64,000 nucleotides of DNA, taken from positions 9,115,753-9,179,752 of the forward strand of contig OZ022591.1 of NCBI GenBank assembly GCA_963669155.1, given 5' to 3'. This DNA is from Arbacia lixula (taxonomy: Eukaryota; Echinodermata; Echinoidea; Arbacioida; Arbaciidae). The first letter of the stretch is position 1. Each line of letters begins with the position of its first letter. Shown here in pieces: positions 1-64,000 of the stretch. Position numbers and translations under genes: made by a program. Under the pieces are notes generated by a model. The model had not been told where the DNA came from, made no database searches, and saw only the letters and a program-made list of their open reading frames with translations.

Positions 1-697
1 CAGAATATCAGAAGAAAAAAAAATGATCAGCATGAAATCTGTTCTGCACATGCGATCAAATGGACTGTGTTCGTTGTGTCTTGTGAATTGAGTTCAGAGT
101 TCATGGTGTTGGTGCATACAGGTTTCATTCAAAACGTGACAAGAAGGAAAGTGTACATTGAGGTGCAGCGAGGCACCAAACTTCTGGATCATAAACTATT
201 GCTTGAAATCAATTTATCATTAAAAAAAAGTATTTTCAAATAGATGTATATTTCAGGCATAGCTTCAAGATAAGATGCAAATTGTAAATTGCCACATCAT
301 TTGCCTGACCAAGCAAAAGCTGGTAAATCTTAACATTGCATATCAGCCGTAAGATACAAGAAAAAGAATCTGCTGTCTTAATGATTATGTCTTATATTAA
401 GGATTATGTCTTATATCAACATTAATACCATTTGCCCAACCAGGCAACTTAAGTAAGCTATTGCAAAAGAATTGTCAAAGAAAAGGTAAATTAAACTGTT
501 GACCTGCATTAAAAATGGAAGGGATTCTGCTTTACATACTTTCAAATTCAAATGAATAATGTCAACAGATTTTTTCATATGGCATCAAAGTCAAACATTT
601 TACATCTTTCATGGACATTAACTGATTGTAATGGTTCTATCCCAGCAGTCAAACTGCCAATGACTTCAAGCGAGATTTGGAGGCGAACTTCCCAATT
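1..697. other. AT-rich intergenic sequence, nothing recognised
   Basis: No frame of interest and no clear repeat structure; short A-runs only. Confidence 0.6.
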
Positions 698-1186
698 TTA
701 AAGGAAGAGTCCACCCTGAAGTTGAATTGGTTTTGATCATAGTAGAAAATAAGAGCAACAAATAAGTACAGGTTAAACAAAAATCTGTCAAAGGTTCAGG
801 CAGTTATGACTTTTTAAAGTTTTGATTTTGTGACGTCACTTGCAAGCTGCTCTATGATTCTATAAACTACCCATTTTGGGGCTTTTGATGAAGGACTAAA
901 TCTTTTTCGTAGAGGTGTGTGAGTAAAAACATGTGCCTAATGATATATCACATGCACAGATAAAATGGTACATCTCCTTTCGAGAAAATGATATTTTTTA
1001 AATAGAAAAATTAGTCCACAACTTATAGCAGAGTAGCTCGCAAGTGACGTCACAAAACTTAGAATTTGACAATTCATAACTCTATTATCCTTTGACAGGC
1101 TTTTGTCAAATCTTCAATAATTTGTTCATTTTATGTTTCTGCTTTTATCAAAACTGACTAAACTCCAGGGTGGACTTTCCCTTTAA
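698..1186. mobile_element. TTAA foldback MITE, copy 1
   Basis: Flanked by TTAA at both ends. Inner ends AAGGAAGAGTCCACCCTGAA and GGGTGGACTTTCC form the terminal inverted repeat. The arms stay complementary far inward, each containing TTTTGTGACGTCAC or its mirror and a TTTGACAGGCTTTTGTCAAA-like segment, so most of the element can fold into one long hairpin. Non-autonomous. The TTAA duplication suggests mobilisation by a piggyBac- or Kolobok-type transposase. Confidence 0.8.
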
Positions 1187-2378
1187 CACAAATGGGTTCC
1201 ATGATTTCGACCCCCACAGTAACTCAAATCCCTCTCAAAAGTGGGATTTTAATTAGGGTTCTCTTTCAAGTTTCACAAGAGCCAGCCAGTTTGGCTTTCA
1301 GTGGTGGCAGCTTGGATTTCATGATGCTTGCATGCCATGTGTCAAGACTTTAAAGATATTCAACGGTTCTCATCAAGCATTTGAAGTTCATTTATTTCCC
1401 TACCCACATTTTAACATTTTAAATGACTTGGGTGAATGTTCTTTGAAAACTCTCTTTAGGTTAATACATGAAGGTATTTTAAAAGGAAAGCATCAAGTAA
1501 CCATTATTTGGATAACAAAAATGTTTGTTGTGTTTCTTATCATATTGATCATCTTTATGCATGCAAATAAAAATGCATGGATTTTTAAAACCATACTTGA
1601 GTTGTTATCCCTCCATTAGTCAAACACAAATATTCCATTAATTAATGAATGCATTTTGCATTAACAAAATGCAAACATATACTTACAGTAACTTCACACA
1701 AAACTGTTAATTGTGTTGAACTTTGTTTCAAATCTTTTAGATTTGTTGCCAGGTAGCGTGTGTGTGCTTGTTGAACATTCCTCTCAACAATTAGCTCCAT
1801 TGTTTGATATAAAACATGGTAACAACACTAAATCATTGGTGATCTGCAATTGATATCAACAAATGTTCAGTCATTCATATCATTAATTTGGATAAATGTC
1901 TTCATTAGGATAGACATCGTATCAATCACAATTCTTTACTTTCATTCAAGAATAGGACAATATCTAACATCGGTTACTGAGTCTTCTTTTTGAAAGAAAA
2001 TCTATTTTTTGAGGTCACAAAGACATCAGAATTTTCCCTTTAAGGCAAAGAAACCCAAAGTCCTCCTTTGTAGTCCAAAAACATCACTGTATTTCATGCT
2101 CTAGTTACAAAATGTTTGCTAAATTCTGCTTCACAGGAAGTCATGTTCGAGAGAATAAATATATAGAGCATGCATGCTGTTTCTCAGCAAACATGCGAGT
2201 GTTTAACAGCGTCAACTTTACTTCTAATGTTTGATCGGTGTGAAGTTAGTTAAATTATCCAACTACAGGTAACTATGAATGCAAATAAGCTAGCCAAATC
2301 GAGGAGACTGCATTTTATTTCACAATTGTAGAGGAGAGGGTACAGGATGTCAAGATCGAATGTGCTGCAGGATGAATA
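1187..2378. other. Intergenic sequence, nothing recognised
   Basis: AT-rich. A 95-codon open frame at 1332..1619 has no recognisable composition or motif and is taken as chance. Confidence 0.5.
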
Positions 2379-2820
2379 TTAACTCTGTATGCACCATTGA
2401 GGCAGTTTTGCATTGGCAATACACACCAATCTCATAGGGCAGTATGGAGTCTGGCAGAGAGGGATTTAACTCTTTATGCACCATTGAGGCATTTTTGCAC
2501 TGGTAATACACACCATTCTCATAGGGCATTATGGAGTCTGGTAGAGAAGGGGTTAACTCTTTATGCACCATTGTGGAGTTGTTGCACTGATAATACACAC
2601 CATTCTCACAGTGCAGCATAGAGTTTGGCAGAGAAGGAGTTAACTTTTTATGCACCATTGTGGAGTTGTTGCACTGGTTATACACACCATTCTCAAAGGA
2701 CAGTATGGGGTCTGGCAGAGAAGTATTTAAGCCTTTACGTGCCATTGAGGCATTTTCTTTACACTGATAACATACACCATAACCATAGGACAGAATGGAG
2801 TATGACAGAGGACAAGTTAA
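2379..2820. repeat. 87-bp tandem array, five copies
   Basis: Copies start at 2379, 2466, 2553, 2640 and 2727, each with TTAACTCTTTATGCACCATTG, then ACACACCATTCTCA, then a GTATGGAGTCTGGCAGAGAAGG-like end. The period is divisible by three, which explains the open frames through it on both strands. Solitary related units occur at about 17930..17990 and 63020..63120. Confidence 0.9.
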
Positions 2821-3808
2821 ATCACAATATAGATGCGGTCACATCATGAGCAAAAAACATACATTTTACATTTTGATGGTCTCCAACAATTTTCTCAAGA
2901 ATTATATTTAACTTTTTGTTTGTCACTTATGTCATTTTCCACACTCACATCACATAGAGCAGGAGTTAATCTGGCACCCAGAGTGTTAATAACCACATGA
3001 TCCTAAGAGACTCCATGAAAGCATGTGGTTTCTGTCATTGTAGGAGGGAGCACATTAGTGGCCCAAACTTCATGGAGTGGTTTCACAGGGGTCAGACTCC
3101 GAGGTACGTACCTGTTTCGGCCGGTAATGCAATGTAACCGCACACTTAGCCTGGATCCCAAGTTGTAGGACATTTATGATGCAAATGGAAAAAATGTGTC
3201 TGGTGCTCATTTAAGACAAGTCTCTATATCATTTTATGCTCTCTTCTCAGTCTGTCCTATATGTGAGCCGGAGAAGAAATTGAGAATGATTAGTCTATTG
3301 TAGCCAGATTCCTTTATTGAATAGTTTGGTTTAAAAATACTGTATACGCCATATATTTCACAGTTTTTAACTTTTGCGAATTATGCGAGTTGAGGGTTAT
3401 TCGCGAGTTTAACAACACGTGAAAATGTTAATACAACATGCACGGGCACAAGAAGTACTAGTAATAGTACTCCACGATTGCAAATTTAACCACTCGCAGA
3501 ATTGTCTGGAAGTCCGCAAAAAATTAGACTCGCTAAATATATGGAGGCAATATACAGAAGCAAAACAAACTGCTTACCTTTATGGTTCCAAATATTGTGT
3601 AGTAAACATATAACATATTGGTGCTTAAGAAGAATATGACTGTTACTATAGAGCAGCAGACACTCAATAGCCCGGCTTTCAGGCTCCTGGAAATTTAAAA
3701 AACAATACTTTTCAATAAGCAGGTCTGCCTACAGAAGACTAATCATTTTCAATTTCTCCTTTGGCTTGCCCCAAACTGAAAACAAGGCGAATGATCAAGT
3801 GACTAGTC
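2821..3808. other. Intergenic sequence, nothing recognised
   Basis: Mixed composition; no coding or RNA feature seen. Confidence 0.5.
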
Positions 3809-4309
3809 TTAAAGGGGAAGTTCACCCTGAAATTATTTTGGTTTCAATAAAAAAAGACAAATGAAAGAAACATATGAGTGAAGGTTCGATGAAAATCGGT
3901 CAAAGGAAAAGAAAGTTATTTGATTTTAAAGTTTTGATTTTGTGACGTCACGTGCGATTTGCTCTCCCATATGTTGTGTACAAAATAAGTCGATGAATTG
4001 CTTTTTTCCGTTTTTGACAACAGATTTTTTTTTTCGTACAGGTATGTGTGTAGAAACGTATTTCTGATAATGTATCAAACACACGAGTAAAAGGATGCAT
4101 ATCTTTGTGAGAAAATGCACATTTTCGAAAAAAATTGTACACAACATATGGGAGAGCACCTCGCATGTGACGTCACAAAATCAAAATTTTAAAATCAATT
4201 AACTTTCTTTTCCTTTGACCGATTTTCGTCAAACCTTCACTCATATGTTTCTTTCATTTGTCTCTTTTTATTGAAACCAAAATAATTTCAGGGTGAACTT
4301 CCCCTTTAA
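3809..4309. mobile_element. TTAA foldback MITE, copy 2 (near-perfect hairpin)
   Basis: TTAA at 3809..3812 and 4306..4309. Terminal repeat AAGGGGAAGTTCACCCTGAA pairs with TTCAGGGTGAACTTCCCC. The arms contain TCTCCCATATGTTGTGTAC and GTGACGTCAC in mirrored positions (3942..3951, 4166..4175). It is less diverged between arms than copy 1, suggesting a younger insertion. Confidence 0.85.
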
Positions 4310-5190
4310 GAGTACTAGACTCGATTTTGTAGTTTGGAATATAAACATCGAACAGCCTGGGAGCTAGGCTAGACACTCAGTGACTTCACAACATGATATG
4401 AGTGTCAGTTTTGAAATGTTGAATGAAACAGGCGTGCATCAATTTATATTAACTGTACCACCTCACCACGTGTCCCGAATACTATGCCATTCAGCATGTT
4501 CCACAACTGATTGAGGCTACTGAATTTGATTTTCATCCTTTAATGTCTTTGAGAACCCCAAGTAATTGGTCATGCTATGGTCATGCTGTTTGGGTATGCT
4601 CTACCAAGACTATGAATGAATCCAAGTACTATTATAAGACCCTATTTACATTTTATTTCAACAAATGTAATACCTGAGAGAGAGAGAGAGTGGTAGTTTA
4701 CAATGTGTAGTACAGAAGCAGGTAGAGTATTAAACCTTTTGTGAAGTGGACCATCAGTTCTCCTCAAATCAGTTGTCATTTGCAGGATCTTGGCCATTTG
4801 CAAACAATATTAGTTCCACTTCATCTTCCACCTTACCACTGAACATCTGGGACTTTTATCATATTTTTAAGATGTGAAAGGGGTATCTGTAAAAGCTAAT
4901 TGATAAGACTGAATATGCAGTATGACATTCTCTTCCTGAACTAGTTAATAAGCCATTAAGCCTGATCAAACAATAACACATTATCTGGATAATTAACATG
5001 TCATTGACAGCCTTATTTGCTCAGGAAGAATCTATGCAGGATCTTGGCTATTTTTTGGAGAAAAGCCCACTACATGTACTTTGCAAGTTGACAGTTTTGT
5101 AACTTTTATATATTTTCCTGAAGAAGTGGTTATTTTGGGGAAAACAGTGTACTACTTAGGAAAAAAGTTGACTTTTTCTTAACTGCAAGT
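4310..5190. other. Intergenic sequence, nothing recognised
   Basis: A short (GA)n run near 4676..4690; otherwise no feature. Confidence 0.5.
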
Positions 5191-5860
5191 TATTTTCCAG
5201 AAGAAGTTTCATCATAATATTTTGCATCCTTCTAATAGAGAGGCAACTCAAAATATTTTTAGCAGTTGTAGGTCACCCTAATCTATAAGTACCCTTGCTT
5301 GCTGTATGCCTAGAAGTATGTTGTGGAATCATTATGTTCCTGAAGAGGTTTTATCGCGGTATTTTGCATCTTCTTTCTTACGAGGACACACCTAGAAATA
5401 TTTTGAACAGTTGAAAGGTACCCTAATCTAAATGTTCCCTTGCTTGCTTGGGGTTGTTTATTGTAGAAATACTACGTTCTCGATATATTGCATCTTCTTT
5501 CTTATGAGGACATACCCAAAAGTATTTTGAACAGTTGTTGGAAACCCTAATCTAAAAGTAAACTTACTTGCTGGGGCTTGTATGTTGTAAAAACATTACT
5601 TTCCTGAAGAGGTTTCATCGCGATATTTTGCATCTTTTTCTAATGGAGACGCACCTCAAAGTATTTTGAACAGTTGTAGGGTATCCTAATCTACTAGTAC
5701 CCCTGTTTGCTGGGGCTTGTATGCTGTGCAAACATTATGTTCCTGAAGAGGTTTCATCGCAATATCTCACATCTTCCCTCTAATGAGGACGCAGCGAGAA
5801 GTATTTTGAACAGTTGTAGGACACCCCTGATAGCAGGGCCATTTATGTTGTGGAAACATT
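5190..5860. repeat. Degenerate tandem array, period about 130-150 bp, four to five copies
   Basis: Recurring blocks: CCTGAAGAGGTTTCATCGC, ATATTTTGCATCTT, TATTTTGAACAGTTGTAGG, then CCCTAATCTA and CTTGCTGGGGCTTGTATG, seen from about 5195, 5339, 5475, 5590 and 5738. Confidence 0.85.
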
Positions 5861-6099
5861 ATGAATGGACAGATTCCATAAATGAATGGATGAATTTGAG
5901 GAGTTATTGGGTAAATTGGGCACCAAGCTGGCAACTGGGGTTGCGTGGTATTACCCTCAGGTCGCAGGTATTCAGGTCAAGCATACGCCAGTTGTGTTCA
6001 CATTCACAAACAAACCCGGAGAAATTATCCTAAACTCTGTTCATATACACCACCTTATCCGTAAAAAAATGCAATATCTGCAGCAATTTTGTGGGTGCA

Positions 6100-6430
6100 T
6101 GATTGACAGCTGCATATATATGAACAGGAGTCACTCAAATGATGCAGTATTTGCTTCCTCCTTAATTCCAGCTATTTTGCGGCTATTTGCATATCCAGAC
6201 CTGGGGAAAATAACGCAATATTGTGGAAAGAGGATCTTATAAATTGCGTCCGCAAAAAAAATGTAAGTATTGCTGCGTGGGTTTCACGCTCTTGCATATG
6301 ATCAGCTTGTCGCAATGCTCGTATTGCTAAGCGGAACATGTCACCATCGCGTTTGCTACAGCTGACCAAAATACGGCACTATAAAAGCTGTTTAGGTGTA
6401 TATGAACATTGCTTTTAGAGGCTTGCTGGA
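6100..6430. repeat. Interspersed repeat, related to 23890..24250
   Basis: Shares ordered blocks with the second copy: ATATGAA then GGAGTCACTCAAAT, CTTCCTCCTT, CCAGACCT then GGAAAAT, and CAATGC then CGTATTGCT. Family unknown. Confidence 0.6.
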
Positions 6431-8569
6431 AACATTTTACTGACGTGCATTGATAAAAAAAAATGTGAGCTAATATCTCACTCCGGTTTGGGATGTTTCT
6501 AGATATCTTTTGGGCTGTGTTTGGGATTAGTTGCCTTGCAACTTTACTTTTCGCTGGAGATGGTTGAAAAATCTTGTTTTTTTGCCGGAAAATGTTAAAG
6601 GCACTGTGATTTACATGTTCTATGCGTACAATTAACAAACATCTCTTCTATAGAACTATGATGACATTGAAGAAGCTCAGCGATGGTTATCATATCTATG
6701 ATATCAATGTATGCGCGCACACACTTTCATTACCCCCTCTCTCTCAATAACCAACAGACATGAATAAAACGTTATTTCCTTTTGCCAAGAGCCTGAACAC
6801 ACCTTTCCACTGGTCACACATATAGGGGCCCACTCAGCTGGAATCATATTTCACATTCTCACATAAACCAAATCAGAACATACCCACGCCACACAGGATA
6901 ACTGTTTCATGTTTTCTCTCTCAAGACCGGACTGGTCCACTGCTACCAAACTTGGATGTGGTCTAGATACACATTTGAAGCATCATATTTGGCAGTCCCT
7001 TTCCAGAGCTATTTTCTGTCAACGGACTTAATACTTTCTTTGATCCTTTTTGTTACATCTTTGTCATGTTTTCTCTGATATAATTTCTATATGCTGATAC
7101 CATACTTGGTAAGGTGGCCTGGTATGTTTGAAGCATCATAGTGAAGTTTGGAAGTCTTTTTCCCCTGTCATTTTTTCATCTAACAGGCTACCTGCTGATC
7201 TTATTTCTTATATTCTCTTTATTTGTGACATTTTTGCAGTTTAATATTTTCTCTGGTACTAAGCATGGGTAAGCAAAGCCTGTAGATTTGCAGCATCATA
7301 TATGGCAATTCTTCCCAGCTGCTTTATTCTCGGGCTGAGCAATAAGGTACGATTTATTCTTATTTTTCTTTGAATGTTTGCAAATTTAGCTCTAATTATA
7401 CCCCTCCCCCACCCCCCCCCCCCCACCCCCACATATTCCTCTCTCCATCTTTGGATAATGAAGAGGGTGGGTACAAACAAATTCAATAAATGACTCACAA
7501 ATGTACTAGAAGCTTGAGATGCCAATTCAGGGAGTGTTTGATATAAAACCATGCGCTCTCTCTCTATCCTGTTAAAATAAGGCTTAACTTTATACCGGTA
7601 TTTGCAATTGTCCAAATTTAGAATGCGCAATCCATTGGGGCAAGATTTTAGACTGCTATCAAGTTCTCCTCCTATGAACAAAGGTCCATATTTAGTCAGC
7701 GTTATCCATTGAAATCAGTTGCTTGTGGAGCTATTTGGCCAGTAACGTGACTTGTGAGTCAGACTCTTCGAAGATACCATCACAAAGTTGCCGGTTTGAC
7801 AAGATTTAAGAACTCTGATTAACCATGGACCCACAGAAACTTGGCAGTTGCATAGACTTCAAACACATTAGAGCAAATCTTTACAACTGCCTGAACACAA
7901 ACTGTTACATTGATTCAGGGAGGTTTTTATTTATCTCTCGGTGTACGAAAGAATTGAATAGATTTTGATTTCATTTGCAGCATGCTTGGTAAAGCATGAT
8001 CTCATTGGGATATTGGTTATATTTATAGATTTTAAAAAAAATATCACAAAGGAATAAGTGAGATATCTGCATTAATCAAAAGAAACTTGGCGTTCAAATT
8101 ACCCCCCCCAAAAAAAAAATATGTATTTTGTTTGAAAATTGTATTTCAATGAGAGAAACAAAGGAGACTACAGCTGAAGAGAGTTGATCTTATAATAATA
8201 ATACTCGAGCATTTATATAGCGCATAATATTAATATCCCCCAATGCATATTACAATAATTTAAAATGTAACAAATAACATAATGAACACATCTAACTTCA
8301 TACAATGATCTTTACTGAATACTACTTGCACATCAATGTACAATGAACATATGTAGATTAATAAACAAAGAATGCATTTCAAGGATGATTTTTCCATCTT
8401 TCAAATGTTCAGTACAATAAAAAAATTAATTTACCACCTATACAACTGAATATAAATCAGTTTCAATCTTCCATGTTCTTCTCTCAAAAAGGCGAATGGG
8501 CATTAACCTTTGTATATCTTTGATATTTTTGATCAATACCCAACAACATCTAAATGTAGAATTCTGGGG
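6431..8569. other. Intergenic sequence with a poly-C/A-rich tract
   Basis: A C-rich run occupies about 7401..7431. The segment at 8196..8225 (CTCGAGCATTTATATAGCGC) resembles motifs common in invertebrate short interspersed elements, but no promoter boxes were confirmed. Confidence 0.4.
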
Positions 8570-8677
8570 CCATTTTCATGAAAGCTTACTAGCCTAGTTA
8601 GTTATGAAAACTGCAAGCAGCTAAATGCACTTCAGAGACTAACTAGACTTAGTAAGTTTTCATGAACATAGCCCCTG
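8570..8677. mobile_element. Short foldback element
   Basis: GGGGCCATTTTCATGAAAGC at the left pairs with GTTTTCATGAACATAGCCCC at the right. The arms include CTTACTAGCCTAGTTAG / CTAACTAGACTTAGTAAG. About 108 bp. Confidence 0.7.
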
Positions 8678-8967
8678 GTATCTTATCTTACACAACCAGG
8701 TTGTATTTTACTCAAGATAAAGATGAAGCTATGATGGATTCTGTAAATAGAGTATTTCCTTTGTTCCAGCCTGATTATCATAAAGAATGTGTTCTGGCCA
8801 CCCCTATCGCAAAGTCAATTGGTGCACTGCACATAGTTGCAGCCAGCGATGTTTGCTGATTGGAGACGTTAAACCACATTTAATAGATTGGATACACACA
8901 ACTCCAACAGGAGATCAGATATATCACCAGCCGTCTCCATCACCATTTAAAATGTTCTTTAATGATT

Positions 8968-9110
8968 TATTCAATTAACTTCTTTCAATTGTATTTGTCC
9001 CCGATTCAATTATGGAAATTTGTATCGCCTTTTATTTATTCAATTAACTTCTTTTTTTCTTTCAATTGTATTTGTCCCTGATTCAATTAAGGAAATTTAT
9101 ATCACCTTTT
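8968..9110. repeat. Tandem duplication, about 70 bp, two copies
   Basis: CAATTAACTTCTTT, then TTCAATTGTATTTGTCCC, then GATTCAATTA and GGAAATTT occur twice in succession. Confidence 0.8.
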
Positions 9111-10037
9111 ACATGAAAAACAATGTCACATTTAAAGAATGGCATGCACATATAAAAATGTACAATGTATAGAAGACATGGGATATACAGATTCATACCA
9201 AGTATATGGGATAAAAATTCTATGGTATTATTGTACTTGCATACAATACATGTTGCAAGACTGGGTAAACTAGCTGGCAAACTTTCTAGCTCTAAATAAC
9301 TTTTGTTTGAATAGTAAGCATGACATTAAAAAAACACCTATTTTTGAAATGGAACAGATAAATAGGTTAAGAATGACAGGTTTGAAAACAACTTAAGTCC
9401 TCCACAAACAGTTGATAGTCTGAGTGATAAAATCTTGATGTCAATATCTGTCTACTTCTTATCCTCCGCACACTTAAGTATGATTGTCTTAACTAATGCC
9501 AGATAAGAGTCTGCAGATGAAAACAACAACAACCTGAACAACTGTATAAACCTGAGCATTCTACTGAATTCTCCGCATGCCAAACTCGAAAACGAAATAA
9601 ACATCCTCTTCATCCCCCTTCCATCGTTTCTTCCGAGAGAAGTTCATCGGTCGTATCGTCACGTCTACACTGCAAGAAAAGTTCCCAGAAGTTGACTTTC
9701 CATGATTTAATCCTTTGAGTGCAGGATAAACTGTTGTGCTTTAGAATTTGCATGTGTTACTTGTAAAAAAAAGGGGGTAACTGGCAAACAAAGATATAAA
9801 TTTCAAGTTTTTTGACAACTTGAACCTGTACATTTCACAACTAAGTTTTGAACCTTTCCTCTTCGAAAAACATGAAGATTTTCTTCCTACTCACAAAACT
9901 TCTCGGTCGATTTGGCAGTGGAGACATGCACTTCTGAAACTACACAAACTTGACATTCAGCATCCTAGAATTGGTTGGACTTTCTTTACACCCTCTCATT
10001 ACCACAGGCTCATTTGTTGTAAAGTGCATCATCTACA
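9111..10037. other. Intergenic sequence, nothing recognised
   Basis: A 79-codon frame at 9820..10059 shows no recognisable family and runs into the next tandem duplication. Confidence 0.4.
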
Positions 10038-10332
10038 AGAAATGATCCCGATAATATAATTTCACAGTTTTTGTGGTCTGGATATGGCTTACCGATAACA
10101 GTAGATACAAAATCCCAACCACAGATGTTCCGCAAAACTCCTCTAAATTCATTGGCATGACAATTTCCAGTTGAGTAAAGTGTAGAAGGACATGTATCTA
10201 CAGGAAATCATCCTGATATCATAATTTCACAATATTTTTGTGGTCTGGATGTGGCTTAACAGTAGATACAAAATCCCCACCACAGATGTTCAGCAAAACT
10301 CCTTGAAGTTCATTGGCACAATAATTTCCCAT
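10038..10332. repeat. Tandem duplication, period about 160 bp
   Basis: Two copies of a segment containing TTTTTGTGGTCTGGAT, AACAGTAGATACAAAATCCC, CCACAGATGTTC and TTCATTGGCA. Confidence 0.85.
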
Positions 10333-10567
10333 CCCCCTTGCAACCTCTCTCCCTATCCCCATGATTGATCCCAAATGAGGGTTAAAGCCTCAAAACTGAT
10401 GCAGTCACTGGATACAAATTGGACCCCAGGGCCCTTAAACCAGAGAGGAAGGCATTCCATATTACATGATCTCATTAACAGATGGGCGAGGGATATGAAC
10501 CCCCTTCACATCATAACTTCTATGACAGCATTCTTCTTAAAACGATACTGGTATAAAGTACTTGTCA

Positions 10568-10790
10568 TCGGGGTACAAACTCAACAATTGGAGTACTCAG
10601 ATAGTGGAGATGGTGCACGTGCAAATGTGATAGGTTTGCAATGAACCCAATGACCAGTTTAACTGGTATTTAAGTTTCAAATACTTCCTTTCACTAATAA
10701 AATAGACAAAACTGGAGTATACAGAGAGTGAAGATGATGCATGCAACAGTGTGGTTGGTTTATAATATACTCAATGACCAGTATAGCTGA
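10568..10790. repeat. Degenerate tandem duplication, period about 128 bp
   Basis: Two copies share TTGGAGTACTCAGA/CTGGAGTATACAGA, GTGGAGATG/GTGAAGATG and CAATGACCAGT. Confidence 0.6.
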
Positions 10791-11780
10791 ACTTTCTGAA
10801 ATGCATATGAAAGTGATAGGTACAAATAAAGATTGTCATTGTCTACCATTTCATGCAGTATGTGGGAGTCTATCCCGTAACACACAAATCACCCCATTCT
10901 GATAAGTTCGTCATAATGGTCTTAGCATTTCAGTCTGAAAAGCTAATCAGAAAGATGTACTTTCTGGTTGGGCCTTACAATGCTTTTTACACAAATACAC
11001 AAAACTTCCCTCAACATTTTTAATGAAGTTTACAAAGTAAAGATAGCAAGAAACTCACAAAAGTTGATTATAGAGCTCATTTGGGTTAATAAAAGGTTGC
11101 ATGTACAATGCAATCACTCCCATCCTTGACAGACATTCAAATAAATGAGGTTAATTGGTGCATATAAACTTTTCAAAGGCAAGAAATAGAAAACAGACAT
11201 AATTCATATCGATATCTATAAATATGTAGATATCTAAATATATCAAGTATATGGAGATGAAAACAGAAAATTTCCTTCTTGGACTTACTGTAATATATCT
11301 CACAATTCATCACTAAGTTTATTCAACCCAACACAAAATTCATATGGATAGTTTTCTAAAAATATGCACCTGATATATGAGTACTGTCATTAGGGCGGGT
11401 AGATTTCTGACCGATTGCAAGACCTATTTCTTTGCATTGTCCACTGGATCATTGCTACCTGGCTGACCCTTTTCAACGAACGTCCTGTTTGTTTGGTCTG
11501 CTATTCACCTGAGCTTGGAGAGGTATGTTTTAGTTGTGACAGAGCTATTTCACAGTTTAATGCCCCCTTTATCTCGACACACTTTCCCACTGCTTTTTCA
11601 CAGCAAGCGTTTACTATTCTGGGTGGAACAGAGCTGAACTTGATAAAATGTCAATTGAGTCTTTACTTATTCAAAGGGCGAAGGAGTGTGAATTCCTAAT
11701 GTGTCTTTATTGGAGGAATTGGTAATTTTTTGATATCCGACTGTTCTAATATTCCATATATTTTATGGATGGTGAAAAGC
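10791..11780. other. Intergenic sequence, nothing recognised
   Basis: The 94-codon frame at 11415..11699 has several cysteines but no motif that I recognise. Confidence 0.4.
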
Positions 11781-11879
11781 ATTTGTAGAAGATTTTAAGG
11801 GGCTGATAATTGTGATAGAAAAGGTGAATGCACAGATAGAGTAAAGACAGGGGAAAGGTTTGGAATGAGGATAACAATC

Positions 11880-12215
11880 AAATTATGGATGAAGAAGAGA
11901 GCTTGTGGAAGAAGAAAAAGGAGAGTGGAAATGAGAAGGAAGAAAAGAGGAGACAGAGAGATGGAGTGGGGGGAAGCAAGAGAGAGTGAGGAGAGAGAGT
12001 GAGGAGAGAGAGAGAGATGAAGAGAGAGATGATATAGAGAGAGCTGAGATGAGATGAAGAAACAGGGGGAGGAGGAGAGATAAAGAGAGATAGAAAGAAA
12101 GAGTGGGGAGAGAGGTGAAGAGAGATGAGACAGGGAGAGGCAGGGGTGAGAGAAATGGAAAGGGAATGAGAGAGGGAGAAAGAGAGAGATGAACAGACAG
12201 ACAGACAAGGAAAGA
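11880..12215. repeat. Purine-rich (GA)n-like low-complexity tract
   Basis: Over 330 bases of almost uninterrupted A/G on the plus strand (GAGAGAGAT, AGAAGAAAAAGG and similar). It explains the Ser/Leu-rich frames on the complementary strand, which are not genes. Confidence 0.9.
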
Positions 12216-13224
12216 CAAAGATCTCGATATAACTTGTCAAGACATCCATACAGTTGAGGCCTCCTTGGAACCCTAGCCATGCTGCCAAGTTTATTCTTAG
12301 TTAGGAAAATAAACTTCCTACATCAAGCGCGATAATAGCCCAAACGTGACTCAACAACCTCACAAGGAGCATTCACACATACCCGATCCTCCAAAAACCT
12401 GGTACTATCTCATCAAGCATTCCACCACAATCTGAAAATACCTATTACTGTTCTTTGCCGACATGAAAGCAAAATTCTAGAAATATTCCTGATAAAATAA
12501 TACTTAAGTAGACATACTTTCTCCTCAGAGAATATGGTAGTGTGACATGGAAACAAACAGCACAAGATAGATCAAAATGGAAAAGTGATGAGAAGGTCCT
12601 CCTTCAGCAGTGGAGAGAAATAGGCTGGATAGATAGACTTTCTCATAACTATGGACATTTTTTTCAAAGTCACACTTTTTGCACTGTGAGAGCACATTAC
12701 AACTTCTATCCCATTGAACAATAATGGTCAGAACTATGAGAACTCAACGACTTTGGGAAGGTGAGAATGCATGAAATAATCATCAGGAATTTTCAGGGGT
12801 TGAATCTGATCTTGAAAACTTCGGGTATTTTTCCTGATCACAGAGGTGTGAATGCACTTAAAGACTATGTTTAATTTCAACAAGCACTCTACACTCTTTC
12901 TCTTCCTCATTCATATTTTGATGCAAAACAACAAACTCATCGTATTTTCTCACCATGCAAAAACCTCCCTCCATGGAACATATCAAAACAAACTTCTTTT
13001 TTAAAAGTCTCATTCATGTCATCAAGTACAAAGTTATGAGGTCTCTATCAGTGGACATCCTTGATGAGGGAAGATATCTACACAAACAGAAGGGACCGGT
13101 ATAAGAGTTGCTATTGATTGTACCATCGATGTCAATTGTAAATTTGTATTATTACAAAAAAGTTGCAGGATACTTCAAGCATGACCTGAAAAGGGTACTG
13201 AATGCAACATTTTGTGAGTACACA
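12216..13224. other. Intergenic sequence, nothing recognised
   Basis: No coding, RNA or repeat feature could be supported. Confidence 0.5.
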
Positions 13225-13278
13225 TACACACATAAAAAAGATAAAGACATACATACATACATACACACATTTTTTTTC

Positions 13279-13324
<46 letters not shown>

Positions 13325-13340
13325 AACACACACACAATAC
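13225..13340. repeat. (CATA)n / (CA)n microsatellite
   Basis: ACATACATACATACACAC, a T-run, then about 22 CA units to 13320 and a degenerate tail. Confidence 0.95.
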
Positions 13341-14688
13341 AAGATCTAGCATCTTACCTTCCCACACAGTACTTCAATGAGATATCCTTACCTGTACCAA
13401 AGAACAAAATAAGAAAAGAAAAACAAGAAATAACATTAATAAGAAATAAATCCATATATTTCGTAGCATAATCGCGACGGAGGCTTATCATAACATCATG
13501 TGAATAATGATAATTTTGACACCTTTTTCATCATTGTGTTGATTTAGCTACCAACGCCCAAGTACCAACTAATTGTGCATCCTTGTATGCCGACCCTGAG
13601 CAAGCCACCTTTCTCCTGCAAATGTTATGATATCTCCCTTTCAAAGTCAATACTATTTCTCTCAATTTGCATGTATTAGACACACCCTTTCCTTCCTTCA
13701 TATTTGCAATAGGCCACAACAACCAGGCAAGTGGATTGGATTTATTTTCATTGCACATGTAATGAAAACATTTTGTCACATCGAGTGCATGACTATTAGA
13801 GAGGAAAATTATATTTCCACAGGGGGAGGGCTCATTTTTTAGGTTTGCACTTCGAGGGGCTAAATTACCCTGGATAATATGATAAAATAATTTTGTATGA
13901 AAGAGTTGGATACTTGTGGATATAAGGTTTTAGTGACAACATTTTCTCAGGGAATTATCCTAGCTTCTTTGAATGGTGTATGTTTCCACTGTCAGCAGAA
14001 AGATTGTTTCCAAATCCACCAGAACAAAGACAAGACTTGAACGAGACAAAAACATACAAAATCAAGATAATTTGAGAACTGGTCGTTGTTGATTCTTGTA
14101 TTGTGCTAATTTCACAACCCCGTCTTACAAGGATGGTTCTAAAATGTTTATTTTCATTGCTCTGTCATGAATGGAACAAAAAATACATCAACATTGCAAT
14201 AGCTGTGTGTTTATTATGTGACTGTCAATCTTATAAACATCTGAACATTGCACAAAAAGAGAGGGAAAAACATCCTTCTTCCGCCACATGACTTTCTGAG
14301 CATGTATTTGCTGAACAATGAATTTTCACCCTGGTTTGAAAATAACCTCAGGCAATGCCAGAAATTCTACTATGAAAAAAAGTATTTCTAAACATTCCTT
14401 TACCACATCACAACATATCACGTATCAACATAGCAAAATATATCACAGCGAAGACCTCAAAACTTTTAAGATATCCCCCACTAAAGAAAAACCCTGAAGG
14501 CATTGTTATTTTTCTACAATGAATCAGAGAGGTTTTACTAGTCAATTGGTATCTAACAAAGCAGTATTAAACAAGATCGAATAGTAGTATTAGTGATCAT
14601 AACATTTGCAGTCATTTATGAAATGGTTTGCAAAAGGTTCCAGGTCTATCAGCATCTTTCATGTAGAACTGAAAACCTAACTACAAAC
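13341..14688. other. Intergenic sequence, nothing recognised
   Basis: Short open frames only; none shows domain-like composition. Confidence 0.5.
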
Positions 14689-14852
14689 CTGGGCCATGTC
14701 GTATATAGGTTTTCAATTATTGTAACTTAACATCGATGGTAACTACCATGGCAACATCCAATGAGCTTTCATTATTGCACAGGTTGCCATGGTACTTACC
14801 ATTGATGCTAAGTTACAATAATTGAACGTCTATATGCAACATGGCCCTGGTC
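14689..14852. mobile_element. Foldback MITE (CCATGTTGCAT family), copy 1
   Basis: CTGGGCCATGTCGTATATAGG pairs with the mirrored GACGTCTATATGCAACATGGCC-like end. Arms carry TTCAATTATTGTAACTTA and GGTAACTACCATGGCAAC with their complements. Related copies at 17664..17822 and, more distantly, 28688..28851. Confidence 0.8.
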
Positions 14853-15149
14853 ACAAAATACAGTTGACCGATTGAATATTTTTCTGTTGCATCTCAAAAT
14901 GTGTTGCTGAGTGACCATACTCCGCTTTACAGAATATTTCTCACACACTCCCATCAAATATACTTAGTAAGCTTGGAGGTGGACAAACAAATACGTGCCA
15001 ATCATATCAATATTTGATTTTATGAAAAGGTGTAAGCAAGTACAAGGGCCTTGAATCAAATTGACCACTGTAAAAAATGAAAAAGATTGGAGGGAAAAAA
15101 TCACTTCAAAGACACTGTACTATTATACTAATTGTACTGTAAATGCACA

Positions 15150-15350
15150 GTATACATCATACAATATTGGACAAATCTAACAGAATTCAGATCACACACC
15201 CAACTGCAACTTAAAAATAATTTGTTCTTATATATGATGTATACATCTCATATATGATGTATACATCATACAATATTGGACAAATCTAACAAATCTAACA
15301 GAATTATGATCACGCACTCAACTGCAACTTAAAAATTATTTGTTCTTATT
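15150..15350. repeat. Tandem duplication, about 110 bp
   Basis: Two copies of ATACATCATACAATATTGG, ACAAATCTAACAGAATT and CAACTGCAACTTAAAAAT. A short TATATATGATGTATACATC direct repeat lies between them. Confidence 0.85.
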
Positions 15351-16540
15351 GGGCAGGGGGTGGGGGGCTTTTTTTGGAAGGGGGATATCATCAAATTTCA
15401 GAGGTAATCTTTGCTAAACCATCCTGGCTCGAATCCGTGTCCATTCCGCCATCACAGCAGGATCTCGTGGAATTTGCAATCTGATTTGTTCAAATAACCA
15501 GTTTAATGTTTACATGTTGGAAACAATGCATTAGCTATGGTTGCAAAGTCTAAATATAATCACAATAACAAATTGCAATTCATTAGTTTTAGTTGTCAGC
15601 AAATGCTGGTACTTTCTAATATCAAATTTGCACAGGTAAACACGATAACCCTACAAAGTATTCATAGTTTATTCAATTGTCATCTATGATCGGCGCAGCT
15701 GTGACAGAAATGATGCTTGGCATGTACGTGACATTTCTCAAGTATCTCCCCTCAAAATTTGAAAATCAAATATTTGGCTCTGACAGGTGTAAAGTAAATT
15801 GTCAATTTATTAGTGATAAATAGAAATCTAACCAAAGGGATGCGAGCTGAACAAATTTCATCTTGGAGTGGAGCTCCTTATGTATATTGACCCCTCTCCT
15901 TTTTATGGTATTTTACTCCGTTTTTTTCAAAAAGTAGAAACAAGATGTACATGATAAATGCAAATTCATCAACATCAAATTTATTTGGAATGTTTATATG
16001 AACTGAAAAAGGCATCACAAATTATTTTTTTTAAGCAAGCCTTTGCAAAATGACAATTTAATTCAATTGAGAAGTACTTGAAATTATCTTCATATTTTTC
16101 CTTAATAACTGCTGGGTGTCATCACCTCAAACACAAATGAAAAGATTTCTGAATATCTACAAAATCTATAAAGAACCATTTTACTTTCATCGAAAGACAA
16201 ACATTTTCTTTGAGTTTGACATTAATGAGATCCCAAGGGAAGCCTGGTGTTTTCTTTCCATTTTGTTGGGTAGCTCATGATTGATTTTAAATCACACATT
16301 CCAACATTCTATCTTCCTTTCTTCATTTCATACATATTTCAGGAATTCCTCAGCTAGACAAACATGCAGACACACTTGAACAAAATATGGAGATTTCACA
16401 AAGTCCACTGCAGCCTAACTGACTCATGACAGAGATATTTGTTGCATACTTCTATTACAAAGAGCAGTTTGATATCATAATTCCCATACTATCTGTCCAT
16501 GTCTACCCACCTTCAGGTTTTGGCACATACACAGAAAAAG
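15351..16540. other. Intergenic sequence, nothing recognised
   Basis: A G-rich tract at 15354..15385; otherwise no feature. Confidence 0.5.
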
Positions 16541-16578
16541 AGCAAGAAAGAGAGAGATAGAAAGAAAGATTAAGTAAG

Positions 16579-16847
16579 AGAGAAGAAGAAGAAGAAGAAG
16601 AAGAAGAAGAAGAAGAAGAAGAAGAAGAAGAAGAAGAAGAAGAAGAAGAAGAAGAAGAAGAAGAAGAAGAAGAAGAAGAAGAAGAAGAAGAAGAAGAAGA
16701 AGAAGAAGAAGAAGAAGAAGAAGAAGAAGAAGAAGAAGAAGAAGAAGAAGAAGAAGAAGAAGAAGAAGAAGAAGAAGAAGAAAAGATGAAGAAGAAGAAG
16801 AAGAAGAAGAAGAAGAAGAAGAAGAAGAAGAAGAAGAAGAAGAAGAG
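16579..16847. repeat. (GAA)n microsatellite, about 270 bp
   Basis: About 88 GAA/AGA repeats, nearly uninterrupted; one break (AAAAGATG) near 16780..16788. It sits within a larger purine-rich region, 16535..17000. Long polypurine GAA tracts can form triplex DNA. Poly-Ser, poly-Leu and poly-Phe frames here are artefacts of the repeat. Confidence 0.97.
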
Positions 16848-17663
16848 AAAGGGAGAGACAGATAGAGAGACATAGAGAAAAGTTGGTATAGAGAGAAAGA
16901 GAGGGTATGTGAGACAGACAGACAGACAGACAAACAAAACAGAGAAAGACAAACTGACAGCTCTATCTGTGCATACAAAGAAGGAGAGAGACAGAGAGAT
17001 ATACAGAAATAAAGATACCTGATATATATGACTAGTGTATACATAACCTAGAAATATTGTTTTAATACCCTTGTGCCTTAAACAAACAGTGAAATATGCA
17101 CCTTCTTGAATCTCCAAGCACGGGGATCTATTGCTCTGAAAATAAACTTTCCAAGTTCAGATGAATCCCTATGGACATGTGCATGGAGTGAGGTGAGATG
17201 TAAGGGTTGTTTTCTTCACCTCTGTAATCATAACCATAATTTATAATGGGAGTATTTGCGTTCCAGGCAGGTGGTGGGAACATAACGATCATAACGATAA
17301 TTCCTTTCACAATTTTTTTTTTTATAACTGTTCACTTGAGAACCAAAGTATGCATGTTCCTCTTCCTGCAAGGGCCGTCTTTACTATCGCATTGTTGCCT
17401 CTCATAAATGCTTTTTCAAAATTAGGAAACTAGCCTAATCTGAACAAAGCATGCTACTTCCATGTTTTGGGCTGATAAAAATACAGTTCTATCTTAACAG
17501 CATTGAATCATGGATGAAAAGAAGCCTAATCTGGCTATTTTTTTAATTTCTGAGTGATGGACACCAAGATATAGTACCCAGTATGCATGCTACAATGTAT
17601 TTGCTTGTTTGGGGCTGATGTAAACACACTTGTAGTATTACAGCTTCGGGTCATTACAGATAA

Positions 17664-17822
17664 GGACCATGTTGCATGTAGGTTTTCAATTATTGTGACT
17701 TACCATCAATGGTAACTACTAAGGCAACAACCAATGACCTCTCATTATTGTACCATTTGCCATTATAGTTACCACTGATGGTAAGTTACAATAAATGAAA
17801 AGTTACGACATGGCCAAGGTCT
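17664..17822. mobile_element. Foldback MITE (CCATGTTGCAT family), copy 2
   Basis: Same arm motifs as 14689..14852: TTTTCAATTATTGTGACTTA, ACCATCAATGGTAACTAC and the mirrored ACCACTGATGGTAAGTTACA. Confidence 0.8.
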
Positions 17823-17929
17823 GATCTGGCTATATATTTTGGAACTTCTGTGGCATGAAGACCAAGCTAGGGTCTCTGGAGTCAATGCCCTTTAAACTAG
17901 TAACTCTTGATGCCCCAAATTATTTCACT

Positions 17930-17992
17930 GATAACATACACCATTCCCATAGGGCAGTATGGAGTCTGGCAGAGAAGGAGTTAACAGATCAA
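17930..17992. repeat. Solitary unit related to the 87-bp array
   Basis: ACATACACCATTCCCATAGG then GCAGTATGGAGTCTGGCAGA and GAAGGAGTTAAC match units at 2379..2820, about 15 kb away. Confidence 0.8.
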
Positions 17993-19830
17993 ATACTCAT
18001 GAGAAATGCACATTGTAGTCTGGGAGTTTGATCCTTTGAGCAAACCTATCATCTGTGCTCATATATTATATTTGCTCAATGGGGAAACAGAGCACTATAG
18101 CTGTACTGTACATATGTGTGCTTGAATACAGAGACAAGTGCAGAAAATGGATCTAGTTCGTTTTCCACACATTTTAAATGCTATCATATTGGCAAAAAGT
18201 ATTCTAATTTTCTCTGAAATAGATCAAGTGAAACCTGTGCATGTAGACAGCTCAAGGGAGTCAAGAAATGTGATCTTTAAAAGAGAACATTTTATTAAAA
18301 AAATATGTATGACATGAACAAATATAAATATCTCAAAGAGGACAAATTAAAAGAGTTTATGAGAGTGAGATGTCACCAAAAAGAGCAGTTAGCCTAATAA
18401 GCATTGACCCAAAAGTAATAATGGATAGTGAGATATATGTTTGAAATGACAAATGTAACAGAGAGGGGGCAAACGAATGAAAAAGCGAGAAAGAGGGAAA
18501 CATTTTAAAAAAACATAAAAGACACTTCATATATGTACAACAAACATGAGTACATCATTAAATTTCAATTTGAAGTCGAATACGAAATTAAATACCCTTT
18601 CCTTATGGACACCGTCGGTGAAAATATGTGAGGAAATAAACCCAGCCGTGTGTGAACACTGCTACGGGGCGTGTGGAGTCGCTGGGGACTTGAACCTCAG
18701 ACTTGACACAGCATGACATGGGTCAAAGGTCAATAAGGAAGGGGTATGAATTGGGCAGGGAATGGGGACAGGCCATCGTAGATGACACAACCCGATCAGT
18801 CGAGCGACTCTGCGACTGGCCGAATCGCAGGACCCGGTCGTAGGATTTCCACGAGTAGGGGACGACACATTTCCAGACGTAGACCCTTACGATCACGAAA
18901 TCGAGGCATAATCGTGCCGTCTGTGGTGGGCATAAAGGGTCTGTCCTAATTTGATTTGGCTAGATTTCAGCTGAGGATTGGGAGGCTTATTGGGTGAATT
19001 CTAACTTGTTTATCGATATTGATGCCACTGGGAATAAGCGGGATGGGAGGTATTCATCCCTTTTGGGAAGGATATGATTTAGAAGTTTTGAAGTGGTGCA
19101 ATTACGGCCAATAATATCAGGCCTTCTGTTGAAATAAAGGACTTGCAATACCATGTCTGTATGTTATCAAATAACATTTATGAAACACAATGTCTATTTC
19201 GTAGATTTCACTAATTTACTCATTACTAATAACCACTAACTTGAAAATGTAGCATTATGCCATATGAGTAAATGAAAGAAACAAAAAGAATGATGGCCTA
19301 AAATTACTGATGGGAAAGACCGGCTACACCACACAAAATATAAAAAAAAAGCATATCAAAAGATCTAGCTGTTGATTATTGCATTATTTTCCTCAAATTC
19401 ATACCCAATATGAGGACAGAGAGTGTGGAGTGTGGATTAGAAATGTTCAACAGTCTTGAATTCAGGCTAAGCCAATATAAATGAGAATAATGTGTGCATC
19501 AAATAACAAAAGATGTACGCTGCTGTGATGAAAGAGAAGCTAAAAAAGAAAGTAAAAAGAAGATGGTACATTTTACAAGGAAAGATGGGTTCCCGCGACC
19601 TCCCTGTCCATTCTCCATTCTCCGAGCCCTAAATACGTGCATGATTCTAGCTGACACATCGAAGGACACATAACCCCTGGCAAACATGGTATGTCTCGAG
19701 CTGTCTCCTGAAGTTTGGATACAAAATTTCTCTGGAATCACTAATTTAAAGATGGAGGGCAGCCCTTTTTTTTTACAAAAGCCATGAAACCCTGCATGGA
19801 TTACCAGCATACCTGAACGATATCATGTAT
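17993..19830. other. Intergenic sequence with a locally GC-rich segment
   Basis: 18600..18960 is GC- and CpG-richer than its surroundings (GACCCGGTCG, GCGACTCTGCGACTGG and similar). No domain is recognised in its 68-codon minus frame. It could be an exon or an old element; it is not assigned. Confidence 0.35.
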
Positions 19831-19839
19831 AAAATCACA

Positions 19840-20640
19840 CGATCAAAGCTTGGTGAACTTTTTCAGGAAAAGTGAAAATCTATCTTTTAGGTGCGTCTTC
19901 ATGAGCCCGATCAGACGAAATAGCAAGCTATTTTGCTGATCCGGGGAACTAGCCTGAAGTTTGAATCGCGTCTTCATTAGCTCGAAACTCGGATACGTAA
20001 GCTCGAAACTCGGGAGGCATAAATTATCCCGATGTTCGTACATGCGTAGTGTGCGACGGGAATATAGACCACGACCACGTGGCTTCGGTTGTGAGCTCGC
20101 TTTCACGCACGTATAAAAACCTAACGTAAACAATGCCTCGTGCGCGCTGATGCGTGCCGGGGTCGGAAAATTTTCGGCTAATGAAGATGCTCCAAGGTAG
20201 CTCAAGCTATTTCGCGAACTAGCTCCAGCTAGCTCCATCTAGCCCAAGATTTCTTGGGAAATTTTCTCGACCAAATAGCTCGCTATTTTGCCTAATCTGG
20301 CTAATGAAGACGTAAATAGCTAGCTATTTCGTGATCTGGCTAGCTAACCCGATCAGAACAAGTTCGCTATTTCGCCTACATCGGGCTAATGAAGACGCCC
20401 CTCTTGTTTAAGTTTGAAACGCTGTGTTTCATAGCGAACATAGTCCATATTTATATATCATGTTGCCCCTATCTGTGTGTAGTGTGGCGATCCGTGGACG
20501 TTGCTAACATCAACACATGCACCTCAATGCGGACAGCGATCTCCAGTCTCTAGGCGACAGGACCTGGTAGGTCTTGGACGATTCATCCAAAACCTCCTCG
20601 AAATCTAGCGATCGATATAATTCCGCTAAAAAGGTCACTC
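19840..20640. repeat. Interspersed repeat family (AAAGACAG...CCCATTTT type), interrupted copy
   Basis: The flanks of the inserted foldback element (TTTTTCAGGAAAAGTGAAAA on the left; GTTTGAAACGCTGTGTTTCA then CATAGTCCATATTTA and CCAAAACCTCCTCGAAATCT on the right) match a continuous copy at 54888..55230, showing this is one repeat split by insertion. Confidence 0.7.
19889..20402. mobile_element. Foldback element, GCGTCTTCATTAG family, copy 1
   Basis: Starts AGGTGCGTCTTCATGAGCCC and ends GGGCTAATGAAGACGCCCC. Rich in CTAGCT and AAATAGC palindromic words (AGCTAGCTAGCT-like). Inserted into the interspersed repeat at 19840..20640. Three further copies at 48215, 49726 and 59831. Confidence 0.85.
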
Positions 20641-20964
20641 TCCAGTATTAATATTTTGAAGTTCTCAGAGTATTTTCTGTAGTATTTACACAAATGTATT
20701 CTTTTGACTGGCAAAAGTGCTATCCTACATTTAAACTGGTACTCAAGAAACCATCTGAACATTTCAACATTTTTTTGGTATGTTTCATCCTCACCTATAA
20801 CTTGATTTAAATGACAGATAGTGTTGCTTTTCAGGTACATACCATTATCATACATTTCACACTAATTGCACAGCATTTATGGGGAAAAATATCAAAATTA
20901 TTTGCATGGCTACTCTTTAAGCTTGATGTCAAGACACAAACACTACATGTATGTGCACTATTAT

Positions 20965-21215
20965 ACTGCCCTACTCTGACAAAAGGAAGCAAGTGACAAA
21001 TCACTCTAATGTAATCTTGGTTATTGGTATTCTTAGATTGTACTCAAAATTTCCTACATGCAGCCGTAATCGGGACAAGCAATATTCATCTTGCTGCGAG
21101 CTATTCAATCTAACATTGTGTTGCACTGATGCCAAAGCAAGCGACAGACAAGTTTTGCTCATTTACAAGAAAAGTCTCTTTTATTAGTTGCTTCCTTTTG
21201 TCAGAGTAGGGCAGT
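20965..21215. mobile_element. Foldback element with 28-bp perfect termini
   Basis: ACTGCCCTACTCTGACAAAA through GGAAGCAA at 20965..20992 is exactly inverted at 21188..21215. The interior is about 195 bp, with little further pairing. Confidence 0.8.
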
Positions 21216-23889
21216 CAATACACTAGGGGGGGGGGGGGGGAATACATGGGGACTCGGGCGATTTTGCCCCCAAAATGCTAAAAAGAGCCCTTAAAAGTGT
21301 TAAAAGAGCCCCCCAAATTCCTATAGACACAATGTAAAATTGTAGCCAGTGTGCTAAAAAAGTAGCCCCAAAAAATGTTAAATCAATTTTTTACCTGCTT
21401 TACCCTAAAACTATAAGTTGTAGGTTGGCCTTCATCACACAGAAGTTCCAAACAAGCCAGCTCTTTTGTTACTTTTGAGTGTTTCATTGCCCTGAGCCTA
21501 AGTGTAATGGTTTCAGTGGTAGTATTCTTTAGATATATGCGTAGGCGTACTACATGGGAGAAGTTTCAATTCGTCAGGGTGGCAATAAGAAATATGAAAT
21601 GTGGTTTTCATTTTCCCTCCATAAAACTTTGATTTCATGTTTACATGTATGATACACTGAACTTCTCACTCCAACTTTCCACAAGCAAATCTGACAGGGC
21701 TGTAACAGGCTCTCAGCACTACAAATGTATGGAGGTGAACTCTTAGGGACACGCCCCCTCCCCTTCCCCCACCGCCCCCCCCCCCCTATCTCACCACCTC
21801 CCTAAGCCTAACTATTTAAGCAATATAATGAAAAAATATGCATTTACACCACTCCTTGCTACATTACACACATTATGTACACCATACAACACCTCAAATC
21901 AAAATAGCCGCAACGGGATCCCGCATTCCTAACCGAAATATAAATATTATGAAAGAGATTATCCAACAAAACCTGACGTTTGGACACGACACCTGTCATA
22001 ATAGCACCCAGCTCGCACCCAATCATCCTGATATACAAATGTTATTTCCCTACATGAAGAATGGATTTGCGCTGAATCATAGATCTTTAAGGTTGGATGG
22101 GTGCTTTGAGGGCGACTTAAGAATCCCCAACTGAGCCGAGAATTCTGCCCAAATGTGCACATTGATCTGATACTAATTCATCCCTTTTTCCCATTTTCCC
22201 CCCAGAGTTATTTGTTGTTCTCAATGACATGGAGATTGGAGAGTTTGTGGGAGTGTACTGTAATGTGTTATTTTAAACATAGATTTCATGTGGCTATCTA
22301 CCTATTATTCATATTGTACATTCATATTGTATATTATTCATAGTGTACAGTTGCTGCGTTTACATCGAATGTCATTTTCATACGTTGTATCACAAAACCT
22401 ATGCACAAACTGCCTTATGTTGCGTGTTATATCACAGTCATCTGTTGTATTACATCTAAATGCCGAGTGTTGTGCAGTTGAAATCATACCATATTGAATG
22501 CAAATTCCATGATTATGATCTACTGTACATTATTTAATGTGTGGAATGTCCTATCATAAAACAACAAATATTTAATGACATGTGATCTACAAGAAAAATA
22601 CTGCATACATCTTCAGGACACTTTGTTACTATATGGTGGTTCAGAATGTAAATTGTATATTGGAGCAGTACAGAATATGATCATGGCAAATAAATTCTGA
22701 ATGCTTCATATATAATGTCCGGATAAAAGGACAGAGAGCCGGGAAGGATGAAATTTTCACTGAGGTATAGCGTTTTTCCAAAGCTAAAAGTTATCTTTAT
22801 TTATTCAAATGTTTGGATTGTATTAATTCATTATAAAGACATACAGATTACAATCATTTCATGATACATATAGTTGATAATAAAAGCAGTAAACATGAAA
22901 AATGTTTTCCAGTGAATGAAAAGAAAAGCACAACCCTAATAGGACGCTGACAAATGCCAAGAAGTTTCAAAAGGCATGAAACCATTCTGTAGATCACTAT
23001 CTCTCAAAAATAGCGAAAATGAAAGCAGTTCATTGGCTACTGTAGTTTTGGAGTTCTGGCTGAGATGTCTTTGATATCACAACAATAATTTACAATGAAA
23101 GAATTAGCATATTTTCTCAAAAAGTCTGGTAATATTCTTAACTTGTGATATTGCAAACTGGTTGAGAATGTACTAGAACTATGGATTATTTTGAACACTT
23201 GCTCCATATTCCCTTTAAATTCTGTAGTTCCTACATCCCTGTATACGGTAGCTTCACCTACATGCACTCACAAAGACTGCTCCAATTCCTTTTCTCTCTT
23301 TCCGTTCTTTCCTCCATACTCTGACAGAATGATGGATACCCTGGACAATTGACTTAATGATGTATTCAGAAAACTTGAAGTTGAGCGATACAGATTCCGA
23401 GAGAAGAAAGGGATAAATTATGTTCCTTCTATCCTTTCATGACAAGTACATGTGAAGGCCAAATACAGCATCCCTAAACAGACAATTAGAGACGCGATGC
23501 GATCTGACGTGGAAAAATATCCGCAACACAATGAAAAGTTGAACTCGGGCCAGGGAATGTAAAAAAAAACCACCATGCTGTTTTTATAGAGCCTTGTCAT
23601 GTGAAAATGATGTTGGAAAAGTTTACGACATTTGGCGTAAGGAGACATGTGACTTATTGTTACACCACTTGACTTATGAAAATTCAGGATTATAAGAGTT
23701 AATTTTATAACATGAAATCAATTCAAACCAACTGAGTATTTACAGGAGAATGAAACATAAATGACAAGTAGATTTACTTGAAGGCACACAAAATTGGTTT
23801 GAGGACTGTAACATACACTAACCCCATCCGTATCTGCCACCCATCCACAAGATAAGCGCAACATTTTTGGCAATTTTGCCAATGCCTCA
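21216..23889. other. Intergenic sequence with homopolymer runs
   Basis: Poly-G at 21226..21240 and poly-C at 21770..21786. Small frames at 21838..22134 and 22155..22343 show no recognisable family. Confidence 0.5.
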
Positions 23890-24250
23890 TGCTGATTGCT
23901 ACGTATATGAATGGAAGTCACTCAAATAATGGGTATTTCCTTCCTCCTTTTTCCGGCTCTGGAGCTGCCATTTTGCGACTCCAGACCTAGGAAAATACAC
24001 ATCTTATAAACTGAATCTACAAAAAAAGATGTTTAAATGTTGTGGTTTGTGTATCGCACACTGGAATGTTATTCACTAATCGCAATGCCCGTATTGCTTA
24101 GCAGAATACATCATCATTATTTCAAGTTCGCTATAGCCAGGGATGTAAGGAAAAGTCCATGTATCCAAAATATTGCAATACTATGGCTTTTTTGGTGCAT
24201 ATGAACAGTGTTTTTTAGAAGTTCGCTGGAAACTTGCTCACGGATGTGAA
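23890..24250. repeat. Interspersed repeat, second copy of the 6100..6430 family
   Basis: ATATGAATGGAAGTCACTCA, CTTCCTCC, CCATTTTGCGACTCCAGACC and CGCAATGCCCGTATTGCT correspond in order to the first copy. Confidence 0.6.
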
Positions 24251-24535
24251 TTGGTTATACTGAGGTATTATGATATAAGACTAGTGCTACTGAGGTATGC
24301 TCTGATGCACCTTTTAGTAAAACTGAATTTGCTGTACAATATATCAATAGGAATAAAGCTATTATCACAAGTTGCACTTCCCATACATCAAATACCCGAG
24401 ACTAGAGCATGTCTCTGGTGCAATAAATATTTGTGGTTTGAGTTTCAATACTCTCACACAAATACTTGCAAGCCAGGTTTTTAAGAATTTCAAACTCCTT
24501 TTTTAAGTTAAAAATGTTTTCTAGCTTCCCTCTAT

Positions 24536-24962
24536 GAATAATTTGTAGGTCCATCAATAGTTAAAATAACAATATCAAAGTACAAAATTGAAAAGCCAAA
24601 TAACTATTACCCCCACACCTTCCAAGAAATGAAGCTCATTTTGCACAAGCTTATCAAATTGATTTACTAAAATCAGCTACTATGATATCTTTGCAATTTT
24701 TGCATACAGTGTACTGGTTTCTCTGAAGTATATGATAATGTTTGGTCAGTTTACCTAATACCCAATGATAATTTGTAGGTCTGTCAATACTTACAGAGGA
24801 TATCAACATATCTTTTGATAGAGAAATAGCAATTCCTCCCACATCTTCTCTGAAATAAAACTTATTTGCACAAGCTCATCAGAATTAATTTACTAGAATC
24901 AGTAACTATTAAATCTATGCGTACTGGATTCTCTGAAGTCTATACGTTTAGTACTAAAGGAT
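24536..24962. repeat. Tandem duplication, period about 232 bp
   Basis: Two copies share AATTTGTAGGTC and GTCAATA/ATCAATA, TGCACAAGCT, ATTTACTA and AATCAG, and CTGGATTCTCTGAAGT. Confidence 0.8.
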
Positions 24963-26418
24963 TTATCAGTTATCCAATGAAAAAGAGCACAAAAGGTTAC
25001 GCTTCATTCAATTCATTAGACTATTGAAATGGCATGACTACTCGTCCCTTTACAAATATTTCAAAGATGTTTTTTTTTTTTACCCTTTTTTATATTCATA
25101 TGTTTATTAATCCAAAACAAAATGACAATTTGTATAAGAACAGAAACATGAAAAAAAGTAGCACAAAATCATCAGAAAGGAAAAAAAGTTTTTGAAACTT
25201 TTCATGATTGAGCCTTGAGTGTATTCTTAATGATCATTGACAAAACCATTTTTTCTTTTACAAATTTTTGGCAGACCAGCTATTAATCAGTGGCAATAAT
25301 CCTATGCATAATTTGTTTGCCGAAAAATGAGTTCACACAAAACTGTTTGCCATTTCCGCTAGCCATAATAGTCCTCTGTCTCTCCTGAAATAACTTGAAA
25401 ATTTATTAACTGCTCACTTTATGGATTTCCATGTATTTTGCAACAAATTATTCATGTTAATATGCAGGTGGTAGTTAAAAAATGCTCCAGTGTGAATGGA
25501 ACTTTATGCTCTTTTCCAAAAAGGACTAATGTTTATATGCGGGCAGCATGGAAAACTACTGTGGTGTGAATGCAACTTTACGATTTAGAACACTCTTTAT
25601 TCAGCGGCCCTCTCTTCTACTATCAGAGCCGTGCTCGACTCTTGGTTGAAAAACTCTGTCAAAAGGGCTTTACAAATCTGAGAAATGGCATTTCACGGTT
25701 AATTGGGTCTGTCTAATGACTCGCATCCCCATTCACTAGCAAAATGGGGTTCGACAAGGTGTGTACGAAGAGCATATTTGCTTTGTGAAAAACGAGGATG
25801 TCTGTGTATCAAGTGAAAAGTGTGATGCCAAAAAGGACATTGAAATATGAAGCTTTCCTCTTTCGTATACATACTAGAACTGTGCGTCATTTGGACCTCA
25901 TAGTAACAGTTTATTTACTATTTCTGAAAAAGTTCTCCTTTTTAAACTTCTTTGTTGACTGCAGTCTCAACTGTCATAGCCATACACACAGGCTGACTCA
26001 TGAAATTCTTCAACTTTGATGATTTACAACGGCTATATACATATACAGAAGGTGTGCCTACAACTACAAAGAAAAAGAATAATCCCGCTTTTTTACACAA
26101 TTTCATATTCACACTTTCATGAACAGTGTAATGCAAGTAGTATCAACTAGAAATAATACCCCTTTCTTAAACAATTTAATTATCATACTTAAATGAACAC
26201 TGTAATGTAAGGGATGTAATACAATTGAATAAGGAACGTTAAGTCTTTGTGAGGAACTAGCACAGAGTTGCAACAGGAACACACAGAAATCTCATACTGC
26301 AGAATGATATCTGGCATAGAATGTTTTTAAACCCAATCTATCTAATTGAACACAATTCATGATCACGGTGGTCTGTCAAGATTTCTAGCTCTCCTCACTT
26401 TCAATCCAATTTCCAAAA
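24963..26418. other. Intergenic sequence, nothing recognised
   Basis: T-rich run at 25070..25092; otherwise no feature. Confidence 0.5.
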
Positions 26419-26420
26419 TA

Positions 26421-28575
26421 CAGTCAAACCTGGCTATGCGGCCACCTGGATTCAGCAGCCACCTGCCTATAGCAGCCACCTTCGACTCCTCCGCAGAGAA
26501 ATTCAGTGTTAAAGACCCTGGATATAGCGGCCACCTGGCTAACGCGGCCAGCGGCCACCCATTTTGTCTCCCTCGGCCAAAATTTCACTGTGTATAGCGG
26601 CCACCAATTCTGAAATCACCCGTCCCTATCGGCGTGGAAAGTTGGCTTTTTGCGATGCGGCGTTACTTAAACGGCCGTGAACGGCTGTGAAAAGCTAGAG
26701 GCGTGAAAAGCCTGCTTTCTAGCTGCATGACGTAATACAGCTCGTTAACACATTCTCGAATTGTAATGAAACTTGTAAGAGACCTTGCCAAACAAAAAGC
26801 AGGATCTTAACTTGATTACCCTAATCAATGAAATCCCGATGTCCGGTGTTTTTTTTTTCTAGTGAGTCTCTGCATCCCACACTTGCTTTTATTGTTGTGA
26901 TGAATAATACCCCGGATCCTCGCTCGGCCCCGAGGTCAGCGCAGCCCGGGTTCGCGCGCGCCCTCAGCCCATGCCCAGACCAATCTGGATCCGCGATAAT
27001 ATGCGCTACTGCAAACTGGCAGCAGCGCGCGGTTCTTCAGCGTTCGCAATCTCAGAAGCACACACCTAGGCGCTAGGCTGTTCTCGAAACTCATCGATGT
27101 GCCTATGGAATTAGTTGCTTACCACAATCAACTCCCGTCCGGAAATTATTGAGCCAAAAATATCTTAAAAGACACGATAAAGAATATTTCTCGATTAAAT
27201 AAAAATATGTCAAGATAGTAAATATATTTTAATGTGCATTTGTAGCGGTATATATTTTTTCTTTTATTAATTGAAATGAATATTTATCGTGCAAATAAAC
27301 TTAGACGAAGTAAGTGAATTAATTTAGAGCCTGCACTACTCACGGCACTTGCACTAGCTGTAAATCGATCGGAGAGAGAAACAATAGACAGGAAGATGAG
27401 GAGATTCTTACTAACAACGAAAAAGAGAACACTTGATTATCATTAACGTGGGTATTTTAATTCAAGATCCTGTTTTCGGCAAGTTGTCGTTCTTTTGAAA
27501 TTGTTATGCCGTTTATTCACTGTTTAAAGCAACGCCAATAATGCCAAAGCAAGCGGGCTTTTCATCATACGCAGCCCTTGTTGCTATCTTTCCTAATATC
27601 CGGTAGGCTGCCGGTAGAGCTCCATTCTTTTCTTTTCAAAATGTGGACATGAATAAGTTGCAGATTCTTGTAATCAACGAACGTTTCCGGGTTTTTTCAG
27701 AAGGGTATTTCAATTCAAGATTATGTTTATTTGACAAAGTTAACAATTCTGTTCAAAGTTTTAAACAATTACGATTTACGCCCGCCCGTACTAATGTATG
27801 CGCGTGCTACTGCTAGGTCGTGCAGTGCTGGTCAAGACATTATGAATATCCCAAACGTAAGAAACTAAACGCACATTAACTTGAGATTTTAAAGAAATCC
27901 GATAACATGTGTTTTCTCTGCTAAAGCACATTTATTTCATCAGTTAGAATAGAATTTTTTTTTTCATGGCGTAAGATATCTAACATAACATTTATCACCG
28001 TGACTCGCGAGAGTTGAGACAGCTGATGAAAATATGATATTGAATTAACATATTCATCTGATAATGACGCATTTGATACAGTTTACATAAAATCACTTTC
28101 TACGAGTGATCTGCTTGATTATTGTTCGAACACTGAAGACAAATTTCTGGCATGATATTGTGTTCCATTCTTCTTCTTGCAGATCTAGACTAAACAAATT
28201 TACCCTCAATGTGGATGCTCACGACCCTTTACCGTGCCAACCATTGCTCAAGGGCCCCTTTCAGCGCACAAAAGAAATAATATACAGATCTCACACAAAA
28301 TCGCACACACAGAAATAATACACAGATAACGAAATGTGCCTTTAGGTTTATTCATATTTCTCATTGAATGAAAACATGATAAAATACTATTTATATATCA
28401 CATAAAAATAAGATGTATGCATATACCATACATGTTGCAGCATGAAGGTTACATAGTGCAAAACATATACATGCTCAAAATCAAAATGGCCGCCGACCTG
28501 TCTATAGTGGTCACCTGTCTATAGTGGTCACTTTTGTGGTTTCCCTTGAGCGGCCGCTATAGACAGGCTTGACTG
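26421..28575. mobile_element. 2.15-kb pogo/Tigger-like non-autonomous DNA transposon
   Basis: Terminal CAGTCAAACCTGGCTATGCG pairs with the right end CGGCCGCTATAGACAGGCTT then GACTG. Both ends are flanked by TA (26419..26420, 28576..28577). TA duplication with CAGT-AAACCT-type termini is typical of pogo/Tigger elements. Several GGCCACCTG motifs repeat in each subterminal region. No transposase frame is present; the interior includes a CpG-rich stretch near 26900..27080. Confidence 0.75.
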
Positions 28576-28687
28576 TAACCTTTTTTTTTCCACATTCAAT
28601 TCAGACAGGTGAAACTCAATGCTATCAATATTTGATGAAAATCCAACAGAAAAAGCGACTGGAGGTGAAGTTAAATTTGAATATAAT

Positions 28688-28851
28688 CAGGGCCCTGTTG
28701 CATAAAACTTACCATTGATGGAAACTTTGCTATCAATGGCAACTCCTATGGAAACCTTGAATTTGATTGGCTGTCAGGCAGTGTTACCATGGAAGTTACC
28801 ATTGATGGCACAGTTACCATTGATGCTCAGCTTTATGCAACAGGGTCTAGG
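28688..28851. mobile_element. Foldback element (CCCTGTTGCATAAA family)
   Basis: GGGCCCTGTTGCATAAAACTT pairs with AGCTTTATGCAACAGGGTCT in inverted orientation. The interior has mirrored TTACCATTGATGG words. Confidence 0.85.
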
Positions 28852-29769
28852 ATTGTGAAATACACCTACCTAAAATCATATTACATAATCTAATCAGAGA
28901 GCATTAAATCCAATCTAATTATCCTCCTCCTCTTTGTGCTAAATCCTTTTAAATTTGTAAGAAAGAAAAAGAGAGTATTACTTTCTCTTAAGCCTATTAA
29001 CTTTGATTAGCACCTACTTACACTTAAAACCAGGATAAGTCCTTTGTCATCTGTGATAAAGCGTTCTTAGTTGGCATTCTTCTGAGGTCAATGAGGGATT
29101 TGTAGGATTACCTTCTTCAGAAACAGATTGCAAAAAGCTATGCATTATCTGATTATGCAAGTGAGCCCAGGTCATTCACACACAAAAAAACATGCTTGAG
29201 TGGTTCTAGAGCAGTGAAGAAGCATGCATATTTGCTCAGAGAAATCTTCATTTAAAGACAGCCCGTCCCATTTTCAGATCACCTCAAAACCATCGGAACT
29301 TTGGCAAAACATATAGAGAAGTGTTAGCAAGCTGTATATTCATAATTTGAAACTGATACGTAGCGTAAAATTCAAATAATGCACGTAAACAACGTTTCAT
29401 TGATAGTCTTTACCTCAGACTGTTAGCAGTTTGTGTTGAAATATCTGTTTTATTGATTAATCTGTTTATTAAATTATAAAACGCATTATAAAAAAAATGT
29501 TTTATAGAAGGAATCATTTCCAAAGTTTGGTAATTACTCATAGAATTAGGATTTCACACATGCATAATAACCACATAGATACTGAAACAAAGACTAATAC
29601 TTTTTTCGTGGTACGAAAAAAGTCGGTTTGAAATTTAACGGCTGAAATTTTTACATATACAGAAAGCTTCAACATGCTATATTCTTATAAATGGTCTTGA
29701 ATCACACTTTCTTCATTTTACGATCATGATAGACGATTTCAAATTTTAAGCTTGCAAAAGGGACGAACA
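28852..29769. other. Intergenic sequence; partial interspersed repeat
   Basis: About 29250..29420 resembles the start of the 54888..55230 family (TTAAAGACAGCCCGTCCCAT). A small palindrome TTTTTTCGTGGTACGAAAAAA lies at 29600..29620. Confidence 0.5.
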
Positions 29770-32340
29770 ATCTTTAACAGCCAGGGCTATTTTTCTCCAA
29801 ATAATGGCCAATTTCTGCCCTGGTCAGTCTAGCCATACGCACTTAGGCAGATTTTCTAGGCTCACAGACATATGCTCAACTTTAATTTGAGCTATTTCAT
29901 CATATAATCACATGGCTATTAATGATTTGGTCAATTTGCAGAGGGCAATGCCCTAAACTAACAGATATGGGCCAAACTTTCATTTGGGCTATTTTGCCAC
30001 ATTATGGGCCATTTTCTGCTGTCGTCAATCCAGCTATAGAGCATTTGAGAAGATTCCCAAAGCTCAAAGACACGGGCCAAACTTTAATTAAAACATCACA
30101 TATTTCATCTCATAATGGGTTTTTAGTGCTTTGGTCAAATTGCCTGGCGCACTTGGGAAGATTTCTTAAGCTCACAGGCACAAGCAAAACTTTCATTTGG
30201 GATATTTCTCTAGATAATGGGCTATTTCTGCTGTAGTCAGTCCAGCCATAGATCATTTGGGAAGATTCCCTGTGGTCAAAGAAATGGCCAGACCTGAATT
30301 TAAGCTACACATGTTTCACCTCATAATGGGCTTTTAGTGCTTTGGTCAATTTGCATGGTGCACTTGGGAAGATTTCTTAAACTCAGGGGCCGTATTCCAT
30401 AAACATCTAAGATTTTTTGCTTAAGTCTAAGCAATTTGTCTTAGCCTTTTTCTTGTCTAAGAAATTTGTCCTAACGGTATTCCATAAACTTAAGCAATTT
30501 TTCTTAGGTTAGACGATTTGGCTAAGCCAAATCTTAAAATTCTTTGACGTCATGAGAAAATTGGTGACGTCACGCAACTTTCATCACACTCGTTCTCCCA
30601 CGAACAGCTCCCCCGCGGTGAAAAGGCAATGCATTTTACGTGTTAAAGCAAAAATCGCACCAGCATTGAGTTTACCGTTAAAGCTATGCATACCTTGTCT
30701 GTGGGCTCAATAGGATAGTTCCGATTTGCCATAGGGGCAAAGTCATCATAGATGAGATCAGTTATGTTAAACATACCGTGCCGACATTTCACCAGTACGA
30801 ACGCAAGTTGAAAATAGAGGTATTTGGAACGAAAATGTGCAATTGTCAAATATGTATGATGGGTGGGCCATTCTCGCCGCACTTACGATTTGAAACGAAA
30901 ACAAATATGTATTTCGATATACTCTTACACTAAATCACACTTACTTTCATGCTTTATATTTTCAAAATCATATTACAGAGACATTTTGAGTGAGCACTTA
31001 CGAATAAATGTATTTTCAGTGCAAAACTGTTACCCTGTCAATATTTGTCGACGATAAAGTTGTGGCCCTTAAACGCCGCACCGTTTACGTGTATTGTCAA
31101 TGGGCTTATTCCTGATCGATTATGTGTTTGATTTTATGGTGACTTGGTGATTTGAATAAAAAAGAAAAAAAAAGAAATTTGTAGTTTGCTTGTTCATGTG
31201 ATTTACGTTTGAAGTGGACTATTGATAGAAGAATTCTATTTTCTTTAAGGCTACCCTAGATGTTTAATGGAACGAGGTCCGAAAAAAACAGACTGCCATA
31301 ATACGAGAGTCTTCATTTCGATCGCATTTTCTCGCAACGCGCATGATGTAGTGCCGAAGGCATGCGCATCACGATCACACTGACTTCTCCGTTCGGCTAC
31401 CGAAGCGATCGCGGAGCGGGTGCGCGGCAGGTATTTTGGAGAAAACGGACTTTCTGGTCGGCAAATAATTTTGACATTTACCGAATAATGTGATTTTTTG
31501 AAGCTTAAAATTTCAAAAGATGATAATTAGATGAAACTTGCGTTTTTTGACTCGTAATTGCGTAGCACGACAGAAACCGTTGTGCCGACGGTGATTCTGT
31601 AGTCTCACGCGTGATACGCTTACCATTTTGTTCTAATACGCATTTTTGCAAGTGCGTCGATTAAGGGCCCCGCGGTGAGAATGGGCCACTAGCCATACAC
31701 ATTTTGCCTAGAGTTTTCTTCCGTTAATCTTACATCTTGCTTACTAATGGCTATGCGTAAAAGAAATTGCGCATCCAACCTTTGACAATGAAATTAACGC
31801 GCAAAGAGCAGAAATACGCGGTCATGGTGCAAGCGCGCGTGGATAAAGCTGCCATACTGCGCGCAACCACTCTGCAACCCCAAAGTTAAGACAACCCACA
31901 GCTGTCTTAAAGTTAGGGCAAAATTCTTAGCCATTTGTACTTTATAGAATACTAAGTACACAATTTTAAGAAAAGTTACTTAGCCATACATCCTAAATCT
32001 GTCTTAGCTAAGCAAAAAATCTTAGCCGAATTCTAAGACAAAACTCTTAGCCAAATTTTTATGGAATACGCATTTTGGCTAAGAATTTTGTCTTAGACAG
32101 AAGATAAGACAAATTGCTTAGATTTTTTACTTAAGCATGCTTATCTTGTTTATGGAATACGGCCGGTAGCTCACAGGCACAAGCCAAACTTTTATTTGGG
32201 CTATTTCTCCAGAAAATGGGCTATTTCTGCTGTGGTCAGTCCAACAATAGGGCATTTGGGATGATTCCCTAAGCTTCTTGGCACAGGCAAAACTTTTATT
32301 TGGGCTTATTCACCAGATAATGGACCAAACTTCCATGTAT
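29770..32340. repeat. Tandem array of about 106-bp monomers in a 212-bp dimer, interrupted
   Basis: Alternating monomers carry GGGCTATTTCTGCTGTAGTCAG and CATAATGGGCTTTTAGTGC, each ending in GGGAAGATT then CTCA and CACAGGCAC. The array runs 29770..30385, is broken by an element at 30386..32167, and resumes at 32168..32340. Confidence 0.85.
30386..32167. mobile_element. 1.8-kb inverted-terminal element inserted in the 106-bp array
   Basis: GGGGCCGTATTCCATAAAC at the left pairs with GTTTATGGAATACGGCCGG at the right. Subterminal regions are packed with CTTAAG / TAAGCAATTTGTCTTAG words in both orientations. Flanks resemble each other (TTAAACTCA, GTAGCTCA), suggesting a duplicated target of up to about 8 bp. 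No long frame, so non-autonomous; superfamily unknown, perhaps hAT-like. Confidence 0.8.
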
Positions 32341-32543
32341 GTAAGAAAACACAAGCACACATCACACTTCTTTTGCAAGAGCAGCTGTATGCAAAGCAAC
32401 TTCAACATGGGTGGGCACACAACACAGTGTTACTTTGTTTATGGCCAGATCGATGCAAACACAGTATTGCAACTTGAAATCACTTTACAGAATAGATTTG
32501 CTAAGGCTTCTTTTCTATTCTATTGTTCATAAAGATTCATCTA

Positions 32544-32924
32544 AGGGCGTGTTTATCAACTCTTTTTTTGGGTAGAATTAAGGTTTCCAAACGCGTTTAA
32601 TTGTTTTTTAACGCGTTTAAACGAGTTGATAAACGCAAAAGTGTTTTGATTATGGGGTTTGGAAAGCTGTTTTGAAACACGCAAATTTGTACGATCCTAA
32701 ACGCGTTTCTGGTTTAAACGCATTTAGGATTGTACAAAGAAGCGAGATAAACGCAAAGCTGTTTTGAAACGCATTTAAACCACATGTTTTCGGTGACAAG
32801 GCTGGTTTTCGACTTGGGCGATCAAGTTGATAAACCACCATTTTTTAAACGCGTTTGGAAACACATTCGTAAAGGCCTTTGGAAACGCGTTTAAACTTCT
32901 GAAAAGTTGATAAACACGGCCTAA
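32544..32924. mobile_element. Foldback element, GGGCGTGTTTATCAAC family, copy 1
   Basis: GGGCGTGTTTATCAACTC pairs with GTTGATAAACACGGCC. The interior repeats AAACGCGTTT in both orientations. Flanked by CTAA on both sides. Related copy at 47492..47816. Confidence 0.85.
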
Positions 32925-33153
32925 ATGGAATATGCCCTCACTCTGTTCCCCTTGGTTTCTCTGTTCAACTCATATTGGAAGGACTCCCCAAGCAAAACAG
33001 CGACATTCTATTTGCACTCCATATTATCCAAAACAATGCGCCAATTTCTGAACCTGTTATTTATCAGTTATTAGTGCGCTAATTTGCAACTTCAGACTAT
33101 GAAAATGGGCTTCTTGTTACTTTATATAAGAAATGATTTCCTCCCCTCCTCCT

Positions 33154-33617
33154 TTAAAGGGACAGTCTACGCTGAAATTAAGTTGGTTTCAATGAAAGCA
33201 GAAATGTATTAGTGAAGGTTTGATGAAAATCTGTCAAAGAAATTGATTTCGTGATGTCCCTTGAAAAGTGCTCTCCCATATGTTGTGTACATTTGTTTAA
33301 AATGTCCACTTTCTCAAATGGATATATATCATTTTACCTATGCATTTGATACATCATTAGAGATACACAAACTGCTATGAAAAAAAAAATATTCCTTTAT
33401 CATAAACAGAAAGAGAGCAATTATGAAATCGTACAGCACAGAACATATGGGAGAGCACCTTGCATGTGACATCTCAAAATTTAAATTTTAAAAGATCATA
33501 ACTTTCTTATCCTTTGATAGCTTTTTGTCAAACCTTCACTAAAACAATGTATGTTTCTTTCATATTTCTGCTTTCTGCTTGAAACCAACTTAACTTTAGG
33601 GTGGACTATCCCTTTAA
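33154..33617. mobile_element. TTAA foldback MITE, copy 3
   Basis: TTAA at both ends; termini AAGGGACAGTCTACGCTGAA and GGGTGGACTATCCC. Same arm motifs as copies 1 and 2 (CTCCCATATGTTGTGTAC), but the GTGACGTCAC words have decayed (GTGATGTCCC, GTGACATCTC). Confidence 0.85.
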
Positions 33618-33842
33618 CTCTTTGGATGCCAGATAATCAGCTACACTATGGGATTTGTGTGCATTACTGACAGCACAAAAGCAATTTAAGTACACAACTA
33701 CACAAGGGAAGTTAATGACCATTATCTTCCTCATGCCACACAAACTGAACTCCCGTCAGCATCTAAAGCTCTGAGTTAATTCTCCATTGGCACTTGGTCA
33801 GCTTCTGTATCAAGGCTTGGTCAGCTATTATAGATTAATGCA
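33618..33842. other. Short unique spacer with a duplicated motif
   Basis: CTTGGTCAGCT appears twice (about 33796 and 33815). A related GGCTTGGTCAGCTTATAGAT also lies just outside the right end of the large transposon. Confidence 0.6.
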
Positions 33843-33870
33843 TTAAAGGGAAAGTCTACCCTAAAGTTAA
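33843..33870. mobile_element. Truncated TTAA MITE abutting the large transposon
   Basis: TTAAAGGGAAAGTCTACCCT followed by AAAGTTAA is the first 28 bases of the MITE seen at 33154. The rest is absent; the next base is the first base of the transposon terminus. Confidence 0.75.
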
Positions 33871-33884
33871 CAGTCTGTCGGCAG
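33871..33884 (+). repeat. Left terminal inverted repeat of the large transposon
   Basis: CAGTCTGTCGGCAG, the exact reverse complement of 46522..46535. Directly upstream is TTAA, the interior of a truncated MITE. Confidence 0.8.
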
Positions 33885-34171
33885 TGTGTGCGAATCTCGC
33901 ACACAGAACGCAGGACGTATGCACGATCGGAGCTGTCATGAATACGTAATGAGCAGTGCATAGCCGTTTTGAAATCTTCTTCGTACTTTGTCTACTCAAC
34001 AAATCACTTTCATTTTTATATCATTTTAAAGAAGGAAAATAGATCTTTCATTTGGTGGAAATTTCAATCTGATATTTGAAAGATAATCGGGTAAAAATAT
34101 GGGATTTTTCGACATGTGAAAAACAAACCACGTCGATCCGGAAGAAGTACTCTAAATCAAATCTAAACAAT

Positions 34172-34280
34172 GTTGCATCGCATTTTGATTTGATCCAACA
34201 GAATGCTTGGTATTTCTTCTTTCAAACTGTCATCAAATAAAATCATTTCATTATGTATACCGCCCAGGATCCAGCAAAAT
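34172..34280 (+). repeat. Subterminal direct repeat, left copy
   Basis: Resembles 46108..46215 in the same orientation. It starts with TTGCATCG and ends with CCAGGATCCAGCAAAA, with intermittent matches between. It is direct, not inverted, so it is not part of the terminal inverted repeat. Confidence 0.5.
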
Positions 34281-37200
34281 ACGGCACTAAGTCATTGCAG
34301 CCTTCACTCGAAATCGTCTCTTACGGCCGCGGTCAAATGCAGGCTCGTGAGTGGTTGGAAATGATGTCATCGCATGACGTCATATGCATATAGTCTGCTA
34401 CGATTATCTGCAAGTCTACAGTAACTGATTGGACTGCGAGATCGCAGCGGAACATTTTTATTCTTATTCTCATAACCATGAATCTATTAATTCTGAAAAG
34501 ATTTGGATACTACTGTACGAGTTATCACTCCAGTAGCTTTGGGGACGTGTTGGTATTACCATAGATGAACAGGATTCACTAACGCAAAACACATTCACGA
34601 TCACGTCCGTCACGTACGTTCCCACATACTCACATTTGTGTAACATGTAACAGTCTGAGGGTCAGTGAAGAGAGACGAGTTTCAGTGCGATTTCCTGATT
34701 CAATCATACAAACTAGACTCCAACTGAAGCTTTGATTGTGAGCTTATCAAGCTGGCGCATGTAGACATGTGTTGTTAGTCCCCTATACCTACATACTTTC
34801 TTCTTTGCTTTGGAGTATTTAAATATTCTTTCATTTATCGTGATTTTGTAAAAAAAACAAACAGATTAGCTACTTGGTTCTGGAAAATGTGATAAATTTG
34901 GGCTACAGTCCCCCTCCCCCTTCTTTTTTTTTCTTATATACAGGGAAATCAGTTTTTGCTTCGAATTTCAACTCTTTAAGTCTAATTAAAATGCTTCCAT
35001 CATTTTTACTGGAAGCACTCGTTATTCTGAAGGTTTGTTATTCCGAAAGTTACGCAACAAATGCTTGGATAAATGAACCCTTTTTCGTTTTCGGACTAAC
35101 GAGCATCGAAGTACATGTATAGGCAATTTACGTGTTTTGGAATTATGAACCATTGGAGTAATGAACCTCGGAATAACGAACCTTCGGAATATCGAACTGT
35201 AACCATTTTAAAGGGGCGTAGACGGCAGGGAAAATGGGGGTGGGGGGAGATAAATCACCTAGCTCATGTACATCAGCCCCCCCCCCCCCCCCCCCAAAGA
35301 GTTCAGCAAAATAATACTGAATAATGTATTTTAGTCAGTATTATTACCATCACTAATCATTATTAGCATCATTATCGACATCAGCATCATCATGCTTTCA
35401 CCCCTCTGGACAGCACACGTACACCACCGTCTCACTCCGATCCATGATGAACAAAAAATGACAAGTAAATTTGTCAGAAAATATAAATTTGCAAATTATA
35501 CGGTATCCACACACATACAGTCATCACCAAATGATGTTTTTCCATCAAACATTCATTGAGGCAAAAAGTGTTAAATGTCTTAAGATTGTATGCAAATGGT
35601 AGTTTTAATGGTGGATATAGCCACTGAACATAACATACACAAAGAATAATTTAGATACACATGTATTATAAATAAAAACTCTTCTATTCTAAATACTGAA
35701 GAATGGAATACATACAAAACTATGCTACAAAATAAACTTTGAGGTATATGTACTGTAATAAAACTCATGAATATCCTGAACAATATAAGGCAAGGTAATG
35801 TTAAAAAGGCACATCTGCATGGAGTACTGACCGTTCACACACTTCGAGAGTTCAGCTCTTTGGCAACTTTGCAAGATAAAAATAACAGCATACAATATAC
35901 CGGTATGTTCCTTGTGATTTCCTGGTAAAGTGCATCTTTCTCTTCAGCCAAAGTATCAAGAATGAGAATGATGGTGTTGTTTTTCACACTTGGAACCATG
36001 GAACAAGCGTATTTAAAGTTTAATTGTGCTATATACACGTACATGTGAATTAAAAAAATGTACCCACCAAAAATGAGTTTACGTACATATACATTGAATA
36101 CAAACATAACACATGAATAAAATGGAATGCCTACAGTGTATTTCAATTTAAGAAAAAAAAAACCCTGTCGTAAGACGTTGTGCGAAGTCTGAATGTCAAC
36201 ATAGCAAGTTGAAATGAATATTACACAAAATACATGAATTCAAATATGAGGAAATATGTGGGCAGCGTGCACCTGTCTTCAAATCAAGTGGATCATGCTA
36301 TGCCACAGACCAAGTACTAATAAAAATTTGTATATACACGTTTACCCTGGTTGTGAACATAAATATCAAAATACTGCCTGTATAAGTACAAGTTCATCTG
36401 AATCCTGAATACATGTACTAAAAAGTGATCAAAGCATTACATACATGTAGAAAAAAAGAAACTTTTCTATATAATGAAGAGTGAACTACCATACATACCA
36501 TGCTACACAATCATCAAACTTTTGAGGTAGTGTAACAAAACATATTCATGAATATCATGAACAATATAAGGCAAGGTAATGTTAGAAAGGCACATCTGAA
36601 AGGAGTACTGACTTTTCACACACTTTGAGAATCAGCTCTGTGGCAACTTCACAAGGTATAACTAATGAAACAGAAGTAATATCACCATATTTGCCAATTT
36701 CCTGGTAACATGCATGTTCACACAGACAAGAGATATACTAATATTGAGAAGGACTGACTTAGTTTACAAACTAGGATAAACCATCAAATTAAAAACCAGA
36801 ACATCCAAATTGATGAATGTACCTACAAAAAATGAGTAAAATGCACATGCACATGTAAATGCACATGAAGAGGCTATAATACCAAGACCCAAGATCAACC
36901 TACCAAGTTCAAATCGATATCACACAAAATATATTCAAATGTCAACTTTCTCCATTATAATATTGATATGCAGAGTTCAGATGAAGGGCACTCAAGGTGT
37001 AACCATGTAAGAAAACTTCCTTATGGTAATTCATGTTAAACATAGTTTAAAGATACATGTATCAGTATAATGTTGGAATCTTCTCTACTACATGTACTAC
37101 AGAACTGAGCAGCACTCAGATATACCACTTACAGATTTACAGATGACTTGAAATAAAATGAGGAAAGAAAAAAAGGCAAATATTAATCAGCTTCCCTCTG

Positions 37201-37306
37201 TTTTCATAAAGAAATCTTGAATGCAAAGAAATATCAGTATATCGCAAATATTACACAAAAAATCATGGAGCATAAACATATGTACAAAAGGCAATAGAAG
37301 CAACTA
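34281..37306. other. 3' non-coding region of the transposon
   Basis: No coding segment is recognised. Contents: a poly-C run at 35276..35295, and a diverged tandem duplication with an offset of about 785 bp (about 35640..36250 and 36420..36950) whose copies share the stretches GAACAATATAAGGCAAGGTAAT and GGCACATCTG, then CAGCTCT. It probably holds the 3' UTR of the minus-strand gene; no clear poly(A) signal was picked out. Confidence 0.6.
35640..36950. repeat. Diverged tandem duplication (period about 785 bp) inside the transposon
   Basis: Copy A (about 35640..36250) and copy B (about 36420..36950) run in the same orientation and share several 15-25-base blocks in the same order. Endpoints are approximate. 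Confidence 0.7.
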
Positions 37307-40300
37307 TTAATCAATCTCCATATCAAATTCATCTGTCTGTATTCTTGAGCAATCTTCAGTATGTTTCTCAGGATAGTCCTCACCCTCTATTTGAAAGTCA
37401 TTTTCTTCACTTTCACTGTTTTCAGTCTCTTCACTTTCACTGTACTCAGATTCTTCACTTTCACTGTATTCATTATCTGACAAGTCTGAGTCTGTTGAGG
37501 AACTAAGTGAAATATTTGCATTTGGTGTATTTTCACAATTTTTGCACCTACATCCAGGTACACAAGTATTGTTTCCTTTTTTGCACTTGCACTGACGGGT
37601 GAGGCATTTATTTTTTTTACAAGAACATCCACGAGTTAAATACAATATGTTATTTTTTACCTTTTGAATATTCTCATCAGTATCCCAGATAACATCAACC
37701 TGGATTTCTCCAGACTGATGGGAAACATTGTAACCATACAATGAGATGTCGGGATACATAAATATTGGTGTTTTAACCTCACCCCAGACAGTGCTCACCC
37801 AACATGATCTCTTCCAGTGGAAGCGCAAGGCACTGTTGGATGGCATCAATTCATCCTCGTAAATACCTTTCCAAGAGGCTTTTCTCACAAGATCAAGCGC
37901 CATGTGATGATGTTCTACTGGAGATTCCGCACTGACACTGTTAAAGAGTTCTACGGGATTATCAAATTTATTCAAACAAGCACGATTTGCATTAAAATAT
38001 AAACACAGGATCAAACGGTAAAATGAAAGTAAGCCAGACTCAAAATAAGTTGGAATACTCGTCTCATTTAAATGACCAGGTGAAGAACCACTGAGATCTC
38101 CTGTTATAAAATGAGCATACTGAAAAAAAACTTTGAAAAAAATGGTCTTTCCAAAATGAGCAAAGAAAGATACAAAGTCACAACCACTACAAATATATAG
38201 CACTTGAATACATTTTGTTACATCTATGCCCTTTGTAATGAGTTGTGCAAGATCTGAATCTTTTTCAAGGGCAGACTGTAATTTGTTCAGCTGCAAGTAT
38301 TTATTGTTTCCTACTTTAGCACAATACTGCAAGGTAACTTCTTTGGTTCCAAAATCTAGAGGAAGTCCAATCATGCCTATATCTCTGTCAACTGAATATA
38401 TTAAAATATTTATGCATGGGGAGTCAAAAACATGTAACCAAATTTGAGTATCAGTTTCTTCATGATTGTGGTGAATTATATGTTTATCTATACCTTTTTT
38501 TGTGACAACTGCTCCACTATATTCTGAATTTGTTCCTAAACCGACACTGAAACCACCAGATGTAATAAACAATTGAGAGTTATTTTGAAGGTGCGATTGG
38601 GCATTTGATGCAAAATGACGTGACAAAAATCTAATCAGACAGTGCTTGTTTGTTCTTATCTTTAAAAAATTACCCCAATTTTTTGGTAGTGGAGTGTCAT
38701 CATCAATATTTTCAAAAAAATCTTCATCCTGATCAGTTCCATCCCTACGTTTTCTTTCAATTCCCTTAGGAGAAACCCCCTGTGTCCCTGCTTGATCAAA
38801 TAAAATTCTAACTTCTCTGAAGCCCTTGAGAAAATATGGTGCAATCCATCTGGAAACAAGCAAGTTTGCATACTCACTAAATACTTTCTGATGTTTTAAT
38901 GGGGACATGTAGATAATGTTCATGCCTTCTATAATCATGCATGTGTTGGAAGCAAGGGATGAATAGGTATCAGTCAAAAACTGAAAATTACTTGTATATC
39001 TCTTCTGAAAAAAATCATAAATAACTGCCTTTGACCCTTTCCTTGGAAGCCCATCTGGAGCACAGATCGCCCTAGGAACAGGCACAAACTGTAATAAACT
39101 TGAAATGGGTTGCTTCTGCTCCTCGGACAAAGCTATTGTTCTCTTATAGCAAAGAGTAATCAAACGCTTTTCCTTCTCCAGATCATTAACTCGACGTTTG
39201 CGTACTTTTTCCTTCCCAAAAGTTCTCAAATTAAATCTTCTACTTACTGGTTTATTAACTGAAGTTTCATGAAGAATTTGAAGTTTGAAATAGGCCTCAT
39301 ACGATTCATTACCAATTTGTCTAAAATTAAGGAGACTTTTTTCCTGCTGCGGATCAGCAATTGCACCAGAAAAAATATGAATGAGGTTAATAGGTTGATC
39401 AACCGAAAACATATTTGTATTGCTAACTTTATCAAAATACAATTTAACATTGGCAAATTCTGACTTTATCACTGATGCTTGCATATCACGATAAATGATG
39501 TTTTTTCTTTGGCTTCCTAGCTGAGATTCTAAATTACTCACAAGCTCTCCTCTATACTGAATTGTGGCAGCAACTTTATCCATTGTGTGTGGTTGAGGTA
39601 GAGATCGTGAAAGTGACATTTTACAGTCTCTATTTATTTTCATTTCATGTGCCTCATCGAGGGCAACAGATGAGAAAGGAGTTCCACTTAAACTGTTCAC
39701 AAATGCACCATCTTGGAAATCTCTTATTATATAATCAGGTAAACCATTTAACATATTGAGATGTAATGGAATCAGTTGTGAGTAATTGTATCTATCAAAA
39801 GCATGGAAAAGGGGAACCATGTCTTTCAGGGAAGCCAATCTGAGGTCCCAGTTGCCAGAGCGGATAGCTATCCATAAAGAAATATAACAAGAGCAGTCTT
39901 TTTTCAGAAATTGGTTCCAAAATTTGAAAGTGGCATGTTTCTGGGACATCATTTCACAAAACTCTTGAAATTCGTTTCTTATTTCAGACATACATGTACT
40001 TGAAGACTTCAAATGAGTCACTGCTGTTTTATACTCAAATATTCCTGAAATTTCTCCATGTTCATATGTCAGACAAGAGACAACTGATTTTACTTGTTCA
40101 AGAAAACTGTCATTACTGGTAACCGTTTCTTTCCCTTTCCTGTAATCCAAAAAACTTTGGAACTGGAACATGTATATAGCCTCATACACCTGAAACAAGA
40201 ACCTGTGTGTTCTTTTGAAATTTGAACATGCTGATAAACTATTCAAAGTTATATGCTTATGACTTAATTTCGCAATTTCCTTTAATCCAGAATCCCAGTA

Positions 40301-42627
40301 TATCTTCATTAAAACTTCTTGAAAGTTTTTTAATACATGCCAGTCACCTAAATAAGGTAGAACCCAATCAAGGGACTGCCCATAATCTTTTTTGATATTC
40401 ATTAAAAGTTTTACAGTGGCACCATCTCCAGCAATAACTAAGTGGTTAACTTCATTTTTTACTTGAAATGAGTCATACAAAATACCTAAGGAGCGTTTCA
40501 GTGTAGCTGAACAATCTGCCTTTTCATCTAATATATATAAATACGAACATTTTGACTTCACAACATCTGTGTGGATTTGTTCCATCGCAAGTTTAATCTT
40601 AATCCCTGGCAAACAAATATTTGAGTGATCATTGAGAAACATATACCTTTCACATATATAACTAAACAAACTTACATTAAGGTTTTCAGTGCAATCTTGC
40701 TCTTGTTTAGTTATTAAAAATTGTTCTTCTTTCACCTGATTTCTAAAAAATGTCTTATATTTGGGAGGTTCAAAATATGACTTAGATGGCACTTCTTGGG
40801 AGTCTATGCTATACAATGGTATTCTTTTCCGAACACTTGGTCTTTTTTCCAGGACCACATTGTCGGAAGCAAAGCTAGGAAGCTTAGCTGGAAGATCAGA
40901 TTCGGCGGTTGACGGCATGCATGATTCCTCAACAACCTCTTTAATCTTTGGTTTTGGTTGCTGCGCCATTATTGAAGTTCCATGCCAGCTTCTTGGCTTT
41001 TCTGCAGCAACTGCTGCATACCGGGCCATAACATCTATGTTATCTATAGATACAATTGTAAATGAAGAGGGCGAAAGGTCAACAAGTGGGCCATTCTTTT
41101 CACGAAAATCCTTCAAGCCCTGCAAAAATCGTTCTAAGGTTGTTTCTGAACAACACATGCCAAGTTTATTCATGATATTGATCAACTTGGATGAATGTGA
41201 GAGATCTTTTATGCAATTGGCAGTGATAACATGGAATGGATAAGAATTACTATCATTTAGAATATACTGAAGCAAAAAAACAATAGCAATTCGCTTGTTA
41301 CGCTTCATATAACCTTGAGAAAAATTGTCTGGAAAGCACAGGAAATTGTTGTGAAAAGATGCAAGGGAATTTTGTAAATGCTCTAATTCTTCCCTGTTTC
41401 CAGTTAAAAGACATACCATATTCCAAACCATGGGATGCATATGTGACTTCATATCTGCAAAATCAAACTTTAAAACAGAAGAGGGATCACGAGAAAATAT
41501 GTCTGCCGTTTCTTTCCCCTTTGATCGCAGTAAATGATTAATGTTTAAAAGAAATTCATCCCATCTGAAATCTTTGCATTCACTACTGATATTCAAGGGA
41601 GATGTATCATACGACATATCATTTTCATCATCTTCATTTCTGATTTGAATATTCCTATGCATAAACTTTGATTCATGCCATGCTTCAATAATTTCTTTTT
41701 TTGTTAAATTTGAGACATAAACAAAATCTCCTTTTCTTGATGTTGACTTACTGATAGAGAGCACATCTCCAAAGAAATCCATTATTTTACATTTTAACCA
41801 TGCTTTTGACCGTTTTGCTTGTTGATATTGTAATTCATTTTGGCAAACATTATGCAATATATTGAGATAAACACCATATGCATGTGGTATTAAAAATCCA
41901 AATTCCTTTCTACACAAATTAAGCAACTCCTGTAATGATAAATGTAAGGCTTTGACATCAGCTGTCCGCCAGTCAACAACCTCTCCAAGATTTTCAATTT
42001 CCTTTTTAATTTTACTATCTAATTCATCTAATGTAATTTGCTCCCTTTTCTTCCTCATTGAGTAACGATGACAGATAGTACATAAATAACCTTCCTCAGT
42101 GACAACTTCAGAAGATATTTCATGAAGCCTATCAATTGCATACTTGGTTAAATGCTTCAATGAATATTTTTTTTCACTTCCTCTGATAAGTGATTTACAT
42201 ATGCTGCAAAATGACATTCTTTTATAATTTGATACAGCTGCTCTGTGTTTTCCACATAGCCAAATAAATTCTGGCACAGAATCACAATGTAAAGAAAATG
42301 TTTCATTAAAATCAGCAAGATCTATTGAACTTCTTTTTAATCCACTATCAGAACATAACATGTAATTTGATAGAAAGCAAGGAGATACAACTCGCATTTT
42401 CTTCTTTTCAGGAGTGTATGAAGAATCTTTAACTTTTTTTGAATAGTTGACTCTGCAGGCATTACATATGCAATCTGTATCATTTATATTGGGATATTTC
42501 CTTTTAATTGCTTGTTTTAGTGATTCTGTCTGGATTGAAGATAAGTGTGTAAATCTTACATTTGTCATGGCCTGTTGACATATAACACATGGCCCACATA
42601 CAACTTTACCACATGGTTTCACCCCAA
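37307..42627 (-). CDS. Transposase exon: Cys-rich N terminus, DUF6589-like core, FEN1/XPG-like nuclease, CXC domain
   Basis: The frame is open from 42673 to the stop at 37307. Residues below count from 42655 (a TTG, not a true start). N terminus: cysteine clusters at 15-26, 62-67, 134-153 and 192-195, consistent with zinc binding. Core: SIDNID at 536-541, GDGAT at 743-747, and DWVLPYLGDWH at 763-773 match the pattern I associate with DUF6589 proteins, probably an RNase H-like transposase. Nuclease: LFDQAG at 1285-1290, EETDTQ at 1399-1404, SVDRDIGMIG at 1421-1430 and SGCDF at 1490-1494 follow the order of acidic motifs in FEN1/XPG enzymes. C terminus: nine cysteines at 1677-1707 in tesmin/TSO1 CXC spacing, then a Ser/Glu-rich acidic tail (1718-1765). 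The frame has no stop or frameshift, so it may be functional. First in-frame ATG is at codon 30, after the first cysteine cluster, which argues for an upstream exon. Confidence 0.8.
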
Positions 42628-45600
42628 CTCTTGAAATCCATTTATTTGTGAGCAAGTAATATATTGGAATTGGTCAGGTGGCTTAGGTGGTATATTGAGG
42701 CAAGATGGCTGCATGGAAGGTGGGCATGCGGGGGACTCACTGAGATGGCAAGATGAAGGTGGCGCCACGGAAGAAGGTGGATGTGACTCGCACGCGGGGG
42801 ACTCACTGAGCTGGCAAGATGAAGGTGGCGCCATGGAAGAAGATGGATGTGACTGGCACGCGGGGGACTCACTGAGCTGGCAAGATGAAGGTGGCGCCAT
42901 GGAAGAAGGTGGATGTGACTCGCACGCGGGGGACTCACTGAGATGGCAAGATGAAGGTGGCGCCATGGAAGAAGGTGGATGTGACTGGCACGCGGGGGAC
43001 TCACTGAGATGGCAAGATGAAGGTGGCGCCATGGAAGAAGGTGGATGTGACTGGCACGCGGGGGACTCACTGAGCTGGCAAGATGAAGGTGGCGCCACGG
43101 AAGAAGATGGATGTGACTCGCACGCAGGGGACTCACTGAGATGGCAAGATGAAGGTGGCGCCATGGAAGAAGGTGGATGTGACTGGCACGCGGGGGACTC
43201 ACTGAGATGGCAAGATGAAGGTGGCGCCATGGAAGAAGGTGGATGTGACTGGCACGCGGGGGACTCACTGAGATGGCAAGATGAAGGTGGCGCCACGGAA
43301 GAAGGTGGATGTGACTCGCACGCAGGGGACTCACTGAGATGGCAAGATGAAGGTGGCGCCATGGAAGAAGATGGATGTGACTGGCACGCGGGGGACTCAC
43401 TGAGCTGGCAAGATGAAGGTGGCGCCACGGAAGAAGGTGGATGTGACTGGCACGCGGGGGACTCACTGAGCTGGCAAGATGAAGGTGGCGCCATGGAAGA
43501 AGCTGGTGGCTCTGTTGGGAGTCCTGTCAGTGCCATGGGTAGTTGTGGACATCTCTGAGTATGAAATAAAATGAGATTTTCATTTGAAATTGAATGTGAC
43601 CAAAATTGAAGAACTAATCATTGACTTAAACGTAATCTGGTGAAGCATAGAGCAGTTTAAGTTCATGGTTCATGAGCACGGTGAAATACAAGTAAAAGAA
43701 TTTGACTTTTTAAGCACTATTGTGAATACATGTAATTTTCTTGAATAATCTCAATTTGGAAGAGAGGGCCCATAAAAGCTTCTCTTTTGCTTGCCTAAAA
43801 ATTAACATTGTACCAATACAATGCCATTTAGATGAATATGCCATCTGGGAACCTTTAGCAAAATATAGGAGCTAGACAGTTTAAGTGGACTTATAGTGAC
43901 CATTGCATGCTGATTTGCATAAATTCTTACCATACAACATACATTAAATGGTTATTGTTTTTCTTAAACACATTTCAAATTTTAGGTAATTATTGAGCCA
44001 AGATTTCATAAACATGCCCTTCATCAATAGCCAGAGGGCATGGGATTTCTTTTCCTTATCAGCAGGAATGTTTGCAAATGAGATCCACTGCCTTTAAGTC
44101 AGTAAATCAGAGTATTTTAGCATTATGTAATATTGCAAGTTGCTTTGCAATGCAGCTAAGAATATCAAAAAAGGCTCGAACAAGTGGACGGTGTCCAGGA
44201 AATATGAAAAAGGTGGAAATATGCCAACCCTGAATAAAAGAGTACCCATATAGCATATACACTGCATTTTATCAGTGTACTAAAAATATTTAGAGAGCAC
44301 GTACCTTCTTGCATTTCTTTCGGCGCTCCTTCCTCTCCTTCTGCCTTCTCCTTCTCTTGCGTTGGCCAAGCTTCTTGTGCAGGACATACTGGGTTGGTGG
44401 GGCAGGTATGGGGACAGTCCGGGTACATGTAGATATTTGTGATGGGTGCAGGTGGATGTACGGGATGGTTGAAGGCAACGACTCTGGGATATGCTGGTGA
44501 GGTGGGAGCTGCGGAGGTGGAGGGGGGCGGTATGGGTTTGTCGGACGCTTGAAGCCATCACTGCCTGTTTCTTGAGCTTTAGGTTGGCATTTTCCCTTCC
44601 TTTTAGTTCTTGGCCTTTGCGAGTTCAGAGTCCTACCATATTTTTCCCTCTTCTTGTAGAGGACCAGATCCAGGTCAGTCTCGGTCCATGGATTGAGTTT
44701 TTCCTTCTTTTTAGTAGGAGGGCAGAGACGCTTCAGTTCAGGGGGAATCCGAATGTTGGATGATTTAGGGCGAGGGTTGTTTACTTTATTCACAAAAATT
44801 TCGATATTTTGAGCAAAAAAAGATTTCCCTATAGCATTCAAATGCAGGCCATCAATTGCATATAAGTCATCGGACGCATTGAATTCTGTACTATCTTCAA
44901 AAACGCGAAAATTATACTTCACAGAAAGTTCTCGGATTTGTCGATTGTAATATAAACTCTGCTCATGTAACAGTTCACTGTCCCAACGAGGCAGAATGAG
45001 AGAAACAAAAATATCAGAAAACAGAAATTTCTCCTTCACTGTCACAATTAAATCAATGAAATGTTTTCTATCTTTCTCCCAAATTCCACCAAGGTTATTT
45101 GTTCCAATGTGGACAATTATTGCATCAGTATCCGAACCAAAATCCGATCGTAAAATATATCTCCTCAATTGCTCAAAAGTCGCTCCAGGGACACAATGCA
45201 CAGAACTTGGAAAAGACGATGTAAAATGTTCACCGATGTTACGTAATATGGAGTCCCCCACTAAAACAACTTGCTGCAGTGGGCGGGAAAACCTGAAATG
45301 AAACGGACAAAATGTATCAAATGTAGTTAATCCAAAAGATAAGGATAAAATGAATGTACACAGATTTTGAATACTCATAATTATGCAATCTAAAATTCAT
45401 TCTCACAAGGAGAAATTCTACAAAGATCTTATATAATCAAAGTCTAGGGACAGTGATTTTCCATTTTACCAGCGACAAACAGAAAGTCTGTTTTGTTCTT
45501 TTCATGTAAAAATTAATGGAAATCACCTTTGCAAAATGGAAAATGCATACATTTTCTTCAACAAAACAGAATTTCCGTTTTTATGCAAGGTGAAATGGGA

Positions 45601-46363
45601 TTGCAAGTTTTCAGAAATGAAGAAGACGATTTTGAAATGAAAAATCACTGTCTCTATAATCATGAACTGGTAATGGTATTTTTAGTGGTTATAATATACT
45701 CTTGGAAGAATGAACACCTCATAAGTAATGTGCTGTTTATAACCATTGGCAGTATTTGTTGTTAGCTAGGTCTGTGCAAATGCAACTGCTATCTTAGTTG
45801 CACATTATTTAACATCACCCTCGGCCTCAGTCAGGCCCAGTCACCTCAACAAGTCAACTATAAATACGATCGGCTTTACAACCGCGATACATGTACCCTA
45901 CATTCACAGACTTTATAACGTTATACGCTTACATCATTTTTGAACATATGGGACTACACAGTGTTCTTTTCACGCGAGACGACTCGCCGAGGACACGGCT
46001 AGTTTCGCGCCATTGGGCCCGAAAACCTTGTGTCCACTGATCACAACTTCCGGTTTAAGTCTATTTTTAGTCCAACTTCAAAACAAAATTTAATCAAGTT
46101 ATACATTTTGCATCGTTTCAGTTTTGACATATGGTGTTGGCACATTCTTTGTCTACAGTAATCAACGAAAATCAGCGTGTTAGCGATTTTATACCGGCCA
46201 GGATCCAGCAAAACAGGCGGTTATGTTCGAAATCAACACCAAATATGACTAAAATGTATCGTAAATTGTATGATGAATATCATAATCGTAAAAACATCAA
46301 GTATGGTTAAATTATATATCAAATTAAAGAGGAAGAAACGGAGATTCACACTCACCCCACCAT
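37307..46363 (-). CDS. Four-exon transposon gene: SGNH hydrolase + 22-aa repeats + transposase/XPG-like/CXC protein
   Basis: Proposed spliced model: exon 1 46363..46356, exon 2 45292..44305, exon 3 43554..42741, exon 4 42627..37307. Every junction uses GT-AG. Phases match at each join (2, 0, 1), and the summed coding length of 7131 nt is divisible by three, giving 2376 residues. Exon 1 is ATGGTGGG before GTGAGT. Exon 2 is entered after a pyrimidine-rich TTTCAG and left at AAGAAG before GTACGTG. Exon 3 is entered after CATACTCAG. The last intron, 42740..42628, is the least certain: its donor GTGAGT is strong, but its acceptor (AAGAG) is weak and sits 2 nt after a CAAG that would be out of frame. 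Alternative: exons 1-3 and exon 4 are separate transcripts, with exon 3 then reading to a stop at 42619. Function by inference: a transposition protein acting on the CAGTCTG termini. Confidence 0.55.
42724..43494. repeat. 66-bp minisatellite, about 11.7 copies
   Basis: Near-identical 66-bp units, GC-rich against an AT-rich background, lie inside the transposon and form most of exon 3. Sites such as CACGG/CATGG and GAGCTGG/GAGATGG alternate between units, showing recent homogenisation or slippage. Every unit contains CTCAGTGAGTCCCC on the minus strand, i.e. a near-perfect 5' splice donor core. Confidence 0.95.
42741..43554 (-). CDS. Repeat-linker exon: twelve 22-residue Ser/Pro/Cys repeats
   Basis: The exon opens with RCPQLPMALTG in phase 0 after exon 2, then reads about 12 copies (last one partial) of a 22-residue unit resembling MAPPSSCQLSESPAC plus QSHPPSS. 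Units differ only at position 1 (M/V), 8 (Q/H), 16 (Q/E) and 20 (P/S). Each has two cysteines and is predicted to be disordered. No known domain is recognised. It separates the SGNH domain from the transposase half, so a flexible linker is the simplest reading. Because the 66-bp period is divisible by three, all frames stay open, including the plus strand; openness alone is therefore weak evidence for coding. The matching 5' splice phase and the ATG at 43536 are the better evidence. Confidence 0.5.
44305..45292 (-). CDS. SGNH/GDSL-family hydrolase domain exon of the transposon
   Basis: Role: SGNH hydrolases are esterase/lipase/acetylhydrolase folds; the substrate here is unknown. Seen, numbering from the predicted MVG start: block I VLVGDSILRN with nucleophile S17; block II-like PGATFEQL near residue 39; block III HIGTNNLGG at about 65-72 (G66, N69); block V DGLHLN at 150-155 with the D150/H153 pair. 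All four signature blocks are present in order and correctly spaced for a compact domain of about 180 residues. After about residue 185 the protein becomes basic and proline-rich (runs of P, then alternating K and R up to the splice donor), which could be a nucleic-acid-binding or nuclear-targeting tail. Known: SGNH esterases occur in ORF1 of some CR1-like retrotransposons, but this copy sits between DNA-transposon termini. The exon boundaries are strong consensus splice sites. An unspliced reading would start at 45378 and stop at 44290. Confidence 0.8.
45430..45656. repeat. Foldback element in the first intron
   Basis: GGGACAGTGATTTTCCATTTT at the left is matched by AAATGAAAAATCACTGTCTC in inverted orientation at the right. 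Internal inverted segments include AAACAGAAAGTCTGTTTTG. It is probably a small MITE nested in the intron. Confidence 0.5.
46108..46215 (+). repeat. Subterminal direct repeat, right copy
   Basis: Partner of 34172..34280. The shared 16-base core CCAGGATCCAGCAAAA lies at 46198..46213. It falls within the first intron of the proposed gene. Confidence 0.5.
46356..46363 (-). CDS. Predicted first coding exon (ATG GTG GG), strong splice donor
   Basis: The ATG at 46363 has G at -3 and G at +4, a good initiation context. Eight coding bases precede a consensus donor (G before GTGAGT). Phase 2 joins exactly to exon 2, so the protein starts MVGFSRPLQQ before the SGNH block I. A second ATG 8 bases upstream (46371) is in another frame. 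After splicing it would read only about fifteen codons into exon 2 before a stop, so it would act as a short upstream ORF overlapping the main start. The transcription start is not identifiable from sequence alone; about 170 bases of terminal sequence lie between here and the right inverted terminus. Confidence 0.5.
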
Positions 46364-46521
46364 GACGACATGTTGATTGACTGTGCAAGCATATATGTGC
46401 ATGTGTACAGGGCTTGCTAGCGCCCGCGCAAAAGCCTGAAAACATCGCCGTTTGCACAACCGTGTGCGGACGCACGAAATCCTGCGTTGGGTACCTCATT
46501 ATACCCTCATTTGCATACGCT

Positions 46522-46535
46522 CTGCCGACAGACTG
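46522..46535 (-). repeat. Right terminal inverted repeat of the large transposon
   Basis: CTGCCGACAGACTG on the plus strand, pairing with the left terminus. Both ends also share AACGCAGGA about 40 bases inside. The outer flank is ATTCAGGCTTGG. Confidence 0.8.
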
Positions 46536-46575
46536 ATTCAGGCTTGGTCAGCTTATAGATGAATGTGTTAATGTT
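46536..46575. repeat. Flank repeat matching the left side of the transposon
   Basis: CAGGCTTGGTCAGCTTATAG then ATGAATGTGTTAAT resembles AAGGCTTGGTCAGCTATTAT then AGATTAATGCATTAA at about 33810..33846, in the same orientation. Confidence 0.6.
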
Positions 46576-46704
46576 ATCTGAGCCACGCCTATGTCTGTCT
46601 CATTACAAGGTGAAAGGGATTTGCAATTGCATTAGGGCTCAGAATACATGCGGCAATATCTGATTTGCCTCCAAACCCTTGCAAGATCTATACAAGTGTT
46701 GTGA

Positions 46705-46807
46705 AAAGAGAAAGAGAGGAAAAGGTGGAGAGAAAAAGAGAAATCAGGAGAGAAAGGCAGTTCTCAAGAGAAATTGACAGAACGATAGAGAGAGAGAGAG
46801 AGAGAGA

Positions 46808-46853
<46 letters not shown>

Positions 46854-47035
46854 AACACACACAGAGTTTTTTTTTGAGAGAATAAAAGGAAATGAAGTGA
46901 AAGAGAGGGATATGCAGAAACGGACCGTTTCCAAGAGAAGGAAAGAAAAACAACAGAAAGAGAGAGATAGGCAGAGAACCCATCATATCTCAGGAGATGG
47001 AAAGAAAAAGAAAGATAGACAGACTGATAGAGAGC
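46705..47035. repeat. Purine-rich tract with (GA)n and (CA)n runs
   Basis: (GA)n at about 46786..46808 passes directly into (CA)n at 46809..46862. Purine-rich sequence surrounds it on both sides. Confidence 0.95.
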
Positions 47036-47490
47036 ACATAAAACGGCGCAGTTCTAATGATTCCAGCTTGAAATAATTGGTTGTTATGAGATTTTCTCAG
47101 AGATAAATCAAACCAGTAAGCAAATACTTGGGTAATGTCAGTTTAGTAATTACCACATATGTGAATACAACCTTACGAGTGTCAATTGTAGATATACGTT
47201 CTATTATCAAGAATCTAAAGCCTTGTCCCAACTGCAGAAACTCTTGTGGAATTTTACCACCCAGAAATTTCATGCAGTTTGCAATGTCCCTCCAAACTAC
47301 ACTTGCTTTTTTTAAAAGGTTTATTGAAGCTTCAATCTCAAACTTTACGAACTAAAAACAAAACTAGCAGCTCGTGAGCTGATGCGGTGTGTACATTCAA
47401 CTGATTACTTGAAATTAGTAAAATTAATATTCCTGCATGAAGAAACTGATCCCTATTCTATCTGCTTCAGGCTGATGCAGACGGAATCAT
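47036..47490. other. Intergenic sequence, nothing recognised
   Basis: One 75-codon frame with no recognisable motif. Confidence 0.5.
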
Positions 47491-47491
47491 A

Positions 47492-47816
47492 GAGCGTGTT
47501 TATCATCTTTTATCATCAGAATTTGAAACGTGTTTCCAAAGGCCTTTACAAACGCGTTTATCAACTTAATCTCCCAAGTCAAAAACACGCCTTGTCACTG
47601 CATAGCTCTACTGCGCTGTTGCATGTGCACCGTAGTACAATAGTGTGCGATCGATGTCGGAAATCGGAAACATGTGGTTTAAAGTCGTTTCAAAACAAAT
47701 TTGCGTTTATCTTGCTTCTCTAAACGGGTTTCTGGCTCAAACGCGTTTAGGATTGCATAAATTTAATGCGTTTGGAAACCTTAATTCTACCAAAAAAAGA
47801 GTTGATAAACACGCCC
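47492..47816. mobile_element. Foldback element, GGGCGTGTTTATCAAC family, copy 2
   Basis: Left GAGCGTGTTTATCATC pairs with right GAGTTGATAAACACGCCC. Flanked by CATAG on the left and ATAG on the right. Interior has AAACGCGTTT words as in copy 1. Confidence 0.8.
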
Positions 47817-48214
47817 ATAGTTACAGAAAATTGCTGCTAATCTGGACACAGCTATCTCCCACTGACAAACTGTGTGTGGCTTCCGTCAATACTCTTCCAA
47901 TATTTGATTGCTACCAGAGCACTCATAACAATAGAGATGAAGCCCAAGTTTCAACAACTATTGTCATAGATAGACCACTGGAATTTGGCATTGAACTAAA
48001 GAGGCATTTCATATATTGTGCAATACAATTCAAATAATGGCTATTTCTGCCATTCTACTGAACAGAGATTTATCAATTACTGATGTTTTCTCACACAGAT
48101 TAGTTTTTAAACCCTTTCCGTGCTAAACCAAATACAGCTCTATGGGATTTTTGTGTATTAATGGTGAAAAAAAATCCACAAGCAGCACATTAAGAGTCAA
48201 TCCTTTAACCTATA
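47817..48214. other. Intergenic sequence, nothing recognised
   Basis: No feature could be supported. Confidence 0.5.
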
Positions 48215-48690
48215 AGGGGCGTCTTCATTAGCCCAATGTGGGCAAAATAGTGAGCTTGTTCTGATCGGGTTAGCTAGCCAGATCACAAAATAGCTAGCTA
48301 TTTGCATCTTCATTAGCCAGATCAGGCAAAATAGCGAGCTGTTTGGTCGAGAAAATTTCCCAAGAAATCTTGGGCTAGATGGAGCTAGCTCGAGCTAGTT
48401 CGCGAAATAGCTCAAGCTAGCTCGGAGCGTCTTCATTAGCCTGAAAATTTCCTGATCCCGGCATGCATCAGCCCCCACGAGGCATTGTTTACGTAATAGG
48501 TTTTTATACGTGAGTGAATGCGAGCTCACAACCGAAGCCATGCGGTCATGGCCTATTCCCGTCGCACACTGCTGGTATGTGCGAAACTCGGGATAATTTA
48601 TGCAACCCGAGCTCGAGCTTACGTATCCCGAGTTTCCAGCAAAATAGCTCGCTATTTTGTCTGATCGGGCTAATGAAGACCTATAACCTA
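48215..48690. mobile_element. Foldback element, GCGTCTTCATTAG family, copy 2
   Basis: Left AGGGGCGTCTTCATTAGCCC; right GATCGGGCTAATGAAGAC. Interior shares AGCTCACAACCGAAGCCATG and AGAAATCTTGGGCTAGATGG with copy 3. ACCTATA flanks both ends. Confidence 0.85.
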
Positions 48691-49725
48691 TAGGGTGAAT
48701 GCCCTAACTGTATCATCAACACAAACTCAGTATGCATACTTCCATCAGATTCATGTCTTGGTTCTGAGTAACTTTTAGGTCGAACAAATTAGGATGTCTT
48801 ACAAGAGAGACAATAATACAGGTGAAGATGATTCACTTTTTTTGGACTCAAACCATCAAATGATCAAATATGATTAATGACACATCAACCTTTCTCTGCA
48901 CTTCAAAATAAAATATTTTGTCTACAAGTAAACCTATATGCACTTTATTGAACTTATTTTCAGAAAAAAAGCCAGAAAACTGTAATGATACCGGTAATTG
49001 ATAAATGACACTATTGAAGCACTGTAACATGAACTCTTCTTTCATTTTTTTTTTTTCTGATTTTTGCAATTTGCTTGTCAAATTTGTTTAATCTTATATT
49101 ATGGCTTATTTCTCTCTACACTTTATTTTGTCTATTTCGAACAAATTTTCTCTTTTCTAGAATCAGCATTTCTAGCCATGATACCTATTCAAAATTTGGG
49201 CGTATTACTTGTGAATGAACACACATGAGGCACAAAACGACTTAAGTGTATGGGCAGAAGGAATACATACCACATCACTATATGAATACAGGCTGCAAAT
49301 CCAATCAATAATAGTCTTACCTGCAGAAAGATAGAAATAAAAGAAAGAAACAAGAAAGTTATTGGCAATTGTTCACATTTACCAAAAACTTAAAAGTAAC
49401 TGTCATACACATTCCTCGAAGATTCCAATTGATGTGTTAGTTTATGCTAAATTTATCTACTGCCATGGTTAGATCAACTTCTAGTTGAATGAATTATTAT
49501 ACAAGTGACAATTGCACTGTACAAGACAGTTGGCATCAACATATCATAAATCATATCCCATGTAATTACACAGACTACGGATGCAAGGACGCCAATTATT
49601 TTTGTATTCGGGGCTCATAAACACCCTCCCCCCACCAAAAACAAACAAACAAATCATATATCTGCTGAGGCTACTTTTAGAGCTTCGTTACATGAAAAAA
49701 AAAAAAACACTAGTCGATACCCTTT
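48691..49725. other. Intergenic sequence, nothing recognised
   Basis: T-run at 49047..49060 and A-run at 49695..49707; otherwise no feature. Confidence 0.5.
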
Positions 49726-50234
49726 AGGGGCGTCTTCATTAGCTCGAGCTGGGCAAAATAGCGAGCTTGTTCTGATCGGGTTAGCTAGCCAGATCACGAA
49801 AGAGCTAGCTATTTGCGTCTTCATTAGCCAGATCAGGCAAAATAGCGAGCTATTTGGTCAAGAAAATTTCCCAAGAAATCTTGGGCTAGATGGAGCTAGC
49901 TCGAGCTAGTTCGCGAAATAGCTCTTCGGAGCGTCTTTATTAGCCTGAATATTTCTCGATCCCGGCATGCATCAGCGCCCATGAGGCATTGTTTACGTAA
50001 TAGGTTTTTACACGTGCGTGAATGCGAGCTCACAACCGAAGCCATGCGGTCATGGCCTATTCCCGTCGCACACTGCTGGTATGTGCGAAACTCGGGATAA
50101 TTTATGCAACCCCGAACTCGAGCTTACGTATCCTGAGTTTCGAGCTAATGAAGACGCGATTGCAACTTCAGGCTAGTTCCTCGGATCAGCAAAATAGCTC
50201 GCTATTTCGTCTGATCGGGCTAATGAAGACACAC
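49726..50234. mobile_element. Foldback element, GCGTCTTCATTAG family, copy 3
   Basis: Left AGGGGCGTCTTCATTAGCTC; right GATCGGGCTAATGAAGACAC. It is close in sequence to copy 2, only 1 kb away and in the same orientation. Confidence 0.85.
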
Positions 50235-51659
50235 CTTTTGAGGAAACTGTCTTTTAACAGGGGCTCTTTTCTGCATTGTGGGGGTTAAAAGCGCCCCCAG
50301 CCCTAGAGTAACTCTTTTACTGGGTCAAGAGAAATATTCCTGTGTATACACTGTACATATAATGCCTTATATAGCATGATAATGCACACAACTTTCTCAA
50401 AGATTTGAATTGTAATAAAATAAACAATGGCACAAGTCTTGCAAAGAGGTAACTAAAATAAATAAATGTTATTTCTTTCCCTTTTGTTCTACTTCCACTT
50501 CCCTCTATGACCAATGCATTCATGTAAATGGGTTATTTATTATAAAAGAATACAACCACATCATACATCTTACTCTTTGTAAATACCACCCCACCATCGA
50601 AAGATACATGTCCAGAGAACTTGTAAAAAGTTACAATGCCACCCATTTTGTACATAAAACATAATACCTAGGTATCTTGGGAGTATTTTATGATTAATGT
50701 GAAACATGAAGTCACATTCTTCCAGGTAGGCAACATTTGAGAATGCTGATAAAGTTACCAGAAATTAACAGGTGATAAGAGATGGGAAAATCTGTGGAGA
50801 ATTATACCTTCATTTGCAATCGATATGGAGATAAAAATGTTTTCATGCAGCAACAGTCACATTAAATTTATAACGAACATGATATATCTTTCCTCTGGCT
50901 CCAAAATGAAAGCTCCTGGGAATGCTTCATCTCATCGAAATAAGAAATGTGACTTTGAAAAATTCCAAAATGTTCACAAACAGAAAGTATCAATGCTCCT
51001 CAAAAATAAAATGTAATGCACTTTCAGTATAATTTTTTTGTTGTATTTTAACTGTTAGAGTGATTTTATTCCTAGAAAGTTGCGAAAGTACATTCAGCTA
51101 CATGCAATTTCAGCAAGTATGTAGTTAGGCGAGTAGGTAAGAAGGGTTTCATGAATACAACCTGATTTTAGCCCAAAGGAAACTTCAAAAATCCACTTCT
51201 TTTTTTATTTCATGATGTAACAGGTACATACATCATTACCTCTCTTTTGTAAGGGCTGTTTTGCTCCTAATAATCAGACTTAAACCATCTTGATTACCAC
51301 ACAAAATATGCACCAATGGTACCAAGAAAGTTGAAGGAATATTTATTCTCAAATAGGAACTCCATTCTTCCTTACCCCAAATGCCTACTCAGAGACCTGA
51401 CTGTACTTTACTGCTTCAATTATTGTAAACATTCGGACTATTTACTGCTGGACACCCACAAATGAGCCATAAAGCCAGATTAAGGGGAAGTGAGAAGAAG
51501 GGGGTAATTATGGGAAATTACACGCAATCTGAACAGCTTTGTGTCCTTTTAACAAACTCTTGCAAAACTCTCTAATCTCTTGAATTATACCTTGTGCTTC
51601 GAGGGGGAATAACCTTTGGAGGTCTGAAGGACTCCTGAAAAGAGGCCAATGCAAATGCA
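50235..51659. other. Intergenic sequence, nothing recognised
   Basis: Short frames only. Confidence 0.5.
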
Positions 51660-51915
51660 ACCGAGTGTGAGAAGTTTTGTGGGAAATGTGGTGGGAAATG
51701 TTGTAGGAAGTTTTGTGGGAAGTTTTGTGGAAAGTGTTGTGGGAAGTTTTGGGGAAAGTATTGTGGGAAGTTTTGTGGGAAATGTTGTGTGAAGTCTTGT
51801 GGGAAGTCTTGATGAAAGTTTTGTAGGAGCTTCTGTGATAAATGTCATAGGAACATTTGTAGAAAGTTCTACAGAAAATGTAGGAAGTTTTGCTGGAAGT
51901 GCTGAGGGGAATTTT
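51660..51915. repeat. Degenerate 12-bp minisatellite (GGGAAGTTTTGT)n
   Basis: About twenty variants of GGGAAGTTTTGT. The multiple-of-three period keeps several frames open (Thr/Ser/Lys-rich on the minus strand); coding is not supported otherwise. Confidence 0.9.
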
Positions 51916-52429
51916 GTGGGAATTTGGCTGAGGCACACTATCCAAATATTGCAATTTGACTGGGTCTTACGATTCGACTCAAAACAACCTGGGAGCTCTT
52001 TTCAAACCCTTTGATCAGGTTCCATACTTGCCTTCCAGACCACCTACATGTGGGCATGTTTTGTAGAGGATAATTGGCCATTTAAGAGCCAATTATTCAC
52101 TCTTTAGTGTAAATACTTCACACAAAGGTATTTTTGCATCTGGCATGACACTATTTTCACGTGGTCTGAGAAAGGATCCAAAATTATCTGTTTACAATGG
52201 ACAAGAAGGAGAGTATGATGGTCATAACACATCTTGCTTTAACGCTAACATTATCGGACCTTGACAAATCCCATTGGCTCACTACACACCGTTATGGCAA
52301 TGGTAAAGAGAGAGTTAACCCTTTCTGGCTCAAGCCCAGAAGTCAAAGATGGGGTAGATTGGAACCATTTTCTCTATCTATGCAAACTTAACGCAAATAC
52401 ATTACTAATGGTACCCCAAAAGGTCTAAT

Positions 52430-52992
52430 GAAATGCGCATGTAAAATGGTCTATATCTTTTTCGAGAAAATTATCACATAATGCTGAGTAGCTCGCAAGT
52501 GACGTCACAACAACATTAGGAATTTGAAAACTCATACCTTTTGACAGGTTTTTGTTAAAGGGCATATACTGTACTGGGAAGACCAAAATACCTTCAAAAG
52601 ATGATCGTGAGCAATCTTCTTGCCAATGGTCTTAAATTCATGTATTCTCCATTTTAGAAACTTGCTGAAAGTTATCTGCCAAAAAATGATCCACATTTGG
52701 AGTAATTATAGGGATTACATCATAAATTCTCAAATTGTTCGGCCCGAACATTTACAGGATTTGTGATTTATCACTTATTACTCCAAATGTGGATCATTTG
52801 TGTTCAAATAACTTTCAGCAAGTTTCTAAAATGGACAACACATGAATTTAAGACCATTGACAAGAAGATTGCTCATGATCACGTTTTGAAGGATTTTTTT
52901 GTCTTCCCAGTACAGTATATGCCCTTAAAACCTTCACTAATTTGGCTCTTTCACATTCCTGTTATTATTAAAATCAACCTAACTTCAGGGTG
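52430..52992. mobile_element. Old TTAA MITE remnant split by a nested insertion
   Basis: GTAGCTCGCAAGTGACGTCA and TTTGACAGGTTTTTGTTAA precede the insertion. ACCTTCACTAATTTGGCTCT and CTAACTTCAGGGTGG follow it. Joined, they match the right arm of copy 1 (698..1186). The left arm is missing. Confidence 0.75.
52555..52928. mobile_element. Nested TTAA foldback MITE of a second family
   Basis: TTAA at both ends. Termini AGGGCATATACTGTACTGGG and CCCAGTACAGTATATGCCC. Arms pair almost throughout (ATGATC, GAGCAATCTTCTTGCCAATG and complements). Inserted into the MITE remnant above. Confidence 0.9.
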
Positions 52993-53148
52993 GCCGCGAT
53001 CACCCATTTAAAAGCAGTTGAAAAGAGAAAGAAAGACACGGCATGTGAACAAGGGTTTTCTCAGGCACAATCATTCAGCACAACTTTCACAGGGGAAAGG
53101 AATTTCGCTTTTGGTTACAATGTTACAATGTGGGGTATATTCTCTTAC

Positions 53149-53293
53149 ACACACTTTCACACACCAACCATGTAGAAATAGCACATTGAAGGGATCATCA
53201 AAAAACTTCCAAGCTCTGTCAAGTGTTGACTGATCTAAAAAAACACCTGAAATATGTGTGGCAGCTATATATTGTATGCCATCTACAGGAACA
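53149..53293 (-). CDS. Candidate orphan exon, unrecognised
   Basis: Within a 108-codon minus-strand frame, a 145-nt segment is preceded by a pyrimidine-rich acceptor (CTGCATCTTGTGCAG) and followed by a strong donor (GTAAGAG). It would encode a peptide starting VPVDGIQYIAATHISGVFLD and continuing through DRAWKFFDDPFNVLFLHGW. The composition is protein-like and not low-complexity, unlike other small frames here. A shorter alternative uses the donor at 53168. I recognise no family, and no partner exon is visible on the minus strand nearby, so this may be a chance frame or an exon of a host gene with long introns. Confidence 0.22.
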
Positions 53294-54887
53294 CTGCACA
53301 AGATGCAGAAAATATGTACAAAAGATAAGCAACAGTGGCAAAAAACAACTATCTGTATTTTTGTTAATGCCATTCTAAGGATATGAAGATTCAACATACA
53401 TGTAATGACCTTGTAGGTTAAAATGTACTTAATGTGTTTTGGTGTAATTTCTGTTGTGCCTGGTGATATGTTATTCCATTTAATCTACTACTGGTTTCAG
53501 CTGCATCTGTGGCATGAAACAGTCTTAGTCCTAAGCTGGGAAAAGCCCATTGACTTGTTACACATTGCATTCACATTGGTACTGGGATGGTTAACAAAAT
53601 GTTAGCAGAAATCACCACTAAACTGAGATGATTGTTAGATCAAAAAGAAGTAAAAGAATTGGGTATCATCATTTTTATTAGTAGATTCCTGACCATTTGA
53701 ATATTTGAAAAGAAGCAATCGATACAATAATTTTCTATTTCGCCATCAAGGAAATGCGACGTCAAAGAAAACAATTACATTTTTCTAAAGAGAAGAGAAA
53801 AGTTATGAAATTCCAACTCCTGGGTGATATTTGAGAAAACAGTTTCGCTTTAAAAATGAGTCTCTCTGTCATCACTTGAAGAAGAATTGAGGAACAGTGA
53901 GGATTAACCTCACAAAGCTCATTACTATCTTTCCATCTGATGATCCACAAGATGACAAGATGAAATCCAAGATCCATTTCAGCTACTGTTCATCTGATCA
54001 CATTTCAGGGATTAGTAATTTAGTATCTATCTCTCAGACAAATGTCTGTTGTTCACTAATAAAAGGGAATTATCACTAGTTTTTGAGTCGATGAAAATAA
54101 CTTTTCATAAAGCCTTCAATAGGGCCATCTCCAATGAATCAAATTTGAACAATTTGTTTTAATATGATTACTGAGCATAATCTGATAATAACTCACCATT
54201 TAGCAAATAAAACTGCAAATAGTGTAATGCTTGGAGAAACTAAAAAAAAAAGAAAGAAATATCTCTGCTAATCTTGACTTTCAACGAATCTGAAATGTCT
54301 TGGTAGCAGCCCATTGTTACATGTATATTCCAGAGTACTCAAAATTAATATCCTTCATTTTCAGGTAATTTTGGCAGCTGCATCTACTTTTTCTTAAGAT
54401 CTTGACTCATCAACAACTTAAAAATAAGTTATACCTATAAAATCATGGTACACTGTTCCTTTCCTCTGACTTTTCTCGTTAAACATATTACCTCCGTAGT
54501 TCTGAGCAATTCTCCCTTAAAAAAGTCATTGTGACCTACATTCTAAGACGGCTTTTTGATGTTTATGGTTAACTCCTCGCTTATGCACACATTTGACATA
54601 CCTTCTATTGTGTGATGGACAAAGAAGATCCATGAGAAAATAGGGGATTTGATCATGTATGTAGATAACATGAATGTATTTTAGTTTGAATTGGCTGACT
54701 GAAACAGTGGGTGGTCTGCACATGTGTGAGAGAGCTTTGTGGCAGAACAGACAACTTTGACGGTTTGAAACTGGATGAATCCAAGTCAATATTCTCTTTT
54801 TTTTTGAAGGGAGCAGAAAGTCATGATTCTTCAACCAGACAGAGCACTGCATTGTGCACTGTAGTGAAATAGTCCATAAGTGGCACA
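53294..54887. other. Intergenic sequence, nothing recognised
   Basis: A 120-codon minus frame at 54526..54888 is Cys/His-containing, but no spacing matches a known finger; not annotated as coding. Confidence 0.4.
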
Positions 54888-55230
54888 TTAAAGACAGGCT
54901 GTCCCATTTTCAAAAGTCATGAAACTCGGCAGGAATCAACAGTACACCCTAACAATAACGAACATTTTCAGGAGAAGTGAAAAAATATTCTTGTTTATGT
55001 TTGAAACACAGCGAGCATAGTCTACATTCATAATCATATTGTCCCTCTCAGGCACGATGCGGGCATTACTCCCATTGAGCGTACACACCATGAAGCAGAC
55101 AGGCTATAGGTTTCGGACGACCCGCCCAAAACCTCCTCACAATCTACTAATTGCTATAACTTTGCCTAACATCAGTTTCCAGTTCTATTACTGGGAGTGA
55201 AGTTCTAATACATTATCTTCTTCCATTTTT
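54888..55230. repeat. Interspersed repeat family (AAAGACAG...CCCATTTT type), full-looking copy
   Basis: TTAAAGACAGGCTGTCCCAT, CCCTAACAATAACGAACATT, TTTGAAACACAGCGAGCATA, CCAAAACCTCCTCACAATCT. Shared in order with 19840..20640 and 59253..59480, and in part with 29250..29420. Confidence 0.75.
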
Positions 55231-56640
55231 CATGGTTTTTACAAATTCTTTATTTGACCTGCAAAAGGGACACCCTGACTTTAAAAAACCAGAGTCTCAC
55301 TCCAACACAACAAACATGTCTTCATTCTTGAAGTGGTATCTAGTCCCAATGTGGCAGGGTTGGCAAAGAAGCTTGCTATTTGTACCCACACCATTCATGA
55401 TGCTGTCTAGAGTACATTGTACTTTAGCCCGCAAATGTTGCCAAATCTTGTGAAACCACAAAGCACACTACCTACCATTCAACAGACTCTGCACACACAC
55501 AAAAGTGCAATAACCAAAATATCTTGGGAAATCATTAGCTTAGAGCTGGTAAAATAAACCCCTCCAAAAAAGTCCTGCAAGCCAAATTTGATGGGTAATA
55601 TATCACTTGTTGCTTCATCGTAGTACGTGACTGGGATGTCATTAGAAAGCTCAATTATTCTTCATCACATTGGTGTGCCATTTGCTATGATGATGCAATC
55701 ATGGAATGTCTAGTATTCCAGAATATTGGGTAAAGTCACAAATTAAATGTTGCAAAAGGCATTTCCAATAGCATCTTCAATAGCAAAGACTCCATTTATT
55801 TTGAAGATGCAATGTGTTTAGGTTACTGAATCATCAGGCGAACCACAATGACTAGAGACAGCAGCAGCAGCAACAAAAGCAGCTCTCTCATATGCAAAAA
55901 GAAGAATGAGTTTTGAATAGTGTCAACGTGACAATGAATGTTCGCGAGTCGCCGTATCGACATCATTCAAACTAATTTCATGCCCACAACAAATGGAAAA
56001 CATTTCAATCTTGACCTTGATGCATATTCAGAAGGTCTGCGTAAGCATTACAAACGATATATCGTTGTAAAGATAAATAGCCAAGCTGTCTGATGATACC
56101 ACATTTATGTACGATAATGAAGCAACTAAAGATATATGACTCCTCAGACCTGAGTCGCAGAACTTTTTTTCGAGGGGTTTATATGATACCATCCTTACGT
56201 TATCTAAGCGTCTCAAAGGGGTTATTTCTTGCACCGATTCCACATTTGTTTGCACTCTTTTCTTCACCTCTTTACACGCAATCCAGCAAGCTTTCCCATT
56301 GTTACTCTTCACTCTTGTTCTAAAGGTGTTCATGAAATACAAAAAAAAAACGTGTCTCCACTCCCTATCACTATCACACATACCAACATGGAAGAAAAGC
56401 TGTAAAATATGTGCATCTCTTCATAATTGTATCACCAAAGCTGTTAGACTTGATACTTGTTCCTATCTGGTCCACAACCCAATGATTTCCTGGGATGCGC
56501 CGTGGTGGTGTAAGATTCGACGCCTGAGCCGGCTGTGCTTTCAATGGATGTATCACTCTCCTTTTGAAAGGTTGGGATATCATTCTGTTATGTGTGATGA
56601 AAGGAGATTAACCCATGAAGTGCTGAATGGAAAAAATTAT
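55231..56640. other. Intergenic sequence, nothing recognised
   Basis: Frames at 56028..56381 and 56299..56655 show no recognisable family. Confidence 0.4.
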
Positions 56641-56890
56641 GATTTAACCCTCTAAGTACCAAGCACCGACTGCCCCCTTATCAATAACAACTTAGTTTCT
56701 TGACTATGGGACTGAGTGGGTTAACCCTCTCAGTACCAGGCACCGGCAGCGCCCTATCGATAACGTACAACCCAGTTTGTGGCCTACAGTATGCAACTGA
56801 ATGGGTTTACCATCTCAGTACCAAGCAGTGACAGCCCTTGTCAATATCAGGTCAGTTTTTCTCCTATATATGGCTGAGTAGGTTAAATAG
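56641..56890. repeat. Tandem array, about 80 bp, three copies
   Basis: Each copy has TTAACCCTCTCAGTACCAGGC, a GCAGCGCCC-like block, CAATAACA, CAGTTT and ACTGAGTGGG. A related solitary unit is at 62745..62825. Confidence 0.85.
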
Positions 56891-58187
56891 TAAGACTGTA
56901 AAAAAGACTCATTGACAAAATGGATCTATTTTAACCTAAAGGGATGGATCACCTTGAAAGTGATCAACAAGGTCAGAGAAAAGATCTGCAAAAATTTGGG
57001 CAAAACAGGAGAATTAATAAGGAAGTTCTGGGGGCATGAAATCTGGCCAGTCCTGAAATTGGCAATCACTGGCTTTAGATGTCAGGATAGTAGGCAAAGA
57101 GGAAAAGGTTACAAATGAAGCTCTGATTGCGCAAAACGGAACATCTCTCTGTCTCCTTGAAGTTCAGAATGACTGTCATAACCTAGCATATATTCTGTAA
57201 AGGGGACAGAGCCGTATACCGTGATGTTGTTGTCACTATCGACTTCAAATCAAAACAGCTCGATTGCGTGTGCTTGTGTGCTTCACCTGTCTTGTATCAA
57301 GAGCTTGCTAATGCCTATATATTGCCATACGCGAGCTGTGGATACCTGGCACCTACGCAGAACATATAGCTTGTTCGTGTTTTTCAGGAACTAATTCATG
57401 CTTCTTTGTTCAAGCAGATATCACAATGAGTAGTCTTTGTGTTAAACAGTTAGTATACATGTATCTTTACCACATCTACCATAAAGATAGTATAAACTTG
57501 ACTGGTAGAGATAGTTGATTAGAAACACTCAGAACCAACCAATAAACATTCTTGCAACTCACCTCCAGATTGTTCACTAATCATGGTTTAGTATTTACTG
57601 TTGTAGCCCCTGTAAACAAAAAAGGGTAATGAAGGAGGGCTAGGAGAAATTCCTTCCTTTTTTATGGGCTAAAAATTCTTGCTGAAGTTAGGGTATTTTT
57701 TTAAGGACATTGGTTGGCTCACAATGAGGCAGGGTATGTCAACCTAGCTGGTGATACAAATAAAAACTATCAAATAATAACAGGTAATGCCTATGATAAA
57801 CAACATTATTTTTCACGTTCCCGAACCACCCCCCCCCCCCCCCCCCCCATACAGCTAAACAGGCTAATCTCCTGTCTTAAGGGCGGTGAGAACACGCTTC
57901 TGTCTGCACAACCAGATTTGATGAATATTCTCTCTGATAGGATTGGGAAACTCCCTGCCTCTGGCCTGATCATTAATTACTTTAAATTTTAAACTAAAAC
58001 ACTTCAAACTGACTCCTAAAATAACTTGGAACTGCAGGTGCCCTACCTTTTTTCATCGAGTGAAGGCTGGGGTACTTAGTTGATCATAGGAGGGGTCAGA
58101 TAAGTCTGACTGGAAGTATTTAATTTACATCTTTTCATCACCATTCTGTGATTCTGGGACAGTCCATTATAATCTGGATAAGGTAAC
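56891..58187. other. Intergenic sequence with poly-C run
   Basis: Poly-C at 57830..57848; otherwise no feature. Confidence 0.5.
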
Positions 58188-58645
58188 CTGCGAACAGGGT
58201 ATATCTCTCTGGCAGGACATGACAAGTCCACAGTCAGTACAGCTGCAATCATTTCTCTGAGATCTCACTCATTGAGGCCCATCATACTCCCATCAAAACA
58301 ACGCGACTTCTTGTAAGACACTGCTGACCACATGTCTCAGGACACATCTTGATCTATTGGATTAATGCAGGCATGTGAACAGGGTATATCTCTCTGGTAG
58401 GACATGACAAGTCCATGGCCATTACATTTCTCTCAGATCACACTTTGTGATGCCCCCATTTGAAACCTTGGTCTCTTGGAAGACATACCTCAACTTACTC
58501 GATTAATGCAGACATGTGAACAGCTAGGGTAGCTCTCTGTTAGGACATGACAAGTCCATAGTCATTACAGCTGCAATCATTTCTCTCAGATCTCACTCAT
58601 CGAGGCCCGTCAAACTCCCATCATGACACATTGCATCTTGATTGC
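58188..58645. repeat. Degenerate tandem array, period about 150-180 bp, three copies
   Basis: AGGACATGACAAGTCCA, GCTGCAATCATTTCTCT, AGATCTCACTCAT and TGCAGGCATGTGAACAGGGT recur in order. Confidence 0.9.
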
Positions 58646-59252
58646 CCTGCAGGTTATTCCTACCTAATTAATCACATAGTGTGACCAAGCCTGCCCTCAC
58701 TTGACCTTCGCCTGAACTGCGCACATGAATTCAAATTAGGAAGGGGGAGGGGAGGGGGAATAAGGAGCTACCCAATTATTCACACATGGTACACAAACAT
58801 ACATTATGAAGAATTATGAAGAATCACATTTGGAGATATTCCAGTTATGCCCAGACAATCCAGTGCAAAGTGGGTATGAAAGTCTTTCTCACTCAAGCAA
58901 TGCATTTGCTTTCACCAGTTACCGTAACAGCATTAATACCTGCCAACTCTTCAAACTAAGAATTCAGATCCAGCAGGAATAGGATTACAAATGTGTTTGC
59001 AATACTTTTACATTCTATTTCATGGGGAAAAGAGTTTGAAGTTGATAAGTAAAATCAGTTAGAAGAAATCAAAAGAAAAAAACAATCCTCCAAAAATCAA
59101 AATGGACAGAAGTTATCATAGATCTGTATACAAATGTTTATATGCAGTTGTGGGGATATTAACTAATGTAAACTCTCGTTTGAGGTAATATCATCATAAT
59201 TCCTGTCAGCCAGTGACAAAAGATACTCATGTGCTCGGAACAATTTAGCTCC
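58646..59252. other. Intergenic sequence, nothing recognised
   Basis: G-rich tract at 58740..58762; otherwise no feature. Confidence 0.5.
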
Positions 59253-59480
59253 TTAAAGACAGAGGGTGTCCCATTTCGAAAAATCACAAAGATCTCCAGG
59301 AAAAAGCAGTATATCCTAACAATAACATGAGTGAAATCTCAGACATAGCTTCACAAACATTTTTTAGGAAAAGTGGAAAAACTATCTGTTTACGTTTGAA
59401 AATCGGCGACCATGGTCTACGTTCATATAGCATATTGCAACATTTCGTGATATCACTCAGCTGTGCGCCGCTTTCCTCAT
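59253..59480. repeat. Interspersed repeat family, third copy
   Basis: TTAAAGACAGAGGGTGTCCC, ATATCCTAACAATAACATGA, TTTGAAAATCGGCGACCATG then GTCTACGTTCATA align with 54888..55230; truncated on the right. Confidence 0.65.
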
Positions 59481-59734
59481 CGCATCACTGTGCAGTGCCA
59501 AAAGCTGTGATGTGTGCTTTTGTGTATTGCCCTGTGCCCCTGTGTATTCATTGAACTAGTGACATTGTATCTTCCTTCTGCTGTCTACTAAAAAGAGAAG
59601 AAGAGAATTTCTTGATGTAAACAGGGCTACAAGATGGACACAGAACATGAAGATGACACAGAGCCGATCTGCTCAGCTCATTACTCGAGTTCCTTACAGA
59701 TCAAAGGGGTCCCACATAGGGGCAGTCCGGGCTA

Positions 59735-60260
59735 TTAACTTATGAACACAGTATGACCAATATAAACAAAGCTAATGACCGTCTATAATACAATTGACTT
59801 AGTCTGCGCTTATTAACTTAAAAACACAGTAGGTGCGTCTTCATTAGCCCGATCAGACGAAATAGCAAGCTATTTTTCTGATCAGGGGAACTAGCCTGAA
59901 GTTGCAATCGCGTCTTCATTAGCTATTTTGCGAACTAGCTCGAGCTAGCTCCATCTAGCCCAAGATTTCTTGGGAAATTTTCTCGACCAAATAGCTCGCT
60001 ATTTTGCCTGATCTGGCTAATGAAGACGCAAATAGCTAGCTATTTCGTGATCTGGCTAGCTAGCCCGATCAGAACAAGCTCGCTATTTTGACTAACTCGA
60101 GCTAATGAAGACGCCCCTAGTGTGATCAATACAAACAAAGCTAATGACCACATTAAATACTATTGGCATAGTCTGTGCTTATTAACTTATAAACACAGTA
60201 TGGGGAATATCAACAGAGCTAATGACCACGTTGAATACCATTGAGGTGGCATCATATATT
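59735..60260. repeat. About 85-bp tandem array interrupted by a foldback element
   Basis: TATTAACTTATAAACACAGTA, AAACAAAGCTAATGACC and AATACCATTGA recur before 59831 and after 60119. Confidence 0.85.
59831..60119. mobile_element. Foldback element, GCGTCTTCATTAG family, copy 4 (short form)
   Basis: Starts AGGTGCGTCTTCATTAGCCC, ends GCTAATGAAGACGCCCC; flanked by TAG. About 290 bp versus about 500 bp in the other copies: an internal segment present in copy 1 (after AATCGCGTCTTCATTAG) is missing. Confidence 0.85.
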
Positions 60261-61690
60261 TGTAATGACCACATATAATACATTAGAAGTTGTTCAGGAT
60301 CACTTGCTGACAAATATATTTCATACATGTTCAATATAAACAAAGTACAGTAGAGTGACTACATGTAATACCATTATGGTCTCACAGATTCATTAAATTA
60401 CAAACGTATGTTTCACTAACAAAAGTAGAATGATAAATACAAACAAATCATGTTGGAAAAGATGGCATCATTTCTCAGTAATGATTATATACACGACCAT
60501 TGCAGACTTCTCGTCTCATAAAGTCACAAACAAGCTATCAATTCAAATGAAACACTAGCAGTCTAAAGCTTCATTTGTTTGGAAGTTATGCATATGTGCA
60601 ATACTGTCAATAGACTTATATCACATTAATAGCCTGACCTACACGTATCATGCAGTATATACAGGAAACAAACTTACCCCTGTATTATACCAGATTCTAC
60701 CAAAGTATAGACATAATATGTAAGTGACTTAAGTGTATAGAGGATTAACAGCATGGGTCCAAGTGGAAGAAATCAAATAGTTTACATCAAAGAATATGAG
60801 CACATACTGCATTTTATGAAACAAGATGTTGGTAGTTGATTGCCATGTCGACTGGCTCTTTATTTTTTTCTTACAGTAATTTATAACTTGTGCAAATCCC
60901 CACAAGTACATCCTCGTCATTGTATCTTTGAGACAGGCAACTCACGATTCATTGAAACAGCGTCCAGTGAATGCAGAATGTAATAGATGATCATGATCTA
61001 TTTCAAAATGTAACCTTGAGATTGGAATCTGTAGATAAATGAGAAATGTGTATTTGTTTTCACACCTACACTGATTTTCACTGTTTACAGATGTGCAAAG
61101 TTTTAGACTCATCACCTTGAATCCTGCTTATTAATCCTTTTCACAAACACACTTCTGTGCATTCTTGTGATATCCTATAAATCTACAAAAAATCCGCAGC
61201 ACGTATGACTGCGATAAATTCACCCAGTAACTGCTACTGCATTTAGTTCTTTTGCCAATGCAATCAGTTGTTCCATTAACGTGACAGCTACAGGTAAATG
61301 ACTCATGGAACCTCAATAGTTCCAATGCCATCGCTTACCCAATGCCCCTTCATCATATAAAGCTAACACTCTACAACACAAACTAAAGAATTTCTTTTAT
61401 AATCCTGGTTTAGAATGTGCGATAGCGATGTCAAATATTGAGACTGAAGAGAATTTCCAGGATTTTCACCTTGTCTCTGTGAAAGAAGTGACTGTATTCA
61501 CCGTTTTTGTTGCGGCTGTTTGTAGGGTTTCTTGCTTTTATTCCGCAGGCAGACAGCGCATGAATGAATGAATGATGCTCTCCTAGGTCTCTGGTCCTGG
61601 GGCTCTGGTGGTCAGGTTTCATTTAGATGTGCCCAGTTACAGCGCTAGAACCAGCACCACTACTATAATTTTAGACAGAATATATCATAA
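60261..61690. other. Intergenic sequence, nothing recognised
   Basis: No feature could be supported. Confidence 0.5.
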
Positions 61691-61719
61691 TCTTGTTCTA
61701 TTATCAGCTGCCGTCTAAC

Positions 61720-62075
61720 GTTGGAAGGAGAACGAAAAGAGTTATACAACAATAAAATAGAAGAGGAAAAAAGAGGATCAGCAAAAAGTATGAGAAAAAA
61801 AAATGAAGACAAACAAGAAGAAAGAGAAGATGTAAGACAGTACGTGGCAAAGAAGCAGGAGATGAAGGAATCGTTGAAACAAAATAAAGAAGATGGAAAA
61901 AGAAAAAAAAACAGAGAAGGATAAAGAAATGAAGACAAATCAAAGAGAAAGAAGAAAGAGAAGATGTAAGATAGTGGCAAAGAAGTGGGAGACAAAGGTA
62001 TGGGAGAAGAACAAGGGGGTAGATTAGGGGAAAAGAAAGAAGGTGAAAAAGGGAGAAAGTAGATAATGAATAAGG
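61720..62075. repeat. Purine-rich low-complexity tract
   Basis: A/G-rich plus strand with AGAGAAGATGTAAGA repeated. The Lys/Glu-rich and complementary Phe/Ser-rich frames follow from composition. Confidence 0.85.
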
Positions 62076-62459
62076 AGGATGACAGCGAAAAGAATACTTA
62101 GGACTGCAGTGTCTTCATGGAACCTGTTCCACATGGCATGTTACATTGTAAGTGGGGTCCACATCTTCTTTCAGGGGGTGCTCACTTGGAAACTTCAGAA
62201 GTAATGGATGTCAGCCAGACCCCCTGTCTCCATCGTAACATTCCCAGAATCACTTTACCCCACCCAATTCACATGAGCCCCTTGTTGGTCTCAGACCAGA
62301 CATGACTGTCACATATGAACACATTGAAACCGAGGTGTAGAAAAAACTTAATAATAATAACATGAATGGTACACTAGAAGAAAATTTGGACTTGATTCTC
62401 ATCACACAGTACTACTGTACTATTCAAAAACTGTATTTAAATGATCCCCCCCCCCCCCC

Positions 62460-62735
62460 TCCACCACCACCACAACCACCACCACCACCACCACCACCAC
62501 CACCACCACCACCACCACCACCACCACCACCACCACCACCACCACCACCACCACCACCACCACCACCACCACCACCACCACCACCACCACCACCACCACC
62601 ACCACCACCACCACCACCACCACCACCACCACCACCACCACCACCACCACCACCACCACCACCACCACCACCACCACCACCACCACCACCACCACCACCA
62701 CCACCACCACCACCACCACCACCACCACCACCCCC
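62460..62735. repeat. (CCA)n microsatellite, about 275 bp
   Basis: About 90 CCA units with one early CAACCA interruption, preceded by a poly-C run at 62447..62459. Poly-Pro, poly-His, poly-Gly and poly-Val frames here are artefacts. Confidence 0.97.
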
Positions 62736-62744
62736 ACCCCTTCC

Positions 62745-62825
62745 ATTAACCCCCTCAGTACCAGGCCAATAAAAGACCATTCAGGTTGTACACAAGTGTG
62801 TGCCAATGGTAATGAGAGGGCTAAT
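62745..62825. repeat. Solitary unit related to the 56641 array
   Basis: TTAACCCCCTCAGTACCAGG, then GAGAGGGCTAA at the end. Confidence 0.6.
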
Positions 62826-63019
62826 CCAAACAGAAAGAGAACTTTTCTGGCAACTTCTAGGTTATACACAAACAAGCACTGATAGGCAAGGGGTACCGCG
62901 AAAACGTCAGTGAACACCTTAATACATAAATAACTACTTTTACAAAGTTTACAAAGCTGATTTGAAATTGTTGTACACTTTCGATATTTCACCCTTGTCT
63001 AAACTAAACAGGCAATATA

Positions 63020-63120
63020 ACATAACAGATGGTTTAACTCTGTACGCACCCTTTCGCATGATCAATACACACAAAACCCATAGAGCAGCAGTATGTTTGG
63101 CTCGCAAAGGGTTAAAAGCT
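63020..63120. repeat. Diverged solitary unit of the 87-bp family
   Basis: TTTAACTCTGTACGCACC, AATACACACAAAACCCATAG and GCAAAGGGTTAA match the unit layout at 2379. Confidence 0.6.
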
Positions 63121-64000
63121 AAGTGTGAAATGGGTCTACAGTATGTATCATCACCTTTGACAAGGCTCCCTTGGGCTCCCTTGGGGGCTAATTAATGAGG
63201 CACCAAAGATAGGGGTACATCCTGAGAGCTGGGGTGCACCCACCACCCCCTCCATCTAGACAGGGGGCGCAAACCACAGCAGGTACATTCACATACTACC
63301 CCCTCCTTTGAAATGTTTTGAAAGTAGGCCTCAATTTGTATATAGTCGTCCTCTGGATGTCATTAGAGAGGGATATATGGATAGACATTGAGACATCTTT
63401 TTCACCAAATATATTGTCTTTCTACATGTGTCTACAAGTATGCGCTTCCAGATCAGTTTTATTGTACTTCAAGTTCTTCCTTTTCCTCCCCTTAAAGATT
63501 AACAGACAGATGAAAGGCTGATCTGGTTAGCATAAGTCCCCCCCCCCCCCCCCCAAAAAAAAAAAAAAGGGAAAAAAAGGAAAAAAGAAAAGAAACTTTT
63601 GAGGGTGCGCACTTCTTACAACTGAACCAGTCAACCTTATCCCTAGCATGGCTTTACAACACAACTTACTACTTAGCATCATCTGTTCTAAAGCAGTCAT
63701 CAAATTTGCCCAAATTGTTCTCCTCTTCTGTGCCATGATCCATCCTTATCGCCCTAGTTTGTATTGTTTACTCGTCCCTCTTGGCTTATTGTCTGGTATT
63801 CAAGATATCTACGCACGAGTTTGCATTACGGGGTTTGATGACATCCTACAAGAGAGTTCTAAGCACTTTATTCAGTTTCAGCTTGGGATACTCTATGATC
63901 TGAACACTCCTTGCTTTTTTCTTGATTCCTTGCCATCACTCAAGTTGAGGTTCAGATTGATTTTAGTACTATGTTACCTCTCCCTTTGTGCACATGTTTG
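63121..64000. other. Intergenic sequence with poly-C/poly-A junction
   Basis: A poly-C run 63538..63554 joins a poly-A run 63555..63568. The last 400 bases show no recognisable frame or repeat. Confidence 0.5.

Follow-up and report, generated by a model that had tools for sequence, protein, structure and literature searches.

An AcademX-like DNA transposon of the sea urchin Arbacia lixula with a co-inherited SGNH hydrolase and a proposed -1 frameshift between hydrolase and transposase

The window analyzed here is a stretch of 64,000 nucleotides of Arbacia lixula DNA (assembly GCA_963669155.1, contig OZ022591.1, positions 9,115,753 to 9,179,752), to which all coordinates refer. It contains a 12.7-kb transposon on the minus strand, whose exons encode an SGNH hydrolase, a Pro-rich repeat tract, and a DUF6589 transposase (Table 1). 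The termini suggested in a preliminary description of the locus were located exactly, at 33871 (+) and 46535 (-). The chance expectation for the 14-bp termini was 0.15 matches at up to 2 mismatches, and the copies in families A/B, C, and E began with a similar terminal motif (CAGTC..GCA..). Target duplications of 4 bp (TACA and TGTC) were found in two family C copies, the only copies read at both ends; no target-site duplication was found at the window copy, and the 3' end of family A was not found within the flank examined.

Table 1. Features of the transposon in the window
Feature	Position	Strand	Remarks
Whole transposon, AcademX-like	33871..46535	-	12,665 bp; coding strand starts from high-coordinate end; exact 14-bp inverted termini
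5' terminal inverted repeat	46522..46535	-	CAGTCTGTCGGCAG; aligned with other families
Upstream ATG (uORF)	46369..46371	-	8 nt before start codon; present in 8/8 aligned sequences
Exon 1	46356..46363	-	8 nt, ATG GTG GG; donor GTGAGT
Exon 2: SGNH (GDSL) hydrolase domain and Lys/Arg-rich tail	44305..45292	-	donor GTACGT, phase 0
Exon 3, unspliced at 42741: Pro-rich repeat tract	42619..43554	-	ends TTG GGG TGA; ORF1 = 643 aa
66-bp tandem array	42723..43506	-	11.9 copies
Proposed -1 frameshift site, TTG GGG TGA (YTG GGG stop)	42619..42627	-	in 18/20 other copies and in the window
ORF2, -1 frame: Cys-rich zinc finger, DUF6589 core, nuclease, CXC	37307..42622	-	1771 aa; no ATG ahead of zinc finger
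DUF6589 core, DDE-type RNase H-like fold	39326..41473	-	candidate triad D538, D744, E1001 or E1004 (1782-aa ORF numbering)
XPG/FEN1/XRN-like nuclease domain	37736..39088	-	AlphaFold model pLDDT 87
CXC (tesmin/TSO1-like) domain	37526..37633	-	Pfam TCR E 3e-4, slightly under cut-off
3' terminal inverted repeat	33871..33884	+	exact match to 14-bp 5' terminus

The four minus-strand segments that the preliminary description had joined gave 7131 nt with a single terminal stop and GT-AG at the junctions, and the repeat tract that it had noted was found as the 66-bp array. Its first two junctions (46356/45292 and 44305/43554) were conserved, but the third (42741/42627) was not. Exon 1, with its ATG and phase-2 donor, lies about 172 nt in from the terminus and recurred at the same place in four families (F, C, A/B, and E), with a counterpart in 7/8 sequences scanned; junctions 1 and 2, with the splice sites of exon 2, recurred in five families, and the phase was unchanged throughout.

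The domains of the predicted product were analyzed by profile and fold searches. The DUF6589 profile matched above its own cut-off (E 2e-13). The AlphaFold model of the C-terminal part matched XRN1/XRN2, Rad2, FEN, and XPG (XRN1 E 6.7e-5, Rad2 1.6e-3, XPG 0.06), in agreement with the FEN1/XPG-like nuclease proposed before. Matches to the CXC and SGNH profiles were also obtained, but both fell narrowly under the Pfam cut-offs (TCR 21.4 bits vs 23.5; GDSL 30.0 vs 32.9). All four blocks of an SGNH (GDSL) hydrolase, with the catalytic S, G, N, and H, were present: the GTNN and DGLH columns were invariant in 8/8 sequences, a GDS or SDS block was found in all 7 sequences covering it, and Lipase_GDSL_2 was detected at E <= 0.01 in 8/8 sequences. 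The best PDB match of the SGNH domain was 4c1b, an 'ORF1-encoded protein', which we take to be ZfL2-1 ORF1p. No helicase was found among the Pfam hits of the element product up to E 1.

AcademX, whose nuclease is of the XPG type, was reportedly described by Kojima in 2020 as a lineage within the Academ DNA transposon superfamily. The portion of the AcademX description consulted gives 3-4 bp target-site duplications and a nuclease rather than a helicase (PMC10045372). The present element, which has a DDE-like core, fits AcademX in its nuclease, with an XRN/Rad2/FEN/XPG fold match, instead of a helicase, and in the duplications of 4 bp in the two family C copies. It differs in its SGNH ORF1, repeat linker, and overlapping -1 junction, of which that portion of the description makes no mention (PMC10045372).

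Next to the unconserved third junction, a different motif was shared by the families. The repeat exon was open up to YTG GGG T(GA/AG/AA), with the stop codon TGA, TAG, or TAA varying by family, and the transposase ran on from there in the -1 frame. In 7 sequences, the zero frame was open up to the site for 330 codons in family F, 351 in C, 312-391 in A/B, 229 in E, and 34 in D, which has an upstream intron, while the other two frames closed within 1-27 codons. A stop, be it TGA, TAG, or TAA, stands there in each family although synonymous sites were near saturation in 5/5 between-family pairs tested. A zero-frame stop followed directly after a Val codon in 103/432 cases, so that five families would give 8e-4, if independent. 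No in-frame ATG was found from the site to the GPCxxC zinc finger in 11/11 sequences checked, and the analysis suggests that the zinc finger is missing from database transposase models, P0002 and P0010 among them, that take the first ATG as their start. P0032, an L. pictus protein listed at NCBI, consists of SGNH and repeats and ends in ...LLG, as a frameshift at this site predicts.

We propose that the element is an AcademX-type transposon with a gag/pol-like layout, in which a -1 frameshift at the YTG GGG stop gives both ORF1 and a fusion; the probability of this reading is about 0.58. The comparison of families supports an ORF1 that consists of the tiny ATG exon, the SGNH hydrolase exon, and the Pro-rich repeat exon and closes at the conserved stop, from which the transposase goes on in the -1 frame with its zinc finger, DDE-like core, XPG-like nuclease, and CXC. 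Most ribosomes would terminate at this stop, yielding a 643-aa esterase-repeat protein. A minority, with Gly-tRNA on GGG and the stop in the A site, would slip back one base, GGG re-pairing with GGG, and produce a 2414-aa SGNH-repeat-transposase. The fused form might cut and paste the element, and free ORF1 might coat or escort the complex, its esterase perhaps targeting lipid membranes, a role also suggested for the ORF1 esterases of LINEs. The fusion of SGNH, repeats, and transposase claimed in the preliminary description is retained as a likely covalent product, as judged from sequence, and the SGNH part does belong to the transposon; the third splice is probably wrong as the route to it, and a -1 frameshift fits better.

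Classical -1 frameshifting involves an X XXY YYZ slippery heptamer, a stable structure a few nucleotides 3' of it, and overlapping ORFs in the -1 register that meet at a conserved motif. Such overlapping ORFs were found here. However, the heptamer was not found at the site, where the motif YTG GGG TRR allows full re-pairing for Gly-tRNA only, and the RNA 3' of the site showed no more stability than shuffled sequence (z -1.3 to +1.6 in 8 sequences, folding without pseudoknots). That an animal cut-and-paste transposon has evolved gag-pol-like expression by single Gly-tRNA -1 slippage on GGG, with an A-site stop and no RNA structure, is in our judgment an even bet.

A weak 5' splice site (GGG/GTRR) would look similar to the motif, and the overlap contains AG dinucleotides that could serve other routes. 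Two separate proteins might be made without any fusion, ORF1 ending at the YTG GGG stop and the transposase coming from an exon 1-spliced mRNA or from termination-reinitiation. An AG usable by phase-2 exons lies in the overlap of the window, C, and D (in C within a pyrimidine-rich context), and exon 1, seen in the window and in C, is of phase 2, so splicing straight to this AG could give a transposase mRNA without SGNH in these three. In addition, the stop overlaps a GTG in the window, L. pictus relatives of SGNH and transposase are listed as separate proteins, and no ready-made SGNH-transposase fusion was found among 878 candidates in the protein database. However, in A/B and E only a phase-0 AG is available, and the overlap of L024, a decayed copy of the window's own family, is devoid of AG, which leaves exon 1 without a usable acceptor in these; the overlap codon in A/B and E is GTA, a poor reinitiation start. 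This model, which we consider rather unlikely, does not by itself account for the GGGG run or for the retention of a stop exactly where the two frames meet.

The splice of the preliminary description, from GTGAGT in the last repeat (42741) to 42627, would give a 2376-aa in-frame fusion with an open joined frame, GT-AG ends, and fitting phases. Its donor, however, has the sequence CTCAGTGAGT, which occurs 12 times in identical form in the array, and the repeats of other families are unrelated to those of the window. The phase-1 acceptor (..CAAGAG/TTG) has no same-place counterpart in other families: the overlap of A/B, C, and E contains no phase-1 AG, that of L024 lacks any, and the phase-1 AG of family D sits elsewhere, directly after a stop. 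The good acceptor of family D is upstream of a -1-frame stop. The stretch that this splice removes is open in the repeat frame up to the stop at 42627-42619, as in other families, and the model, which appears improbable, offers no reason why every family should keep the repeat frame open as far as a stop at this motif. A caution for the frameshift reading is that a second frame has a long open run within the array of the window, so that openness there proves little on its own.

Skipping of the repeat exon, with SGNH exon 2 spliced to an acceptor near the site to give a repeat-free SGNH-transposase fusion, is very doubtful. In A/B and E the AG ending a -1-frame TAG stop just upstream of the site is of phase 0, the same as the SGNH exon donor, and the -1 frame opens directly after it; the context is fairly pyrimidine-rich in E (actcacccataccattaaatag) but purine-rich in A/B. 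No phase-0 AG lies at the overlap of the window, C, or D, and L024 has none of any phase.

The inheritance of the SGNH hydrolase was investigated in 20 other copies in the host assembly, those with the 5' side read. In 19/20 copies, from families A/B to F, the transposase was preceded on its own strand by SGNH sequence. Full-length elements lacking SGNH, which the preliminary description had named as a refutation, were not seen among the closer relatives. The sole copy without SGNH was L028, a 37% relative that starts with its own ATG; in L024 and L027 the SGNH sequence was present as fragments only. The SGNH ORF was intact in 16/18 site-holding copies and in the window, and its dN/dS was 0.17-0.26 in four pairs. 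The SGNH and transposase trees showed identical groupings, and therefore SGNH is, on these sequence comparisons, a standing, co-inherited gene of the transposon family and not a one-off capture. Fish Helitrons are known to carry captured SGNH genes as cargo (PMC4021074), but a chance passenger in the window copy is hardly credible against this wide distribution, the congruent trees, and the low dN/dS.

SGNH esterases have previously been described in retroelements and fish Helitrons; here one is a standing gene in a TIR transposon. This suggests a common need, met by a lipid esterase, among unrelated mobile elements. In the sections of the sources consulted, CR1/L2/RTEX non-LTR retrotransposons have an esterase ORF1, for example ZfL2-1 ORF1p, likewise encoded ahead of the enzyme responsible for mobility, but they copy RNA and keep separate ORFs, whereas the present element is a TIR transposon with a transposase (PMC3905857). 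Vesta LTR and Athena/Neptune elements have also recruited SGNH/GDSL ORFs, but they are retroelements, and in Vesta the GDSL ORF is ORF3 (PMC5408684). The texim genes of fish are SGNH genes moved by a DNA transposon, but as a multi-exon captured gene on a rolling-circle carrier; texim-like genes occur in sea urchins and are not Helitron-associated there (PMC4021074, in part). An AcademX-like carrier might explain these sea-urchin copies.

Among eukaryotic DNA transposons, a programmed frameshift was reportedly described by Doak in 2003 for a gene of Euplotes Tec2; there, in contrast to the frameshift proposed here, the element is from a ciliate and the gene encodes a tyrosine recombinase. Retroviruses make gag-pol by ribosome slippage, and retroviruses and bacterial insertion sequences use the ratio of ORF1 to ORF1-ORF2. 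If the frameshift proposed here is true, this logic extends to an animal DNA transposon, the motif is a new and compact recoding signal, and the transposon has a means to set the ratio of accessory protein to transposase, possibly with lipid-linked trafficking. Family C contains near-identical copies with intact ORFs, which make the element testable in cells.

The two 14-bp termini of the AcademX-like transposon on the minus strand of the window were exact and faced each other, against 0.15 terminus matches expected by chance with ≤2 mismatches allowed. Between them, the minus strand carried an SGNH ORF, 11.9 tandem copies of a 66-bp unit and an ORF of 1782 aa. The four segments that the preliminary description had joined into one gene gave 7131 nt with no internal stop. 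Of the domains proposed for the product, DUF6589 was recovered (Pfam, E 2e-13), but CXC and GDSL gave only sub-threshold matches. The closest solved structure to the SGNH exon was 4c1b, an ORF1-encoded protein (E 2e-6). Comparison of the flanks showed no 4-bp target duplication around the window copy, and the element may have landed in a host duplication or undergone rearrangement with one.

Positions of features in the window
Feature	Position	Strand	Basis
14-bp termini, CAGTCTGTCGGCAG	33871 and 46535		terminus search
Diverged AGGCTTGGTCAGCT..TATAGAT stretch common to both flanks	about 33812-33850 and 46536-46575		
Start ATG of exon 1 and second ATG 8 nt upstream	46371-46356	minus	
YTG GGG stop	42627-42619	minus	
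(AAG)n triplet array, long, near-perfect	16576-16846		
(CCA)n triplet array, long, near-perfect	62461-62738		

The SGNH exon had been described as part of the transposon gene, and other genome copies bear this out. The transposase exon gave 32 matching stretches in the 607-Mb host assembly, some of which are fragments of one decayed copy, and the 5' side was taken from 20 places, with a few weaker places left out. SGNH sequence lay upstream of the transposase on the same strand in 19 of the 20 (tblastn), in fragments only in copies L024 and L027; the sole place without it, L028, is a 37% relative beginning with its own ATG. The SGNH tree and the transposase tree, the latter built on the first ~270-300 residues, showed identical groupings: copy family F (that of the window) with the database protein pair X1 (P0030/P0001), A/B with E, and C with X4 (P0033/P0004), both pairs being matched by equal contig size. 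The SGNH and transposase data were correlated across seven lineages (Mantel test, r 0.71, p 0.01). The dN/dS of the SGNH exon was 0.20, 0.26, 0.17 and 0.18 in four pairs, which have members in common and small counts (5-12 synonymous differences); pair L009-L012 had 0 synonymous and 2 non-synonymous changes, and pair L013-L015 had none. The transposase 5' part gave 0.14-0.76 in the five pairs having synonymous change. Family C (L013-L019, L023, L026) consists of near-identical copies in which repeat number varies; its main array has a 69-bp period, so ORF1 (exon 1, SGNH and repeats) stays open despite this variation.

Exon 1 and the first two junctions of the earlier model are well supported by sequence comparison. 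The SGNH-exon acceptor, an AAG|GT donor of phase 0 and the YAG acceptor of the next exon were common to families A/B, C, D, E and F; family D has several small repeat exons, and the exon compared there was the last ORF1 exon. Exon 1, marked by a pair of ATGs with 8-nt spacing and by a GT donor lying about 172 nt in from the terminus, recurred in four families: 7 of 8 scanned sequences (F, C, A/B, E) had a first exon of phase 2, the unscored one being L024, whose donor GTTAGT fell outside the donor filter. The upstream ATG was kept in all 8, at the same place in A/B, C and E, and creates a short uORF, which in C and A/B stops within exon 1.

At the third junction, the repeat frame was open up to YTG GGG, with a stop directly after it, in all five families (TGA in F, C and D, TAG in A/B, TAA in E). 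The motif was present in the window and 18 of the 20 copies, and missing from L027, which is decayed, and L028, which has no SGNH. The transposase frame is -1 relative to the repeat frame, and the two overlap by 52 nt in the window, 16 in L024, 79 in C, 13 in A/B, 49 in D and 19 in E. From the site to the GPCxxC zinc finger, none of the 11 sequences checked had an in-frame ATG. The other two frames at the site closed within 1-27 codons (7 sequences tested), unlike the open repeat frame; deeper inside the window array, one other frame was open for 294 codons. GGG made up 16% of Gly codons, and zero-frame stops after Val codons numbered 103/432. The probability of stops in five families was 8e-4, and of stop plus GGG 8e-8; both values assume independent families, are optimistic given shared ancestry, and use counts that partly include the sites themselves.

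A frameshift at this one conserved motif would be the simplest common explanation across families, and the comparison of copies inclines us towards it. The Gly-tRNA on GGG would slip -1 and re-pair perfectly with GGG one base upstream, and a stop codon occupying the A site would leave time for the slip. The predicted products of the window copy are an ORF1 protein of 643 aa and a fusion of 2414 aa. Folding of 8 sequences found no RNA structure downstream, and the motif does not match a classical slippery heptamer. We put at about 0.5 the probability that this is an animal cut-and-paste transposon with gag-pol-like expression, making ORF1 and, by -1 frameshift, an ORF1-transposase fusion.

It is possible that splicing specific to each family places the transposase downstream of other exons with no frameshift. 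For the transposase to have this N terminus, an acceptor would have to fall in the overlap. The window has AGs of phases 2 and 1 there, D of phases 1 and 2, and C of phase 2 with pyrimidine-rich surroundings; exon 1 (phase 2) would suit all three. In A/B and E the overlap AG is of phase 0, being the end of the preceding TAG, and would suit the SGNH exon (phase 0). Splicing could carry exon 1 to the transposase in three families, which lowers our confidence both in the frameshift and in the gag-pol-like reading. No one scheme suits all families, the L024 overlap has no AG, and the clear acceptor of family D enters the repeat frame, upstream of a -1-frame stop. The splice first proposed here (42741/42627) is judged unlikely, since AG phases vary by family and L024 offers none.

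Protein databases gave 27 relatives of the transposase part, those with species labels coming from sea urchins (Strongylocentrotus, Lytechinus, Diadema), Branchiostoma and Mytilus, and 7 of the SGNH exon. Two SGNH and two transposase matches probably share the same contigs, judging from equal lengths (16855 and 12678). SGNH gave 0 matches among 878 candidates of fusion size; many entries are apparently single-frame ORF calls, in which a spliced or frameshifted fusion could not show. The L. pictus protein P0032 consisted of SGNH and repeats and ended in ...LLG, the ORF1 end predicted by the frameshift model. By eye, a ubiquitin-like segment with a terminal GG seems to precede the zinc finger at the N termini of P0019 (Branchiostoma), P0021 and P0026 (Mytilus); Pfam made no such call in P0019 or P0021. 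P0013 contained an OTU-like cysteine protease inserted within the transposase (residues 495-637; Pfam OTU, 8e-5); P0015-P0018 resembled it by eye, and P0015 had no Pfam call for OTU at E ≤ 0.1.

Ranked titles and abstract openings revealed neither a TIR transposon with an SGNH gene nor a frameshifted animal transposase, and a literature search for DUF6589 gave no paper. Systems already known to be related in role comprise LINE ORF1 esterases (PMC3905857), the GDSL ORFs of bdelloid retroelements (PMC5408684) and texim, borne by Helitrons (PMC4021074).
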